Source of the DNA: Algoriphagus machipongonensis
GTDB lineage: Bacteria > Bacteroidota > Bacteroidia > Cytophagales > Cyclobacteriaceae
Assembly (NCBI RefSeq): GCF_000166275.1
Contig: NZ_CM001023.1
Location: 1,392,501-1,456,500, forward strand
Direction: 5' to 3'
DNA length: 64,000 nt
The translations under genes and the position numbers were made by a program. The notes under the pieces were generated by a model. It saw only the letters and a list, made by a program, of their open reading frames with translations, was not told the origin of the DNA and did not search any database. Shown piece by piece: positions 1 to 64,000 of this stretch (the first letter of the stretch is position 1; every line of letters begins with the position of its first letter).

Positions 1-3000
1 AAGCTCATTATCTTTATCTGTAGAGTTGACCACCATAAAGTTTTTTGCCAAAAGTGTTAGGTCGAACTCTGGGTTTGTAAAATCATTGGTTAATATGGAA
101 CCATCAACAATGAAAGTGTTATTATCAGCATCTTTTACTGTGAATTGACTGAGGTATATTCCTTGGTTATCAGCGGTAATGGTTTCATTGGAAAGTAAAT
201 ACTTGGTGCTTAGCTCGGCGGGTACAAAAGAGGTTTCATGAAATTGAAACTCACCCTTATAAATGGGATCATTGGTAGTACCATTTGCCGTGACATTGCC
301 TTTTAGATAACCTGAGGCATCCAGGATTTGACCTTGGGAAAGCTGAGCTATCTTTTTCATTTCGACCTGAATCAAATCCAGTTGCATGTCAAATTCCCCA
401 CCTGACTCATTGGCTATAAACTGGCCATTAACATCAAGGTCGATTCCATCATCCCGAAGCTGAAGGGCTAAAATGTAGTTTCCAAGACTTTTTGCCGAAG
501 CTTCCAGACTTAAATCCCCTAAACTTACGCCTGTAGCTTTCAAACTGTCGATTTGCAGTTCTCCCATCAATCCAGTGGCACCAAAGGGGTTTTCGATCAC
601 AAGTTGACCTTCCATTTTTCCGCCAGCTATAATTTCTTCAGGATTCAATAAACTGGTAAGGGTGGATAGTCTGAAATTTTTAAACAGGACTGCAATATTT
701 TCATCCGTAAAACCTTCAATGTTATTTTCTATCGTAAGCTCTTGACTCTTTTGAGTAAAACTAAAATCCTGAAAATCTATATAGCTATCCGATAAAAGAA
801 CCTGATTGCTAGCAGGGATACTCCAATTGGTTTTCTTGAAAATCAGGTTTTCTGGGTTGAGGTGTACGCTGACAGTGTCGTTTACTAAACCAATATCTGA
901 AGCAACATGAAATAGAATGCTGTCTTTTTCATAAGATGAAAAATCAAAATAGATTCTTGAATCCTTCATCTCTCCACTCAGTAAAGTTTTGTCCATATTT
1001 AATGGGCCCGAAGTCAAGCTTAAAAAACCAAATTCCAAATTGAGACTTTCAGGGTTTGAAATCAAATCCAATCCCAAGCTATCTATTTCCGAACCGGCAT
1101 AGTCTATAAATGGGAAGTCCATCTTAGCTGTCAAAGAATCCGAATCCTGAAAATATGCCAGTTGTATCCTACCAGAATCAAGTTGCTCCAAACCCTGTAA
1201 CAGGAATTCATTCAGTAAAGGATCTTCATAAATAGAAAAATCCATGTCCATGACAATACTGCTATCCAAGGCTACCTGCGTGGAATCTTCTTGACCTAAA
1301 TATTTCAAGAAATGGTTCGATAAGGCTTGCGACAATGCTGAAGGGTTGGTATTGGTTTTTAAGTATCCATCAGCCAATTTGCTTTTTAAAGTCACACTTG
1401 TAGAATCAGGTTTGATCATGGCCTGAATATCTGTTACGCCAATTGGGAAGGTTTTGTCTTCATATAAGACCAGTCCATCATGTAGCGAAACATCAACGGT
1501 AAAATCTTCTGGGTTTCCTTCAAAATTGACATCAAGAACCAACTTAGCTCGAGATTCTTTAGCAGAAAATCCAAGCTGTTGGAAATCCGCTCCTTTTAGG
1601 TCTAAGTTTAGTTTGACAATGGAATTAGTAGTGTCAAGATCTAAGAAGCTGATCAAGTCAAATTTTAAATATTCGGAATCGAGGTTTAGGTTAATATCAC
1701 CTTTGCCTTGATTGAGTTCTCCATCTAGCTGAAGTCCTGAATAATCAGATCCATATAATTTTAACTTTTCAAAATTTGAGCTCAAGCTCGCGTTTAAATC
1801 ATTAATATTATTTCCACTTCCTTTTGCTTTTAGACCAAGGGATAAGGTGTCTAAATCAGGGTTTTGAAGAATAGTGCCAAGCTGAAGCTCATTCAGCTGA
1901 AGGTCTAGGTCAAAGGCAATCTGATCGGTATTTTGGTAGTTCGCAGCAAGCGTAACATTACCAAGGTCAGTCATCAAATCAAGATCAGCGAGGATGTCAG
2001 CTAAACTTCCCTTTGCTTTTGCTTTAAGTTCTATTTCATTAGGATATTGGATGCCAAAATCTGATTCATTTGCAAACCGATTGATCGTCTCCCGATTACT
2101 TTTTAAGTGAATTTCAGGAAGATCAAAGTACAATGAATCCGTGTTCATTACATTTGAAACATTTCCTCTGGCACTCGCACTGGATTCTCCCCAATTGGCA
2201 ATAAACTTAGGAATCTCTATTTCCGAGAGATTTCCGCTAAGGACCAATTCCCCTTGCAAGGGATTTCTTGCTATTTCCTGAATCAGTGTGTCTCTCGCTA
2301 ATTCTGGAGCAAAGAAATACCCATCTCTGAGGTCTAAGGAATATTCATTTACATCCAATGCAAGATTCGATTGATCTGGCTTGTTGATGAGGTTTTGGAT
2401 AGATGAATAGCTGATTTCTGAGTTTAAATTCAGTTTACTTCTGTTGGTTTCAATTAAGAATTTTGAAATGGATAGAGCTTTCTGGTCTATTTCTAAATCA
2501 AGGTTTAAATCCTTCAATTCAAACCCACTTCCTTCCTGTAATTGAAACTTCTCAATTAGGAGTTTGGCTGAACTTTCATCTAAACTGATGTCTGAACCCT
2601 CTAAATTAAGTTGATTTAGGAGGATGACCTCCGGGTTAAACTCTCCCTTTTTACTTGGGAGATCTACTGTTTTATATTCTAGGTTGTTTTCCGAAAGTGT
2701 AATCTTGCTCAAATTCACTTTCCAGTCAGGCCAAGCAAATTCCTCCGTTTCTAAACTTGCTGAAGTATTTTCTTGAGTTGCAGGAGATGGAGAGAAATCA
2801 TGGTAAAGGATGGAGGATTCTGCTAACGAAACCTCATTGATCTCAACTATCTGTTGAGCAAGATCCAGTTTTGGCATTCCAATACTGAAAGCTTGGATGA
2901 AAACATCCGCTTGCTGCTGATCCACTTGGTTTTCGTAGTTAAGATTGATGTTGTTTAGAGTTAATTCATCCAACTTGATTAAAGGCATGATAGATTCCTC

Positions 3001-3687
3001 TTCTGTTTCTTCAGATTCAGCAAGTGGTTTTGTTTGTATGTATTTTATTTCTGTGTCAGAAAGTAGCACTGACCCAATACCAAATTCATATTTATTCAGA
3101 TCCAATTCGGGGATTGCCAGCTCAAAGTCTCCCAATAAAATGGAGGCTTCTATTCCCAAAACCTCATCCTTAAATTGAATGTCAAAATTCCGCAGTGAGA
3201 TAGGTGAAAGAGTGATGTCCAATTGGGGAGATTCTTCCTCAGGTGGGGTCTCAGCTACCTCTTCCTCTCCAGAGGAAAAAGCATCAATAATGAATTGAAA
3301 ATTATAGACACCGCTTTCTTCAGGTCTTTTTACTCTTACTTTAAGCCCGTCCCATTCAAAATTACTGACATGAATTGCTCCGTTTTTGATTAGAGGAACA
3401 AAGGCAATTCCAGCTTCAAGTTCCCTAGAATAGGCAAGGGTGTCTCCATTTACATCAGAAATGTAAAAGTTGTCTAAATATATATTTCCGGAAAAAGTGA
3501 TGAAAAGTCTTTCAATTTCAACATCTGCTCCTGTTTTGTCCTCAAGAAAAGTTACTGCTTTATCCACAATGATCCCCTGACCCCATGGGCTTCTAATAAA
3601 AAGGATCAGGGCGAGAATCAATACCAAAAGGCTTGCAATCGCGTACCCAAAGATCTTTAAAAATTTTAGGAGTAATCGTTTGATAAT
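1..3687 (-). CDS. TamB/AsmA-like envelope protein, C-terminal part outside the window
   Basis: The frame is open without a stop from 3687 to the left edge (1229 codons), so the end of the gene is missing. Seen: a basic N-terminus (KRLLLKFLK), one membrane segment at about residues 10-30, then a long beta-rich region of repeated blocks of the type 'I.L..LNL...D.SLD', typical of AsmA/TamB-type repeat proteins. Known: Bacteroidota TamB-domain proteins are anchored in the inner membrane and span the periplasm; relatives support outer-membrane assembly or phospholipid transport. There is no ATG in front of the membrane segment. The frame opens after a stop at 3696-3694 and reads Pro-Val-Ile-Ile-Lys-Arg, so I chose the ATT at 3687-3685 as the likeliest start (ATC at 3684 is the alternative). 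Family assignment is firm at the fold level; the exact subfamily is not. Confidence 0.8.
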   Translation of the reverse strand, partial: MIKRLLLKFLKIFGYAIASLLVLILALILFIRSPWGQGIIVDKAVTFLEDKTGADVEIERLFITFSGNIYLDNFYISDVNGDTLAYSRELEAGIAFVPLIKNGAIHVSNFEWDGLKVRVKRPEESGVYNFQFIIDAFSSGEEEVAETPPEEESPQLDITLSPISLRNFDIQFKDEVLGIEASILLGDFELAIPELDLNKYEFGIGSVLLSDTEIKYIQTKPLAESEETEEESIMPLIKLDELTLNNINLNYENQVDQQQADVFIQAFSIGMPKLDLAQQIVEINEVSLAESSILYHDFSPSPATQENTSASLETEEFAWPDWKVNLSKITLSENNLEYKTVDLPSKKGEFNPEVILLNQLNLEGSDISLDESSAKLLIEKFQLQEGSGFELKDLNLDLEIDQKALSISKFLIETNRSKLNLNSEISYSSIQNLINKPDQSNLALDVNEYSLDLRDGYFFAPELARDTLIQEIARNPLQGELVLSGNLSEIEIPKFIANWGESSASARGNVSNVMNTDSLYFDLPEIHLKSNRETINRFANESDFGIQYPNEIELKAKAKGSLADILADLDLMTDLGNVTLAANYQNTDQIAFDLDLQLNELQLGTILQNPDLDTLSLGLKAKGSGNNINDLNASLSSNFEKLKLYGSDYSGLQLDGELNQGKGDINLNLDSEYLKFDLISFLDLDTTNSIVKLNLDLKGADFQQLGFSAKESRAKLVLDVNFEGNPEDFTVDVSLHDGLVLYEDKTFPIGVTDIQAMIKPDSTSVTLKSKLADGYLKTNTNPSALSQALSNHFLKYLGQEDSTQVALDSSIVMDMDFSIYEDPLLNEFLLQGLEQLDSGRIQLAYFQDSDSLTAKMDFPFIDYAGSEIDSLGLDLISNPESLNLEFGFLSLTSGPLNMDKTLLSGEMKDSRIYFDFSSYEKDSILFHVASDIGLVNDTVSVHLNPENLIFKKTNWSIPASNQVLLSDSYIDFQDFSFTQKSQELTIENNIEGFTDENIAVLFKNFRLSTLTSLLNPEEIIAGGKMEGQLVIENPFGATGLMGELQIDSLKATGVSLGDLSLEASAKSLGNYILALQLRDDGIDLDVNGQFIANESGGEFDMQLDLIQVEMKKIAQLSQGQILDASGYLKGNVTANGTTNDPIYKGEFQFHETSFVPAELSTKYLLSNETITADNQGIYLSQFTVKDADNNTFIVDGSILTNDFTNPEFDLTLLAKNFMVVNSTDKDNEL

Positions 3688-3888
3688 AACCGGTTAAAGA
3701 ATATGCCTAAAGCGAATTTTTGAACATTACCTATTAGACCAAGAAACAAGCCAGAATGTTCCCTGTATTTATGAAAGATTTAACTTTCTAAAGATAATAA
3801 AGACTTATGGAGAAAATCACCCCAATTAAAGGCTTAGGATTCAAAGAGGTAGATGAGCTAACGATTTAGCCTGTTTTCGGTTATTATT

Positions 3889-4323
3889 TTAAATTTTTAA
3901 GATGTTTTCACGGATAACTAGTGAATTATAGTCTGGATCTCTAAAAAAGAAGAACTTATCTTCATAGCCTAAATCTGATGTATTTGAAAGTATATAGCTC
4001 CCCTCGATTTCATCAATTACCACTTGATTTTTTTGAAAGAGTGTCAGAGTTGCTTCTATATCCTTCACAAGAAAACTTGGCACTGTTCCATTTGAAGGTA
4101 GTGGGTTAAAGGGTGCATCAATATCTTTATATAAACCTAAAATTATTTTGCTTCCATCTTCACATGCAAGGTTCATTTGTAGATAAGGTATTTCATCTGG
4201 GGCCTTTATTATCGAGTATTTAGGGTCCAATTGAAACCCAAGGATCTTTTCGTAAAAATCCCTGGATTTCGAAAGATCACTTACCGATAATTTTGTAATT
4301 AATTGGTCGGTGATAAACTTCAT
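3889..4323 (-). CDS. VOC-fold (glyoxalase/bleomycin-resistance type) protein
   Basis: 144 residues, normal for a single-chain VOC protein with two beta-alpha-beta-beta-beta modules. The opening ITKLSVSDLSKSRDFYEKIL followed by GFQLDP is the classic first module, and the tail FFFRDPDYNSLVIRE is the family's closing strand with the 'DP..N' turn. VOC proteins bind a divalent metal and act as isomerases, dioxygenases or drug-binding proteins; the substrate cannot be read from the sequence. It is the last gene of a three-gene unit: the VioB C-half homologue ends 3 bases before it, so the two are surely co-transcribed. That suggests, without proof, that it acts on or sequesters a product of the VioB-like pair. 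Confidence 0.8.
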   Translation of the reverse strand: MKFITDQLITKLSVSDLSKSRDFYEKILGFQLDPKYSIIKAPDEIPYLQMNLACEDGSKIILGLYKDIDAPFNPLPSNGTVPSFLVKDIEATLTLFQKNQVVIDEIEGSYILSNTSDLGYEDKFFFFRDPDYNSLVIRENILKI

Positions 4324-4326
4324 GGA

Positions 4327-5421
4327 TTAAGAATTTTGGTTCAAAATGGAGATTTCCATACTCGACAAATCCTCATTGGTGACAAACTCAAAGCTTGGCC
4401 CAGCCACATAAGTTGGGTCATTTGGATAAGGGGTTGCAAGTAATTTTCCCGCATAAAGCCTGAGAGAAAACATTAATCCCATAGCTTCATTTATTTGTTC
4501 CGTTTGCCCATTAAATGTCAAATGAAGACTATTCAGAAGACAGGTGTAGGTGAAGTTAAAAAGCTTGCTGTATTGATATGCTAAAGAGTCCTTCGGCAAA
4601 TCAGCCATTTTTGGGTTAGGGTACATATTTGGGATACCATCCTCCTTTAAAGGGATGGGATCTCCTGAATAGGAATAACCTGATTGTGTATTAGGATCTT
4701 TTACCAATGTTTTTCCATTATAGATTTCTTCAAATCGATAATAGTGAGCTGGTTCTCCCTCTTCGGTATCTATTGGATCGACAAATGGATCTGTAGAGGT
4801 CCCTTCTCCTTGATCTACTATGATATCTATTGCATTGAATGCAGAGGTTTCGTCATGGATAGGAAATAATAATTTTTCAGGGAAAAACTTAGCATAGGTA
4901 AGTTGATGAGATGACTTTCCTGTAAAAATTGTCTTTCCATTTTTTTTAGCTTCTCCTTCAAGGGAAGAAATTTTTTCTTTAATCTTTTGATAAAATTGCC
5001 CTATGGTCATAGAGTCTTCAACCTTGCTCAAAGTTTCTATGTGGATTGGGCTTTCTGGTTCCTCAATGGACATAAAAACATTTTTGATTAGGGGAAGTGA
5101 AAATTTCTCCAAAGGAACTATCAGTCCTGTATCGACTCCACCGGGTAGATGTCCGGGATATTTTGGGACAAAATCTGGCGTATTCAGTGCTGGAGATCCT
5201 CCTACTGCATTTAAGAGATTACAAGCGATAGAGAGGTGCAGCATTTCCTCGCCAACAACCGAACCTATAAGATTTGAGATCTGATCATTCCCAGTATTTG
5301 CTAAAGTAAAATTAGCGGTCAAGTAAGGAGGGATTGTAGAATGTTCCAGCTCAATAGCTGTTTGTATCGCTGATCGAAGATCTTCGATGGTATCTATTTG
5401 TATGTTTTTTAGAAAAATCAT
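4327..5421 (-). CDS. Ferritin-like protein, homologue of the C-terminal half of VioB/RebD
   Basis: 364 residues. Residues 12-75 form a ferritin-like helical pair: AIELEHSTIPPYL (Glu24/Glu26 and His27) and VVGEEMLHLSIACNLLNAVG, whose E-x-x-H pair is Glu59/His62. From memory of VioB, its C-terminal half has the same elements (a 'DLELSVMLQYLYAAYS'-like helix and a 'EIAHEEMIHYLVVNNLLMALG'-like helix). VioB and RebD couple two imine forms of indolepyruvate in violacein and rebeccamycin synthesis and belong to the Pfam 'Ferritin-like' group. Here the domain is a separate protein, and the homologue of the N-terminal half is the gene just upstream (3-base gap). No amino-acid oxidase lies nearby, so the substrate is unknown. 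Confidence 0.8.
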   Translation of the reverse strand: MIFLKNIQIDTIEDLRSAIQTAIELEHSTIPPYLTANFTLANTGNDQISNLIGSVVGEEMLHLSIACNLLNAVGGSPALNTPDFVPKYPGHLPGGVDTGLIVPLEKFSLPLIKNVFMSIEEPESPIHIETLSKVEDSMTIGQFYQKIKEKISSLEGEAKKNGKTIFTGKSSHQLTYAKFFPEKLLFPIHDETSAFNAIDIIVDQGEGTSTDPFVDPIDTEEGEPAHYYRFEEIYNGKTLVKDPNTQSGYSYSGDPIPLKEDGIPNMYPNPKMADLPKDSLAYQYSKLFNFTYTCLLNSLHLTFNGQTEQINEAMGLMFSLRLYAGKLLATPYPNDPTYVAGPSFEFVTNEDLSSMEISILNQNS

Positions 5422-5424
5422 GTC

Positions 5425-7107
5425 TTATAGTTTTTTAAAAGTGATGGAATCTTTTGTTCCTTTTTCAGCTAAAACTGAATTTAAATAGTTGATAATCATT
5501 GCTGATTTATCTCTTGAGAGATCTCTAGTGGCGGGCATGTAGTTTGGGTCTTCCCTGTCTTTACTAAAAACAAATTTTAGGATTTCCGCATTTTGATCTA
5601 CCACTTTTTGGTCAGCTAGATTAAAAATTCCTTTTGACATCAAAGGATATAAATTGGAGTACTGCAACATGATCGGGTAAATATCCTCCCAAGATGGATT
5701 GTTTATTTTTTCTTGATCTACCGAATCAAAAACAAGGAAACTTATAAAGTTATTTGGGTTGCAATCTGAAAAGTAGCCATCGCTAAAGTTATAGGCAATA
5801 CCATAAACCTGACCATCGATGTACTTTCTTGGGTTACCAGGGTCATTTGCTTTCACTTTTATGGTTGCTTTTCCATCAGTATCGGAAAGCGTGGTGTTGG
5901 GGAATTCTAGAGTGGTTTTAGGAACCCCGACGACAGGTGGAGTAGGGCCAAAATTACTGGCAATAAGTCTGAAATCTATGCTTTTGTTTGGGATGGGTTT
6001 CCCGAGATGTGTACAATAAAATTCTAGTTCACAATCTTCGTTCGGATTTAAGTAAAACACAAATTTATCCGCACATACGTAATTGATAGTCTCTGAAAGA
6101 ATTACCTCTTGTTCAGCATTTAAGATGACAATAGGATGGTTTTCTACTAAGGAGGTTTTGTCGTTTAATGGCAGAACTGAAATTCCAGCTTTTCCATCAT
6201 ACCAATCAGAGGCAGAAATATCGATTTCTCCTATTGAAACTAAATCGCTTGAACCATCCACTCCTTTATCCACCATCAGTTGAAGTGGCATGGAGTGTTT
6301 CAAAGTGCCATTTGAATTGATAGGGAAAGAATTAGCAAGATCAATAGTGACTTGATTTAGTTTTTTATCCAAGATGGCATTTGCATAATTAATTGTTGAG
6401 GACTGAGGAGCTAGTGGCCTTCCTATGGTGAAGAATGTAGGGTCGTTTTCAAAGCAAGGGCCGATAGAACCCACAATTCTACCGATGGTAAAAGCGGGAG
6501 ATGTTTTGTCCATATCATATAAATCAGTTGTAAACTGTATGGACAGATTCTCTTTGCTTACAGAATACAACTCTTTCAAATACCTAGAACTGCAATTGTC
6601 TATGTTCCAAGAAATGTTTTTTAGAGTCGATTGGAAAATCGCAGCTGCTCGGGTATCTCCGCCTAAATCTGGAGCTCTTGCCATCCAAATATTAGTAAAG
6701 GATGAAACCGTGTAGTCTGAATTGATGATTTCCTTTTCTCCATCCACCAAGCGAACCACCAAGCCCCAAAGTGCAGATACCATTTGTTGCTGTGGATCTA
6801 AATCCACGATTTTACCTGCTACTTTTTTGTTAGAGTCCATTATTGTCATCCCGATGACTGGATCTTCTTTTGGGTCCGATGTGCTTGTGCCGTCAAGGTA
6901 AGTGACACTTTTTACCTTACAGCTTAAAAAGCGCCAACTTCCAGTCCCTTCTGGGTTCCACCATCCGTTTGTTGCACCGCTTCCCCATTCTTGAAAATTG
7001 GGTTGAAAGGTGTCGTTGTTAAAATGTGTCGGATCATTGTTGACCGTAGAAGGATCTGCCTGAAACTGCCCCGAAAAAGTCAATCGGGGAGAATTTAAAT
7101 AAGACAT
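5425..7107 (-). CDS. Homologue of the N-terminal half of VioB
   Basis: 560 residues, no signal peptide, so cytoplasmic. The beginning (YLNSPRLTFSGQFQADPSTV) matches in pattern the VioB start 'ILDFPRIHFRG...NAPTANRDP', and the end (YPLMSKGIFNLADQKVVDQN, then DPNYMPATRDLSRDK) matches the VioB segment 'YPFMSDKVFSLADRCKCETYA...KSYYMPSTRELSAPK', both compared from memory. In VioB this roughly 600-residue region precedes the ferritin-like half in one chain; here it ends where the second gene begins. The middle (about residues 330-430) reads as an immunoglobulin-like beta domain. It is the first gene of the operon with the ferritin-like and VOC genes. Its separate function is unknown; I infer that it pairs with the next gene product. 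Confidence 0.75.
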   Translation of the reverse strand: MSYLNSPRLTFSGQFQADPSTVNNDPTHFNNDTFQPNFQEWGSGATNGWWNPEGTGSWRFLSCKVKSVTYLDGTSTSDPKEDPVIGMTIMDSNKKVAGKIVDLDPQQQMVSALWGLVVRLVDGEKEIINSDYTVSSFTNIWMARAPDLGGDTRAAAIFQSTLKNISWNIDNCSSRYLKELYSVSKENLSIQFTTDLYDMDKTSPAFTIGRIVGSIGPCFENDPTFFTIGRPLAPQSSTINYANAILDKKLNQVTIDLANSFPINSNGTLKHSMPLQLMVDKGVDGSSDLVSIGEIDISASDWYDGKAGISVLPLNDKTSLVENHPIVILNAEQEVILSETINYVCADKFVFYLNPNEDCELEFYCTHLGKPIPNKSIDFRLIASNFGPTPPVVGVPKTTLEFPNTTLSDTDGKATIKVKANDPGNPRKYIDGQVYGIAYNFSDGYFSDCNPNNFISFLVFDSVDQEKINNPSWEDIYPIMLQYSNLYPLMSKGIFNLADQKVVDQNAEILKFVFSKDREDPNYMPATRDLSRDKSAMIINYLNSVLAEKGTKDSITFKKL

Positions 7108-7374
7108 AAAAGATTAATTTAAAAGTGATACTAAATGAAAAATCTTATAGAAAGTTAGCCTAAAAACCTTGAAAAAACTAAGTTTTACTTCTTGTTAAAG
7201 CGTCTAAATAGTTAGAAAACAATGAGTTGCTTTTTTTATGTTATATAAACAGAATTTAAGTCTTCAAATGGAAATTGTAATGAATTTCATTTTCTAGTAG
7301 AAGTGAAAGAAACCAATAAATTTATTAGAAAAGGCAACAATTAATCTGACCATTAAAATCTAATGGGAGGAATA

Positions 7375-8742
7375 TTAATTTCCTCCCTTGTAGGTTTTCA
7401 TGTATTCAGCCATCTCCTCGGGAGTCATTTTTTCCTCTGAACCGGGAGTTAATTCTATCGCTTCCTGAATAGCTTTATCTGCACGATCAATAAATTGTTT
7501 GCTTTTACCTTTTTCCTTGATCAAATCAAATGCATCGTATAAATCCCCCTTGGCTGTATAGGCACCATAGCTAAGACGGTTTCCTTCAATTGTAATCAAT
7601 TGATAGAGTTGGGTGTTTGATGCAGCTCGGTCCATCCATTTGTCAAAAGTCAGATTATACATTTTTGGACCACTTACAGAGACAACATAGACGGGGCCTT
7701 GGCTTTCTGGGTCTTGGTTTCCTACTCCGGAAGATAGGTTTCGGCCTCTTCCATACGAGTGATCATGTCCTTGTAAGACTAAGTCTACTTTAAATTTGTC
7801 AAATATTGGCTTAAATGCTTCTCTGAATTCTTTGTTATCCCTTCCTGTTCCTGAGGAATAAATAGGGTGGTGAAAAGTAATGACGGTCCATTTTTGGGTG
7901 TTTTCAGTCAATACCTTTTCCAACCAAACTCTCTGAATTTCCATGGATTCTTCATCTGAAACAATTTCTTGAGAGTTCAATGAAATAATTCTCAAATCTG
8001 AATAATCGATGTAATACACTGATTCTTCGAAGCCTTCAGGTCCATTTTCAGGAAGGGTGAATTGCTTTTGCCAGTGATAATCCAATACCAATGATCCATC
8101 CTCGTCTCGATCGTATTCATGGTTGCCGGGTGTGCTGATGCTGGGGATCATCGCATTGATAAAGCTACCTGCATAATTCCACTCCCCCCATTCTGAGTCC
8201 GATTGGGTTCTATTGATTAGGTCGCCGGCATGAAGCATAAAAGCTGCTTTAGGCAGATTTGAATATGCCTGTCTTATGATTCGCGACCACTGTGACTTTA
8301 AGTTGTTTTGAGCATCACCAAAGTAAACAAATGAAAAGGGAGCGCCTTTTTCCGGGGCAGTAGTAAATTGAAACCACTCACTCCAAGTTCCTTCATTACC
8401 CACTCGATAAGCGTAGGTAGTGGCTGGATTTAAATTTCTAAAAGTCACTGAATGATAATTGGCTTTTACACTATCCACCTCAAGAGATTCTGTTATTGCT
8501 TCAAAACTCTCCACGCTGTCTAAATAAATCGGTGTGTTTGGAGCAAGAATAATTTGAGCCTTTGAATTAAGAATATCTGATGCCGTTCTCCAGGTTACAG
8601 ATTGAGATGTCGTGGGTTCCTCTGCCCAAGTCAGAACAATTCTATCAGGGAATTCAGTAGGGAGGAACTTCTGTGCCGAAAGGTTTGAAGAAATGAAGAA
8701 AATGAGAAAACTAACAAATAGAAACTTTACAGAATGGGTCAT
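7375..8742 (-). CDS. Secreted purple-acid-phosphatase-like metallophosphoesterase
   Basis: 455 residues with a signal peptide (FLFVSFLIFFISSNLSA, cleavage near residue 23). Residues 27-130 form a fibronectin-III-like N-domain (PDRIVLTWAEEPTTSQSVTW, then TTYAYRVG). The catalytic domain has the full calcineurin-like motif set in order: FGDAQNN, HAGDLINR, STPGNHEYDRD, ITFHHPIYSS and LQGHDHSYGRG, which supply the dimetal ligands. It therefore hydrolyses phosphomonoesters in the periplasm or outside the cell, probably for phosphate scavenging. The about 60-residue tail (EEMTPEEMAEYMKTYKG) is Lys/Glu-rich. No Pho-type operator was recognised. The substrate is not predictable. Confidence 0.88.
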   Translation of the reverse strand: MTHSVKFLFVSFLIFFISSNLSAQKFLPTEFPDRIVLTWAEEPTTSQSVTWRTASDILNSKAQIILAPNTPIYLDSVESFEAITESLEVDSVKANYHSVTFRNLNPATTYAYRVGNEGTWSEWFQFTTAPEKGAPFSFVYFGDAQNNLKSQWSRIIRQAYSNLPKAAFMLHAGDLINRTQSDSEWGEWNYAGSFINAMIPSISTPGNHEYDRDEDGSLVLDYHWQKQFTLPENGPEGFEESVYYIDYSDLRIISLNSQEIVSDEESMEIQRVWLEKVLTENTQKWTVITFHHPIYSSGTGRDNKEFREAFKPIFDKFKVDLVLQGHDHSYGRGRNLSSGVGNQDPESQGPVYVVSVSGPKMYNLTFDKWMDRAASNTQLYQLITIEGNRLSYGAYTAKGDLYDAFDLIKEKGKSKQFIDRADKAIQEAIELTPGSEEKMTPEEMAEYMKTYKGGN

Positions 8743-8843
8743 GATGATCTGGTGAATTTAAAAATAAAGAAGAAGCTAAAAGATGGGATTTAAGTGTTTT
8801 TCCTGTTAAGGAATTTTTAATTCTTTCTGGAGTAGTTTGAATC

Positions 8844-9278
8844 TTATTCTTCTCCCTCTTTTAAATTATAATTCACCATCCATCCATTGCCATATTTGTC
8901 TTGAAAACTTCCGAAATAAGAACCCCAAAAGGCTTTCTCGTAGGGCATTTCTATTTTCCCTCCTTTAGACAAGCCCTCAAAAAACTTTCTACCTTGTTCT
9001 TTGGAATCAGGCATTAAAGAAATATGATTGTGATTTCCCACTTTTAATTGATGCCCCATACTTGGCATAGTATCACTTGCCATGATTTTGAGATCATCGG
9101 AAATTTTAAGAGTAACATGCATTACACGTTTTTTCTCTTCTTCCGTCATGTGGTCCATTCCGGGGATCTCACTGAAATAACTTATCCCTCCATCAAACTC
9201 TCCTCCTAACACACTTTTATAAAATGTCATAGCTTCCTCAGCTTCTCCGTCAAAATTTAAATAGGGATGGATTTTCAT
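8844..9278 (-). CDS. PhnB-like VOC family protein
   Basis: 144 residues. MKIHPYLNFDGEAEEAMTFY with KSVLGGEFDG at the start and GSYFGSFQDKYGNGWMVNYN at the end are hallmarks of the PhnB/'3-demethylubiquinone methyltransferase-like' branch of the VOC superfamily. Despite old names, members are mostly uncharacterised and no methyltransferase motif is present. The gene starts 16 bases after the stop of the DoxX-like membrane gene, so the two probably form an operon. No relation to the neighbouring phosphatase is evident. Confidence 0.85.
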   Translation of the reverse strand: MKIHPYLNFDGEAEEAMTFYKSVLGGEFDGGISYFSEIPGMDHMTEEEKKRVMHVTLKISDDLKIMASDTMPSMGHQLKVGNHNHISLMPDSKEQGRKFFEGLSKGGKIEMPYEKAFWGSYFGSFQDKYGNGWMVNYNLKEGEE

Positions 9279-9294
9279 GTTTATTGGGTTTAAG

Positions 9295-9912
9295 TTATTG
9301 ATTGATAGTGTCTTCTAATTTCGGTGTTATTACTGATTTTTTGTCAATTCTAAAGCTTAAATAAGACAAAAACAGTCCTACAATGACCACCGAACAAGCC
9401 ATTATCCAATTGATGTAGGAGATTTGTATGGAAATGATCTGTAAGGAAAGGCCGGCAAGCCATACAAGGTGAGCACTGGTCGTTCGAACAGCTCTTTCTT
9501 TGACGGAGTGACTGACGGTGCTTTCATCAATAAGTGGTCTGAAATAATCTTTGTATTGCCAGAGAATGAAAAGATTGAGAAGCATAAGAAAGCCTAATAC
9601 GATCGGGGTTCCTTTCCAATTTAAAGAAATGGTCACCATCAGGATATTTCCTATCAAGGGAATCATCATGATACTCCCAAGAAGTTTATAGCGGGTAGTT
9701 ACCATTAGATAACCAATGATGATCTGACTATAAGCGATAAAAACCCCGTAGAGTCCCAAACCATAAGCGGCTAATTCTTCTATCAACCAGACAGGTCCGA
9801 TCCAGCCAAAAAATTGGTGTTCATAGAATAATTTTGCCATACCTGCTCCCCAAAATGTGAAGCCGAGAAAAATGGAAATCCCTTGAATGAAGTAGAATTT
9901 CAGTTTGTCCAT
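9295..9912 (-). CDS. DoxX-like integral membrane protein
   Basis: 205 residues with six predicted membrane helices at about 5-30, 46-71, 75-97, 102-118, 146-166 and 169-187. The first helix carries FLGFTFWGAGMAKLF and the following loop ends FFGWIGP, which resembles the DoxX/DoxD-like start of a helix with a conserved Gly-Lys-Leu. DoxX-like proteins are small quinone-associated or undefined membrane proteins. It is the first gene of a pair with the PhnB-like gene. I assign the fold class only; the function is unknown and the DoxX link is tentative. Confidence 0.6.
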   Translation of the reverse strand: MDKLKFYFIQGISIFLGFTFWGAGMAKLFYEHQFFGWIGPVWLIEELAAYGLGLYGVFIAYSQIIIGYLMVTTRYKLLGSIMMIPLIGNILMVTISLNWKGTPIVLGFLMLLNLFILWQYKDYFRPLIDESTVSHSVKERAVRTTSAHLVWLAGLSLQIISIQISYINWIMACSVVIVGLFLSYLSFRIDKKSVITPKLEDTINQ

Positions 9913-10028
9913 AAATTGATTTCGCTGGTAATTAAAATTATCGAATTTTTTTAGAAGAAGAGCAACGAATGGTATTGCCTTGATTTTTAATGTGTTTCTA
10001 GCTCCTTTTATTTAGGGTCTTGATTTTT

Positions 10029-10071
10029 TTTAGATTAATTCTAAATAAGCCTTGTTTAGAATTAGTCTAAG
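10029..10071 (+). promoter_or_regulatory. Two tandem Fur-like operator boxes
   Basis: Two 17-base inverted repeats lie 26 bases apart: TTTAGA-TTAAT-TCTAAA at 10029-10045 (perfect arms) and TTTAGA-ATTAG-TCTAAG at 10055-10071 (one arm mismatch). This arm sequence matches the iron-box pattern I associate with Fur in Bacteroidota. The second box fills the spacer between the -33 and -7 elements of the receptor promoter, so a bound repressor would block RNA polymerase. Iron repression is therefore likely; the identity of the regulator is inferred. Confidence 0.7.
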
Positions 10072-10082
10072 TAATAAGTTTG
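10052..10082 (+). promoter_or_regulatory. Promoter of the siderophore receptor operon
   Basis: A -7 element TAAGTTTG at 10075-10082 fits the Bacteroidota consensus TAnnTTTG. A -33 TTG lies at 10052-10054 with a 20-base spacer. The predicted transcript starts near 10086 and has a leader of about 22 bases before the ATG at 10108. Confidence 0.65.
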
Positions 10083-10107
10083 CGTCATCATTGAAAACAA
10101 CACCAAT

Positions 10108-12486
10108 ATGAATTGCCGATTATTACTCTTTGTAAGCTTGTTCTTCTTGAGTACGATTACAGTTTTTGCACAGTCAGGAAGTATCCAGGGCGTAGTAACT
10201 ACGTCAGACTTGCAGCCTCTGGAATTTGTAAATGTAGGCTTGAAAGGCTTTGCCAAAGGAAATACTACTGATCGTAAAGGGTTCTATACAATAAAGAATA
10301 TTGAGCCTGGTACTTACACAGTTTTTGCCTCTTTTGTAGGTGTAGAAAAGCAGGAGAGGACTATTCAGATAAGTGCCGGTGAGACCATAGATTTAGATTT
10401 TACTTTGCCAGAAAGCTCCACTGAATTGTCGGAGGTGATCGTGACCGATCTAAGCTCGAATAGATTTTACGCTGACAGTAATTTCACCGTGGCAAAGTTG
10501 CCTTTGACAGATTTGGAAAATCCCCAGGTCTATAATTCTATCTCCCGAAAATTATTAAAGGAGCAGGTGGTGACTAACATGAATGATGCATTGAAAAATG
10601 CTACTGGTATCACCCGACTTTGGGAATCAACTGGTCGAGGTGGTGATGGTGCTGAATATTACTCTATGAGAGGGTTTTCTGTTCAGCCTACGATGGTAAA
10701 CGGAATGCCAAGCCTAAATAATGGGGGGTTGGATCCTGCAAATATTGAAACAGTAGATGTAATCAAAGGTCCATCTGGTACTTTGTTTGGAAGTTCTGTT
10801 ATATCATATGGTGGCTTGATCAACATTACGACCAAAAGACCTTCCGATTTATTTAAAGGAGAGGTTGGCTTTATCACAGGGAATAATGGACTGAATAGAA
10901 TTTCTGGAGATGTAAACGTTCCTCTGAATGAAAATGCATCCATGAGGGTAAATACGGCCTATCAACAAAACAACACTTTTCAGGATGCAGGAGGTAAAAC
11001 GTCCTTCTTTGTTGCTCCTTCCTTCAAGCTTCAGGCGAGTGAAAGACTATCATTTTTAATCAATACGGAGTTTTTAAATTCTAATTCCGTCAATGCTCCA
11101 ATGATATTTTTAAACAGATCTAATCCATTGACTTTTGATTCGATCGAACCATTTGAAAGAAACTATGAGAGATCATTTACAAGTGATGAATTGAGTATCA
11201 ACAATGATTCTTATGCAATTCAGGCGCAGGCTTTCTACAAAATTTCCAATGCCTGGACTTCTCAGACAGTAGTTTCCAGAAGCTCTACAAAAACAGCAGG
11301 ATACTACCATTACCTATTTGATGGAAGTGATGGGGATTCATTTTACCGATATATTTCTGATAGAAATGGGCAAACCCTTACCACAGATATCCAACAGAAT
11401 TTTATAGGTGACTTCTCCATTGGTTCGATGAAAAACAAAATGATTGTGGGACTTGATTTCTACGATCAGGATATCAAAAACAGCAGCACAGGTTGGGTCG
11501 GAAATGGCGTGGTGACTCTTTCTGATGGAAATGATACTGGGGTCTTGACTCAAGCAGGTGTAGATGAATTATTGAAAGATACTTTTGAAGGAAATACAAC
11601 CGCCGCTACTCGAGTATTGAGTGCTTATGTTTCTGATGTGTTGGAATTGACCTCACAGCTTTCTTTAATGGCCAGCGTACGAGTGGATAATTTTAAAAAC
11701 GAGTCTTGGGGAACCGATACTGAGGAAAATACACAAACTGCAGTATCTCCTAAATTCGGGATTGTATATCAGCCGATAAAAGACAAGGTTTCTGTTTTTG
11801 GGAATTATATGAATGGATTTACCAACATTGCCCCGACTACAGTCTCGGATGCAGATGGTACCAATTCAAGGTTTAAAGTTTTTGATCCAGAACGCGCTAA
11901 CCAGTATGAATTCGGTGTAAAGACCAATTTATTAAGTGATAAGATCACAGCCACAGCAAGTTATTACAATATCAGGGTGAGCAATCGTGTGATGACTGAT
12001 CCAACGAATGTGAATAATTCCATTCAAGGTGGAGAAGTAGTGAGCAAAGGTTTTGAATTGAGTGTTATAGCAAGTCCAGTGGAGGGATTGAATTTAGTAG
12101 CTGGATTTAGTCACAACGATGCTGAGGTAACCAAGGATTATCCTGAAAGTGGTTACTTAGGAGTGAGACCTGAAGAAGCTGGCCCTGAAGATTTGTTCAA
12201 TTTTTGGGCTAGCTATAATTTCTACGCAGGACCATTAAAAGGCTTTGGTCTTGGCTTTGGAGGAAATGCAGCGAGTGAGTATTTAACTTTGAATAGAGAC
12301 AACATTGGATCATTTGCACTTCCTTCTTACCAGGTGTTTAATGCTTCCCTTTCTTATACAGGTTCTCAGTACTTTTTGGCTTTGAAAGTAAATAATCTGA
12401 CAGATCAAAAATATTACTCTGGTTGGTCAACTGTTACTCCACAGAATCTAAGAAATGTTTCTCTTAGCCTTAATTATAGATTTTAA
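10108..12486 (+). CDS. TonB-dependent siderophore receptor
   Basis: 792 residues. Signal peptide (residues 1-22, ending VFAQ), a carboxypeptidase-regulatory-like beta-sandwich at about 26-100 (GSIQGVVTTSDLQPLEFVNV; common in Bacteroidota receptors), a plug domain from about 130 (MNDALKNATGITR, YSMRGFSVQPTMVNGMP, IETVDVIKGPSGTLFGSS) and a 22-strand-type barrel ending in LRNVSLSLNYRF with the terminal aromatic residue needed for BAM assembly. The plug motifs are those of ferric-siderophore receptors (FhuA/FpvA type) rather than SusC. The stop codon overlaps the ATG of the PepSY gene by one base (TAATG), so the two are translationally coupled. Iron control is indicated by the two boxes upstream. 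The exact siderophore is unknown. Confidence 0.92.
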   Translation: MNCRLLLFVSLFFLSTITVFAQSGSIQGVVTTSDLQPLEFVNVGLKGFAKGNTTDRKGFYTIKNIEPGTYTVFASFVGVEKQERTIQISAGETIDLDFTLPESSTELSEVIVTDLSSNRFYADSNFTVAKLPLTDLENPQVYNSISRKLLKEQVVTNMNDALKNATGITRLWESTGRGGDGAEYYSMRGFSVQPTMVNGMPSLNNGGLDPANIETVDVIKGPSGTLFGSSVISYGGLINITTKRPSDLFKGEVGFITGNNGLNRISGDVNVPLNENASMRVNTAYQQNNTFQDAGGKTSFFVAPSFKLQASERLSFLINTEFLNSNSVNAPMIFLNRSNPLTFDSIEPFERNYERSFTSDELSINNDSYAIQAQAFYKISNAWTSQTVVSRSSTKTAGYYHYLFDGSDGDSFYRYISDRNGQTLTTDIQQNFIGDFSIGSMKNKMIVGLDFYDQDIKNSSTGWVGNGVVTLSDGNDTGVLTQAGVDELLKDTFEGNTTAATRVLSAYVSDVLELTSQLSLMASVRVDNFKNESWGTDTEENTQTAVSPKFGIVYQPIKDKVSVFGNYMNGFTNIAPTTVSDADGTNSRFKVFDPERANQYEFGVKTNLLSDKITATASYYNIRVSNRVMTDPTNVNNSIQGGEVVSKGFELSVIASPVEGLNLVAGFSHNDAEVTKDYPESGYLGVRPEEAGPEDLFNFWASYNFYAGPLKGFGLGFGGNAASEYLTLNRDNIGSFALPSYQVFNASLSYTGSQYFLALKVNNLTDQKYYSGWSTVTPQNLRNVSLSLNYRF

Positions 12487-13652
12487 TGAATCTTAAAAAG
12501 ACAATCAATAAGCTACACCTTTGGCTCGGACTTTCGTCCGGGCTTGTGGTGTTTATAGTGGCAGTGACGGGTTGTATCTATGCTTTTCAGGCAGAAATTA
12601 AAGAACTTACTTATCCTTTTCTATCTGTAGAACCGCAGGAATCGGCCGTATTACCACCAAGCCAAATTAGTGAAATAGCACAGGATGTTTATCCCGAAGG
12701 ACACCTGCATGCAATTCTTTACCCTACCAAGGAGAAGTCAGCTCAAGCGATCTTTTTTAGCTATGGGGAAGGGAATGATCATTACCAGATTGCTTATATC
12801 AACCCCTATTCAGGAGAAGTTCTCAAGCTTAAGGATGAGTATGCTGATTTTTTCAGAATAGTTTTGGACGGGCATTTTTATTTATGGCTACCTCAAGAAA
12901 TCGGGCAACCAGTCGTGGCGAGTTTTACTTTGATATTCTTGTTTATGGTGATTTCTGGATTGATCCTTTGGTGGCCAAAGAAAAAGAAGAATCTAAAACA
13001 AAGTTTGAAAATCAAATGGTCTGGAAGATGGAGAAGAAAGAACTATGATCTGCATCAAGTACTGGGTTTTTATGCAATGACTTTTGCTTTGGTTTTTGCT
13101 ATCACAGGCTTGGTTTGGGGTTTTATGTGGTTTAGAGATGGTGTTTATTTTCTTACCTCTGGTGGAGATAAGTTCGTTGAATATTACAATCCAATGTCGG
13201 ATTCAACTCAGACATATCAAGGAGAAATCCCTGCTATTGATGCGGTATGGTTGAAGATGAAAGAAGAGTACCCTGATGCTGAATGGATTGAAGTTCATCC
13301 GCCTGAATTTGAGGGTTCAGCGCTTGCAGCCAATGCAAATCCAGATGCATCAACCTATTGGAAAACTGACTATCGGTATTTCGATCAGAACACATTAGAA
13401 GAAATTTCTGTAGATCACTTTTACAATCGAATTGAGGAAGCTACGATAGCTCAGAAAATCATGCGGATGAATTATGATGTGCATGTGGGAGCAATTGCAG
13501 GCTTGCCAGGAAAAATACTTGCATTTTTTCTAAGTGCGATCATTGGTTCTTTGCCCGTAACCGGTTTTATGATCTGGTGGGGAAGGAAAAATAAAGCGAA
13601 GAAAAATAAAGAAATAAAGGTGAAGGAAAAGCCTGAGCTAGTGGAGGCTTAA
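12486..13652 (+). CDS. PepSY-associated transmembrane protein, probable siderophore-iron reductase
   Basis: 388 residues with four membrane helices, the first in INKLHLWLGLSSGLVVFIVA, the second at about 140-163 (SFTLIFLFMVISGLILWWPK), the third near 195-215 (FALVFAITGLVWGFMW) and the fourth near 345-365 (FFLSAIIGSLPVTGFMIWWG). This is the layout of PepSY_TM proteins, with periplasmic PepSY-like domains between helices and conserved His residues near the membrane (HLWLGL, DLHQVLGFY, DVHVGAIAG) that could bind haem. Proteins of this family beside siderophore receptors are thought to reduce or release ferric iron. Overlap with the receptor gene and the shared Fur-like control support that role. 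It ends in a Lys/Glu-rich cytoplasmic tail. Confidence 0.88.
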   Translation: MNLKKTINKLHLWLGLSSGLVVFIVAVTGCIYAFQAEIKELTYPFLSVEPQESAVLPPSQISEIAQDVYPEGHLHAILYPTKEKSAQAIFFSYGEGNDHYQIAYINPYSGEVLKLKDEYADFFRIVLDGHFYLWLPQEIGQPVVASFTLIFLFMVISGLILWWPKKKKNLKQSLKIKWSGRWRRKNYDLHQVLGFYAMTFALVFAITGLVWGFMWFRDGVYFLTSGGDKFVEYYNPMSDSTQTYQGEIPAIDAVWLKMKEEYPDAEWIEVHPPEFEGSALAANANPDASTYWKTDYRYFDQNTLEEISVDHFYNRIEEATIAQKIMRMNYDVHVGAIAGLPGKILAFFLSAIIGSLPVTGFMIWWGRKNKAKKNKEIKVKEKPELVEA

Positions 13653-13680
13653 TTTTTTAAGAGTATAAATATTTGAATGT

Positions 13681-13715
13681 GAAATGGTTGTGAGAAATTG
13701 CAGCCATTTCTTTTT
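13681..13715 (+). terminator. Rho-independent terminator of the receptor-PepSY operon
   Basis: A ten-base-pair stem, GAAATGGTTG at 13681-13690 with CAGCCATTTC at 13701-13710 (one G-U pair), a ten-base loop, and five T directly after. It lies 28 bases past the PepSY stop codon. Confidence 0.75.
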
Positions 13716-13797
13716 GCAGCAATGTTTTATGCCAATGGATTAAGAGTTTAGATTTTCCCGGAAATCCTTATTTTGCTTATCTAAAAACTTTTGAAAA

Positions 13798-14337
13798 ATG
13801 GCATCAGCAAGTGAATTAGCACCAGGAAGTAAAATAAAGCATCCAAAATTCGGCACAGGAATGATTCTTTCTGTAGACGAAACGTATTACAAGATTTATT
13901 TTTATTCGAATGAGGAGGTAAAAACGCTAGCGAGGGATTATGAGGGGTTTGAGGTGGAAGAAGCCAAAACCCCTGATTTCCCAATGCTCACGATGAAGGA
14001 TGTAGAAAAGGCAATTCGAGAGGCCTTGACTCAAACTTCTGAGCGAGCTCCCATAGTTCCTCTAGGAGGGAAGTGGATGGGAGGAAACGTGGTTTTTGAA
14101 CCTAGTGATTCAAGCCTTCAAACAAAGGAAATTCCGATGGCTACCTTCTTCCACAAAATTGTTATGGTACGTGAAAAATTGAGAGTGTTGGAGCAGAATA
14201 TCAATAATCACCCGAAACTCGACGATGAGGATCGTGTTCATCTTCAACAGTATATCACTCGCTGTTACGGTTCATTGACTACCTTTAATGTGCTGTTTGC
14301 TTATAAAGAAGATCAGTTTAGAGGAAGCGGATCCTAG
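13798..14337 (+). CDS. Conserved protein with an N-terminal SH3/Tudor-like domain
   Basis: 179 residues, no signal or membrane segment. Residues 6-48 (LAPGSKIKHPKFGTGMILSV, then YKIYFYSNEEVKTLARDYEG) resemble the small SH3-like fold found at the C-terminus of UvrD/PcrA helicases and in DUF3553-type proteins ('HPKFGxG.V' motif), which contacts RNA polymerase or nucleic acid. The rest is helical, with no motif I recognise (FFHKIVMVREKLRVLEQNIN, HLQQYITRCYGSLTTFNVLF). It stands alone between two terminated units. The domain similarity is by motif only; the function is unknown. Confidence 0.75.
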   Translation: MASASELAPGSKIKHPKFGTGMILSVDETYYKIYFYSNEEVKTLARDYEGFEVEEAKTPDFPMLTMKDVEKAIREALTQTSERAPIVPLGGKWMGGNVVFEPSDSSLQTKEIPMATFFHKIVMVREKLRVLEQNINNHPKLDDEDRVHLQQYITRCYGSLTTFNVLFAYKEDQFRGSGS

Positions 14338-14405
14338 GATTTATGATTTATGACAAATGATTTTTTAAACTCTATAAAAAGTGATTGCCTTAAACCTATT
14401 TAACC

Positions 14406-15515
14406 ATGATTAAAAATACGATTCTTTTCTTAGTAATGACCTTGCTGTTGGCGTCCCATAAACCAAAGGAGCAAGGGCTGAAGGATATTTTTAAGGATAG
14501 CTATCATATTGGGGTGGCACTAAATCGATGGCAAGTAACTAGCGATGATCCCAAAGCGAAATCTGTGATAGAAAACAATTTTAACAGTTTAAGTCCTGAA
14601 AATGGTTTGAAGTGGGAAAGGGTTCATCCAGATCCTGATAGGTTCAACTTTGAATTTGGAGATGAATATGTGGCTTTGGGAGAAAAAATGAGGGCTTTTA
14701 CGATAGGTCATTGTTTGGTTTGGCATCAGCAGGTTCCTGATTGGGTATTTGAAGATGAAGTAGGTGATTTGGTAGGAAAAGATGTCTTATACAGCCGAAT
14801 GGAAAATCATATCCAAACTGTTGCTGGAAGATATAAAGGGAAAATCAATGGTTGGGATGTGGTCAATGAAGCATTTAACGAGGATGGAAGTTTTCGTGAA
14901 TCGAAATGGTTTCAGATAGCAGGAAAAGATTTTATAAAAGAGGCATTCCGAAATGCTCAAAAAGCAGATCCTGATGCCGAGCTTTATTACAATGATTACA
15001 ATGTCTGGAGAGCTTCCAAAAGGAAAGGAATTCTGGATTTTGCCAAGGAAATGAAAGCTGAAGGAATAAAAATTGACGCCATAGGTATGCAGGGACATTA
15101 TCAGCTGGAATCACCGACTTTAGAAGAAATTGAGCAAGGGATCATCGATATCCATGAGGCAGGATTTAAAGTAATGATCACTGAACTGGATGTGGATGTG
15201 TTGCCAAGACCGAGAAGGGCAGAAGGAGCTGATTTGAATATGAACTTTGCTAATTCAGATGAATACAATCCTTATAAGGAAGGAATTACCCCAGAGGCTG
15301 AAGCAAAATTGGCGCAACGGTATGAGGATATCTTTGCTATTTATGAAAAGCATAAAGATAAAATCACACGTGTGACCTTTTGGGGTTTGAGTGATCGAAA
15401 TAGTTGGCTGAATAACTTCCCGGTTCGTGGTCGAACCAATTACCCTTTGCCTTTTGACCGGAACTTGGATCCCAAAAAAGAGGTATTTGAAAAGCTAGCC
15501 GGTGTGGTAAAATAA
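14406..15515 (+). CDS. Endo-1,4-beta-xylanase, glycoside hydrolase family 10
   Basis: 369 residues: a short hydrophobic leader (LFLVMTLLLASH) and one GH10 catalytic barrel. The acid/base Glu155 sits in WDVVNEAFNE, the nucleophile Glu260 in VMITELDVDVLP, and the substrate-binding GHCLVWHQQVPDW follows the family pattern closely. Other matches are NSLSPENGLKWE and GMQGHYQLESPT. The enzyme cuts the xylan backbone with retention. It has no carbohydrate-binding module and no linked SusCD genes, so it is a stand-alone secreted or periplasmic enzyme. A strong terminator follows. Confidence 0.93.
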   Translation: MIKNTILFLVMTLLLASHKPKEQGLKDIFKDSYHIGVALNRWQVTSDDPKAKSVIENNFNSLSPENGLKWERVHPDPDRFNFEFGDEYVALGEKMRAFTIGHCLVWHQQVPDWVFEDEVGDLVGKDVLYSRMENHIQTVAGRYKGKINGWDVVNEAFNEDGSFRESKWFQIAGKDFIKEAFRNAQKADPDAELYYNDYNVWRASKRKGILDFAKEMKAEGIKIDAIGMQGHYQLESPTLEEIEQGIIDIHEAGFKVMITELDVDVLPRPRRAEGADLNMNFANSDEYNPYKEGITPEAEAKLAQRYEDIFAIYEKHKDKITRVTFWGLSDRNSWLNNFPVRGRTNYPLPFDRNLDPKKEVFEKLAGVVK

Positions 15516-15525
15516 TCAAGAAAGA

Positions 15526-15559
15526 AAAAGGGCAAATCATTTAATCGATTTGCCCTTTT
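15526..15559. terminator. Bidirectional terminator between the xylanase and flavoprotein genes
   Basis: A perfect 13-base-pair inverted repeat: AAAAGGGCAAATC at 15526-15538 pairs with GATTTGCCCTTTT at 15547-15559, with an 8-base loop. It has a T-run on either strand and lies between convergent genes, so it can serve both. Confidence 0.85.
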
Positions 15560-15562
15560 CAA

Positions 15563-16468
15563 TTAAATGCTTTCGTCTATCAACTCCTTGTTGCAGGCAG
15601 CTCCGGCCATGGTTCCAGAGGATACCGCAAATGCCACCGAACGGAACATATTGGTATTATCACCACAGGCATAGATCCCGGCTACGGAAGTCTTATTAAG
15701 TTGATCGATGTCCACATAGCCGTTTTCTTTTAGCTCGCATCCCAATTCTGAGATCAGTGGAGTACTTTGTTCAAATTCAGGTTTTGCGTAGAGCGCTTTG
15801 ATTTTTTCTTGTGATCCATCCTCGAAAACCAAGCTTTGAATCTTTCCGTCTTGATGGATGATTTGGCTTATTTTCTTCTCAGAAATAATGACATTTTTGG
15901 ATAATAATTTCTCTGTTTGCTCAGGAGTTAAAGTTGATTTTCCATTGGTGTAGAGGGTCAAATCATTAGTCCAGTTGGTAATCATTTTTCCAAATTCGAA
16001 ACCGAATTCACCATTGGCTAAAATCCCAGTTTTTTCATGTCTTACTTCATACCCATGGCAATAAGGACAATGAATGACTGAAATTCCCCAGCATTCCTGA
16101 ATACCTGGGATTTCGGGCAGGATATCTTTGATTCCAGTGGCAAAAATGAGTTTTTGCCCAGAGAAAGTTGAGCCATTTTTTGTTTTGATTAAGAAACCGG
16201 GATCACTTTTCTTAGCTGACGTTACGGTATCAGAATAGAAGGAAATGGTTTCGTATGCTTCGACCTGTTCTCTGGCCAAGGATGAAATCTCCATTGGTGT
16301 TTTGCCATCCTGTGTTAAAAAATTGTGCGAATGCGGTGTTTGTCTGTTGCAAGGTTTTCCGGCATCAATGACTAAAACTTTTCTCAAAGATCTTCCTAAT
16401 GCCATTGCTGCAGCTAGTCCTGCATAACTGCCTCCAATAATGATTACTTCAAAATTCTGTTGCTCCAT
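15563..16468 (-). CDS. Thioredoxin-reductase-like NAD(P)/FAD oxidoreductase
   Basis: 301 residues, the usual length for low-molecular-weight thioredoxin-reductase-type flavoproteins. FAD-binding EVIIIGGSYAGLAAAMALG at 7-25, the redox pair Cys134-Pro-Tyr-Cys137 in HCPYCHGYEV, an NAD(P) domain with a shortened glycine motif (ILANGEFGFEFGKM), and the closing FAD motif GIYACGDNTNMFRSV. Members of this branch act as disulfide reductases for small redox proteins or low-molecular-weight thiols; the partner is unknown. The gene has its own promoter overlapped by a 39-base palindrome, so expression is probably controlled by a dimeric regulator. It ends beside a bidirectional terminator. Confidence 0.85.
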   Translation of the reverse strand: MEQQNFEVIIIGGSYAGLAAAMALGRSLRKVLVIDAGKPCNRQTPHSHNFLTQDGKTPMEISSLAREQVEAYETISFYSDTVTSAKKSDPGFLIKTKNGSTFSGQKLIFATGIKDILPEIPGIQECWGISVIHCPYCHGYEVRHEKTGILANGEFGFEFGKMITNWTNDLTLYTNGKSTLTPEQTEKLLSKNVIISEKKISQIIHQDGKIQSLVFEDGSQEKIKALYAKPEFEQSTPLISELGCELKENGYVDIDQLNKTSVAGIYACGDNTNMFRSVAFAVSSGTMAGAACNKELIDESI

Positions 16469-16487
16469 TTTCTAGGTGGTTGAATTC

Positions 16488-16539
16488 CAAAGATACTAAA
16501 AACCTCTATAAATGCAATAATGTTGCATTTATAGAGGTT
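16488..16539 (-). promoter_or_regulatory. Promoter with a long palindromic operator, for the flavoprotein gene
   Basis: On the minus strand a -7 TATCTTTG lies at 16495-16488 and a -33 TTG at 16517-16515, with an exact 19-base spacer. A perfect inverted repeat, arms 16501-16517 and 16523-16539 (AACCTCTATAAATGCAA and its complement, 5-base centre), covers the -33 element and most of the spacer. The gene starts 20 bases below the -7. The overlap suggests an operator for a dimeric repressor. The palindrome could also terminate the SDR transcript, which ends 26 bases upstream. Confidence 0.65.
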
Positions 16540-16565
16540 CATTTTTGTTAATATTTAAGATGGAA

Positions 16566-17288
16566 TTATGGGTTGGTAGACCAGAGCCCTACTTCCTTCA
16601 CTAATGCGCGTTTTGGCAGTTTTAAATGCGCAATTAGTAATTCGGCAAAATCTTCTGGTTGCAATACCTTATCCGGATTTCCATCAGTCAAGTTATTGTC
16701 CATGGCCAAATCAGTGGCCACAGTACTTGGGCTCATGCTGAACACCCGGATATCCGATTTTCTAACCTCCATCATGAGTGATTCAGTTAGTCCGTTTAGT
16801 CCAAATTTGGAGGCACTATAGGCACTTGTCATCGCATTTCCTTTTTGGCCAGCAGTGGAGGAAACGTTCACAATATCACCTGATTTTCTTTCAAGCATTC
16901 CCGGCAGAACTTCATGGATGACATAGTAAACGCCAAAAAGATTGACTTTCACGATATGTTCCCATTCGCTGACATCGAGATCCAAGAATTTCCCAAACTT
17001 GCCGGTTCCGGCATTATTCACCAAAATATCCGGAACTCCAACTTCTGAAGTCAGAGAAGCGATTGCAGTTTTGATGCTGGAGAAATCTGACTGATCAGCC
17101 ACGGCGATTGCCACTTTCAAGGAGGAATCAATTCCTGCTACCTCCTCTTTGACTTTCAATAAGTCTGATTCAGTTCTGGATAATATGGCAAGATGTACCC
17201 CTTCTTGGGCCAGAGCTATTGCGATTGCTTTACCTAATCCTTTTCCTGCGCCAGTGATCAGCGCTGTTTTTCCTGTTAGTGATTCCAT
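16566..17288 (-). CDS. Short-chain dehydrogenase/reductase, FabG-like
   Basis: About 240 residues from the ATG at 17288, which I prefer because the extra 12 codons upstream (starting MLFYIQ) are unlike the family. TALITGAGKGLGKAIAIALA is the NAD(P)-binding glycine motif, LVNNAGTGKFG the NNAG motif, and the active site is Ser in NVSSTAGQKG with Tyr and Lys in SAYSASKFGL. An Asn in WEHIVKVNLFG completes the tetrad. Classical SDRs reduce or oxidise small carbonyls or alcohols; the substrate is open. It stands between the flavoprotein and metallo-beta-lactamase genes, with gaps of about 100 bases on each side, so it is probably a single transcription unit. Confidence 0.87.
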   Translation of the reverse strand: MESLTGKTALITGAGKGLGKAIAIALAQEGVHLAILSRTESDLLKVKEEVAGIDSSLKVAIAVADQSDFSSIKTAIASLTSEVGVPDILVNNAGTGKFGKFLDLDVSEWEHIVKVNLFGVYYVIHEVLPGMLERKSGDIVNVSSTAGQKGNAMTSAYSASKFGLNGLTESLMMEVRKSDIRVFSMSPSTVATDLAMDNNLTDGNPDKVLQPEDFAELLIAHLKLPKRALVKEVGLWSTNP

Positions 17289-17411
17289 TATTTTTGTAGA
17301 TCTTAATTGGATATAAAACAACAATCCCTGAATTGAGTTCAGGAATGTCGCTAATAAAAAATCAGGAAGTGATTTCTGTATAAGGTTTTATTTTATTAGA
17401 GAACGGCTAAA

Positions 17412-18152
17412 TCACTTCTTCTCAAACATCTCTGCTGTATAATCCAATAACTCCGTTCCTCCAATTTTCCCATGGCCAGGAATTACAATCTGAGTATCCG
17501 GAAAAGCGGATTTTACTTTTTCTACCGTTGCAGACCATTCGGAAAGATTGGCATCTTCAAGATTGCCTTTTCCGGCACCAATGGCCTTGATCATGCATCC
17601 TCCAAAAATGACTTGGTCTGCAGGGACATAGGAAATGAAATTGTCTTTTGTATGCCCTTCTCCGAAAAATTGATTGACGATTTTTATACTTCCTGCTTCC
17701 AAAATCAATTTCTTTTTAAAGTCTATTTCTGGAACGGGATATCCAACTGATTTTGCCAAAGCAATGGTTTTAGCAGATGCATAGGAGTGGATTCCCTTCC
17801 TATGAAATTCATCCAACCCACCTAAGCAATCCCAATGGAAATGAGTGGCAACGACTCCTTTTACTGTCACTTGTTGCTCTTTTTCCAGCCAATTGATCAA
17901 TTCCAGACTGGCTTCCTCATTGGCAGGCGTATCGAAAACCAGAGCTTCACCTTCATTGATGACAATCATTCCATTGCATGCCACTTTTCCAAAATCATCT
18001 GTATTCAGGTAGCTGATATGTAGAAAGGTGTTTTGGCTAATTTGCTCGACCTGAAGAGATTCGGAGTTGTAGGCAAACTCCTTTTTTTGTCCAAAAACTG
18101 ATTGTTGTTGATAGACAAAAAGTAGAATTAAAAGGAAAGCCTGAGTTTTCAT
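17412..18152 (-). CDS. Subclass B1 metallo-beta-lactamase, CcrA/CfiA-like
   Basis: 246 residues with a signal peptide (AFLLILLFVYQQQSVFG). All six B1 zinc ligands are present: His104, His106 and Asp108 in THFHWDCLGG; His167 in GEGHTKDN; Cys186 in FGGCMIKA; His227 in IPGHGKIGG. Lys189, three residues after Cys186, is the substrate-carboxylate lysine of B1 enzymes. The stretch THFHWDCLGGLDEFHRKG with HSYA, and GGTELLDYT at the end, closely parallels Bacteroides CcrA (compared from memory). Known B1 enzymes hydrolyse penicillins, cephalosporins and carbapenems in the periplasm. No mobile element or resistance cassette surrounds it, so it looks intrinsic to the chromosome. Activity is inferred from the motifs. 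Confidence 0.9.
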   Translation of the reverse strand: MKTQAFLLILLFVYQQQSVFGQKKEFAYNSESLQVEQISQNTFLHISYLNTDDFGKVACNGMIVINEGEALVFDTPANEEASLELINWLEKEQQVTVKGVVATHFHWDCLGGLDEFHRKGIHSYASAKTIALAKSVGYPVPEIDFKKKLILEAGSIKIVNQFFGEGHTKDNFISYVPADQVIFGGCMIKAIGAGKGNLEDANLSEWSATVEKVKSAFPDTQIVIPGHGKIGGTELLDYTAEMFEKK

Positions 18153-18200
18153 GAAAAATTGATTTTTAGGTTTTATTTATGGTTTTTATCATCAAACAAA

Positions 18201-18228
18201 ATCCCAGCCTATTTTCATAAGCTGGGAT
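18201..18228 (-). terminator. Terminator of the 1003-residue dehydrogenase gene
   Basis: ATCCCAGC at 18201-18208 pairs with GCTGGGAT at 18221-18228 (8 base pairs, 12-base loop). On the minus strand it is followed by a T-rich run. It lies 24 bases past the gene's stop. Confidence 0.65.
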
Positions 18229-18251
18229 CAGTTTTCGGGAAATGGAACAAA

Positions 18252-21200
18252 TTACTTTCTCAAAGTCTCCAAGTAGCTGACCAAATCGACCAATTCTGTT
18301 TCAGAAAGTGGGAATTTTGGCATTAAGGACAGATCCTGCTGGGTGACGCTTTCCACATCCGCCAGTTTATAAATTTTCTGTTCACTACTTCCCACCAGTT
18401 TCACGATCAGGTCATTTTCAGTTTTGGAATTGACAATACAAGTAAATTCGGTGCCGTCTTTCAATTTTACCAGCTGGGTTTCATACCCAAAGCCCATCCC
18501 TTCGGAAGGGTTGATGATAGCGTTGAATAATCCTTCTTTGGATAGTTTATCTCCGATTTCCGAAAGGCCTGGGCCAAAATCGATTCCTTCTTCCCCGATT
18601 TTGTGACATGCCAGGCAATAGTTAGAAGCAATGGTTTTTCCGTTTTCTACGCTTCCACTGGAAGTAAGCATTTTTGATAAGTCGTAATCGCTATTGGCGG
18701 CATCCCCGAAAAACGCATTTGCTTCAGCTCGAAGGTTTCCATTCCAAGAAGAGAGCAGAATCTTTTGTGCGATGGGAAGCAAGTCTGCAGGAACTTTATC
18801 TGCCTTCACCAATTCCCATAAATAAGGCTCAGAATTGAATCCTCTGGCAGCTTCCATTGCAGCGGTTCTGATGGCTGTGGAATTTGATTCATCAGTATAA
18901 TATCCTGCCAATAACTTCGCTATGTTTTCGTTGTCAATGGTTCCAAACTTCTCGATTGCCGTAATCGTTTGGGCCTCGTCACCTTGATCAATCTCTTTTT
19001 TTATATCCTCTATTCCGTAAAGGGAAGAATAAATATTGGCGGCCATTTGTGAATGCTGGTTGTTTTCTGATTGATAAACCAATTCCTTCAACCTTTCTTT
19101 CTGGTCTTTGATCTCATATTTTCTGACGATATCAAGGAAGTCTCTATTATCAGCAATACTTCCTGCAGTTGATTTTGCCAAAGCCAATAACTCTCTGTCA
19201 GGAGAAGATGCATCGAAATTTATCTGCCTTAAAATGATCAATTGATCCTCTTCTGGTGCAGATGCGAGAAGAGATTTAAGGATTTTTGTTTTACTACTTG
19301 GCTCCTGAAAGTCCAGAGCTCTGTAATATCTCTCATTATTTCTGCCAGGCTGAGAAAGAATAATTTTCCCTAAAAGTTCTGGAGTTTCAGAACTTCTTGA
19401 TCTCCAAACAATATCTGTTGCTTCCTGGGATTTCATCCAAGTTTCATCCAAATCCGATAGATAGGCACTTAGATATTCATCCCAAAACCCATCGGCAGCG
19501 ATTCCCAATGCTTCCAAAAACCATCTGTCGCCAGACTGGTAGGAATTAGCAAGTTTCAGCCATACATCTTCATTATTTTGATATCTGATAGCAAGGGCCA
19601 CTTCTCTTCGAACTTGAATATCTTCATCTCCAGCCATTTTCATTAAGAAATCAGGGTCGTTTAACTGATTGATTCTTGATGCCCTAACTGCAGCAACGCG
19701 TATTAATGGATCAGCATCTGTGGATGCCATTTGAATATATTCATTACCATTTGGAAGTTTTGTCAACACCCAAAAAGCACGAGCTTTCATTCTTGGGTTT
19801 TGTGAAGATGTAAACAATGTTTCCAAAGCATCTTTGGCAGCGTCTCCTTTTTCCACTAAAGCCATAAATGCTTTGAAGTGGGTTGCTCGATTGGGATTTT
19901 GCAATAGCTGAACCAAAGATTCAATATTATCATAATTAGGCGCTGAAACTTTGTAATCAACTCCCTTTGGAGCTAGTCTGTAAACTCTTCCTTTATCCTG
20001 ATCGCCCATTGCATGGCCTCCAACTCCCGGGTCATACCAGTCCGAGACAAATAAGGATCCATCTGGGGCGACTGTTACATCTGATGGTCTAAACCAGTTG
20101 TCTCGGGAATTACCATCCATTAAATTTTTGATCGTAGCGGTAAAACCAGCTCCATCTTTAGATGGAATGTATGCTCTTACAATATTTGGACCTGCATCCG
20201 AATGGATGATCTGCCCCTGATAATCTTCTGGTAATAAATTTCCTTCGTACACCAAAATTCCAGTAGGTGAACCTGCAAAAGTTTGCAACATATTAGGAAC
20301 CACACCTGGGTCATTTAAATGCCAATGCCTTAGTGGAATGGAATCTTCCATATTGATCCTTCGGGTTCGCCAATCAGCTCCTGTGATCTCGTCTTTGAAG
20401 CCATAATTCCCAAAATCCATGACATAGTTGATTCTAGTAGCTCTATTACCGTCATCATCATTGTCTGACTGCCACATTCGACCATAGCTATCCACAGCGA
20501 CCTCATAATTATTTCTGAAGTTCCAAGCCAATACTTCTACATCTGATCCATCAGGATTCATTCTGAAAACCATTCCTTCTCGATAGGGTTGGGTCTGACT
20601 GTTGACAGGCCTACCCAATGGATCCAAAATCGGTGAGCCATCGGCATGATGTATACCTTTGCCCTCATTTCCATAGTTGAAATAAAGCTTTCCGTCAGGG
20701 CCAAAAGTAAATGCGTGCATGCCATGATCATGCTGTACTCCGCCCACGCCTTCGAAAAGAATTTCTTTTTTCTCCGGAACATCATCTCCATCTGCATCAG
20801 TAAATACATACACATAAGGACTAACCGATACATAAACTTTATCCCCCAATACCGCGATGCCTAATGCTGCATTGATATCATTTCCCTGATAAAAAACCTT
20901 GGACTCATCGGCCACACCATCGCCATTGGTGTCTTCCATGATCAAAATCCGATCACCTTCGGCCTTGGTAGGATTTCTTGGATTTAAATGACTTCTGTAA
21001 TTATACGCCTCCGCAATCCAAACTCTTCCACGATCATCAATGTCCATATTGGTAGGATTAATCATCATAGGCTCAGAGGCAAAAAGTGTCAATTCCAGAC
21101 GATCATCTTCTACTACAATGCCATCGATAGCATTTGTGACTGATCTTTTTTGTTCGTCAGATAGTCGAGCATATTCTTTATCTGTAATTCCTTGTTTATC

Positions 21201-21263
21201 TGGTTGGGAACATGAAAAAGTGAGTAAAACAAGGAAGGTGAATAGGTAAGTGGTTTTTTTCAT
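18252..21263 (-). CDS. Lipoprotein with dehydrogenase-type beta-propeller, HEAT-like repeats and cytochrome c domain
   Basis: 1003 residues. Lipoprotein signal with lipobox LLTFSC (Cys18). Residues about 45-430 form a PQQ/sugar-dehydrogenase-like propeller of the 'membrane-bound dehydrogenase' group common in Planctomycetes and Bacteroidota (MDIDDRGRVWIAEAYNYR, GMHAFTFGPDGKLYFNYGNE, FRPSDVTVAPDGSLFVSDWY). Loops such as DTNGDGVADE look like calcium sites. Residues about 450-850 are HEAT-like helical repeats. The C-terminal domain has one haem site CLACH with an 'L.P.MPKFPL' Met-ligand region. Likely an extracytoplasmic oxidase of a sugar or similar alcohol that passes electrons through haem c. 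It shares domain order with the 887-residue protein two genes upstream; substrate and acceptor are unknown. Confidence 0.85.
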   Translation of the reverse strand: MKKTTYLFTFLVLLTFSCSQPDKQGITDKEYARLSDEQKRSVTNAIDGIVVEDDRLELTLFASEPMMINPTNMDIDDRGRVWIAEAYNYRSHLNPRNPTKAEGDRILIMEDTNGDGVADESKVFYQGNDINAALGIAVLGDKVYVSVSPYVYVFTDADGDDVPEKKEILFEGVGGVQHDHGMHAFTFGPDGKLYFNYGNEGKGIHHADGSPILDPLGRPVNSQTQPYREGMVFRMNPDGSDVEVLAWNFRNNYEVAVDSYGRMWQSDNDDDGNRATRINYVMDFGNYGFKDEITGADWRTRRINMEDSIPLRHWHLNDPGVVPNMLQTFAGSPTGILVYEGNLLPEDYQGQIIHSDAGPNIVRAYIPSKDGAGFTATIKNLMDGNSRDNWFRPSDVTVAPDGSLFVSDWYDPGVGGHAMGDQDKGRVYRLAPKGVDYKVSAPNYDNIESLVQLLQNPNRATHFKAFMALVEKGDAAKDALETLFTSSQNPRMKARAFWVLTKLPNGNEYIQMASTDADPLIRVAAVRASRINQLNDPDFLMKMAGDEDIQVRREVALAIRYQNNEDVWLKLANSYQSGDRWFLEALGIAADGFWDEYLSAYLSDLDETWMKSQEATDIVWRSRSSETPELLGKIILSQPGRNNERYYRALDFQEPSSKTKILKSLLASAPEEDQLIILRQINFDASSPDRELLALAKSTAGSIADNRDFLDIVRKYEIKDQKERLKELVYQSENNQHSQMAANIYSSLYGIEDIKKEIDQGDEAQTITAIEKFGTIDNENIAKLLAGYYTDESNSTAIRTAAMEAARGFNSEPYLWELVKADKVPADLLPIAQKILLSSWNGNLRAEANAFFGDAANSDYDLSKMLTSSGSVENGKTIASNYCLACHKIGEEGIDFGPGLSEIGDKLSKEGLFNAIINPSEGMGFGYETQLVKLKDGTEFTCIVNSKTENDLIVKLVGSSEQKIYKLADVESVTQQDLSLMPKFPLSETELVDLVSYLETLRK

Positions 21264-21389
21264 TTTGGGCTAGCTTTTGGCAATTTTATTCGGATAAAAA
21301 TCCAAATTCTAAAGTAATCTTTTGAGATTATTGAACCAATCAACTATTAAAATATTATCAGGTTTGAAAACCAAAGAATAAAAAAAATA

Positions 21390-21526
21390 GGCTATCTCAA
21401 ATAGCTAGTTTATGTCAGACTGAGCGCACCTGCCTAAGGGTAGGTAGGAAGTCGGAGTCTAATTTAACCTAAGAAAGTTGCAATTCGACTCCGCTCAATG
21501 TGACAAATAGCTAAAAGGAGATAACC
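21390..21526. repeat. MITE-like palindromic element
   Basis: Imperfect terminal inverted repeats of about 35 bases: the left arm 21390-21426 (GGCTATCTC...TGTCAGACTGAGCG) matches the complement of the right arm 21492-21526 (CGCTCAATGTGACA...GGAGATAACC). Nested hairpins lie inside (CCTGCCTA with TAGGTAGG; CGGAGTC with GACTCCG). It has no coding capacity. A related core, TGTCAGGCTGAGC, recurs at 57434-57446, which marks it as a dispersed family. Confidence 0.65.
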
Positions 21527-21553
21527 TTTTTCCACTATTTCTTAAGGCGTATA

Positions 21554-23347
21554 TTATGTCAAGGAAGGCTTCAATACTTTGAGTTCTTCTTGAATACTTA
21601 CCAGTTGCTCCTTCATTTTTAATATGATTTCTTCAGTTTCCCACTGAAATGAAGCCAAAAGCTTTTGGTAGTAATCAATTCCCATCTCTAGATTTTCTTG
21701 GAATTTGACAAGGTAATTTTCTTGTTTTGTGCTTGGACTGGCAATGAATTTCTGAAATTCATTTTTTAAATGACTTGCATAGAGCTGGGCTTCTTTCACA
21801 AATACATGCGGACGATCAGAGTCAAGATTCAGGTTTAGTTTCCCATAAATATGTGCCGCCATTTCCTTGAGACTAAATGTCCCTTTAAAATAGGCCAAGT
21901 TGGGACCAGGGCAAATAGTAACAGCGTTTAGGTTTCGTCTTGGGGTATTTCCACTGGAGAGGATAGCCGAAGCACTTAAACCTTCGCAAAGACAGTCTTT
22001 TTCAGCTACCTCATTCCATTCCTTTTTGCTGATTTCACCTTGTTGCAGTTGCTTGTTTTTAAGGTTTTGATACTGTCTGGAGGCGGTGCAAATAGGTTTC
22101 TCTGTAAATTCAGTGCTGAATGATAAGAACTTCTTATAGCATGGACTACCTGGCCTGTTTTTCTCTAGTCTTTCTTTTCGCTGCTGCTCTCCACTACTGT
22201 TTCTAAGATTGTTAAATGGAACGCCCAAAGGGGAAGCATGGCTAAGGTAAAAGTCAGATTTCTTAGCTTTCAATAACCTATGTAAAGTGTCTTCATCCAC
22301 TGAAGTTGCTTCAGGAACCAGCAGGAAAGGACTTCCCCAACCGGTTCCATCTAATTGATAATAATTTCTCAAGAAGCTGTCTTCTTGAGCGTTTCCAATT
22401 CCTCCTTGGTAAGTGATTTTAAATTGGGCCAGCTGCTCTGGAAAAGAAAGACCTTTTTCTGAAATTGCTTTTTGGTAGACCTCAGATAGGCTGTTTTTTA
22501 ATTCTTCTTTTTTTGATTTGAATTCCTCCAGTATGGGGCCGATCAGAAAGCCGTCTGTAGCAAAAGCATGGCCTCCACAGTTCAGTCCGGATTCTATCCT
22601 AAATTCAGAAACCCAAAGCCCTTTTTTCGCAAGGAATTTTCCCTGAATCAAAGCAGAACGATAGTCCGAAACTTTTAATATGATTTTCTTTTGGGCAGGT
22701 TTACCGTCTATTGGGAAAAAGGATTCAAATTGCTCTGCATAACTGTATAAAGCAGGGTTTAGGCCTGCTGAGAACACTACAGAACTATTCAGCTTACTTT
22801 TTGCAAAACCCCTTAATGCAGAAAGAGCATCAGAGAATTCACGAGGTAAAGTGGAGCCGTTTTTATCATAATTTAATTTATCCACCTTGGTCATGATATT
22901 GACATCGATGGCTCCCGGTTGGATCCACTTGATAAGGCTTTCAAACTTCTTACGTTTAAGATCAGCCGGAGACTTCACAAAATCTTGGTATAGCTCATTT
23001 AAGGGGTGGCTTTTGGGGAGTAGTTCAATGTAATTTTGTAAAAGAGCTGGATTCTCCAATCCCTTATGATGAATCTCCAGGATTTGTTGATCAACGATAT
23101 CCTTGGTCAGATTTAGAAATGCTGTAATTCGCTTAGCACGATAGTCATCCTCTTTTTCAGAAATAGATTGAAAAGGGAAGTTGAATTTATCTGAATAGAT
23201 TTTCCGCATGTCTTCCAATAGGTGGTCATCCATAATGGATATCACACTTGAAATACCATATTGAGCCACTTTTATAGGGCTGTCAACAGTAAATCCCAAT
23301 CCCATCACTGGGATATGGAAAGAATGGGGAGATGTTGCTTGGATCAT
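21554..23347 (-). CDS. Conserved protein of unknown function, possible flavin TIM barrel
   Basis: 597 residues from the ATG at 23347; the upstream ATG at 23374 would add nine basic residues and looks less likely. No signal peptide. HIPVMGLGFTVDSPIKVAQY near the start, ESGLNCGGHAFATDG at about 252-266, and TYQGGIGNAQED with TGWGSPFLLVPEAT at about 312-348 recall the FMN-binding barrel of nitronate monooxygenases ('GG' phosphate loop), but the match is weak. The C-terminal third has cysteines at about 403, 420, 452, 454 and 479, including KDCLCEG and ICPGPN, which may bind metal. It sits between two secreted haem dehydrogenase genes on the same strand, with gaps above 170 bases. I do not recognise it with certainty. 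Confidence 0.7.
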   Translation of the reverse strand: MIQATSPHSFHIPVMGLGFTVDSPIKVAQYGISSVISIMDDHLLEDMRKIYSDKFNFPFQSISEKEDDYRAKRITAFLNLTKDIVDQQILEIHHKGLENPALLQNYIELLPKSHPLNELYQDFVKSPADLKRKKFESLIKWIQPGAIDVNIMTKVDKLNYDKNGSTLPREFSDALSALRGFAKSKLNSSVVFSAGLNPALYSYAEQFESFFPIDGKPAQKKIILKVSDYRSALIQGKFLAKKGLWVSEFRIESGLNCGGHAFATDGFLIGPILEEFKSKKEELKNSLSEVYQKAISEKGLSFPEQLAQFKITYQGGIGNAQEDSFLRNYYQLDGTGWGSPFLLVPEATSVDEDTLHRLLKAKKSDFYLSHASPLGVPFNNLRNSSGEQQRKERLEKNRPGSPCYKKFLSFSTEFTEKPICTASRQYQNLKNKQLQQGEISKKEWNEVAEKDCLCEGLSASAILSSGNTPRRNLNAVTICPGPNLAYFKGTFSLKEMAAHIYGKLNLNLDSDRPHVFVKEAQLYASHLKNEFQKFIASPSTKQENYLVKFQENLEMGIDYYQKLLASFQWETEEIILKMKEQLVSIQEELKVLKPSLT

Positions 23348-23465
23348 GTTATTCCTTCTGAGTTGAAGCTTCAAATGTACAAGTGATACAAGCTCAAAAG
23401 GTGTTTTTCGGTCTGGTATTGATCAGACCTTGAGATGATCTTTGTCAGCTTTTTTTTGCAAGAAA

Positions 23466-23499
23466 AAAGCACAAACCAACAATTGTCGATTTGTGCTTT
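23466..23499 (-). terminator. Terminator of the 887-residue dehydrogenase gene
   Basis: AAAGCACAAA at 23466-23475 pairs perfectly with TTTGTGCTTT at 23490-23499. On the minus strand the stem is followed by TTTTTTCTTGC. It lies 25 bases past the stop. Confidence 0.75.
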
Positions 23500-23524
23500 G
23501 AGTTTAAGGTTGCGTTAATACGCT

Positions 23525-26188
23525 TTATTTCTGCTGCTGAAGGTAAGTCACTAAAGAAGCGAGTTCTTCAAAAGAAAGTGAATTTGCTAAGCCTGCTGGC
23601 ATTATTGAGTTTTCCAGTTCTTTTCGGCTTTTGATGTTTTTCTTTTCTAAAGTGGTTGCCTTTCCTGTGATATCTCTTAAAGTCAATTCATCAGCAGATT
23701 CAGCTGTGATAAAGCCCATGTAAGATTTATCGTCATTGGTTTGGATCATGAAAGAGGCGAAGCCTTGAGAAATTGAAGCATTTGGCTTCATGATGGATTC
23801 AGTAATTTGATCACGGTTCATGATAGACCCGATTTGACCCATGAAAGGACCTTTCATTACCTGTCCTTTTTCTATGCTATGGCAAGCAATACAACCCTGA
23901 CTTGTGAATAGGGCTTTACCTTTTACAGGATCTCCCTTGATATCGGCAACGGCCAAGATCACATCTTCAATGGAAGCCTCACCCACTTGTCCTTTTTTGT
24001 TTTTAATCGCATCTAAATCCACATTAGGATCTTCTTCCACGATTAATTCTTCAGATACTGTGCCCAATTCTGAGATCTCCATTCTGTGACGATCATTTAG
24101 GCCCGCAAAGAAATTTTTCTTCGATGGGTTGGAGTTTTCATACTCCTGAACCAAGAAACTCTTGATTTTTTCAGAAGATTCCCATGTGATTCCCTTGTAA
24201 TAGGGTCCATGTGTATCTGGTCGAGTGCTCCACCACCAGCTTCCGTCATATGGAGCTTCTTCCATATACAATCTGGAAAGAGTAGTTAAAATCTCATCTT
24301 TTAGCTCTTGATCGCTACTTGACTCATAAGCATTCATCAATCCTTCTACCGCTTTAGGATCATGCATATATCTCAAAGTCCACAGAGCCAATTTCGGATT
24401 GGTATCAATTGCATTTACAGCTGCATCTACAGCGTCTAATTCAACAAGAGATTTTACTGCTAAGTGAGATAAAATGATATCTGAGTTTGGAGTTGCATGA
24501 GGACCTTCAGTTCCTGGAGCAGGAATTTTAGCCGAAGAAGGAACTTGGATTTCTAAAAGTTTTTCTGCTGCATCCAGTTTGCCTAATCTTCCTAATCCAA
24601 CAATTGCAGCTGCCTGAACTCTCGGGTTGGCATCATGAACTGCTGCTAAGTAAGGCTCCACAGGAACACTTCCAAGGCAAGATTTTCTATCTGTTAATGC
24701 TCTCAAAGCAAATTCCCGAATCTTATCTTCTTCGCTAAGTTTTAACAAAGACTCCACTCCGCTTTCACACGCTATCTGAGCATAGGTATAAATACCTGCT
24801 ACACGATTTTGCAAGGGTAGTGATTGATCTTGAGCAATGTTTAATGCTGCCATTGCTGCTTCATCGGCAGGTCTTTTCAAAAGTTCTTGTTGTGCGTGGA
24901 ATCTTGTCACTGAATTACCTGCTTTCAAAAGTTCTCCTAATGCTTCTACTGAGGCAGCCTTTAAATCAGGGAAAGCTTCATATTCGAAATCATTTGGCAA
25001 AACTTTTACTACATATCCTTTGTCTGGGCTACCTCTATAGCCAGCTCCATCCCATGCAGCCAAGTACATTCTTCCTGATCCATCTACATCTACATCGGTG
25101 ATCTGAGAAAGTTTGATGAAGTTTTCATCTTCCTGTGTAAAGCCTGGCCCATCCATCGTGACACGGTGGATAAATAATTCGCTTTTACCCCAGTCAGACA
25201 TCATAGGAACATGATTGTATTCTGTAGGCCATCTATCATCATCCATAAAGTAGCTTCCAGTTCCAGAACCTCCACCAAGGTCTGCAAGAGCAGGAATGAT
25301 TTCATCTGTGAAATTTTTGAATAAGCTTGGGTATCCATATTCACCACTTTGAACGTAGTGGATAAACCTAATATTCCAGCCCCCACCGTCATTGGTATTA
25401 CCTCGAGTATAAATATTCATGAAGGGGTCGATGGCAACGTCATAGATATTTCTGGTTCCATGAGCATAGACTTCCATTTCGGTTCCATCAGGTCTAACTC
25501 TGACAATTCCTCCGCCTAGCATGGTCATTTTTTTGCCAGATCTATCTTCTGCTTCATGAAAACCAAAGTCCCCAACTGCTACATAAATCCAACCATCGAT
25601 TCCCATTCGGATACCGTTTGTGGCATGGTCAGTACCTCTACTTCTAAGAGAGGCAGGTGAACAAATGTTCTTGATTAGCGGAATAGACGGACCATCTGCT
25701 ACTCCATCATTGTCTTTATCTACAAACTCCACCAAGTCCATTCTGTCTGCCTCACCAGTTGTTTCATTGAAGACAGTGTGAAGCACAAACACTTGATCTC
25801 CCACAGGCATGATACCTCTCGGATTATCTGCTTTTGCAAATTCTGTATGGGTCTCGTAAACGCCATCATTATCCTTATCTATCAGCTTGACGATGCTGCC
25901 TTTTCCAGGTTCTTTTCCCAACGATCCCATCATGTCCACGCCGACGAAAATTTCTCCTTGTGGGCTTACCGCCAAACAAGCAGGGCTTGGGACAATGTCA
26001 GATCCAGCAATGGTAGTAATATTCAATGAAGTACTATCAGTTATTACTGAGCTAGGGTCAAATCCGGCTGGAGTATAATATTCCTTAAGTTCAGCTATAT
26101 CAACTGTGGTAGAAGGCTTGTATTTGGAGCATCCGAATAGGGCTGTAAAGGCCAAAATGCTTGCAAATGGAATTTTTATTTTAGTCAT
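23525..26188 (-). CDS. Lipoprotein with dehydrogenase-type beta-propeller, HEAT repeats and cytochrome c domain
   Basis: 887 residues, lipobox ALFGCSK (Cys20). The propeller at about 55-400 has CLAVSPQGEIFVGVDMMGSL, GIRMGIDGWIYVAVGDFGF, TRNIYDVAIDPFMNIYTRGN and ITDVDVDGSGRMYLAAW; the loops DKDNDGVYE and DKDNDGVAD look like calcium sites. HEAT repeats span about 410-620 (NPRVQAAAIVGLGRLGKLDA). The C-terminal cytochrome domain has the haem motif CIACH and a Met in ELENSIMPAGLANSL as likely axial ligand. Same architecture as the 1003-residue protein but divergent, so an old duplication or a paired system. It is the first gene after SusD, which suggests it acts on a nutrient imported or bound by the SusCD complex. 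Substrate unknown. Confidence 0.85.
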   Translation of the reverse strand: MTKIKIPFASILAFTALFGCSKYKPSTTVDIAELKEYYTPAGFDPSSVITDSTSLNITTIAGSDIVPSPACLAVSPQGEIFVGVDMMGSLGKEPGKGSIVKLIDKDNDGVYETHTEFAKADNPRGIMPVGDQVFVLHTVFNETTGEADRMDLVEFVDKDNDGVADGPSIPLIKNICSPASLRSRGTDHATNGIRMGIDGWIYVAVGDFGFHEAEDRSGKKMTMLGGGIVRVRPDGTEMEVYAHGTRNIYDVAIDPFMNIYTRGNTNDGGGWNIRFIHYVQSGEYGYPSLFKNFTDEIIPALADLGGGSGTGSYFMDDDRWPTEYNHVPMMSDWGKSELFIHRVTMDGPGFTQEDENFIKLSQITDVDVDGSGRMYLAAWDGAGYRGSPDKGYVVKVLPNDFEYEAFPDLKAASVEALGELLKAGNSVTRFHAQQELLKRPADEAAMAALNIAQDQSLPLQNRVAGIYTYAQIACESGVESLLKLSEEDKIREFALRALTDRKSCLGSVPVEPYLAAVHDANPRVQAAAIVGLGRLGKLDAAEKLLEIQVPSSAKIPAPGTEGPHATPNSDIILSHLAVKSLVELDAVDAAVNAIDTNPKLALWTLRYMHDPKAVEGLMNAYESSSDQELKDEILTTLSRLYMEEAPYDGSWWWSTRPDTHGPYYKGITWESSEKIKSFLVQEYENSNPSKKNFFAGLNDRHRMEISELGTVSEELIVEEDPNVDLDAIKNKKGQVGEASIEDVILAVADIKGDPVKGKALFTSQGCIACHSIEKGQVMKGPFMGQIGSIMNRDQITESIMKPNASISQGFASFMIQTNDDKSYMGFITAESADELTLRDITGKATTLEKKNIKSRKELENSIMPAGLANSLSFEELASLVTYLQQQK

Positions 26189-26384
26189 GCTAAAATGGAA
26201 TCGGGTTACTGTAATATTTTAATGCTAATTTTCTAACCTTCAAATATAGACGTTTGGATATCTTTTCGCCTTACATTGAAGTGATTCATTCAGTTTTTGA
26301 GGGGGTATTTTTGATAAACGGGCGAATAAACTATTGAAAAAATGCCTAAGCTTATAGGGGACGTTTGGTTTCTTTGTCCTAAAC

Positions 26385-26422
26385 AAAATAGGGCTTCCAT
26401 TATTTTATGGAAGCCCTATTTT
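26385..26422 (-). terminator. Terminator of the SusC-SusD unit
   Basis: A perfect 16-base-pair stem: AAAATAGGGCTTCCAT at 26385-26400 and its complement at 26407-26422, loop of six. It lies 16 bases past the SusD stop and separates SusCD transcription from the dehydrogenase gene downstream. Confidence 0.85.
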
Positions 26423-26437
26423 TATAAGTATTAATGG

Positions 26438-27907
26438 TTATTTCAGCCACCAAGGCATCTCGTGGATGTCATCGTTTCCAGAACCAAATTGTTTCTCTAT
26501 TGCTGAACTCACATTTTCTGTGTTGTAATTGTATTCAGATTGTGGGTAAATCCATCTGTATGGAATAGTAACACCTGTAGGTCTTCTGAAGGATGGGAAT
26601 CCAGTTCTTAAGTGATCGTAGAATCCTGACCATTTCATTTGGAAGAAAGACTGAAGGTATTTTTGCATGATGATCAGTTCGATTTTTTCTTCATCTGAGC
26701 TCGCCATAGAAAAGTCATTCAGTGGCTCTTGAAGATAGTTACTTGCTGCTTCTGGGCTTACGTACATGCTGTACTCTTCAGAATACATTTCGTAAAACCT
26801 GAAGGATCCCATAACACCTTCTTTATAAAGCATTTCAGCATCAGCATTGATCCAGCCACGGACTGCAGCTTCAGCTAGAATCAATTGCTGCTCTGAATAG
26901 CCTAATAACTTGTAAGGCTCATTAACCGGATCTCTATGGTATCTATCATTGACTTTTGAAACGTCTCCTCTTGCAGCCTTTTCATTAACCTCACCATAAG
27001 GAGCGGCAGGGTCCCCACCTTCGTAGGCTGAAAAGTCATTGATAGCTTTTCCTGCTTCTTTGGCATTTCTTGTCTGAGTAGAGTAAATAAATAATCTAGG
27101 ATCTTTTCTCTCTTGAAGCCTCTGAATGAAGGTGGAGTCCATGTACATTCCGGAGCTGAATCCACTACTGTTGAAATCAGGATAACGGTTGTTTTGCTGA
27201 TCTAAGAAAACAAGCTGACCACTTTCTTCTTCACTTTCCATCAAGGGGCTGTTGGTATAAATGGAGTTGAACTCACTAAAATCCACCTCTCCGGATTTAG
27301 GAGAAAGTGTGATCAAAACTTTTAGTCTAAAAGCATTGATTAATTTTCTCCAAGATTGCACGTTTCCATTGTAAATGATGTCTCCTGCAATGATGGTATT
27401 TAGGCTCGAAAGAATATCATCTGCTTCTTTCAGCTCCATCAAAATGCTTTCGAAAACTGCACTTTGATCATCATAAACCGGGCTATAATTTTGTTCGGTT
27501 TCACCTTTTAATGCTGAAGAATAGGGGATATCGCCAAACGTTAAAGTCAGGTTATAGAAATAGTAGCTTCTAAAGAATTTCCCCAAAGCAATGTAAGCGG
27601 GTTCGTTAATTCTTTCTGCTTCTTCTATCATCTTGGTTACATTTCTCAATGTGGAGTATGCTCCAAAACTACCTCGGTCCCATTTGTAGTATTGGTTGGA
27701 GTTTTCTCCATCCGTTTGTACCAGCATTTTTTGGGCATATAAGGGAGAAGTTCCGCTATACGATCTGAACACGTCCCACTCTACATTGGTTAACAAAAGC
27801 TGAGGGTGTGTTTCAGTAGGGAGATTCGGGTTGATGTTCATTTCCTCCAAATCAGAGCAAGAAAGTAACACCAAGGAAAGGAATAGTATTAATATATTAT
27901 TTTTCAT
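26438..27907 (-). CDS. SusD/RagB-like nutrient-binding outer-membrane lipoprotein
   Basis: 489 residues from the ATG at 27907, which puts the lipoprotein signal (NNILILFLSLVLLSC) at the N-terminus; the upstream ATG at 27931 would add eight residues before it. DLEEMNINPNLPTETHPQLL followed by long TPR-like helices is the SusD-like_2 type ('NPN' after the lipobox, YYFYNLTLTFGDIPYS, LAEAAVRGW). Such proteins form the lid over a SusC barrel and bind oligosaccharides or peptides. It follows the SusC gene with a 30-base gap and is followed by a strong terminator. Confidence 0.9.
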   Translation of the reverse strand: MKNNILILFLSLVLLSCSDLEEMNINPNLPTETHPQLLLTNVEWDVFRSYSGTSPLYAQKMLVQTDGENSNQYYKWDRGSFGAYSTLRNVTKMIEEAERINEPAYIALGKFFRSYYFYNLTLTFGDIPYSSALKGETEQNYSPVYDDQSAVFESILMELKEADDILSSLNTIIAGDIIYNGNVQSWRKLINAFRLKVLITLSPKSGEVDFSEFNSIYTNSPLMESEEESGQLVFLDQQNNRYPDFNSSGFSSGMYMDSTFIQRLQERKDPRLFIYSTQTRNAKEAGKAINDFSAYEGGDPAAPYGEVNEKAARGDVSKVNDRYHRDPVNEPYKLLGYSEQQLILAEAAVRGWINADAEMLYKEGVMGSFRFYEMYSEEYSMYVSPEAASNYLQEPLNDFSMASSDEEKIELIIMQKYLQSFFQMKWSGFYDHLRTGFPSFRRPTGVTIPYRWIYPQSEYNYNTENVSSAIEKQFGSGNDDIHEMPWWLK

Positions 27908-27937
27908 TTTTTCAATTATTTGAATAGCCAAAATCTA

Positions 27938-30900
27938 TTAAAAAACAGCTTTTAAAGTCATTCCTACATACCTGGAAGATGGATCTTGCAAGTTGTTGTC
28001 GTTTCCAAAGTCAGGGTCTAGGTAAGGAAGATTCTTTATTACAAATAAATTGTACCCGTATACTGTCAGATCCAGATTTTTAAACCTTTTGGAGGGAATG
28101 ACATTCATCAAATCATAAGTCACAGAAAGCCTTCTTAATTTTAAGAATGAGCGATCATAAACATTAGCAAAAATTTCGCTTTCGTCTTCTGTCACTTGGG
28201 CTCTATAAGGATAGTTTTGTGACCAAGTCTGCCAGCTAACTGCAGTGGTATTATCAGTGTATTCACGAGAATCAGAAATGATATTTCCGTCTACGTCACG
28301 AACTAGCTCACCACCGGTTACTACTACACCATCTGGAACATAAATTGGTTGACCCGCAGCATACTCTTCATCACGATATAGAGTAGAATTAGGATGTTTT
28401 CCACCCCACCACATTTTTTCAATGGTTAGGGATCTGATTAAACCACCCCAGGCTCCATCTACATCCATCGCAATTCTAAATTTGTTGATGTTGAATTGGT
28501 TTTGGATTCCGAATCTCCATGAAGGATCCAAGTGCCCGATTTTGGTAGGAAATGGATCTCTAGTTGGCATTCCTGTGTTGGCATCTAGAATTAATTGCCC
28601 ATCAGCACTTTTTTGCCATACGGTCGCGTAATAACTATCCGCTCTATCACCTTCCTTGAGGTTGCCATATTTTTCAGCTCCTCCATAGATGTCTGTAATG
28701 CTTCTGGTGAATTTTGTCCAGTTTGCTCCGATATTCCATGAGAATTTCTCTCTCTTAATGGCAGCATAGTTAAGCATTACCTCAAAACCATGAGTGGTAT
28801 ATTCATTACCATTGACTTTTCTCGAATTGAAGCCAGAAGCCTCTGAAATATTCAAATCAATGATTTGATTCTCATCTAGAATTCTATAGTAAGTACCTTC
28901 TAAGCTAAGTCTTCTTTGGGCAAAGGAAGTAGATAAACCAGCTTCAAAAGTGGTAGACTTCTGAGGCATAATCTCGGAGTTCACCAAGCTGGAAGGGTAA
29001 TTTACAGATGGAATAGATCCATAGGTTACGCCTTTGTTGTAAGTTGAATAAATACTGTAGGGATTCAAGTCACTGGATACTTCAGACCAAGAACCATAAA
29101 CCTTGATAAAATCAATTGCTTTAGGCATGGTAATGAATTCCGATACAATTGCACTCACTGAAGCAGAAGGGTAGAAGTAAGAATTATTCAGTTTAGGGAG
29201 TGTGGAAGACCAGTCATTTCTAGCCGTAAAGTTTAAGAAGATTGACTTCCAAAGATCAATACCTGCTGATCCATAAACTGATCTAATTTCCTTGTCTTCA
29301 ACATAGTTTGTTGCTTGAACAGGTCCTTGAGTGTTATTAAGACTGTATACATAAGGGACAATCAAGCCATCTGAGGAGGAGTAATCCTGCTTATAACTTC
29401 TGTAGAATGTGGAGGCTCCAGCATTAACTGATATTCCAATAGTTTCATTAAAATCTTTGGAATATGCAGCAAGAAAATCAGTGTCAAGGTTCAGTTGTTC
29501 GTTATTCCAAAATTTATAATCACCATTTCTGGAGTCCCCGTAATTCATATAGGATTTAGGACTTTGCATATCCTCAAAAAGCCCCTTTTGTCTGGCGGAT
29601 ACTCTACCCTGAACATAGAAATTTGGAGAGAATTGATACTTCAATTTCAATTTTCCATCTACGACATTTCTATTGTAAACTTGGTTTAATTCGTAAGCAG
29701 CAAAATACACATTGTTGTACCAAGCGTAATTGTAATTAGCCTGTCTGTAGCCCTCTAATCCTGGGACGTACATATGGTCTTTAAGGTCTTGACCATTGAC
29801 ATCATCACCCATCCAAACAAGGATAGTATACATGTGGTTTTTTGGCCCATATCCATATCGTGGATAATTTGGAGAATAAACCTTGTTATAACTTAAAGTC
29901 GCATCTAACTGAAGTTTTTCACTCAGTTTGAAAGAAGAGTTGAAGTTAAATCCGCCTGTATTCACAGAGGTGTTGGGCACTTGGCCTCTTTGAAAAGCAT
30001 AATTAGCGGAGAATCGGAATTGGGCTTTCTCTCCTTGGTAGGCAATAGAAAGGTCATTTTTTGTTACCACACCAGTTCTGATAAAATCCTTTAAGTTGTC
30101 ATGTCTCACCCATGGGGTAGGAACTCTTTCATATCTTGATTTATCATCATAGACAGTCCCAGCTACATTTCCATACCATTCGATTTCTTCTCCAGTTACT
30201 TTATCTCGAATGGGGCTATTCCACTGCGGAACCATCACTCCGGGTTCGAATTTAGGCCCCCAAATCATATCTCCATCAGAAATACCTCCGTCAGCACCAT
30301 CCCAGAATTCATATTGACCATTTGACCCATTACCATATTCAGTTTGAGTTTCTGGAAAAACAGTAAAACCTGCAGTCACCATATTATTGGTAGTGGCAGT
30401 GATTGTTAATCCTTCTTTTGAAGCATTTTTTCTGGTGATTAAGATAGCTCCATTTTTTCCTCTGGAACCGTAAAGTGCGGAGGCTGAACCTCCTTTTAGC
30501 ACGTTGATACTCTCAATGTCTTCAGGAGAGATGTCAAATAGATCTGTTTCTACAGGAATACCATCTAAAACAATCAATGGGCTTTTGCCTCTAAGGCTAA
30601 AAGATGGTGACTGAAACATTCCAGTTGGGTTATTGACTGTCAAGCCGGCAATCTGTCCAGTAAGCGCATTACCCAAATTTAATGTAGAGGCTTCTCCTAC
30701 CACATCCATCGGAACTTCCTGTGTCGCATACCCGAGCTTTTTCTTCTGTTGCTTGATACCAATAGCCGTAACAACCACTTCATCCAATGATCTGCTGTCC
30801 TCATTTAATGTGAGGTTGATAATACTTCTACCATTGATAGCTTCCTCCTTAGTTTCGAAGCCAATAAAACTAAAAACTAGCACAGCGTTTTCGTCTGCAC

Positions 30901-31084
30901 TAATCGTGTAGTTTCCTTCAAAATCTGCAATCGTTCCTTTGGTGGTGCCTTTCACCAAAACCGTAACTCCAGGAAGTCCTTCTCCTGTTTCATCAGATAC
31001 TTTCCCCTTTACTTGGACTTGTGCAAGCAAAAAGCCGGGGCTTAAAAGCATCAATAAAGTAAAAAACGTAAAAGTTTTTTTCAT
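27938..31084 (-). CDS. SusC/RagA-like TonB-linked outer-membrane transporter
   Basis: 1048 residues. Signal peptide to about residue 21 (SPGFLLAQ), carboxypeptidase-regulatory-like domain at 22-100 (GKVSDETGEGLPGVTVLVKG), TonB-box-like DEVVVTAIGI, plug with SIINLTL before it and INVLKGGSASALYGSRGKNG as the SusC signature, then a large barrel ending SSRYVGMTLKAVF. With the SusD protein it forms a pedal-bin importer for oligosaccharides or related polymers, powered by TonB. No glycoside hydrolase, sulfatase or regulator of the HTCS or sigma/anti-sigma type is adjacent; the nearest enzymes are the two haem dehydrogenases. Substrate cannot be predicted. Confidence 0.93.
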   Translation of the reverse strand: MKKTFTFFTLLMLLSPGFLLAQVQVKGKVSDETGEGLPGVTVLVKGTTKGTIADFEGNYTISADENAVLVFSFIGFETKEEAINGRSIINLTLNEDSRSLDEVVVTAIGIKQQKKKLGYATQEVPMDVVGEASTLNLGNALTGQIAGLTVNNPTGMFQSPSFSLRGKSPLIVLDGIPVETDLFDISPEDIESINVLKGGSASALYGSRGKNGAILITRKNASKEGLTITATTNNMVTAGFTVFPETQTEYGNGSNGQYEFWDGADGGISDGDMIWGPKFEPGVMVPQWNSPIRDKVTGEEIEWYGNVAGTVYDDKSRYERVPTPWVRHDNLKDFIRTGVVTKNDLSIAYQGEKAQFRFSANYAFQRGQVPNTSVNTGGFNFNSSFKLSEKLQLDATLSYNKVYSPNYPRYGYGPKNHMYTILVWMGDDVNGQDLKDHMYVPGLEGYRQANYNYAWYNNVYFAAYELNQVYNRNVVDGKLKLKYQFSPNFYVQGRVSARQKGLFEDMQSPKSYMNYGDSRNGDYKFWNNEQLNLDTDFLAAYSKDFNETIGISVNAGASTFYRSYKQDYSSSDGLIVPYVYSLNNTQGPVQATNYVEDKEIRSVYGSAGIDLWKSIFLNFTARNDWSSTLPKLNNSYFYPSASVSAIVSEFITMPKAIDFIKVYGSWSEVSSDLNPYSIYSTYNKGVTYGSIPSVNYPSSLVNSEIMPQKSTTFEAGLSTSFAQRRLSLEGTYYRILDENQIIDLNISEASGFNSRKVNGNEYTTHGFEVMLNYAAIKREKFSWNIGANWTKFTRSITDIYGGAEKYGNLKEGDRADSYYATVWQKSADGQLILDANTGMPTRDPFPTKIGHLDPSWRFGIQNQFNINKFRIAMDVDGAWGGLIRSLTIEKMWWGGKHPNSTLYRDEEYAAGQPIYVPDGVVVTGGELVRDVDGNIISDSREYTDNTTAVSWQTWSQNYPYRAQVTEDESEIFANVYDRSFLKLRRLSVTYDLMNVIPSKRFKNLDLTVYGYNLFVIKNLPYLDPDFGNDNNLQDPSSRYVGMTLKAVF

Positions 31085-31608
31085 GCTAAAATTGTGTTTA
31101 GTTTAAAATTTTGCGTAAAGTGTTAGTGAATCATTAAATAATCAGTATAAATATTAAAGATTAAGTAATGATGATTTACTTCACAAAAGTATTGAGTGTG
31201 GCAATGGAAGGGGAGATAAGGCAGTTATATTATCATTAATTCAAAATCCAGAAAAGTAATGAAGGATTAACCTGTTTTAAGATTTTGTTTGGAAAAATAG
31301 GATTTTAGTTTATTGGGCTGGTAATATTTTGAGATGAATGCGGGTTTTGCTTAACGCTGGGGAAATATGGCTATTGATAAGCGTGAATACATTTAAAAAA
31401 AGTCTCTGTGAATGTGATAAAGGTATTTGATGATTTAGGAAGAAGAACTACTCTGATTTCATCTTTTTAAGGTATGAGAGAAACCAAAATATTTTTTTTA
31501 TTACAGTTTAAAATGTGTTTTATAAATAAAAATTTGCATTAAAAAAGACAATTTTTCAAATTATGGTGATTATTTAATTGTTTAAAGCATCGAATATTTT
31601 TCAAGCAT
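31085..31608. other. Divergent intergenic region upstream of SusC
   Basis: 524 bases, AT-rich, between divergent genes. A -7-like TACTTTTG on the minus strand at 31191-31184 could start SusC transcription and would give a 5' leader of about 95 bases, but I see no good -33 element 19 bases above it. No convincing promoter was found for the plus-strand gene. No tRNA, repeat or open frame was seen. Confidence 0.4.
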
Positions 31609-32610
31609 ATGTTATTAATTAAGAAAATTTCTTTTCTCAGTATTTTTCTGGTGGGTTTGGTTTCAGCGACATCAGTAAATTCCGTTCCTTTTAAAACCTC
31701 TGATGCCCCATTTCTTATTGAGGAATTGAATACCGATGGATTGTATTTCGCGGAGTTCTATGATTATATCTATCGTGGTCATTTCGAGCATGTAGAATTA
31801 GCGAGAGAGGACCAACTTTTTTTAATGATTTACTCTAAGTATTTGAGGACTTTTGGTGCGACCTGTCCTGATCAACTGCCGGAAAATAAAGTGGAGATCA
31901 TGGATCTCATCTGTGTGACCGAAGAAGTGACCACCCAAAATGGAATGGAAACAAGTCGGGTTTGTGTGGAATATGAACGAGTGGGGAGTGGAATTTTTGC
32001 TGACCCTGAATTGTATGCTGCTCAATTGAGATTAGAGAAGGAGCAAGCATCTGATTTTTTTCCTAAAACTTTGGAAATGTTATCTGACCCAAACTCTATA
32101 GGCAATTCATTAGATATGGTCCATAAGTCAAAAGGCCTATTGGGGGACATGGAGAGGTTTTTTATTCTGAATCCTTGTGAATCTGAAGCCTTAAAGCAGT
32201 TTGAAAGAAATCTTATGAATTATGCCCTGAATCAGGAGTCTGATCGACTGGAAGGAGTAAGCAAATATCAGCAAATGAAAGAGTCTGGTGGACCCACTGG
32301 AGCTCAGGATTTTACTAAACTATTAGATAACCTTGTCAAAGACCAAGCGAGAACTTGGGTCTTTAATAAGTATCAGGCTGGCAGCATATCCGATGTAGCT
32401 ATTCAAAGTAAAGATCAGTCAGGAAGGCCTAAAATTATTCAAGCCAATTATAAGTTTTCAGGATTTATGGGGAATAGCCAAGGTTGGGTGCGTGTGTTGT
32501 TTGAAAATGGATTACCTGAATGTATAATTTTTTATGATTACCCAGAGAATTGTAAAACTCCAAATTCTGGTATTGTCTCAGACTATGCTGAGGGTGGGTA
32601 TAGAAAATAA
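31609..32610 (+). CDS. Exported protein of unknown function
   Basis: 333 residues. A signal peptide at residues 1-25 (ISFLSIFLVGLVSATSVNS) directs it out of the cytoplasm. The mature part is mixed alpha/beta, with four to five cysteines (ATCPDQ, LICVTEE, RVCVEYE, NPCESEA, PECIIFY) that could form disulfides. FYDYIYRGHFEHVELAREDQ and WVFNKYQAGSISDVAIQSKD are its most distinctive stretches; I recognise no family. It is alone on its strand between the SusC gene and a convergent lipoprotein gene, with wide gaps on both sides. Confidence 0.75.
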   Translation: MLLIKKISFLSIFLVGLVSATSVNSVPFKTSDAPFLIEELNTDGLYFAEFYDYIYRGHFEHVELAREDQLFLMIYSKYLRTFGATCPDQLPENKVEIMDLICVTEEVTTQNGMETSRVCVEYERVGSGIFADPELYAAQLRLEKEQASDFFPKTLEMLSDPNSIGNSLDMVHKSKGLLGDMERFFILNPCESEALKQFERNLMNYALNQESDRLEGVSKYQQMKESGGPTGAQDFTKLLDNLVKDQARTWVFNKYQAGSISDVAIQSKDQSGRPKIIQANYKFSGFMGNSQGWVRVLFENGLPECIIFYDYPENCKTPNSGIVSDYAEGGYRK

Positions 32611-33005
32611 GATTCAGTATTTAGAGAAAAATTCGACGTAAATCGATTCTAAAAAAGAAAAAGACTAACATTTTTCAGTATTGGGCTAAATCAAGATGAG
32701 AGTGGGTTTTGAACTTTGCTGTTGTTAAACTTGATAAATGATAAGCTTAATCACTAGTGTTTATTTTCTATTTGAGGTTTTAGAGTTCGCTTGCAAATAT
32801 TTTAATTCATAAATGAATTTTGAATAGTCCCATATATTCTTAATTGACATCTTTTACCCAAAGTTATGGTTCAAACCTATATTAATTACTTTGAATGATT
32901 AACCTTAAAATTTCGCTTGCAACATCATTATATTAAATCTTCTATTAAATGGGGATTTAAGGTGGTTCTAGTTTGAATATGGTGCATACTGAACCTTTGT
33001 TTTAA
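32611..33005. other. Intergenic region without recognised features
   Basis: 395 bases between convergent genes, very AT-rich. I found no clear terminator stem, open frame or RNA gene. An 11-base word, TTCGCTTGCAA, occurs at 32786 and 32912, probably by chance. Confidence 0.4.
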
Positions 33006-33803
33006 TTATTCACATTGATAACTGTAATTATACTCCCATATTCTAGTGACATTCCGACCATTAGAATAAAAAGAATGACTATCTATTACTGAAGTCAATT
33101 TGCCATTTTCATCAAAATTATAGGAGAAAGCATAAAATTTATTTGCAGGATAAGTTTGTGCACCTGTATTTATTCTTAAACTAATTATTCTATTTTGAGG
33201 AAGCTTACCGAAATACCCTTGTCCATAAAGTATGTTACAGCCTTTTATTTCGCTAGCTAAGACCATAGTGTTTGCAAAGTAGAATGGAGTATGTTTTAAA
33301 ATCATTGTATTTATATAGGGTTCATCACTGCTGTATTCTAAAGGTGTTTCACTTTCAAATACCGTGAAATTTCCATTTTCATAGCCAATTTTAACTTCAA
33401 TGTTATTAGACTTATTATTAATCCTAATAAGCTTTTCATCTTCACTATATTCAAAAGTTAAAGTTATGAGAGAACCGGATTGATCGAGTTCAGCCCTGTA
33501 AATTAGGTTGGAATCATTTAGGTAGTATTTAACTGATTTTCCCTTTGTAGTGGCTAAGATTTCAGTAGGTGAATAGCTGAATGAAACAATTTGATCCTCC
33601 CAAAAATACCCTTGGGTAATTTTGCCCTCTGAATCAATCATAATAGGGTAGTTATTTGTCTCATCAAATACTTCTCCTTCACTATCATATTTTACTTCTA
33701 ACGATGACAGTGAACAATTTTGTCTTTTTGGTTTTGGATCTTCACTAGAACAAGATGAGATTAGAATTAGTAGACAGAAGAAAAAGACACTAAAAAGTTT
33801 CAT
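33006..33803 (-). CDS. Lipoprotein of unknown function
   Basis: 265 residues with a clear lipoprotein signal (FFFCLLILISSCSSEDPKPK). The rest is all beta strand with repeats of the pattern 'I.YENGNF.VFESET' and 'FSYNFDENGKLTSVIDSHSF', reminiscent of the YD/RHS-like and DUF4595-type repeat lipoproteins frequent in Bacteroidota. Probably a surface lipoprotein. No operon partner. Confidence 0.75.
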   Translation of the reverse strand: MKLFSVFFFCLLILISSCSSEDPKPKRQNCSLSSLEVKYDSEGEVFDETNNYPIMIDSEGKITQGYFWEDQIVSFSYSPTEILATTKGKSVKYYLNDSNLIYRAELDQSGSLITLTFEYSEDEKLIRINNKSNNIEVKIGYENGNFTVFESETPLEYSSDEPYINTMILKHTPFYFANTMVLASEIKGCNILYGQGYFGKLPQNRIISLRINTGAQTYPANKFYAFSYNFDENGKLTSVIDSHSFYSNGRNVTRIWEYNYSYQCE

Positions 33804-33884
33804 TTTATTTGTAGTTAATTAAAGTTAAAAAAAACTGGTTTAAAGCGATAAGAAAAGACTTACAATTTCAATATCAGGCTTGAT

Positions 33885-34040
33885 GCAGAGTAGGAGAGGA
33901 CAGAGCGTAAATAAACAGTCCAGTGGACCGTTTTAGCGATGGGCCAGGTAGCGGGTAGCCCCAACGACTTGAAATGAAAAAAACCAAGCAATTTTTCTAT
34001 TTTTTAAAAAAAGAGGGATTGACTTCGTCGATCCCTTTTG
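33885..34040. repeat. Tandem repeat unit A, related to the tRNA-Ser 3' flank
   Basis: 156 bases, over 90% identical to unit B at 34157-34313 by eye. It begins GCAGAGTAGGAGAGGA, close to the complement of the tRNA-Ser 3' end. Inside lie a palindrome (AACAGTCCA with TGGACCGTT, one change) and a terminator-like hairpin (GGGATTGAC, TTC, GTCGATCCC, then TTTT) at 34015-34039. It has no coding capacity. Confidence 0.7.
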
Positions 34041-34156
34041 GGGAATATGGTACAAGCAAAACCCACCTCGCTTCTTTCGGCTTTTTTTGTTGAACTATTC
34101 GCTCAAGCAAAGCTTTAAACCTGAGATAATTTCCGATTCTCTAAAAGGGTTGTTTA

Positions 34157-34313
34157 GCAGAGGAGGAGAGGACAGAGCGTAAATAAACAGTCCAGTGGAC
34201 TGTTTTAGCGATGGGCCAGGTAGCGGGTAGCCCCGACGACTCGAAATGAAAAAACCCAAGCTATTTTTTTATTTTTTAAAAATAGAGGGATTGACTTCGT
34301 CGATCCCGTTTTG
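34157..34313. repeat. Tandem repeat unit B, related to the tRNA-Ser 3' flank
   Basis: 157 bases, the second copy of unit A, starting 272 bases after it and 285 bases before the matching word at the tRNA-Ser 3' end (34442). It begins GCAGAGGAGGAGAGGA. Its palindrome is perfect (AAACAGTCCA, G, TGGACTGTTT). The sequence that follows each unit up to the next start also shows decayed similarity. Confidence 0.7.
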
Positions 34314-34406
34314 AGGGGAGTTACAAAAGAAAAGCCTGCTCTCTTCGTTCGCACAGGCATTTTTACTGATTAGTTGAATCAAGCAAGCTTGAGCAACTAA
34401 ACGCAA

Positions 34407-34436
34407 AAAAGCCTTTCCGATCACGGAAAGGCTTTT
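34407..34436. terminator. Terminator of tRNA-Ser
   Basis: A perfect 13-base-pair stem, AAAAGCCTTTCCG at 34407-34419 and its complement at 34424-34436, with loop ATCA. It lies six bases below the tRNA 3' end and has a T-run on both strands. Confidence 0.85.
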
Positions 34437-34442
34437 CTTTTG

Positions 34443-34527
34443 CAGAGGAGGAGGGATTCGAACCCCCGGTACCTCGCGGTACAACGGTTTTCAAGACCGC
34501 CGCATTCGACCACTCTGCCACTCCTCT
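34443..34527 (-). tRNA. tRNA-Ser (anticodon TGA)
   Basis: 85 bases without encoded CCA. The acceptor stem AGAGGAG/CTCCTCT is perfect and the discriminator is G. The anticodon stem GCGGT/ACCGT encloses the loop CTTGAAA with anticodon TGA, which reads UCA. The long variable arm (GTACCGCGAGGTAC) is typical of serine tRNAs, and the T arm has GGTTCGAATCC. It is preceded by a canonical promoter and followed by a strong terminator. Confidence 0.97.
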
Positions 34528-34564
34528 AGGTCTAAATCAGGATTATTTCCCCTGATTTGGATTG

Positions 34565-34595
34565 CAAAGGTATTATAAATGTCAACTTTTGCAAA
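34565..34595 (-). promoter_or_regulatory. Promoter of tRNA-Ser
   Basis: On the minus strand: -33 TTTG at 34595-34592, exact 19-base spacer, -7 TACCTTTG at 34572-34565. A small hairpin (AAATCAGG with CCTGATTT, 34534-34558) lies between this promoter and the mature 5' end and would be removed by RNase P. Confidence 0.8.
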
Positions 34596-34665
34596 GCCCT
34601 TATTTCAATTTTATTCTAAGCCCCTGATTCTTTTGGGATTAATTTTTCAACGAAATCAAAATATC

Positions 34666-36501
34666 TTATTCGGAACCCAACGATTTGCTGATCCAAAGGT
34701 CTACTTCTTCCTCCAATAGATTCAAAGGCAAGGCTCCTTGACCTAATACTAGGTCGTGAAATTTCTTAATATCAAACTTATCTCCCAATTCGCTTTCAGC
34801 TTTGCTTCTCAACTCCTGAATCTTGAGCATTCCGATCTTATATCCGGTGGCTTGGCCTGGCATTACCATATATCTTCTCACCTCAGCCTGAATTGCTCCG
34901 TCAGCAATAGAGGAGTTGTCCTTGAAATACGCAATGGCTTGAGCTTCTGTCCAACCTTTGGAATGCAATCCAGTGTCAGTAACCAATCGGATGGCTCTCC
35001 ATATTTCATTGACTAATCTGCCGAAGTCGTAATAGGGATTTTTGTACTGCCCCATTTCCTTTGCTAAGGCTTCAGAATACAAGGCCCAACCTTCTACATA
35101 AGCATTGAAAAAGAACTGTGTTCTGAATTTTGGGATTTCCTGTAATTCTTGTTGAATAGAAATCTGCATGTGATGCCCAGGAATCCCTTCATGGTAAGCA
35201 ACGCCCTCCATGGTTGTTTTAGGCATGGCAGTCATATCAGAAAGGTGAACATAGTAAGTTCCAGGTCTGCTTCCATCAGGTGTGCCCTGAGAGTAATGTT
35301 GAGGGGCTCCGTCTTGTTCTCGAAATGGCTCCACACGTTTAACCACTAACTCTGCTTTTGGAAGAATGCCAAAGTAGTCAGGAAGCTTTTGCGAAATGGT
35401 GTCTAAGAAGGCACTGGATTCATCTAAATAAGCTTGTCTTCCCTCGTCGGTATTTGGGTAGAAAAACTGTGGGTCTGTATTGACAAATTTGAAAAACTCT
35501 TTTAAATCTCCTTCGAATCCAACTTGCTCTTTGATGGCTAGCATTTCTGCTTGAATTCGCTCTACTTCTTTCAATCCAATCTCATGAATTGCTGAAGCCG
35601 TAAGATTAGTGGTGGTGGCTTGATTTAATTTAAAATTATAGAATGCTTCACCATCGTGATGTCTGGAAAGCCCAGTTGGTGTCTCTTCAAGGGTCGGTAG
35701 TTCCTCATTCAGCCAAACAACTAGGTTTTGGTAAGCAGGCTGAAATGAATCTATTAAGGTTTGCTTTGCTTTCTCCTTCAGTTCTTCAGCTTGCTCGGCA
35801 TTGATTAACTCTTCTTCTTGAAGCTTATCAATCTTGGAAATGGCATCACTCCATAATGGTGCATCCATTTCAGAACTATCAAATGGTTGTCCCGAAATCA
35901 AATTTTCGGATTGGGTGATCACATATTCGTAAGCAAATTTAGGTGGTTTATATCCAGCTGCTGTCTGAACTTTGGCCCTTTCCAAAAGCTGATTCATAGC
36001 TCTTCCTAATTCTGCATATCTGGAAATCAAAGCTTCCATATCTTCTAAAGAATCCACCTTATGATAATTGATCAGCATATTGGGAAGGTTAGTGTGCATT
36101 CCGGTCATCTGATTAAACATGTAACCTGAGTTTCGGAATTCCCATGCGGTTTTTGCCTGCTCATATTGGTATTCCCATAAATTCCAGGATAGCTGAGCTT
36201 CATGATTGATTTGATCATAAGAGAATTTTTCATTCATCTCCTCGACGCTAGCTTTCAACCAATCCAATTTTTCCTTTTCGGCAGATTCACTCATATCATC
36301 AATTTCTGAGTAATGATCCTTCCTGCCTTGAGCTGTCAATTGCAGAGGGCTCATTTGAAGGTATTCTTCATATTCTTCATCAAACCATGCATTGAGTGCA
36401 TCGGTATCATCAGTAGCTTCTTTTTCTTGTTCACAGCTACTCAGAGAGAACATCATAAAAGAAATGCAAAACAGTGGAATTGGAAATTTTAGAAATTTCA
36501 T
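34666..36501 (-). CDS. DUF885-family lipoprotein, putative metallopeptidase
   Basis: 611 residues, the normal size of the family. Lipobox SLSSCEQE (Cys23). The C-terminal half has the family signature EGVAYHEGIPGHHMQISIQQ (a zinc-binding His-rich motif at about residue 437) and FFNAYVEGWALYSEALAKEM, where the second Glu would complete the site. DUF885 proteins are related to gluzincin peptidases and several are carboxypeptidase-like, but substrates are rarely known. It is the only gene between the tRNA-Ser and the yihY gene on this strand (97-base gap). Confidence 0.88.
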   Translation of the reverse strand: MKFLKFPIPLFCISFMMFSLSSCEQEKEATDDTDALNAWFDEEYEEYLQMSPLQLTAQGRKDHYSEIDDMSESAEKEKLDWLKASVEEMNEKFSYDQINHEAQLSWNLWEYQYEQAKTAWEFRNSGYMFNQMTGMHTNLPNMLINYHKVDSLEDMEALISRYAELGRAMNQLLERAKVQTAAGYKPPKFAYEYVITQSENLISGQPFDSSEMDAPLWSDAISKIDKLQEEELINAEQAEELKEKAKQTLIDSFQPAYQNLVVWLNEELPTLEETPTGLSRHHDGEAFYNFKLNQATTTNLTASAIHEIGLKEVERIQAEMLAIKEQVGFEGDLKEFFKFVNTDPQFFYPNTDEGRQAYLDESSAFLDTISQKLPDYFGILPKAELVVKRVEPFREQDGAPQHYSQGTPDGSRPGTYYVHLSDMTAMPKTTMEGVAYHEGIPGHHMQISIQQELQEIPKFRTQFFFNAYVEGWALYSEALAKEMGQYKNPYYDFGRLVNEIWRAIRLVTDTGLHSKGWTEAQAIAYFKDNSSIADGAIQAEVRRYMVMPGQATGYKIGMLKIQELRSKAESELGDKFDIKKFHDLVLGQGALPLNLLEEEVDLWISKSLGSE

Positions 36502-36598
36502 AAGGCTTTGGTTTGGTGGGTAATAGGAAACCTATATTTGCTAAAGATAGCATGTACAAGGTTGGAAAATCAATTATAAAGACTTATTTCTGAGGTAA

Positions 36599-37582
36599 TT
36601 AATCGTTGTCATTCTTCGCTACAGGAATGTATTTCTCCTCCTCCTCGAATTCTCGCAGCTTCTTATCCTCCTCTACTAAGTCCAGACTCACATTGACCTC
36701 AAAGCATACCAATACGATTAATGATGTGATTAGAAGCCAAAGCATCAAAGCGATTAAGGTACCGATGGATCCATAAAGTTTGTTGTAGCTGGCAAAGTTG
36801 TTTAGGTAAAATGTGAAGCCATAAAACCCAAGGGTAATCAAAAGTCCTCCTAATCTTGCTCCGGTAGAAAAAAACCTCCATTTGTCGTGGACAGCTGGCG
36901 CAAAGCGAAAAATAAATGCGGTGGTGATATAAAACATAAAGAGGAGTACCATAAACTTCAAGGTGGAAAAAAGAAAGATCATGAAGTCAGAATTAAAAAG
37001 CTGCAATTCATCCAGCCTTCGAATGATTACACCACCGATGATCATTACAGCACTGGCAGCAAAAATTGTAAGGACTAGGATAAAAACGATACTTGCTGCT
37101 ATCGCTCTGGTTTGAAAGAAGCCTCGATTTTCTTTGGTTTGGTATACGGAGTTAAAGGAGTTCATCATTGAAACCACGCCTTGAGTGGAGGAAAACAAGG
37201 CGAAGAAGAAACCCAAGGAGATTAAGCTTTGTCTGGGTCTAGAGACAATATCCATGATGGTGGTTTCAGCCTGAGCGTAAAGTTCTCCGGGAAGCATTTC
37301 CTGGATAAAAGTCAGAATGTTTTGGGTGGTAACAATGGGAATAAAATCCTGCAGGTAAGGGATAATATTCAATAGAAAAAGAATCAAAGGGAAAAGGGCA
37401 AGGGTAAAGCTAAAGGCCACAGAACCTGCTCTTTCTACAATATCGTCTTTTTGAAGCTGCTGTATAAATATCCTTCCGACATCATATACGTTTTTGTCAG
37501 GATCGCCAAAATGGACTTTTTTAAAATACTTCGCTTTATTTTCCAGACGTTGTCGGAATAATTCAATCTTTTCCTTGACCAC
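36599..37582 (-). CDS. YihY/BrkB family inner-membrane protein
   Basis: 327 residues with about six membrane helices (SVAFSFTLALFPLILFLLNI first, LYGSIGTLIALMLWLLITSL near the end). YGSIGTLIALMLWL is the YihY signature. A charged C-terminal tail (LREFEEEEKYIPVAKNDND) lies in the cytoplasm. Once called RNase BN by mistake; the true role is unknown, with envelope functions proposed. It follows the thioesterase gene by 13 bases and probably forms a unit with it and mltG. Confidence 0.88.
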   Translation of the reverse strand: MVKEKIELFRQRLENKAKYFKKVHFGDPDKNVYDVGRIFIQQLQKDDIVERAGSVAFSFTLALFPLILFLLNIIPYLQDFIPIVTTQNILTFIQEMLPGELYAQAETTIMDIVSRPRQSLISLGFFFALFSSTQGVVSMMNSFNSVYQTKENRGFFQTRAIAASIVFILVLTIFAASAVMIIGGVIIRRLDELQLFNSDFMIFLFSTLKFMVLLFMFYITTAFIFRFAPAVHDKWRFFSTGARLGGLLITLGFYGFTFYLNNFASYNKLYGSIGTLIALMLWLLITSLIVLVCFEVNVSLDLVEEDKKLREFEEEEKYIPVAKNDND

Positions 37583-37595
37583 AAGCTACTTGATT

Positions 37596-38000
37596 CTAAA
37601 AATACGGTTTCAATAAAGCTAATAAATTCTGCGGAGGTCTCGTCGGAACGTGGCTGTCTTTTTTCAGAAAGGCTAAGGTTGTCCAACCTTTGGTGATTAA
37701 TTCTTGATTTGGATTATAGACTTCGTATTCAAATTTTATGCGTACGCCAGGAAGTTCAGGGATGGTAGTTTTGATAGTTAATGTTTCATCGTATTTGCCC
37801 GGCTTGAAATACTGGTAATGGCTTTCCAGTACTGGCATCATCACACCGTCATCCTCCATTTCCTTATAGCTGAAACCAATGTTTCGCATCGCTTCCACTC
37901 TTCCCACTTCAAAATACATGGCATAATTACCATAGTAGACATAACTCATCTGGTCTGTCTCGGCATATCTTACCCGAATTTGAGTTTCTGACTGGTACAT
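37596..38000 (-). CDS. Acyl-CoA thioesterase, YbgC/FadM-like hotdog fold
   Basis: 134 residues, a single hotdog domain. VRYAETDQMSYVYYGNYAMY contains the catalytic Asp of the 4-hydroxybenzoyl-CoA thioesterase group, with Tyr-Tyr in place of the more usual Val-Val-Tyr/His. Members hydrolyse short or medium acyl-CoA and YbgC associates with the Tol-Pal envelope system. The stop of mltG is two bases upstream, so the two are co-transcribed. Its substrate is not known. Confidence 0.87.
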   Translation of the reverse strand: MYQSETQIRVRYAETDQMSYVYYGNYAMYFEVGRVEAMRNIGFSYKEMEDDGVMMPVLESHYQYFKPGKYDETLTIKTTIPELPGVRIKFEYEVYNPNQELITKGWTTLAFLKKDSHVPTRPPQNLLALLKPYF

Positions 38001-38002
38001 GG

Positions 38003-39046
38003 TTAGTATATTTTTGCAGCATTTAGCGCTGCTTGATATCTCCTTGCATTGGCATTATGCTGAGCTAAATTGGTAGCAAAAGCATGATAGCCTGAAAAAT
38101 CCTCCTTGGCACAGAAATAAAGATAGTTATGGTCTTGGGGGTTTAACACTGCTTCTAAAGAATTAATATCAGGAAGGTTGATTGGTCCTGGAGGAAGCCC
38201 TGGATATTTGTAAGTGTTGTAAGGACTTTCGATTTCCTTATGGACGTTCAGAACTCTTTTGATGGTGAAATCACCTAATGCGAAAACCAATGTTGGATCT
38301 GCCTGAAGAGGCATATTTAAATTTAATCGGTTGAGGTAAACTCCGGCAATTTTTGGGCGCTCATCCGATTTTTGGCTTTCCGATTGGACTATGGAAGCTA
38401 GAGTGCTAACCTCTTTGGGAGAAAGGCCTAATGCGTTTGCCTTTGCTTTTCTTTCATCCGTCCAAAAAGCCTGATATTCCTTATGCATTCGATCAAAAAG
38501 TGCTTCTGGACTGGTGTTCCACCAAACCTCATAAGTATTCGGAATGAACATACTCATGATGGTTTCTTCATTAAAATCAAACTTTCGGATATATACTGAG
38601 TCCTGAATTAATTCCAGAAACTGATCTTCATTCATTTCAAGATTGTTGGTGATGCGTTCTGCTAGATCCTCTTTCGTCCGGATATTGTTGAAAGTGATTC
38701 TAACAGGCGTTTGGTCTCCTGAGCGAAGAAGGCGAACCAATTCTAAATTGGTCATTTGTGGTTTGACGATATACAATCCAGGTTTGACTGCCTCTTGATA
38801 GCCTAGTACTTTGGAAACAAAAGAAAAGCTCACTGCATCATTAATGACCTGATCTTTATACAAGCGATCTGTTACTCCTTTAAATGTGCTATTGCTTGGT
38901 ATTTTTAAGGTGTAATTTTCGCTAGATTCTATCAAAGTGTTTGGGCTAAAAAACACTTGATAAAAGTAAAAGGACATAGAAATAGCCAAGACCGAGAAGG
39001 AAATGATCAAGACTAGAAATATTTTGTTTTTCTTATCGCTACGCAT
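38003..39046 (-). CDS. mltG: Endolytic murein transglycosylase MltG
   Basis: 347 residues. One membrane helix at about 10-30 (FLVLIISFSVLAISMSFYFY) anchors it. A LysM-like region follows (NYTLKIPSNSTFKGVTDRLY), then the YceG domain with ASIVQSESQKSDERPKIAGV, whose Glu in 'SES' corresponds to the catalytic glutamate of E. coli MltG, and YLNRLNLNMPLQADPTLVFA. NTYKYPGLPPGPINLPDINS is the closing signature. MltG cuts nascent glycan strands and sets their length. It heads an operon with the thioesterase and YihY genes. Confidence 0.92.
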   Translation of the reverse strand: MRSDKKNKIFLVLIISFSVLAISMSFYFYQVFFSPNTLIESSENYTLKIPSNSTFKGVTDRLYKDQVINDAVSFSFVSKVLGYQEAVKPGLYIVKPQMTNLELVRLLRSGDQTPVRITFNNIRTKEDLAERITNNLEMNEDQFLELIQDSVYIRKFDFNEETIMSMFIPNTYEVWWNTSPEALFDRMHKEYQAFWTDERKAKANALGLSPKEVSTLASIVQSESQKSDERPKIAGVYLNRLNLNMPLQADPTLVFALGDFTIKRVLNVHKEIESPYNTYKYPGLPPGPINLPDINSLEAVLNPQDHNYLYFCAKEDFSGYHAFATNLAQHNANARRYQAALNAAKIY

Positions 39047-39136
39047 ACGGATTCAAAAATAGGAAAAAATAAGTTCCCTGAGATTACACGGGACTTTTCA
39101 CTTTACGTTCTTTTGCTATCGATTATCTTTATCTAT

Positions 39137-39541
39137 ATGAAAACCATCGCCGTAACTTGTGCTATTATTATCCATAATGGAAAGATTTTAATTACTAAAA
39201 GATCTGATAAAATGGATTTGGCAGGGTTTTGGGAGTTTCCAGGAGGGAAAGTCGAACCTGATGAGCTTGCTGAAGAATGCTTGAAAAGGGAGATTTTGGA
39301 AGAGTTACATATCAAAGTGGAAGTTGGTACAAGACTTTCTTCTTCAAGATTTCAAATTTCTCAGGAAAAAGTAATAGAATTGATGCCTTTTCTTTGCTCT
39401 TGGATTTCAGGAGAAATTAAATTGACGGAGCATGAGGAGGTTCGATGGGTTAATATAGGTGAATTGGAAAGCTTCCAATGGGCACCTGCTGATATTCCCA
39501 TTTATAAGGAAGTTTTAGTAAAATGGCCTTTTAAAGATTAA
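39137..39541 (+). CDS. Nudix hydrolase, MutT-like
   Basis: 134 residues from the ATG at 39137; an earlier in-frame ATG at 39113 adds eight hydrophobic residues not typical of the family. The Nudix box is complete at GKVEPDELAEECLKREILEE (G-x5-E-x7-REUxEExGU pattern). ISQEKVIELMPFLCSWISGE and RWVNIGELESFQWAPADIPI match small MutT-type 8-oxo-dGTP or dCTP pyrophosphatases, which cleanse the nucleotide pool. Next gene in the same direction begins 17 bases after the stop. Confidence 0.87.
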   Translation: MKTIAVTCAIIIHNGKILITKRSDKMDLAGFWEFPGGKVEPDELAEECLKREILEELHIKVEVGTRLSSSRFQISQEKVIELMPFLCSWISGEIKLTEHEEVRWVNIGELESFQWAPADIPIYKEVLVKWPFKD

Positions 39542-39558
39542 TCAGAAAAATTAAAATC

Positions 39559-40188
39559 ATGGCTGCGGAGCTTATTCGATTGTATGAAGAAAACCCTGAT
39601 CCTAAAAAGATTCGGGAAATAGCTGCTCTTTTGAGAGATGGGGCAGTTGTGATCTATCCTACGGATACGGTTTATGGACTCGGCTGTGATATCACCAACA
39701 CCAGAGCTGTAGAGAGGATTTGTAGGATTAAAGGTATTAATCCTAGAAAGCACAATTTCTCATTTGTATGTGCCGATTTAAGTACCATTTCTCATTACAC
39801 CCGAGTCATTACCAAACCGGTGTTTAAAATGATGAAAAAGGCATTGCCAGGACCTTATACCTTTATTTTGGAAGCTAATACCCAGGTTCCAAAAATTCTT
39901 CACAGCAAGAAAAAAACCGTGGGGATTCGTGTGCCCGACCATAAAGTTCCAAGAATGCTGGTGGAGGAATTAGGTCAACCTTTGTTATCTACTTCCATAA
40001 GAGATGAGGATGAGGTTTTAGAGTACAGCACAGACCCTGAATTGATCTTTGAAAAATATGAGCATTTAGTGGATGTAGTTATTCATGGAGGTTTTGGTCA
40101 AAATATAGGTTCTACAGTCCTGGATTGTACTGGTCATGAAATGGAGATTATTCGTGAAGGACTTGGAAACGTTGAGGAGATTTTATAG
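39559..40188 (+). CDS. YrdC/Sua5 family protein, possible threonylcarbamoyl-AMP synthase
   Basis: 209 residues, a single YrdC domain: GAVVIYPTDTVYGLGCD near the start, RIKGINPRKHNFSFVC, ALPGPYTFILEA, VGIRVPDHKVPRMLVEELGQ and LLSTSIRDED. The K-x-R-x-x-K-x-x-S-F type motif is replaced by 'RIKGINPRKHNFSF', which favours the YciO branch over TsaC proper, and no Sua5 tail is present. TsaC enzymes make the precursor of t6A in tRNAs that read ANN codons; YciO-type enzymes have weaker activity. Probably co-transcribed with the Nudix gene. Confidence 0.85.
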   Translation: MAAELIRLYEENPDPKKIREIAALLRDGAVVIYPTDTVYGLGCDITNTRAVERICRIKGINPRKHNFSFVCADLSTISHYTRVITKPVFKMMKKALPGPYTFILEANTQVPKILHSKKKTVGIRVPDHKVPRMLVEELGQPLLSTSIRDEDEVLEYSTDPELIFEKYEHLVDVVIHGGFGQNIGSTVLDCTGHEMEIIREGLGNVEEIL

Positions 40189-40242
40189 TCATCTGAGGCT
40201 GGGTATTCGTAAATTGATTTTTTTAGAGTTTTAAAGAAAAAT

Positions 40243-40866
40243 ATGAAAAGAGTCGCTGTAGACTTACATTTCCTTCCTTGTATTGAGTTCTTCGTGGCAA
40301 TCTTAGATGCGGATGAAATCTTGATTTCTCCTCAGGAGTATTATCAGAGACAATCTTATTTGAACCGGGCAAAAATCAGGTTGGCAAATAAAGTGGAAAC
40401 CCTAAGTGTTCCGATTCAGGGTCGGAGGCCAAGGCTTCCTTTAAACAAAGTATTGATAGATTATCGACAGAATTGGCAGAAAATTCATTTACGCGGAATC
40501 CAATCTGCCTATGGTAAGGCACCTTTTTTTGAATTTTATTTTCCATACCTGCAGCCTGTTCTAGAGAAGACACATACTAGTTTGTGGAGTTTAAATCAAG
40601 AAATGCTGACAATATGTCTTAAGTTATTGCAATTTAAAGGCAAGGTGACAGTTTGTGAAAACCTCTCAGAGGAGCAAGTGGATTTGGACATAAGGGGGCA
40701 AATTATGCCCTCAAGGCCATTTACCGAAAGAAATTACTATCAAGCCTTTCCGTATACCCAACTTTTTGGCTTAGACTTTGAGCCTAACCTGAGTATTATC
40801 GATCTTTTGTTTTGTATGGGACCTGAAGCAAAAAAGGTTTTGTTAAGTTCTATAAAAAAATTATGA
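40243..40866 (+). CDS. WbqC family protein
   Basis: 207 residues. DLHFLPCIEFFVAILDADEI and QRQSYLNRAKIRLANKVETL followed by SVPIQGRRPRLPLNKVLIDY are the conserved WbqC blocks; YGKAPFFEFYFPYLQPVLEK completes them. The family often lies beside lipopolysaccharide or capsule loci, but the reaction is unproved. Here it stands between a YrdC gene and clpC with gaps of 54 and 81 bases, so it is not obviously part of a sugar cluster. Confidence 0.85.
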   Translation: MKRVAVDLHFLPCIEFFVAILDADEILISPQEYYQRQSYLNRAKIRLANKVETLSVPIQGRRPRLPLNKVLIDYRQNWQKIHLRGIQSAYGKAPFFEFYFPYLQPVLEKTHTSLWSLNQEMLTICLKLLQFKGKVTVCENLSEEQVDLDIRGQIMPSRPFTERNYYQAFPYTQLFGLDFEPNLSIIDLLFCMGPEAKKVLLSSIKKL

Positions 40867-40947
40867 ACAATCTTCAAAAGGATTGTGTTTTTGAAACAAA
40901 TTCGGTAACATACGTACAGGTATATTAAACAATCAGAAAGGAATTAA

Positions 40948-43479
40948 ATGGAAGCTAAATTTTCAAACAGAGTTAAAGAGGTGATCTCTCTCAGCCGTGA
41001 AGAAGCGCTTCGCCTGGGACATGATTATATAGGTACAGAACACCTCTTGCTGGGGATGATCCGAGAGGGTGAAGGTGTAGCTGTTTCCATTCTTAAAAAA
41101 CTTGGAGTACCACTTGACGAACTAAGGGGTGCTATCGAAAGAGCAGTGAAAGGTACTGCCAATCACAATGTGAAGAATATGGCCAATATTCCTTTGACTA
41201 GACAGTCGGAGAAGGTATTGAAAATAACATATTTAGAAGCTAAAATTTTCAAAAGTCAACTGATAGGAACGGAACATCTATTATTGTCCATACTTCGGGA
41301 TGAAGATAATATTGCTACTCAGATACTGAATAAATTTGATGTCAATTATGACTCTGTCAAAGAGATGCTGGAAATGCAATCCGATGGCGGAGCTTCTCCT
41401 ACAGCTAGAGCAGAAGCTGAGGATGGAGATGAGGATGGATCAAAATTATTTGGCTCTACAGGTAGTGGATCAGGATCATCTAAATCAGGTACTGAGAAAT
41501 CAAGAACTCCGGTTTTAGATAATTTCGGTCGCGACCTAACCAAGATGGCCGAAGATGATAAGCTGGATCCTATAATTGGTAGAGAAAAAGAGATTGAGCG
41601 TGTCGCTCAAATACTTTCCAGAAGAAAGAAAAACAATCCAATTTTGATCGGTGAGCCAGGTGTGGGTAAAACTGCCATCGCAGAAGGACTTGCACTCAGA
41701 ATCGTTCAGAAAAAAGTATCCCGTGTTCTCTTTAACAAACGCGTTGTAACCTTAGATCTTGCTTCTTTAGTGGCAGGGACCAAGTATAGAGGTCAGTTTG
41801 AGGAGAGAATGAAAGCAGTGATGAATGAATTGGAGAAATCTCCAAATGTGATTCTATTCATTGATGAGCTACATACGATAGTGGGAGCTGGTGGAGCCTC
41901 TGGTTCGCTAGATGCTTCCAATATGTTCAAGCCTGCCTTGGCAAGAGGAGAAATCCAATGTATTGGTGCCACTACTCTGGATGAGTATCGTCAATACATC
42001 GAAAAAGATGGAGCTTTGGCACGTAGATTCCAAATGGTCATGGTGGATGCCACCTCACCAGAGGAAACAATCCAAATCTTAAATAACATCAAGGATAAAT
42101 ACGAGGATCATCATAATGTAAATTATACCGATGCCGCGATTGATGCCTGTGTAAAACTTTCTGATAGATATATTTCTGATCGTTTCTTGCCAGATAAAGC
42201 CATTGATATTTTGGATGAGGCAGGAGCTAGGGTTCACATCAACAATATTCACGTTCCAGATGAAATCCTGAAACTTGAAGCAGAAGTAGAAGATATCAAG
42301 ACGGAGAAAAACCGAGTAGTGAAATCTCAAAAATATGAGGAAGCAGCTCAGCTCCGAGATAAAGAGAAAAAGTTATTAGAGCAGTTGGATGCTGCCAAAG
42401 TCAAATGGGAAGAGGAGTCAAAGACCAAAAGATATGTGGTCGATGAAGAGCATGTAGCTGAGGTAATAGCCATGATGACGGGAGTACCAGCCAAGAGAAT
42501 TGCTCAGAAAGAGGGAGCGAAGCTTCTTACAATGAATGATGAGTTGGCAGGAAAAGTTATCGGCCAAGATGAAGCAATCAAGAAGTTAACAAAGGCAATT
42601 CAAAGAACTAGGGTTGGTTTGAAAGATCCTAAAAAGCCTATTGGTTCCTTTATTTTCCTTGGGCCTACAGGAGTAGGAAAAACAGAGTTAGCGAAAATGC
42701 TTGCTACCTATCTGTTTGATAAGGAAGATTCTTTGATCCGCATTGATATGTCTGAATACATGGAGAAATTCTCTGTATCCAGATTAGTAGGAGCGCCTCC
42801 AGGATATGTTGGCTATGAAGAAGGTGGTCAATTGACAGAAAAAGTCAGAAGAAAGCCTTATTCAGTAGTCCTTTTGGATGAGATCGAAAAAGCCCATCCA
42901 GATGTATTTAATATCTTACTTCAAGTATTGGACGATGGGATTTTGACAGATGGTCTTGGAAGAAGAGTTGATTTTAGAAATACAATCATCATCATGACTT
43001 CCAATATCGGAGTAAGAGACTTGAAAGATTTCGGTGCAGGAATCGGTTTTGCAAACAAAGCCAAGAAGGATAATATGGATGATGTAGTGAAGTCTACCAT
43101 TCAATCTGCTTTGAAAAAAGCCTTTAGTCCTGAATTCTTGAATCGATTAGATGATGTTGTTGTATTCAACTCATTGAACCAAGAGCACTTATTTAAGATC
43201 ATTGATATCAGTTTGGGTAAGTTGTTCTCCAGAATTACGGACCTTGGCTATCAAATAGAACTCACTGACAAAGCGAAGGGCTTCTTAGCGGAAAAAGGTT
43301 ATGACCAACAGTATGGCGCAAGACCTCTAAATAGAGCTATTCAGAAATATTTGGAAGATGCTATTGCTGAAGAAATCCTAAAAGGAGATTTGTCAGAAGG
43401 AGATGTGATTACAGCAGATTATCCTGGTGAAGGATCAGAATTGGTCATTACCGTAAATAAGAAGGAGAAGGCTGATTAA
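40948..43479 (+). CDS. clpC: ATP-dependent protease ATPase subunit ClpC
   Basis: 843 residues. Two ClpN repeats (residues 1-145, [20 protein letters not shown] and [20 protein letters not shown]), a Ser/Gly-rich linker (about 155-180), AAA module 1 with Walker A GEPGVGKT, a UVR coiled coil ([20 protein letters not shown]), and AAA module 2 with GPTGVGKT and [13 protein letters not shown]. The ClpP-docking loop is in the second module. ClpC unfolds proteins and feeds them to ClpP. The gene is monocistronic and ends in a terminator. Two extra acidic stretches in the linker (DGDEDGSK) are the only variation I noticed. Confidence 0.95.
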
Positions 43480-43501
43480 TAGTATTAGCTTAGAAAATAA
43501 G

Positions 43502-43533
43502 AAACCCCGGATAATTGAGATTCGGGGTTTTTG
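43502..43533 (+). terminator. Terminator of clpC
   Basis: AAACCCCG at 43502-43509 pairs with CGGGGTTT at 43523-43530, with more T after it. It lies 22 bases past the clpC stop. Confidence 0.8.
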
Positions 43534-43564
43534 TTTTTTAATGTTTTTGGAAGAGTGTTCTTAA

Positions 43565-43852
43565 TCAGATTGTCAAAATGAAAAACACCAAGGCTGCTGC
43601 CAATACCACTATCATCTTTTGAGCTTTTTCTTTATCCTCTTTGCTTACTTTTCGTTTTCTGATTACCAAAATGGCTAAGCCCACAGCGAAAAGTTGAAGG
43701 ATCAGGCTTACTCCATTCAATGGACCCATAGGAATTTGGAACAATTGAAATTTTGTAATGACAATCGAAATTGTGCCCAAAATGATGCCTACAATCCCAA
43801 ACAGGAAAGACCTTTCTAATAAAACCCCATCGGGCAAATCACGCCATTTCAT
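43565..43852 (-). CDS. Small integral membrane protein
   Basis: 95 residues from the ATG at 43852. A longer frame begins at 43954, but that start lies inside the polX gene and encodes a basic leader unlike its relatives. Three helices: FGIVGIILGTISIVITKF, LNGVSLILQLFAVGLAILVI and KMIVVLAAALVFFILTI, with a charged KRKVSKEDKEK loop between the second and third. No known family recognised. It lies 49 bases below the polX stop on the same strand and may share its transcript. Confidence 0.6.
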   Translation of the reverse strand: MKWRDLPDGVLLERSFLFGIVGIILGTISIVITKFQLFQIPMGPLNGVSLILQLFAVGLAILVIRKRKVSKEDKEKAQKMIVVLAAALVFFILTI

Positions 43853-43901
43853 AATTACTGAATCTTTTGAAGCTCGAAGATAAACAAAGAAAGAGGATTC
43901 T

Positions 43902-45617
43902 TTAATTTGTGTTTGAAGAGATGGCTTTTTTCCGATCCGAAAAATACTTTTCAATTTCAGAAAGGCTCATGGAATTGAAGGTCATTTCTTTACCTAAACC
44001 ACCTTTTCTACCCACCAAAACGCCGTATTTCATATCTGCATAACCATCGATTTCATGGGCATCCGGATTGATGGAAAGTTTAACTCCCTGATCCAATGCA
44101 TAGCGAACCCATCTCCAATCTAAATCTAGTCTCCATGGATTAGCATTGATTTCAATTACCACATTGTTTTTAGCACAGGCATCTATGATTATTCGATGAT
44201 CTATAGGGTATCCTGCCCTTCTTAATAATAGTCTTCCTGTAGGATGACCAAGTATGGTTGTGTAAGGGTTTTCTATCGCTCTTAAAAGGCGGGTAGTTGC
44301 CTTTTTGATATCCATATTGAGGACAGAATGGATGGATGAAACAATGAAGTCAAAGCTTGCTAAAACTTCATCTGGATAATCTAGGCTTCCATCTGGCAAA
44401 ATATCGCTTTCAATTCCCTTAAAGATTTTGAATGGCGCCATTTCCTCGTTAAGGGAGTCGATTTCCCGGTGCTGCTTTTGTATTCGTTCCACTTCTAGTC
44501 CTCCGGCATAAAAAGCAGTTCTACTGTGATCCGAAATACCCAAGTATTCATATCCTAAATCCCGACAGGCTTCAGCCATTTGTCTTAAGCTATGCTTGCC
44601 ATCACTGTAGGTGGAGTGGTTATGAAGAATTCCTTTCAGGTCTTGATCTGTCAAAAGCTCGGGGATTTTCTTCTCTTTTGCCAAAGCAACTTCGCCGTAT
44701 CCTTCTCTCAGTTCGGCAGGGATAAATTGTAATTCATTGATTTGATAAAACTCCTTTTCCGAGCTAAAATTCTTTAATGCCAATCTATCTGAAATACTTC
44801 CCTTGTCATCGACTAGCTCAGCTAAATGCATTGGACTGGAGCTTAATGCGATTTTTCGACCAGCAAAATCCTTTTTGCTAGAGAAATGAACAGTGATTTG
44901 AAGATCTATGTCTTTTACTTTTCCTCTCCATGCAAAGGGGCCAGAAGCGCTCATATCCCAGTCTATAATCTCCCATTTCTTCAACTTTTCTTTTCCTCCA
45001 AAAAGGGACTCTAAACCGATCAGCCATTCTGCCTCAGCAATTATTTCCATTTGCCTAGCAAACTCTCCCACGATAGCAATTTCTGCATCAGGGTATAATC
45101 CTTTAAGTTCCTGACCTAATTTTTCTATGGTTTCTTCTATGTCTGCATAAAGCCATTTTCCAGCATTGGAGGCTTTAAACTCAAGGTTCTGGATAATGGT
45201 CTCTTGGGTTTTTGCCCCGAAGCCTTTAGTGTTTGCTACTTTGCCTGATTGACAGGCTTCCATCAACTCATGGGTACTTGTGATTCCCAGCTCCTCCCAA
45301 AGCAATTTCACTTTTTTAGGTCCAAGTCCTTTTATCTGTAGAATTTCCAGTATTCCTGTAGGAGTTTTTTCTAGCAATTCATCCAACAAGGGAAAGCTAT
45401 CAGTTTCTTTCAAAGCAATAATTGCTTCAAAAATGCTTTTTCCTATTCCTGGAATTTTTTGAAGTTCAGAATCAGATAAATCCATTAAGTCATCGTTTCC
45501 TCTATCCAAGGAATTTAATGCACTTTGGTAGCTTCTGACTTTAAATGAATTCTCCTCATGCAATTCCATTAGCTGGATGCAGAGTTTAAGTTTCTTCAGG
45601 ATGGTCTTGTGATCCAA
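43902..45617 (-). CDS. polX: PolX-family protein with intact PHP domain and altered polymerase site
   Basis: 571 residues. N-terminal 8-kDa-like helix-hairpin-helix regions (QKIPGIGKSIFEAI at 53-66 and LQIKGLGPKKVKLLWEELG at 93-111), a palm-like region at about 150-290, and a C-terminal PHP domain from 330. The PHP metal motifs are intact: HNHSTYSDG (332-340), ISDHSRTA, GIESDILPDG, SSIHS, ILGHPTGRL and NPDAH. The polymerase signature is not: GSxRR reads GEFAR (184-188), and the two catalytic aspartates of 'D-x-D' read Glu195-Ala-Glu197, while a later aspartate (VKDIDLQ, about 238) remains. Bacterial PolX fills gaps and its PHP domain acts as a 3'-5' exonuclease. This protein probably retains nuclease action with reduced or no polymerase activity. 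Confidence 0.87.
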   Translation of the reverse strand: MDHKTILKKLKLCIQLMELHEENSFKVRSYQSALNSLDRGNDDLMDLSDSELQKIPGIGKSIFEAIIALKETDSFPLLDELLEKTPTGILEILQIKGLGPKKVKLLWEELGITSTHELMEACQSGKVANTKGFGAKTQETIIQNLEFKASNAGKWLYADIEETIEKLGQELKGLYPDAEIAIVGEFARQMEIIAEAEWLIGLESLFGGKEKLKKWEIIDWDMSASGPFAWRGKVKDIDLQITVHFSSKKDFAGRKIALSSSPMHLAELVDDKGSISDRLALKNFSSEKEFYQINELQFIPAELREGYGEVALAKEKKIPELLTDQDLKGILHNHSTYSDGKHSLRQMAEACRDLGYEYLGISDHSRTAFYAGGLEVERIQKQHREIDSLNEEMAPFKIFKGIESDILPDGSLDYPDEVLASFDFIVSSIHSVLNMDIKKATTRLLRAIENPYTTILGHPTGRLLLRRAGYPIDHRIIIDACAKNNVVIEINANPWRLDLDWRWVRYALDQGVKLSINPDAHEIDGYADMKYGVLVGRKGGLGKEMTFNSMSLSEIEKYFSDRKKAISSNTN

Positions 45618-45720
45618 AATATTTTTATTTGTTTTTGACTAATGAGAGAATTGTCCCGACTTATAGTTTCAATTTAAAGGTCGAAACCTTAACTTAAATT
45701 TGAAATTTAATTCTGAAGAA

Positions 45721-46119
45721 ATGAATTATTGGATGGTAAAATCTGAGCCAGGGTCTTATTCTTGGGAAGATTTCAAAAAAGCGAAAGAGGATATTTGGGA
45801 TGGAGTCAGGAATTATCAGGCAAGAAATTTCCTCAAAGAAATGCAGTTGGGTGATAAAGTACTGTTTTATCATAGTGGAAAAGAAAAAGCAGTGGTAGGA
45901 GTGGCAGAAGTTTCAGAAGAGCACTTTCCAGATCCTACGGATGAAAAATGGGAAGCAGTAAAATTAAAAGTAAACAGTCAATTGAAGAATCCCGTTACTT
46001 TACATGAAATCAAAGCTGAAGATGCGCTTGCCGATATGTTGATGCTTCGACAAAGTCGCTTATCTGTAATGTCTATGGAAAAAACTGAATTTGATCTGAT
46101 TCTAAAGATGGGATCATGA
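45721..46119 (+). CDS. EVE domain protein
   Basis: 132 residues from the ATG at 45721. The in-frame ATG at 45700 lies within a -7-like TAAATTTG (45695-45702), so it is less likely. MNYWMVKSEPGSYSWEDFKK, IWDGVRNYQARNFLKEMQLG and VLFYHSG are the EVE signature, followed by PVTLHEIKAEDALADM. EVE domains of the PUA-like superfamily bind modified bases in DNA or RNA (such as 5-methylcytosine derivatives). No restriction gene is nearby. The stop overlaps the next gene's ATG (ATGA), so the two are translated together. Confidence 0.9.
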   Translation: MNYWMVKSEPGSYSWEDFKKAKEDIWDGVRNYQARNFLKEMQLGDKVLFYHSGKEKAVVGVAEVSEEHFPDPTDEKWEAVKLKVNSQLKNPVTLHEIKAEDALADMLMLRQSRLSVMSMEKTEFDLILKMGS

Positions 46120-47738
46120 AGCCAATTTTCACAATCACCTTATTTATCCTTGTCAATTTTTCACTGCTAGCCCAAGTGAAATTTATTGAAAGGTTTGAAG
46201 TTCCTTCTGAATTCTACCAATCAAATTTTGAGATTGCTAGATCTGATGATGGGATTATTGCCTTTAGGACGATTCCGGAAAAGGGGCTCAACTCTAGAAG
46301 GAAGTTACAGTACTTTACTACCAACACTTCTCTTGATTCTACTGACCTAATAGAATTTCCTGTTAAAGAAGGCTTCGATATTTTAGGATATGACCTAGAC
46401 GACAACTTTTTGTTTCTATTATTTCAAAAAGGTAGTAGTTACAACGCAGATAAATACATTTTCAAGATCGATCTTGATACTAAAAGGGGGCTTGAGTTTG
46501 ATGCCAATAACCTCTTAGACATGCAGCTAATCGAATTTTTGGTTGAGGACGATAAAGCTATCTTTTTAGGGTCTACTGATAAAAATCCAGCGCTTCAGAT
46601 TTTAGATTTAAAAACTTCTTCTGTTCATACAGTACAAGGAATTTATAATCCATCCACTCAAATTCTTCAATTGAGAAAAGTGCCTGAATACAAAGAAATA
46701 GAGTTAGTGATCAGTAAAGAATACAATCGGAGAAGCAAAGAGATTTTAATCAATACCTATGATTTGGAAGGAAACTTAATGCGCGAAGTTAAGGTGCAGG
46801 ACTTTGCTCAGAAAGACCAAGAAATCATGGATGCATTGCTTCTTCCTATCAATAATTACCAGCAGTCAATGATAGGTGCTTTTGGGATTGAAAGAAGAAG
46901 CCTCTACCAAGGTATGTATGTCATGGATATTAATGAGTTTGGCGAGTATGGAGTCAAGCTCTATACTTTAGAAGATTTTCCAAACTTCTATAATTATTTA
47001 GAGGACAAGCAGAAGCAAAAAAAGCAAGAAGAGATTTTAAAAGACATAGAAAAAGGAAAAGAACTCAATATTTCTAATATCTATTCTATCCGGGATGTTT
47101 ATACCACTCCGGAAGCCTATTATGTTTATTTTGATCACTATAATATCGTCAATGCCAGGGGGAGTACGAGACCAGGAGCCTATTCTCCTTCCAGTATGTA
47201 TCGTTATGATCGAACCCGAAGAATGGGATATACACCCTATTTTTCAGATCCTTTTTACCAATCAACCCTTCCTAATAACGGCTCCTATCAAGTAACCACA
47301 GAATTTCACTATATCTCTTCTCATTTTGCTAAAATAGCGAAGGCAGGAAATGTGATATGGGATAACTCTAGTTCTTACGGAGATTTTGTAACGACTTATT
47401 CAGATCCTTTTGGAGAAATGGCAGTTGTTGGAGAGGATGTGTATCACATGTATGTTGAAAATCTCGATATCGTTGCCAGTTATTTTAAAAATGGTGAGAA
47501 AATTTTTGAAAACCAGTATTTTGAAATTGAGTTAATCGATGAAGAAGAAAGAATAAGAGATACCGATGTGGAGAGTCTCCGATTGTTTCATTGGTACGAT
47601 AGGTACTTCTTACTTAGTGGCATGCAGAAGATTCGATTCTTATCTGAAGATGGTAAAGAAGAGGTCAGAGAGGTGTTCTTTGTAAGTAAAATTTTAATTG
47701 ATGGAGATTTGTACCAGCCTGAAGAAGCTCAGGACTAG
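46116..47738 (+). CDS. Exported protein of unknown function
   Basis: 540 residues with a signal peptide (IFTITLFILVNFSLLAQ). The mature part is rich in beta strands, Tyr and Asp, with blade-like repeats (YDLDDNFLFLLFQKGSSYNA, VEDDKAIFLGSTDKNPALQI) that would fit a beta-propeller, and a Lys/Glu-rich helix (DKQKQKKQEEILKDIEKGKE) near residue 295. A Tyr/Arg-rich stretch follows (RYDRTRRMGYTPYFSDPFYQ). I recognise no family. It overlaps the EVE gene by four bases and is followed after 34 bases by pyrR, but a functional link is not implied. Confidence 0.75.
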   Translation: MKPIFTITLFILVNFSLLAQVKFIERFEVPSEFYQSNFEIARSDDGIIAFRTIPEKGLNSRRKLQYFTTNTSLDSTDLIEFPVKEGFDILGYDLDDNFLFLLFQKGSSYNADKYIFKIDLDTKRGLEFDANNLLDMQLIEFLVEDDKAIFLGSTDKNPALQILDLKTSSVHTVQGIYNPSTQILQLRKVPEYKEIELVISKEYNRRSKEILINTYDLEGNLMREVKVQDFAQKDQEIMDALLLPINNYQQSMIGAFGIERRSLYQGMYVMDINEFGEYGVKLYTLEDFPNFYNYLEDKQKQKKQEEILKDIEKGKELNISNIYSIRDVYTTPEAYYVYFDHYNIVNARGSTRPGAYSPSSMYRYDRTRRMGYTPYFSDPFYQSTLPNNGSYQVTTEFHYISSHFAKIAKAGNVIWDNSSSYGDFVTTYSDPFGEMAVVGEDVYHMYVENLDIVASYFKNGEKIFENQYFEIELIDEEERIRDTDVESLRLFHWYDRYFLLSGMQKIRFLSEDGKEEVREVFFVSKILIDGDLYQPEEAQD

Positions 47739-47772
47739 AAATTCTTTCTATATTTACCCCCAAATCTAACCC

Positions 47773-48321
47773 ATGCAAAAACGGCTAGTCTTAGACGAAA
47801 AACAAATTGCAATCACCCTCAGGAGATTTTGCCATCAGCTGATCGAAAATCATGATGATTTCGAAAATACTGTGCTTTTGGGACTCCAGCCTAGAGGTAC
47901 TTTGGTAGTTGACAAAATCGTAGAATTGTTAGAGGAGATTTCCGGAGTTACCGTACCTTCTGGCTACCTAGATGCTACTTTCCATAGAGATGATTTCAGA
48001 AGGAGAGATCTTCCATTAACTGCAAATGAGACGAAAATCAACTTTTTAGTAGAAGGTAAAAAGGTGGTTTTGGTTGATGATGTGCTTTATAAAGGCCGCT
48101 CTGTCCGGGCTGCAATGGATGCTATGATCGCATTTGGGAGACCCCAGAAAGTAGAGTTAATGGTCTTGGTGGACAGGAAACTCACTCGGGATTATCCAAT
48201 TATGCCTGATTATTTTGGCGTTAGAATCAATACATTAGAGAGTCAATATGTGGTCGTGGAATGGAAAGAGAAAGGACACGAGGAAGACGCAATTTGGATC
48301 ACCGAGAAAGATAAAAGTTAA
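47773..48321 (+). CDS. pyrR: Bifunctional pyrimidine regulatory protein/uracil phosphoribosyltransferase PyrR
   Basis: 182 residues. The PRPP-binding loop is KVVLVDDVLYKGRSVRAAMD (two Asp before the Thr/Lys loop; 'YKGRS' as in PyrR rather than Upp). LLGLQPRGTLVVDKIV and SGYLDATFHRDDFRRRDLPL are PyrR signatures. In Bacillus it binds pyr mRNA and attenuates transcription; many homologues also have weak UPRTase activity. pyrB begins three bases after its stop. I found no attenuator-like hairpin in the short upstream gap, so control here may differ. Confidence 0.92.
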   Translation: MQKRLVLDEKQIAITLRRFCHQLIENHDDFENTVLLGLQPRGTLVVDKIVELLEEISGVTVPSGYLDATFHRDDFRRRDLPLTANETKINFLVEGKKVVLVDDVLYKGRSVRAAMDAMIAFGRPQKVELMVLVDRKLTRDYPIMPDYFGVRINTLESQYVVVEWKEKGHEEDAIWITEKDKS

Positions 48322-48323
48322 CC

Positions 48324-49250
48324 ATGTCTCAACTCAGCACAAGACATCTGCTAGGCATCAAAAACATCTCTGAAGATGATGTTCAGTTGATATTACAAAC
48401 GGCAGCGAATTTTAAAGAAGTTATCAACCGTCCGATTAAGAAAGTACCTTCTCTTAGAGATATCACGATCGCCAATGTGTTTTTTGAAAACTCTACTCGG
48501 ACTAGGCTATCATTTGAACTTGCAGAAAAGAGACTTTCTGCAGATGTAGTAAATTTTTCTTCCGGGAATAGTTCCGTTAAAAAAGGAGAAACCCTGGTAG
48601 ATACAGTAAACAATATTCTTTCCATGAAAGTGGATATGGTGGTCATGAGACATTCCAGTCCCGGAGCACCCCATTTTTTAAGTAGAAATGTTTCTGCGAA
48701 TATTGTAAATGCGGGTGACGGAACTCACGAGCACCCTACCCAAGCCTTGTTGGATTCATTTTCCATCAAAGAGAAGCTGGGAGATGTTGCAGGAAAAAAA
48801 GTAGCGATTATTGGTGATATCCTACACTCCAGAGTAGCGCTTTCCAATATTTTCTGCCTACAAAAATTAGGGGCCGAAGTGATGGTGTGTGGACCAATTA
48901 CCTTGCTGCCAAAGCATATAGCTAGCCTTGGTGTGAAAGTAGAACTGGACGTTCGAAAGGCTCTCCAATGGTGTGATGTGGCAAACGTATTGAGAATTCA
49001 ATTAGAGCGTCAGCAAATCAAATATTTCCCTAGCCTTCGAGAATATTCCCTCTATTATGGCATCAATAGAAAAATGCTCGAAGAATTGGATAAAGAGATT
49101 GTAATTATGCATCCGGGGCCTATCAACAGAGGCGTTGAATTGAGCTCTGATGTGGCAGACTCCGAACATGCAATTATTTTAGAGCAAGTTCAAAATGGTG
49201 TGGCAGTGCGAATGGCAGTGCTTTACCTTCTTGCTGGCGCAAAGGGTTAA
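48324..49250 (+). CDS. pyrB: Aspartate carbamoyltransferase catalytic subunit PyrB
   Basis: 308 residues, standard length. Carbamoyl-phosphate motif FFENSTRTRLSFELAEKRLS (48-67 region), HPTQALLDSFSIKEKL, and the aspartate-binding VLRIQLERQ and HPGPINRGVELSSDVADS. The enzyme makes N-carbamoyl-aspartate, the committed step of pyrimidine synthesis. No pyrI gene follows, so it is the unregulated type or relies on PyrR. Co-transcribed with pyrR. Confidence 0.95.
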   Translation: MSQLSTRHLLGIKNISEDDVQLILQTAANFKEVINRPIKKVPSLRDITIANVFFENSTRTRLSFELAEKRLSADVVNFSSGNSSVKKGETLVDTVNNILSMKVDMVVMRHSSPGAPHFLSRNVSANIVNAGDGTHEHPTQALLDSFSIKEKLGDVAGKKVAIIGDILHSRVALSNIFCLQKLGAEVMVCGPITLLPKHIASLGVKVELDVRKALQWCDVANVLRIQLERQQIKYFPSLREYSLYYGINRKMLEELDKEIVIMHPGPINRGVELSSDVADSEHAIILEQVQNGVAVRMAVLYLLAGAKG

Positions 49251-49296
49251 ATTAAAGATTGATCAAATTGCATTTAGAGGAAATCTATTGGCTTCC

Positions 49297-49914
49297 TTAA
49301 TTCCAAAGGGAATTCCATCGACCTCCCCCAACGTAAAAACCGAGGGTAAAACCAAAATACTGGTTAATGGCCTCGCCAATAACGTCTCCTGAAGCATTTT
49401 GTAGATTGCTGTTGGGGACAAAATTGTATTCTGCACCTAATCTGAATTTACCAAGCTCTAAGCCCGCTCTTACCATAGGAGCCCATTTGAAGTCAGCTGC
49501 TAAGTCCCCAAAGTTATCCGGATCATCAAAGTCTCCACTATTTACCTCAATACTACTCAATGCAAAATAACCAAAACCAGCTCCAATAAATGGCGCTAAT
49601 TGGTTTTTTCCTTTATTGAAATAATAGTCAAAAGTCCCTGTTACTGAGAAGTTACCAGAAATTTCACCCTCATAATCATCAGCGATATCATAGTAGGTAA
49701 CATCTTTTGCGAGTGCTGCTACTCCAAACCTTAACCCAACATTCATATTGTCTTTTAAATTGATCTTGGGCTCGATATTTACTAATGCACCGATTCCCCC
49801 ATCTTTAGGGATGGCAGGACCTAAATCCATTCCTATTCTGAATCTCCCTTCTTGTTGGGAAAAAGCAAAAGGAATACAAGCGATGATGAGAAGTAGTGTG
49901 AGGATCTTTTTCAT
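49297..49914 (-). CDS. Outer-membrane beta-barrel protein
   Basis: 205 residues from the ATG at 49914 (an earlier ATG at 49959 puts 15 residues before the signal peptide). Signal peptide ILTLLLIIACIPFAFSQQ, then alternating strands with Gly/aromatic turns (RFRIGMDLGPAIPKDGGIGA, TGTFDYYFNKGKNQLAPFIG, GAGFGYFALSSIEV, FRLGAEYNFVPNS). This is the OmpW/porin-like 8-strand barrel fold widespread in Bacteroidota. Function unknown. Divergent from the ABC transporter genes. Confidence 0.82.
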   Translation of the reverse strand: MKKILTLLLIIACIPFAFSQQEGRFRIGMDLGPAIPKDGGIGALVNIEPKINLKDNMNVGLRFGVAALAKDVTYYDIADDYEGEISGNFSVTGTFDYYFNKGKNQLAPFIGAGFGYFALSSIEVNSGDFDDPDNFGDLAADFKWAPMVRAGLELGKFRLGAEYNFVPNSNLQNASGDVIGEAINQYFGFTLGFYVGGGRWNSLWN

Positions 49915-50011
49915 GGAAATGCAGTTTTTGTGAATTTCGGAATACAAAAAAGGTTTCAAATCTTAGAATTCCTAAGACACAGGATGTAGTTTTAGGTTCA
50001 AATATAAAAAT

Positions 50012-50728
50012 ATGCTGATAGTCAACAATCTTGTCAAAAAGTACGGGAAGCAAAATGCGGTAGATGACATTTCATTTGAGCTAAAAGGAGGAGAGGTTGT
50101 TGGTTTATTAGGCCCCAATGGAGCTGGGAAAAGTACCACGATGAAGTGCATTGTTGGACTGCTAAGAAAAAGCTCTGGTGAGATCACTATAGGCGATCAT
50201 CATCATTTATCATTGGAGGCAAAAAAGATGTTTAGCTACATCCCCGAAACCCCTTATGTGTATGATATGTTGACGGTTTGGGAGCATTTTCAGTTTGTTG
50301 CTCAGGCTTACCATGTGGAGGATTGGAAAGAAAAAGCAACTGAACTAATGGAGCTTTTCGAGCTTGATGATAAGAAAGATAAATTGGGGAGAGATTTGTC
50401 CAAAGGGATGAGACAAAAAGTCTCCATTTGTTGTGCTTTAATACCAGATCCGCAAGTATTGTTTTTTGATGAGCCTATGATTGGTTTGGATCCTAAGGCA
50501 ATAAAGAACACTCGTCAAATATTTAGGAAATTAAAGGAAGAAGGAAAGACCATATTAGTAAGTACCCACTTGATCGATAGTGTAGAGTCCATTGCTGACA
50601 GAATTATGATTCTTAAAAACGGAAAAATTCTAGGTAATGACACCATTTCCAATTTGAAAAAACAGTTTGTTCAGGAGGAAGGAAGTACTTTGGAAGACTT
50701 ATTTTTAGAATTGACCAAAGATGAATGA
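50012..50728 (+). CDS. ABC transporter ATP-binding protein
   Basis: 238 residues. Walker A GLLGPNGAGKSTTMKCIVGL, signature DLSKGMRQKVSICCALIPDP (LSKGM in place of LSGGQ), Walker B QVLFFDEPMIGLDP, H-loop LVSTHLID. The layout and the 'SKGM' signature are of the ABC-2 type exporter class. The last eight bases overlap the permease start, so the two are coupled. Substrate unknown. Confidence 0.9.
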   Translation: MLIVNNLVKKYGKQNAVDDISFELKGGEVVGLLGPNGAGKSTTMKCIVGLLRKSSGEITIGDHHHLSLEAKKMFSYIPETPYVYDMLTVWEHFQFVAQAYHVEDWKEKATELMELFELDDKKDKLGRDLSKGMRQKVSICCALIPDPQVLFFDEPMIGLDPKAIKNTRQIFRKLKEEGKTILVSTHLIDSVESIADRIMILKNGKILGNDTISNLKKQFVQEEGSTLEDLFLELTKDE

Positions 50729-52349
50729 AATCCGCTTACTCTTAAGGAAAGACTTACTCATACTGGTCAACAACCTTAAGTTAATTCTTAGAAATCCGCT
50801 TCGACTGCTTCCCTATGCTGGCCTTTTGGCTTATTTCTTTTTCATCTATACGATGAGAATGAGAAATAGGGAAGATCAGCCACTTCAGTCTCCTGATTTA
50901 GAGGGTTTGCCATCAGTGGATTTTGCGATGCAGAATCTGATTGGTGGGTTCACCTTATTGGCCTTGATTTTCTTTATATACCAACTCTACCGAGCCACAA
51001 AAAGTAATGTGAGTTTTTTTAAAATGGCAGATGTGAATTTGCTATTTACAGCTCCAGTTAAACCTGAGAATATCCTGATTTACTATATGGCCAGGTCTTT
51101 TCTACCTGCCTTAGGTGGGAGCATTCTGTTTATTATATACGGAGCAGGTCAAGTAGCTGATAAACTTGAGTTGACAGCGGTAAACATCACTTTTCTGATG
51201 CTAGGCTTTGCTCTTTTCTTTTTTATGGTTTCCCCGCTGAGATTTTTGATCTATACACTTCATACAAAATATGGTGTGATGTCTTATATCAAAAATGGTA
51301 TAGTGATTCTTGGTGGAACATTGACCTTGATGATTGTGATCCCAGGATTGCTTGCAGAGAAATTTTGGATGGGAATGTTCAGCTGGATAAGTTCTCCTTG
51401 GTTTGATTTTTTTCCAATTGTAGGATGGAGTAGGGGGATTATGACCTATGTAGGACATCAAAACATCATCCTATCATTAGGTTTTCTCTGTTTATATGGA
51501 TTGGCCTATTTTTCTGTCGTGAAGTTGGTTATTTATTTTTCTGGCTATTACTACGAGGATGTGCTAGAGGCCACTAAGAGCAATGAAGAGAAGCTTGAAA
51601 AAGTAAGAGGAAAGAAGCATGCTTCAGAGAGCAACTTTAATCTGAATTCAAAAAAGAAATTGGATTTGGCTAATTTCGGATTTGGAGCGAAAGCATTTTA
51701 CTGGAGAAATTATGTGCATTCTAGCAGGCAGGATTTTCATCCGATTTTTGGTATTTATTCCATGATTATGGCTGGGATAGGGATTGTTTTTTCGATCCTA
51801 TCCCATTTTGATTGGTTCTCACACATTGTCTTTTATGTGTACATGATGATTTTGTTTGTTTTTTATTTCCTAGCGGGAATAGGAAGGGCTTCCGTGGGAG
51901 ACTTAAAGAAACCCTATTTTATCTTAGTCCCTGCTACATGGGGAGCCAAGTTCTTTAATATTATCAAGCTCGATTTAGTGCAGATTTTGACTTTCTCGGC
52001 TATCATGATTATTCCGTCGGTATTTATTGCTGGACTAAACTGGGCTTTAATTCCTTTGTTTTTACTAGGAATGTTTGGCTTTTATTTAACAGGTTTTGCG
52101 ATCAATGTGATCCCTCAGGTAGCTTTGGAAGAAAGCTGGGATAGGTTTTTAATCAAACCTTTACTCATTGGTGGAATCTTCATTTTTGGAATTATTCCTT
52201 CTGGAGTGGCTGCTCTAATTGTCTTTATTTTAACCAAGCAATTTGTCTTTGGCTTATTGACATTGGTTCTGGGAATTGGTTTTGTTACCGCCATCTTAAT
52301 GCACGTGACGCTTGATGTGATCAAAAGAGTTGAGTTCAAGGAAGTATAG
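50721..52349 (+). CDS. ABC exporter permease
   Basis: 542 residues with about 12 membrane helices (LRLLPYAGLLAYFFFIYTM, GGFTLLALIFFIYQLYRATK, FLMLGFALFFFMVSPLRFLI and later pairs), and a charged cytoplasmic region near residues 280-310 (SNEEKLEKVRGKKHASESNF). This is the 'putative ABC exporter' layout found beside such ATPases. It overlaps the ATPase gene by eight bases. Nothing nearby points to a substrate. Confidence 0.85.
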   Translation: MNEIRLLLRKDLLILVNNLKLILRNPLRLLPYAGLLAYFFFIYTMRMRNREDQPLQSPDLEGLPSVDFAMQNLIGGFTLLALIFFIYQLYRATKSNVSFFKMADVNLLFTAPVKPENILIYYMARSFLPALGGSILFIIYGAGQVADKLELTAVNITFLMLGFALFFFMVSPLRFLIYTLHTKYGVMSYIKNGIVILGGTLTLMIVIPGLLAEKFWMGMFSWISSPWFDFFPIVGWSRGIMTYVGHQNIILSLGFLCLYGLAYFSVVKLVIYFSGYYYEDVLEATKSNEEKLEKVRGKKHASESNFNLNSKKKLDLANFGFGAKAFYWRNYVHSSRQDFHPIFGIYSMIMAGIGIVFSILSHFDWFSHIVFYVYMMILFVFYFLAGIGRASVGDLKKPYFILVPATWGAKFFNIIKLDLVQILTFSAIMIIPSVFIAGLNWALIPLFLLGMFGFYLTGFAINVIPQVALEESWDRFLIKPLLIGGIFIFGIIPSGVAALIVFILTKQFVFGLLTLVLGIGFVTAILMHVTLDVIKRVEFKEV

Positions 52350-52448
52350 TCAAGCACTTGGTTTTCGAAGTAATTTTCATTTGATTTTGTATATAAACTC
52401 GACAGGCCAATAAATTCCTGTATTTTTGAACTCCAAATATGACCGACT

Positions 52449-53816
52449 ATGATCTATAATTCCATCATTGATACCATCGGAAATACACCGATGATCCGAC
52501 TGAATAACCTAGCCAAAGACATTAAAGGAGAGGTATTGGTAAAAGTAGAATACTTTAATCCCGGGAACTCCATGAAAGACCGCATGGCTATCAAAATGGT
52601 GGAGGATGCGGAAAAAGCAGGGCTTTTGAAGCCTGGAGGAACCATTATCGAAGGGACATCTGGTAACACCGGGATGGGACTTGCTTTGGCTGCTGTTGCA
52701 AAAGGCTATAAGTGTATTTTTACCATGGCAGATAAGCAGTCTAAAGAGAAAATTGATATTCTAAAAGCTGTAGGAGCCGAAGTGATCGTTTGTCCAACCA
52801 ATGTTTCTCCAGAAGATCCTAGGTCTTATTATTCAGTAGCTAGAAAGCTGAATGCAGATATACCCAATTCATTTTACCCTAATCAGTACGATAACCTTTC
52901 GAATACGGCAGCTCATTATGAGACTACAGGTCCAGAAATTTGGAAGGATACAGAAGGCAAAATAACGCATTATGCGGCCGGTGTTGGGACGGGCGGTTCC
53001 ATGTGTGGTACAGCCCAGTACTTAAAAGAGCAAAATGCAGATGTGGTGACTGTAGGGATTGATACTTATGGCTCAGTTTTTAAGAAGTACAAAGAGACTG
53101 GGGTTTTTGATGAGAAGGAAGTGTACCCTTATCTGACAGAAGGTATTGGTGAGGATATATTGCCAAAGAATGTCAACTTTGATATGATTGATCACTTTGT
53201 AAAAGTGACTGATAAAGATGCTGCAGTAATGACCCGAAGATTAGCTAAAGAAGAGGGCTTGTTTGTAGGGTGGTCTTGTGGATCTGCTGTGCATGGAGCT
53301 TTAGAATGGGCCAAAGAAAATTTAAAAGAAGGAGATCAGATGGTGGTGATCTTGCCAGACCACGGAACGCGCTATCTAGGAAAAATTTATAATGATGATT
53401 GGATGAGGAATCATGGGTTCCTGGAAGATAGAACTTATTCGAAGGCACGAGATATCATTGCTCAGAGAAGCGGTAGCTATACATTGGTATCCACCAAGAA
53501 GACGGATTCTGTAAGAGATGCTATTCACCTGATGAACAATACCAGCGTTTCCCAAATTCCTGTGATGGAAAATGGAGAAGTAGTAGGGAGTTTGACGGAT
53601 AATAAGCTATTGGCAAAGATTATTGAAAACCCTGCTCTCAAGGATGCCAAGGTTTCTGAAGTCATGGAGGAATCCATGCACTTTGTTGCCATGGATAGTA
53701 CATTGGATGTGCTTTCATCAATGGTAGATAAAGAGAAAGCTGTTTTGGTGAGAGATGTGCAGGATCAGATTCATATCATCACTAAGCATGATATTCTAGA
53801 TGCCTTTACCAAGTAA
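52449..53816 (+). CDS. Cystathionine beta-synthase, PLP-dependent, with CBS domains
   Basis: 455 residues. N-terminal PLP fold II domain: GNTPMIRLNN, the PLP lysine in NPGNSMKDRMA (Lys43 region), GTSGNTGMGLALAA phosphate loop and GVGTGGSMCGTA. C-terminal pair of CBS domains from about 335 (TDSVRDAIHLMNNTSVSQIP, VVGSLTDNKLL, then STLDVLSSMVDKEKAVLVRD). This is the cystathionine beta-synthase layout rather than cysteine synthase, so it joins homocysteine and serine; CBS domains suggest nucleotide control. A -7-like TATTTTTG at 52421-52428 lies 20 bases before the ATG, without a good -33. Confidence 0.88.
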   Translation: MIYNSIIDTIGNTPMIRLNNLAKDIKGEVLVKVEYFNPGNSMKDRMAIKMVEDAEKAGLLKPGGTIIEGTSGNTGMGLALAAVAKGYKCIFTMADKQSKEKIDILKAVGAEVIVCPTNVSPEDPRSYYSVARKLNADIPNSFYPNQYDNLSNTAAHYETTGPEIWKDTEGKITHYAAGVGTGGSMCGTAQYLKEQNADVVTVGIDTYGSVFKKYKETGVFDEKEVYPYLTEGIGEDILPKNVNFDMIDHFVKVTDKDAAVMTRRLAKEEGLFVGWSCGSAVHGALEWAKENLKEGDQMVVILPDHGTRYLGKIYNDDWMRNHGFLEDRTYSKARDIIAQRSGSYTLVSTKKTDSVRDAIHLMNNTSVSQIPVMENGEVVGSLTDNKLLAKIIENPALKDAKVSEVMEESMHFVAMDSTLDVLSSMVDKEKAVLVRDVQDQIHIITKHDILDAFTK

Positions 53817-53826
53817 TTAAAAAAGA

Positions 53827-54492
53827 ATGGATCAAAACAAACTTCATCGAATCATCGATTCGGGGGTGGATTTTAATATTTCACAAATCATTGACAAGGC
53901 CTGGGAGCTTTTTAAAGCCCGGGCCATGTTTCATATAGGCTTTGCTTTTTTAATCGGATCGATTCAGGCATTTTTTTCTATTTATCTGGAAGATTATGCC
54001 TTTATCTACTCAATCTTCATAGCACCTCCGCTGGTTGCAGGATTTTATCTTGTGGGAAATCGGATGACTCAAGGTGAGTATTTTGACTTTCAAAATTACT
54101 TTGATGGATTCAAGTATATTCTTCCATTGATTATTGTGAATTTAATTTCTTCGATCCTGATAGTTTGTGGGCTGATATTATTGATTGTTCCGGGGATCTA
54201 TTTGGGAGTAGGCTATATGTTTAGCTTGCTTTTTGTACTTTTTGGAGGGTTTGATTTTTGGCAGGCAATGGAATTTAGCCGAAGGCTTATCCATAAAAAT
54301 TGGTGGAAATTCTTCGGGTTTGGATTGGTTTTGATTTTGCTCAATATTGGAGGCTTTCTGTTCTTAATAGTAGGGCTCTTAGTTTCCATTCCTGTTACCT
54401 ATCTATCAGTGTATGTTCTTTTTGAGGAACTGACGATTGATGCAGCGGATACAATTGATGAGGGGATTCATCCAGAACAGCAAGGACTTTAA
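53827..54492 (+). CDS. Integral membrane protein of unknown function
   Basis: 221 residues with about six helices: FHIGFAFLIGSIQAFFSIYL, AFIYSIFIAPPLVAGFYLVG, two hairpins in ILPLIIVNLISSILIVCGLI and LLIVPGIYLGVGYMFSLLFV, and two more in FGFGLVLILLNIGGFLFLIV and GLLVSIPVTYLSVYVLFEEL. The 'VPGIYLGVGYMFSLL' stretch is common to proteins annotated as DUF975-like or glycerophosphodiester phosphodiesterase membrane-domain-like, but I cannot assign it. It follows the CBS gene by ten bases and is probably co-transcribed. Confidence 0.7.
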   Translation: MDQNKLHRIIDSGVDFNISQIIDKAWELFKARAMFHIGFAFLIGSIQAFFSIYLEDYAFIYSIFIAPPLVAGFYLVGNRMTQGEYFDFQNYFDGFKYILPLIIVNLISSILIVCGLILLIVPGIYLGVGYMFSLLFVLFGGFDFWQAMEFSRRLIHKNWWKFFGFGLVLILLNIGGFLFLIVGLLVSIPVTYLSVYVLFEELTIDAADTIDEGIHPEQQGL

Positions 54493-54500
54493 GAGAGAAA

Positions 54501-55238
54501 TTAATCTATTGGCATTTTTTCTTCAATAAACGTTTCCAGTTCTATTCGGCATTTTTGTATAAATGCCTCCAGTTCTTGGGATTGGGAATCAGGTGGATCA
54601 ATGGGGTTTAAAAAATAAATTCGAACCTTTCCCGGGCTTAATAAATAGGAACCTCTTTGATGGATTTGAGCTGCTCCAATGATAGCAATGGGATAAATAG
54701 GAATACCAGTTTCTATAGAAAGTCGGAATACTCCTTTATGGAATGGTAGTAAAATCTTGTCAGAGTCATTCCTAGTTCCTTCTGGAGAAACTACAATTGA
54801 GATTCCTTTTTCAAGAATCTGAACCAGTTTCGCTAAACTTTCCTTTCTAGATTCAGGATTTTCTCGATCTACCCAAACTGTCAGCCTACTTATTAAGAAT
54901 CCAAAGACCGGAATGTTTTTGAGTTCTTTCTTGCCAAGTGCTCGCACTTGCTGGGGGATGGCTACTGGGATGATGGGTGCATCAAAGAAAGAGCTATGAT
55001 TGAAAATATAGATATAGGGTTTTTGAAGGTCTATTTTTTCTCGACCATGAATTTCAAAACGAAAACCTGATAAGAATGACCAAGTCCTTGCCCAAACCCG
55101 GATAAAGAAAAATGATATCGTGCCTGCTTTATCACTTAATAGGACTGGAATAAGAATAAAGGGACCTAGAATCAGCATGAGGATACTGAAAATTAGGAGG
55201 GAATAAACAGTAAAAATTGCTTGAAAGATCTTTTGCAT
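54501..55238 (-). CDS. plsC: 1-acyl-sn-glycerol-3-phosphate acyltransferase
   Basis: 245 residues. One N-terminal membrane segment (VYSLLIFSILMLILGPFILI), then the acyltransferase motifs: NHSSFFDAPI (the H-x4-D catalytic pair), a basic block near RVQALG, and VSPEGTRNDS with Glu of motif III. It transfers the second acyl chain to lysophosphatidic acid at the inner membrane. Convergent with the preceding plus-strand gene, eight bases apart. Divergent from the S1 gene. There are many PlsC paralogues in Bacteroidota, so the acyl donor is open. Confidence 0.88.
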   Translation of the reverse strand: MQKIFQAIFTVYSLLIFSILMLILGPFILIPVLLSDKAGTISFFFIRVWARTWSFLSGFRFEIHGREKIDLQKPYIYIFNHSSFFDAPIIPVAIPQQVRALGKKELKNIPVFGFLISRLTVWVDRENPESRKESLAKLVQILEKGISIVVSPEGTRNDSDKILLPFHKGVFRLSIETGIPIYPIAIIGAAQIHQRGSYLLSPGKVRIYFLNPIDPPDSQSQELEAFIQKCRIELETFIEEKMPID

Positions 55239-55410
55239 TCCAAGAATTGGTTACATTTGGGTTCGAATTAATCCTTTTAACTCTTTGCTTGCATAAGCCT
55301 CCGAGCGTTCGGGGGCTTTTTATTTTTAAAGTTAAGCGATAGATTTTTGATTTCTTAAAGAAGAGAATCTACCATAAAAAGTGATATACTTTTCATTTTT
55401 TCTATATCAA

Positions 55411-55441
55411 TTTACGAAATAAAAGAAATTCCGTACCTTTG
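55411..55441 (+). promoter_or_regulatory. Promoter of rpsA
   Basis: -33 TTTA at 55411-55414 and -7 TACCTTTG at 55434-55441, separated by exactly 19 bases. The start point should lie near 55445, so the leader up to the ATG is about 110 bases long. Confidence 0.75.
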
Positions 55442-55529
55442 CAGTCCGTTCGAGTGATCGGCATGATTTAGAAGGTTCTAAATCATTGATTTACAACTAA
55501 AAACCCGCAGTCAAGTGACTCGAGGACTG
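55442..55529 (+). promoter_or_regulatory. Structured 5' leader of rpsA
   Basis: CAGTCC (55442-55447) and TCGAG (55450-55454) pair with CTCGA (55519-55523) and GGACTG (55524-55529): an 11-pair closing helix with a 2-base bulge. Inside is a perfect hairpin, ATGATTTAGAA (55463-55473) with TTCTAAATCAT (55476-55486). A competing hairpin AGTCA/TGACT (55509-55520) overlaps the closing helix. In E. coli, S1 represses its own mRNA through leader hairpins; a similar role is inferred here. Confidence 0.6.
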
Positions 55530-55554
55530 ATGGGATTTCAGAGTCAAAAATATT

Positions 55555-57327
55555 ATGTCTAACAAAGAAGATTTTAACTGGGACAATTTCGAAACCAAAG
55601 GTTTTGGAGAAGGATACTCTAAAGAGCAGAAAGCTCAAATGGAGTCCATGTACGAAGGTACGCTAAATGAAATCACTGAGAAAGAGGTGATTAAAGGAAC
55701 TGTAGTAGGTGTTAACGACAAAGACGTGATCATCAACATCGGTTTCAAATCAGATGGTTTAGTGCCTTTGAACGAATTCCGTGATTTGGAATCCATCAAA
55801 CCTGGGGACGAAGTAGAAGTATTCATCGAAGAGCAGGAGAATGCTTTGGGTCAATTGATCCTTTCCCGTAAGAAAGCCAAAATCGTTCGTGCATGGCAAG
55901 ACATCGAAGATGCGCTTGAGCATGACAATGTGATCGAAGGTTTGGTTAAGAGAAGAACTAAGGGTGGTTTGATCGTAGATATCTACGGTGTTGAAGCATT
56001 CTTGCCAGGTTCTCAAATCGATGTGAAGCCTATTAGAGATTTCGATATCTATGTAGGTAAGAAAATGGAAGTGAAAGTGGTGAAAATCAACCACGCCAAT
56101 GATAACGTTGTAGTTTCTCACAAAGTGTTGATCGAGAAAGATCTTGAGAAGCAGAAAGCGGAGATCCTAAACAACCTAGAGAAAGGTCAAGTATTGGAAG
56201 GTGTGATCAAAAACATGACCAACTTCGGTGTATTCATCGACTTGGGTGGTGTAGATGGTCTTCTTCACATCACAGATATTTCTTGGGGACGTATCAATCA
56301 TCCAGAAGAAGTATTGCAGCTTGATCAGAAAGTTCAGATTGTTGTACTTGACTTTGATGATGATAAGAAGAGAATTTCTTTGGGTATGAAGCAATTGACT
56401 GCTCATCCATGGGATTCATTGGCTTCTAACCTTGAAGTTGGTTCTAAAGTAAGAGGTAAGATTGTAAACGTAGCTGACTACGGTGCATTCCTTGAGCTTG
56501 CTCCAGGTGTTGAAGGTTTGATCCACGTATCTGAAATGAGCTGGTCTCAGCACTTGAGAAACCCTGCTGACTTCGTGAAAGTTGGGGATGAAATCGATGC
56601 TGTTGTATTGACTCTTGATAAGGACGAAAGAAAAATGTCATTGGGTATCAAGCAATTGACTGAAGATCCATGGACTAAGAATGATATGAGCACTAAGTAT
56701 GCTGTAGGTACTAAGCACACTGGTGTAGTAAGAAACTTGACTAACTTCGGTCTTTTCCTAGAATTGGAAGAGGGTATCGACGGTTTGGTTCACGTATCTG
56801 ATCTTTCTTGGACTAAGAAAATCAAGCACCCATCTGAGTTTGTGAAAGTTGGAGATGAGCTAGAAGTAGCTGTACTTGAGCTTGACGTAGACAACAGAAG
56901 ATTGGCACTTGGTCATAAGCAATTGGAAGAGAATCCATGGGATACTTTCGAGAATGTATTCCCAGTAGGATCTATCCATAAGTGTACTGTTGTTTCTAAA
57001 AACGACAAAGGTGCTGTTCTTGAGCTTCCTTACGGATTGGAAGGTTTCGCGACCATCAAAAATCTAGACAAAGAAGACGGTTCTCAGGTTGAAGCAGGTG
57101 ATTCTGTAGATTTCCGAGTAACTGAATTCTCTAAGGATGACAAGAGAATTGTACTTTCTCACACTGCAACATTCAAAGAAGAGGCAGCAGCTCCAGCTCC
57201 TAAGCCAGCTGCTAAGAAAGAAGCGAAGAAAAAATCTGAGTCTTCTTCAACTCCAGCTGAAAAGTCTACTCTAGGTGACTTGGATGCATTGTCTCAATTG
57301 AAAGAGCAAATGGATGGAAAGAAGTAA
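55555..57327 (+). CDS. rpsA: 30S ribosomal protein S1
   Basis: 590 residues with six S1 OB-fold repeats, at about 40-105 (GTVVGVNDKDVIINIGFKSD), 120-185, 205-275 (GVIKNMTNFGVFIDLGGVDG), 290-360 (GKIVNVADYGAFLELAPGVE), 375-445 (GVVRNLTNFGLFLELEEGID) and 460-530, then a low-complexity Ala/Pro/Lys tail (APAPKPAAKKEAKKKSESSS). S1 recruits mRNA to the small subunit. It is strongly expressed: codon choice is visibly biased (GAC/GAA/GGT) relative to its neighbours. It has its own promoter, a structured leader and a strong terminator. Confidence 0.96.
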   Translation: MSNKEDFNWDNFETKGFGEGYSKEQKAQMESMYEGTLNEITEKEVIKGTVVGVNDKDVIINIGFKSDGLVPLNEFRDLESIKPGDEVEVFIEEQENALGQLILSRKKAKIVRAWQDIEDALEHDNVIEGLVKRRTKGGLIVDIYGVEAFLPGSQIDVKPIRDFDIYVGKKMEVKVVKINHANDNVVVSHKVLIEKDLEKQKAEILNNLEKGQVLEGVIKNMTNFGVFIDLGGVDGLLHITDISWGRINHPEEVLQLDQKVQIVVLDFDDDKKRISLGMKQLTAHPWDSLASNLEVGSKVRGKIVNVADYGAFLELAPGVEGLIHVSEMSWSQHLRNPADFVKVGDEIDAVVLTLDKDERKMSLGIKQLTEDPWTKNDMSTKYAVGTKHTGVVRNLTNFGLFLELEEGIDGLVHVSDLSWTKKIKHPSEFVKVGDELEVAVLELDVDNRRLALGHKQLEENPWDTFENVFPVGSIHKCTVVSKNDKGAVLELPYGLEGFATIKNLDKEDGSQVEAGDSVDFRVTEFSKDDKRIVLSHTATFKEEAAAPAPKPAAKKEAKKKSESSSTPAEKSTLGDLDALSQLKEQMDGKK

Positions 57328-57360
57328 GAATTTAGATTCTAAACTTTCTATATAATAAAG

Positions 57361-57388
57361 AACGCCGGCTGCGAAGTCGGCGTTTTTT
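57361..57388 (+). terminator. Terminator of rpsA
   Basis: AACGCCGGCT at 57361-57370 pairs with AGTCGGCGTT at 57375-57384 (one G-U pair) around a GCGA tetraloop, followed by TTTT. Confidence 0.88.
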
Positions 57389-57433
57389 CGTTTTTAACCA
57401 CAGATGTAGGGAAGTTCACCCAAAGTGCGCAAT

Positions 57434-57446
57434 TGTCAGGCTGAGC
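57434..57446. repeat. Fragment of the TGTCAGGCTGAGC repeat family
   Basis: TGTCAGGCTGAGC matches, with one change, the end of the element at 21390-21526. The following 80 bases contain short inverted words (AAGTCCA with TGGACTT) but no full second arm. It is a fragment of a dispersed non-coding repeat. Confidence 0.45.
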
Positions 57447-57597
57447 AAAGTCCAAGCCTTATTGGCTTTCATTGCTGTCCTGCTTCTCCAGAAGCTGGAC
57501 TTCTTCTAAGGATTATTCCAGCTTTTAATTCGGATGTGTAGCATAGCAGTTCTTACTTCCGTCTTGGCATAGCTATTTGATCATTAAATTGAATCCT

Positions 57598-58194
57598 ATG
57601 AAAACCAAACTCTTACCATTCGTATTACTGTTGATTAGTTTTTCAGCTATAGCTCAATCTTCTTTAGAGGTTAAAGGTTATTTTGGAGTATCAGGTAGTA
57701 CTGTGGCAAGAAAAGTGGAACTAACTGGCGCAAGTTCTGTGGAGATGAATAGTCTAATGGAACTTGGTCTGCTTCTTTCAAAAAATGTAGGAGGAAACTT
57801 TAGAGTCACCACGGGGATTAATTATTCATTTGGAGAGGTGGATTTTAGTCCGATGATCTGCCCTAACTGCAGCATGGATTTATTATATGTACATAATTAT
57901 GATTTCAAAATGATTTCAGTTCCAGTGTATGGAGAGTATCATTTTTGGAACTATCTCTATCTGGCTGCAGGTCCATTGCTAGACTTTCAGCGATCAAAAG
58001 ATAATAACTTCTCTGACCAAAGTGGCTTGGGCTATTTGATAGGCTTGGGAGGGAAGTATGACGCTAACAATTTTTCTTTTTCCATCTTCCCAAATTACAA
58101 AAGGCATGGAGCAATTCCATTTGATGATTCGGCCCAATACAAGCATATCCTTCAGGAGTTGGGCCTTCAGTTTGGTGTAGGGTATCGGTTTTAA
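57598..58194 (+). CDS. Outer-membrane beta-barrel protein
   Basis: 198 residues from the ATG at 57598, which puts the signal peptide (KLLPFVLLLISFSAIAQ) first; the ATG at 57577 adds seven residues. The mature part alternates short strands and turns (SLEVKGYFGVSGSTVARKVE, RVTTGINYSFGEVDFSP, YLYLAAGPLLDFQRSKDN, SFSIFPNYKR) and ends LGLQFGVGYRF with the terminal Phe of BAM substrates. It contains one Cys-x-x-Cys (MICPNCSM). Function unknown. Terminated by a strong stem. Confidence 0.8.
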   Translation: MKTKLLPFVLLLISFSAIAQSSLEVKGYFGVSGSTVARKVELTGASSVEMNSLMELGLLLSKNVGGNFRVTTGINYSFGEVDFSPMICPNCSMDLLYVHNYDFKMISVPVYGEYHFWNYLYLAAGPLLDFQRSKDNNFSDQSGLGYLIGLGGKYDANNFSFSIFPNYKRHGAIPFDDSAQYKHILQELGLQFGVGYRF

Positions 58195-58216
58195 AAAAGA
58201 AACTTATAATTAATTG

Positions 58217-58250
58217 AAAGCGCTCTATTCAAATAGAGCGCTTTTTTTAT
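58217..58250 (+). terminator. Terminator of the beta-barrel gene
   Basis: AAAGCGCTCTATT at 58217-58229 with its complement at 58232-58244, a tight loop, then more T. It lies 22 bases past the stop. Confidence 0.87.
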
Positions 58251-58300
58251 TTGTCTTGGTGAAAGCGATTAGAGATTTTGGGAAAAATACAATGAAACAA

Positions 58301-58330
58301 AAAAAGCATCCCGAAATCAGGATGCTTTTT
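58301..58330 (-). terminator. Terminator of tRNA-Cys
   Basis: AAAAAGCATCC at 58301-58311 pairs with GGATGCTTTTT at 58320-58330. On the minus strand it sits five bases below the tRNA 3' end and runs into a T-rich stretch. Confidence 0.83.
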
Positions 58331-58335
58331 GGATG

Positions 58336-58406
58336 AGGTCGAGAGCGGATTCGAACCGCTGTACAAGGTTTTGCAGACCTCTGCCTAGCCACTCGGCCAC
58401 TCGACC
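58336..58406 (-). tRNA. tRNA-Cys (anticodon GCA)
   Basis: 71 bases, no encoded CCA. The acceptor stem GGTCGAG/CTCGACC is perfect and the discriminator is U, as required for cysteine tRNAs. The anticodon loop CTGCAAA has GCA. The T arm holds GGTTCGAATCC and the D arm GCCGAGTGGCTAGGC. It has its own promoter and terminator. Confidence 0.97.
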
Positions 58407-58423
58407 ATTTGTGAAATGGAATG

Positions 58424-58454
58424 CAAATCTAGAGAATATCTTTTTTGAAGCAAA
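58424..58454 (-). promoter_or_regulatory. Promoter of tRNA-Cys
   Basis: Minus strand: -33 TTTG at 58454-58451, 19-base spacer, -7 TAGATTTG at 58431-58424. Confidence 0.78.
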
Positions 58455-58697
58455 ACTACCTTCCAATATTTTCTCGATAAAGCATCAATGAACTTCCCAA
58501 AGTATTGAATTTCAAGTTAGAAAATTTCTAAAAACGAACATTTTTTCTTCTAGTTATATCCTGAAACAAAAACTATTTTATTTATAAAGATTCTAAATAA
58601 AATAACTTGATGAATAATTATTGTAAAATGTTGAAAATCAATAGGGTAAACTGGTAATTGCTGGAATGTAATGTTAGTTATTAGTATTCAATTCATG

Positions 58698-58728
58698 TTT
58701 GAAAAATAGAGCCCGGGTAGTACCTTTG
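58698..58728 (+). promoter_or_regulatory. Promoter of the Alternative Complex III operon
   Basis: -33 TTTG at 58698-58701, 19-base spacer, -7 TACCTTTG at 58721-58728. The leader to the actA ATG is about 40 bases. Confidence 0.8.
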
Positions 58729-58772
58729 CAGGGGTTATTGAAAACCGCTTAAACTATTTAATTAGCTAAATT

Positions 58773-60041
58773 ATGTTATCCAAACGCTCGTTAGTAGGGG
58801 TTCGATGGAATGTTCGCACGCTGGCAGTGCTGTTTTTCATGCTGATGGGGATTCAGGCTTTTGCCCAGGATTCTTCTGTCGATAGTAGTGATGAAGCAGT
58901 ATCAGCAGGTAAAACTCTTTTTGATACAAACTGTAAAACGTGCCACAGACTTGATACGAAGTTAGTAGGTCCAGCTTTAAGAGGAGCTACCGAAAGGCAA
59001 CCTATTGATAATGTTAAGAGCTTTATCAAAAATTCCCAGGCCTTAATCGCATCTGGAGATTCTTATGCAAACGATTTGTATGCAGAATACGGGAATACTC
59101 AGATGCCTGCTCACATGTTCTTAAGTGATGATGATTTAAATAATCTTCTCTCTTATATAGAATATGGAGACAAAGCAGATCCAGCTGCGGCTGCTGCAGC
59201 TGCAGGTACTGAAGGAGCGGCAGGTGCTGCTACTACCGGTGGAGGTATTCCTAATGAATATCTAACAGTTATTTTAGCTGTATTGGTAGTTGTCTTGTTG
59301 CTGATTTTGGTTGTCTTGGGATTGATTATCTCAGTTCTAACCAAGTACCTAAACAAGCAAGAGCTTGATGAGGACGACAAAGAGTTTGTTTCTCAAAAGT
59401 TCGAAGCTGGCAAAATCTTTAAGAGTGATGGATTTATCATCATTGTCACTGCAATTGTTATTGCTTTGGTAGCGAAGACTGCTCTTGATGGACTTTACTC
59501 AGTAGGTGTTCAGCAAGGTTATGCCCCAAAACAACCTATTGCATATTCACATAAATTACATGCTGGTACCTTAGAGATCGAATGTCAGTATTGCCATACG
59601 GGTGTCGAGATCGGAAGATCAGCAAATATACCTTCACCTAATATTTGTATGAACTGCCACACTCATGTGCAGAATGTACAAGGAGCAGAAGGTGTTTCTC
59701 CAGAAATCCAGAAAATCTACGATGCTGTGGATACCAACACTCCAATTGAGTGGGTGCGTGTTCACAACCTTCCGGATTTAGCATATTTCAATCACTCTCA
59801 GCACGTAAAAGTGGGAGGGATCGAATGTCAAACTTGCCACGGACCGATTCAGGAAATGGAAGTGGTAGGACAGCATAGTGCTTTGACTATGGGCTGGTGT
59901 ATCGATTGTCACAGAAAGACCGAGATTGCTACTGAAGGCAATGCCTATTATGATAAGTTGGTACAGATTCATGCAGATTCTAAAGATGCCCTAAAGGTGA
60001 AAGACATCGGTGGGCTCGAATGTGCTAAGTGCCACTATTAA
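58773..60041 (+). CDS. actA: Alternative Complex III multihaem subunit ActA with fused N-terminal monohaem domain
   Basis: 422 residues with six CxxCH motifs: Cys54 (CKTCH), 271 (CQYCH), 292 (CMNCH), 352 (CQTCH), 376 (CIDCH) and 417 (CAKCH). The last five make the ActA pentahaem part. The first belongs to a separate cytochrome c domain (residues 40-135) with a likely axial Met in QMPAHMFLSD. An Ala-rich linker (137-157) and a membrane helix (EYLTVILAVLVVVLLLILVV) follow, and a second helix at about 219-237. The signal peptide ends FAQ at 32. In Rhodothermus the monohaem cytochrome (ActE) is a separate subunit, so this is a fusion. ActA carries electrons from menaquinol toward the oxidase. Confidence 0.92.
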   Translation: MLSKRSLVGVRWNVRTLAVLFFMLMGIQAFAQDSSVDSSDEAVSAGKTLFDTNCKTCHRLDTKLVGPALRGATERQPIDNVKSFIKNSQALIASGDSYANDLYAEYGNTQMPAHMFLSDDDLNNLLSYIEYGDKADPAAAAAAAGTEGAAGAATTGGGIPNEYLTVILAVLVVVLLLILVVLGLIISVLTKYLNKQELDEDDKEFVSQKFEAGKIFKSDGFIIIVTAIVIALVAKTALDGLYSVGVQQGYAPKQPIAYSHKLHAGTLEIECQYCHTGVEIGRSANIPSPNICMNCHTHVQNVQGAEGVSPEIQKIYDAVDTNTPIEWVRVHNLPDLAYFNHSQHVKVGGIECQTCHGPIQEMEVVGQHSALTMGWCIDCHRKTEIATEGNAYYDKLVQIHADSKDALKVKDIGGLECAKCHY

Positions 60042-60080
60042 TTCATTATCCTTTTTGCAAATTCATTCCTAGATCATAAA

Positions 60081-63000
60081 ATGAAGGAAAATAAAAAAAC
60101 ATACTGGAAGGGGCTAGAGCAACTTAGCAACGATCCGGAGTTTGTAAAGCACGCTGATAAGGAGTTCGCAGAACTTCCTTCTTCAATCAATGAAGACGGC
60201 AGTGCCTCCAGAAGAGATTTTCTCAAGTTGATGGGATTTAGTTTAGCGGCTGCATCTCTGGCAGCTTGTGAAGCTCCAGTTAGAAAGGCTATTCCTTATG
60301 TGAATAAGCCAGTCGACGTTAATCCCTCTATCCCAAATTATTATGCATCCACTTTCTCTTCAGGAGGTGACTATGCAAGTATTGTTGTAAAAACTAGAGA
60401 AGGTCGTCCGATCAAAATTGATGGAAACGAACTATCTCCTATTAATAAAGGCAAAGTCAATGCGATCGTTGAAGGCTCAGTGCTTTCTCTTTATGATAAG
60501 CAAAGACTTACCGGACCTTATATTTCTGGTGAGAAATCTGATTGGGCAACTCTTGATGGACAAGTAAAGTCAAAATTGGCTTCTGCAGGTTCTGTGAAGA
60601 TTGTTTCCAATACAATTCTATCTCCAACTACCGAGAAAGCACTACAGCAGTTTGCTGAAGTATTTGCCGGTGCAGAAGTTATTCAATACGATCCGATTTC
60701 TAACTACGGTATCACAAAAGCTGCTGAAACTTATTATGGTTCTGCGGTGATCCCTTCTTATGCATTTGACAAGGCTAAAACTATTGTATCCTTCGGAGCT
60801 GACTTCCTAGGTACTTGGATTTCTCCAATTGAGTTTGCCGGTGATTATGCTAAGACTAGAAAGATTTCTAAGGAGAAGCCTGAAATGTCTAGACATTATC
60901 AGTTTGAATCTAATCTTTCTCTTTCAGGAGCAAATGCTGATTATAGAACTTCAATCAAAGCTTCTCAAAGTGGATTGGCTGTATTAGCATTATATAATGC
61001 AATTGCAAAAAAAGCAGGTGTGGCAACAGTTTCTGCTCCAGCAGTAGAAATAGCTCACCTAGATAAAGCCGCTAATGACCTATGGGCTGCAAAATCTGCA
61101 GGTTTGGTTGTTTCTGGCTCAAATGACCCTAACGTTCAGGTTGTAGTAAATGCAATCAATGAATTGCTAGGATCAACTGGGACAACAGTAGATTTCAATT
61201 CTCCAGTTTACTTCCGAAAAGGAGATGATGCGAGAATGAATCAATTTGTCAATGAATTGAAAGGCGGACAAGTAGGAGCGGTTATTTTCTATAACTGTAA
61301 CCCAGTGTATGATTTCGCAAGAGGTGCAGAGGTAGCAGAAGGAATTGCTAAAGCAAAAGTTAGTATTTCTACCAATGGTACAATGGATGAGACTTCATCT
61401 TTGGTACAAATGGTTGCTCCTGATCATCATTTCTTGGAATCTTGGAATGATTTCCAGCCTAAGAAAGGTCATTTTTCTTTGGCTCAGCCAACGATTTCTC
61501 CATTGTTTGATACAAGACAAGCACAAGATTCTTTCTTGACTTGGGCTGGATCATCTAATAATTATTATGATTTTCTTCAACTAAACTGGGAATCTGAGAT
61601 TTTCACAATGGTTGAAACTGGCGGTAACTTCCAGGAATTCTGGGACCGCTCTTTATATAATGGTGTTTTAGCTATTGAATCTGAAGCAGGTGAAGCCATC
61701 GCACCTATTAGCGATGTGGCTGCAGCAGCTTCTAGTGTTGCTAAAACTTACCAGGCTGACAATGCTGCTGCGGAGTTAGTCATTTATAGTAAAGTAGGTA
61801 TTGGTAATGGTGCATTTGCTAATGTTCCTTGGCTTCAGGAAATGTCTGATCCAATTACAAAGGCCACTTGGGATAACTATTTAACAGTTTCTCAAAAATG
61901 GGCTTCTGAAAATGGGGTTACCATGATCGAGGGAGAAACCTCTAAGGCTTCTGTCACTGTCAATGGAAAATCATTGATCGTACCAATATTAGTTCAGCCA
62001 GGTCAAGCGGAAGGAACCTTTGGTTTAGCGCTTGGATATGGTAGAACAAAAGCAGGACGTGTTGCAAATGGAGTAGGTGTTAATGCTTACGAATTATTGG
62101 ATGCTTCTAAAGGCTTTGTAAACTTTGATATTACAGCCGGTGTAGAAGTTGCCGCAACAGGCGAAGCTTATAGAATCGCAAGAACTCAAACTCACCAGAC
62201 TTTCATGAATCGTGAAAACGTAATTCAGGAAGCTACTCTTGGGGAGTATAAAACAGATGCCGGTGCTGGTAGATATCACCCTGAAATCTACAAGGACGGA
62301 GAATTTGTTAAGCCTAGCAAGATTTCACTTTGGTCAGGTCACCAATATTCTCAGCATCACTGGGGATTGGCGATTGACATGAACTCTTGTATCGGTTGCT
62401 CGGCTTGTTCTGTGGCTTGTCAGGTTGAAAACAACGTGGCAGTTGTAGGTAAGCAAGAAGTATTGAATAGAAGAGAAATGGCTTGGATCAGAATTGACCG
62501 CTATTATTCTTCTGATGCTGAAGCAGATGATCTTGATGGTTTAGAAGTAGCTTCTTCTAATCCTGAAGTGACTTTCCAGCCGATGATGTGTCAGCAATGT
62601 AACAACGCTCCTTGTGAGACTGTATGTCCGGTTGCTGCTACAACACACTCCTCTGAAGGTTTGAACCAGATGACTTATAACAGATGTATTGGTACAAGAT
62701 ATTGTGCAAACAACTGTCCTTATAAAGTACGTCGATTCAACTGGTTTAAATACCACGATAATAAAGACTTTGCCGGCGTCAACATTGCTCAAAATGATGA
62801 CTTAGGTAAAATGGTATTGAACCCAGATGTGACTGTAAGAGCGAGAGGTGTCATGGAGAAATGCTCTATGTGCGTTCAAAGAATCCAAGCGGGTAAATTG
62901 GCTGCGAAGCGTGAGAAGCGTAAAGTAAAAGATGGAGATATTAACGTGGCCTGTGCAGTAGCTTGTCCTACTGATGCATTGGTATTTGGTGACATGAACG

Positions 63001-63167
63001 ATCCAGGTAGCAAAGTTTCTAAAATGCTTAAAATCAAAGAGAACACGACTTCTGCTTTGAAAGAAGTAAATGAGGAAAGAGCTTACCACGTATTGGAGGA
63101 GATCAATGTGAGTCCAAACGTTTGGTACTTTACCAAAATCAGAAATAAAGACAAAAACGAAGCGTAA
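60081..63167 (+). CDS. actB: Alternative Complex III iron-sulfur subunit ActB
   Basis: 1028 residues. Twin-arginine signal ASRRDFLKLMGFSLAAASLA followed at once by a lipobox cysteine (AAC), so it is exported folded and lipid-anchored. Residues about 90-740 form a molybdopterin-oxidoreductase-like domain, known not to hold a molybdenum cofactor in this complex. The C-terminal part is a ferredoxin-like domain with four clusters: CIGCSACSVACQVE, CQQCNNAPCETVCP, CIGTRYCANNCPYKVRRFNW, and CSMCVQRI with CAVACPTDA. Position 40 bases after actA and 17 before actC fits the actABC order. Confidence 0.93.
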   Translation: MKENKKTYWKGLEQLSNDPEFVKHADKEFAELPSSINEDGSASRRDFLKLMGFSLAAASLAACEAPVRKAIPYVNKPVDVNPSIPNYYASTFSSGGDYASIVVKTREGRPIKIDGNELSPINKGKVNAIVEGSVLSLYDKQRLTGPYISGEKSDWATLDGQVKSKLASAGSVKIVSNTILSPTTEKALQQFAEVFAGAEVIQYDPISNYGITKAAETYYGSAVIPSYAFDKAKTIVSFGADFLGTWISPIEFAGDYAKTRKISKEKPEMSRHYQFESNLSLSGANADYRTSIKASQSGLAVLALYNAIAKKAGVATVSAPAVEIAHLDKAANDLWAAKSAGLVVSGSNDPNVQVVVNAINELLGSTGTTVDFNSPVYFRKGDDARMNQFVNELKGGQVGAVIFYNCNPVYDFARGAEVAEGIAKAKVSISTNGTMDETSSLVQMVAPDHHFLESWNDFQPKKGHFSLAQPTISPLFDTRQAQDSFLTWAGSSNNYYDFLQLNWESEIFTMVETGGNFQEFWDRSLYNGVLAIESEAGEAIAPISDVAAAASSVAKTYQADNAAAELVIYSKVGIGNGAFANVPWLQEMSDPITKATWDNYLTVSQKWASENGVTMIEGETSKASVTVNGKSLIVPILVQPGQAEGTFGLALGYGRTKAGRVANGVGVNAYELLDASKGFVNFDITAGVEVAATGEAYRIARTQTHQTFMNRENVIQEATLGEYKTDAGAGRYHPEIYKDGEFVKPSKISLWSGHQYSQHHWGLAIDMNSCIGCSACSVACQVENNVAVVGKQEVLNRREMAWIRIDRYYSSDAEADDLDGLEVASSNPEVTFQPMMCQQCNNAPCETVCPVAATTHSSEGLNQMTYNRCIGTRYCANNCPYKVRRFNWFKYHDNKDFAGVNIAQNDDLGKMVLNPDVTVRARGVMEKCSMCVQRIQAGKLAAKREKRKVKDGDINVACAVACPTDALVFGDMNDPGSKVSKMLKIKENTTSALKEVNEERAYHVLEEINVSPNVWYFTKIRNKDKNEA

Positions 63168-63184
63168 TCATAATTTTATAAACT

Positions 63185-64000
63185 ATGCAGGTTACTTCAT
63201 CCGTACGTGAGCCGTTAGTTACCGGAGGTAAAACCTACCACGATGTGACACATGATGTGTCCCGTCAAGTAGAAGGAAAGCCAACATTACTTTGGTTCCT
63301 AGCCTTTTTAACAGCCGTCGGTACTTTGGCTATAGGATTAATTGCCGTGACTGCCACCGTCTGGGAAGGCATTGGAATGTGGGGGTTGAACAAGACCATT
63401 GGTTGGGCTTGGGATATCACCAACTTTGTTTGGTGGGTTGGTATTGGTCACGCAGGTACATTGATTTCAGCAGTATTGCTATTGTTTAGACAGAAGTGGA
63501 GAACTTCTATTAACAGAGCGGCTGAAGCGATGACAATTTTTGCGGTTATTTGTGCTGCGATGTTCCCGGTTCTTCACATGGGTAGACCATGGTTAGGAGC
63601 TTATTGGGCACTTCCGCTTCCAAACACATTTGGTTCGCTTTGGGTAAACTTTAACTCCCCACTTCTTTGGGATGTGTTTGCCATCTCTACTTATTTCTCT
63701 GTTTCCTTAGTGTTCTGGTACATTGGGTTGATTCCTGATTTCGCCACGATTAGAGATAGAGCGACAGGTTTGAGAAAAGTTATTTATGGAGCACTTTCTT
63801 TTGGATGGGATGGAGCTGCAAAAACTTGGATGAGATATGAATCTGTTTCCTTGATTTTGGCAGGCCTTGCAACACCTTTGGTACTATCGGTTCACACGAT
63901 TGTATCCTTTGACTTTGCAACTTCCGTGATACCAGGATGGCACACCACGATTTTCCCTCCGTACTTCGTTGCTGGAGCGATTTTCTCAGGATTTGCCATG
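63185..64000 (+). CDS. actC: Alternative Complex III quinol-binding subunit ActC (truncated by the window end)
   Basis: 272 codons read from the ATG at 63185 to the window end with no stop. It is an NrfD/PsrC-type membrane protein: first helix [20 protein letters not shown], then [20 protein letters not shown] with the family's conserved Gly-His, [13 protein letters not shown] and [16 protein letters not shown]. It binds and oxidises menaquinol in the complex. The remaining helices lie outside the window. Confidence 0.93.

Follow-up and report, generated by a model that had tools for sequence, protein, structure and literature searches.

According to the passages drawn on here, VioB contains haem b, has catalase activity and dimerises indolepyruvate imine (PMC9705886); CPA synthases are likewise haem proteins and couple two imines (PMC10851217). 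VioB, which links two molecules derived from tryptophan in the formation of the purple pigment violacein, and the chromopyrrolic acid (CPA) synthases RebD/StaD have a two-part layout in common, an N-terminal half being followed by a ferritin-like half. The ferritin-like protein 3hl1 of Caulobacter (CC_0557; family PF12902) was likened to the second part without regard to an N-terminal partner. A further system of relevance is ebo, described as a widespread six-gene operon (eboA-F) whose product has been an open question since its description (PMC5133447, in the part drawn on here). The operon is spread across many phyla and extends to plastids of algae; it is known as the EDB cluster of P. fluorescens NZI7 and as the scytonemin satellite of Nostoc.

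The window, i.e. the whole 64-kb stretch of Algoriphagus machipongonensis DNA analyzed here, contains genes for a VioB-like N-terminal half (N560), a ferritin-like protein (F364) and a VOC-fold protein, arranged in this order and separated by gaps of 3 bp each (Table 1). F364 matched PF12902 with 255.8 bits (5e-76; gathering cut-off 22.3). The VOC gene, which the preliminary description had already placed 3 bases downstream, matched PF00903 with 30 bits (gathering cut-off 20.6). A Pfam search returned no family for N560 at E ≤ 1. Bacteroidota promoters follow the pattern TTTG/TANNTTTG, and no match to this pattern was found in the gap upstream of N560. Chance open reading frames were rejected because of conservation across many phyla, and a defence system was rejected, the three proteins having no PADLOC match at E ≤ 0.01; plain iron storage was rejected by inference, given the presence of an N subunit and of VOC as a partner. 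A second, stand-alone PF12902 protein of 564 aa (142.7 bits) belonging to a different subgroup is encoded elsewhere in the genome (L002:766-2460; C1 ~574-576 kb).

Table 1. Features of the N560-F364-VOC locus (positions in the window)
Feature	Position	Strand	Description
N560	7107-5425	minus	560 aa; VioB N-half homologue
F364	5421-4327	minus	364 aa; PF12902 ferritin-like subunit, VioB C-half homologue
VOC-fold protein	4323-3889	minus	144 aa; PF00903; recurrent partner of N-F
Gap upstream of N560 (267 bp)	7108..7374	minus	presumed promoter region

Both proteins were compared with TIGR04492, the curated VioB model with a cut-off of 1250 bits. Residues 479-550 of N560 aligned with model positions 515-587 (33.8 bits, 8.5e-9) and residues 54-212 of F364 with positions 672-817 (20.2 bits, 1.1e-4), i.e. 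in the order of VioB, with both scores far under the cut-off. As reference VioB we used a 1005-aa ORF from Pseudoduganella violacea, which scores 1855.6 bits with TIGR04492 (L189). Using hhalign, the N-family profile spanned residues 1-593 of this protein with a probability of 97.3% and the F-family profile residues 604-948 with 96.7%; the gene boundary therefore falls at VioB residue ~600. HMMs built from the split family found the same protein with E-values of 1.2e-11 (N) and 2.8e-5 (F), calculated for a set size of 1e6. Among the best 12 rows listed per HMM, none of the 300 shuffled VioB controls scored above 1.3 bits. Domains of the N HMM covered only residues 1-26, 230-328 and 507-592 of VioB, so that the match is good at the two termini and discontinuous between them. 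The middle of N560 (~30-180 and 280-480) is only weakly similar to VioB, and end-to-end homology is claimed there from the profile alignment and the order of the parts. Furthermore, the start motif MSxLxxPRxxFxG and the YMPxTRxLS segment are common to the N-F pair, VioB and RebD/StaD. The segment (YMPxTRDLS in the family and YMPATRDLS in N560) is located close to the end of N560; the gene junction follows it and precedes the ferritin-like part, where the preliminary description had put it.

Judged from these alignments, N560 and F364 are homologous to the N-half and the C-half of VioB, respectively, and the pair constitutes a sister family far from VioB/RebD, not VioB in two pieces. The preliminary description had proposed a VioB-like enzyme encoded by two adjacent genes matching the VioB halves in order; its homology and split were borne out. 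The window carries two genes and not the one-polypeptide layout of ~1000 aa.

One explanation for the common layout would be a true VioB or CPA synthase, merely split, that serves a violacein- or indolocarbazole-type pigment. The homology of both halves and the agreement of the metal-ligand positions speak for it, but the TIGR04492 scores are far too low and the genome of A. machipongonensis yielded no match to VioA. The search covered this genome (G000) and seven other window-type genomes and detected the positives G670 and G671; none of the eight gave a VioA match. Moreover, one and the same genome of Pseudoduganella violacea encodes a genuine VioB (L189) as well as two N-F pairs in tandem (N-F-N-F) that adjoin ebo genes (L116), which argues that the two are not the same thing. 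We regard a merely split VioB as highly improbable. Anabaena azotica (G682) encodes two long VioB/RebD-like frames of 1139 and 1155 aa (L191, L200; E-values of 5e-182 and 6e-176 to TIGR04492) and, in addition, an ebo-linked N-F pair (L078). N-F pairs of Chromobacterium (L102, L104, L111, L112) adjoin a berberine-type FAD oxidase, which is a possible imine supplier.

Alignment of the F proteins revealed six invariant Glu and His residues (E26, E59, H62, E120, E206 and H226; 78/78 rows); two VioB rows and one RebD-like row have the same residues. Given the ferritin-like fold, these residues probably bind two irons. In N, residues R8, N23, D102, Q433, Y487, M490, M524 and R528 were invariant in 79/79 rows and identical in both VioB rows. 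An AF2 model gave the layout of N560 as a beta-rich region (~8-340), an Ig-like domain (~340-462) and a helical tail (465-549) with the YMPATRDLS segment. A natural N-F fusion was predicted to fold as one unit with a pTM of 0.88, the structure modelled being that of a fused relative and not the N560-F364 pair of the window. N-F would make a VioB-type enzyme available as two soluble proteins, which is useful because a sequence search of the PDB found no VioB structure.

A protein search yielded at least 1876 relatives of N560 among 8000 scored candidates; among the 120 relatives listed, all those named by their source are called hypothetical or uncharacterised. A scan of a single genome of each species led to 238 confirmed stretches, the best 80 of which were kept; all locus counts given below refer to these best 80 of 238, which come from many phyla. 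In 63 loci, N is followed by a separate F gene; according to the coordinates, these comprise 53 loci and another 10 in which F comes immediately behind N within an over-long open frame. N and F are fused in 15 loci; F is absent from two, both of them at a contig end (L096 with 92 bp left, L086 with 945 bp left). N and F hence occur together in 78/80 loci, i.e. wherever the contig permits a check, so that the distributions of the two proteins are anything but unrelated. The two-gene form is the majority form of a large family and no rarity of the Algoriphagus locus, and N-F represents a genuine sister family of VioB that has two subunits and a wide distribution. Within Bacteroidota, a strong N match was obtained in 2/296 sampled genomes and a weak and partial one in three more. 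Algoriphagus-type genomes contain further N-half paralogues of ~600 aa without F, present at nine conserved loci (L036-L044); their neighbours are a 312-520-aa protein (no Pfam family in L036, the one tested) and a ~1700-aa kinase/AAA/GAF/guanylate-cyclase protein.

The preliminary description had asked about fused forms. The 15 fusions form one clade (support of 99 in the F tree and 100 in the N tree) which branches from within the split forms and is remote from VioB; hence, the N-F fusion and the VioB fusion, or else the split, would be separate events, although the root of the tree cannot be fixed with only four VioB/RebD-like rows. These rows comprise two VioB and two Anabaena RebD-like ORFs and not RebD or StaD themselves. 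The trees of N and F mirror each other (r 0.85, shared ancestry not corrected for). The branch to VioB is very long, with F-tree branches of 3.22 and 1.73.

Such a distance means that the chemistry may differ from that of VioB. The same two-subunit enzyme might act without coupling, as a di-iron or haem oxygenase or peroxygenase on one substrate, leading for example to an indole-glyoxylamide or an N-oxygenated product. The existence of other PF12902 proteins without N, as in G205, fits this possibility; however, N stays with F in every locus where a check is possible, and we know of no function of the N subunit other than VioB/RebD-type coupling. A single-substrate oxygenase is thus conceivable, and we give it limited credence beside the enzyme of VioB/RebD type that we prefer. 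In G205 (L159:8560-12150), the F364 relative of 404 aa adjoins a 644-aa protein, an FAD-type oxidoreductase as judged by eye, and a 141-aa protein; neither an EboE nor an EboF match was found in this genome.

A VOC- or ABM-like ORF was present in 33/80 loci; in 27 of these it has the same orientation and is no more than 300 bp away. The 33 include L110, whose ORF is distant and scores weakly (26 bits), and L076, whose ORF resembles ABM without VOC. The protein is a single VOC domain in Bacteroidota, a double one of 263 aa in Photobacterium and an ABM-VOC form in several Pseudomonadota and Actinomycetota. The VOC association thus recurs outside Algoriphagus. Furthermore, F and VOC form a single 507-aa ORF in two Algoriphagus genomes, and VOC constitutes the C-terminus of EboF in two Flavobacteriaceae genomes. 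By-eye comparison with what we take to be the canonical His/Glu metal-ligand pattern of VOC proteins showed hydrophobic-looking residues at these positions in the Bacteroidota rows.

The main context of N-F, the ebo operon, lies outside the window. No ebo genes were found in the listed stretch of the window; in the same genome, eboA-F are located at C1:1316833-1323444, 73 kb from the N-F-VOC genes. The eboA gene of this genome consists of two overlapping ORFs of 121 and 193 aa (L153:4834-5729; C1:1316833-1317728) and that of relatives of one ORF of ~298 aa; the split is either a frameshift or a sequencing error. In Aureibacter (G081) and in G145, N-F is followed by six ebo genes, which according to Pfam and gene order encode an EboA-like protein, TatD, UbiA, a dehydroquinate synthase-like protein, an EboE-like protein (no Pfam family) and a type I phosphodiesterase. 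A Flavobacterium operon (L062 type) has the gene order N-F-VOC-eboABCDEF. Genes were named after descriptions in PMC6282210 and PMC9235831, as given in the parts of these sources drawn on here. Using a criterion of at least three ebo genes in the fetched stretch, up to 10 kb on each side, ebo adjoins N-F in 25/80 loci belonging to Bacteroidota, Cyanobacteria and Pseudomonadota, and the label "ebo-adjacent" must have changed 12 times or more along the N tree.

EboE was detected in 8/8 window-type genomes and in 24/48 N-F genomes without adjacent ebo (26/50 including two positive controls); the other 24, many of them MAGs, gave no EboE match. Altogether, ebo is present anywhere in 54/78 N-F genomes (25 adjacent, 24 non-adjacent and the five Algoriphagus loci L057-L061, with L086 and L134 left out), a count not corrected for shared ancestry. 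The background frequency of EboE was 2-8%: 24/296 in Bacteroidota, 7/293 in the order of G669 and 15/369 in the class of G670, centre included, the queries of these three samples being two single sequences and one alignment. All five genomes of the Bacteroidota sample with any N match contained EboE, three of these N matches being the weak and partial ones. The converse link is weak. Among 43 ebo loci from the three samples, some of them shortened by contig ends, N-F was present in one and a divergent N-like protein without F in two, and neither was found in 40; the EboE-positive genomes G499, G557 and G670 (centre) were left out. Since N is missing from 40/43, ebo is a general module with N-F as one optional partner. 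The published six-gene definition of ebo is without N-F and VOC (PMC5133447 and PMC9235831, in the parts drawn on here).

These counts bear on the possibility that N-F is a free-standing redox or peroxide-handling protein whose ebo neighbourhood is incidental. VioB and RebD have catalase activity. Support for such a role comes from the 55/80 loci without adjacent ebo, from the half of such tested genomes lacking an EboE match and from the ebo loci devoid of N. Yet repeated adjacency to a rare operon, as well as VOC fusions to both F and EboF, are hard to obtain by chance, and a peroxide-handling protein is considered unlikely. Association of N-F with VOC and ebo is well supported. It is unreported in the open-licence literature searched: the words ferritin, VioB and violacein do not occur in the main texts of PMC5133447, PMC6282210, PMC9235831, PMC8879130 and PMC6092422.

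Based on the homology, the co-occurrence, the metal-ligand positions in common and the operon and fusion links, we are inclined to regard N-F as a two-subunit oxidative enzyme of the VioB/RebD superfamily which forms a sister family of its own and feeds the ebo pathway. N560 and F364 would be the two subunits of one enzyme: N560 may provide a beta-rich scaffold and a helical arm packing on F, and F364 a metal site of ferritin type made up of carboxylates and histidines, which is probably di-iron and may or may not be accompanied by haem. We infer both the complex and its metal content. An aromatic imine or enamine would be oxidised by the pair and perhaps also coupled; substrate and coupling reaction are guesses, an indolic compound being the likeliest. 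The VOC protein may bind or rearrange the unstable product without a metal and thus play a VioE-like part. Both would be small cofactor-free proteins acting after the coupling enzyme at the same position of the route, but differ in that the window protein has a VOC fold and VioE is reported to have a lipoprotein-carrier fold (PMC9705886, in the passages drawn on here). The product would presumably enter the ebo pathway with the prenyltransferase EboC, the sugar-phosphate cyclase-like EboD and others. EboC of an Algoriphagus was shown to farnesylate 8-hydroxyquinoline-2-carboxylic acid and quinaldic acid (PMC9235831, in the part drawn on here), which fits bicyclic aromatic substrates. A pair of known mechanistic type that travels with ebo suggests the class of the ebo substrate and, together with the VOC fusions to F and EboF, provides an entry point to the ebo product.

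The Pseudomonadales-type sample contributed seven ebo loci, two of which (L221, assigned to Pseudomonas from named hits of 93% identity, and L222) revealed a second partner of N. N-like proteins of 602, 814 and 678 aa adjoin proteins that are 416-436 aa long and contain a single CxxCH motif; the 602- and 814-aa proteins belong to L221 and adjoin two members of the CxxCH family. The Pseudomonas EDB cluster is described as a full ebo cluster with other ORFs that have signal peptides (PMC6282210), and EDB is treated with regard to C. elegans in a review (PMC9655573), in the parts of these sources drawn on here. It is tempting to assign the oxidising role in EDB to these N-like proteins. As a tentative and rather doubtful extension, N-F-VOC might be an unrecognised biosynthetic front end of ebo: a VioB-type radical coupler would make a reactive, probably indolic dimer, VOC would hold or rearrange it and ebo would prenylate or export it. 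N might then be a general scaffold pairing with di-iron F or, in Pseudomonas-type ebo clusters, with an exported CxxCH protein; if so, the nematode-repellent EDB cluster would use the same chemistry. The pair of N-like and CxxCH proteins is also present in Aureibacter, where ebo is not adjacent to it. Additionally, a lipoprotein-like protein of ~337 aa without a Pfam family is encoded near N on the same strand in 11/80 loci (L121:8991-10004 and relatives).
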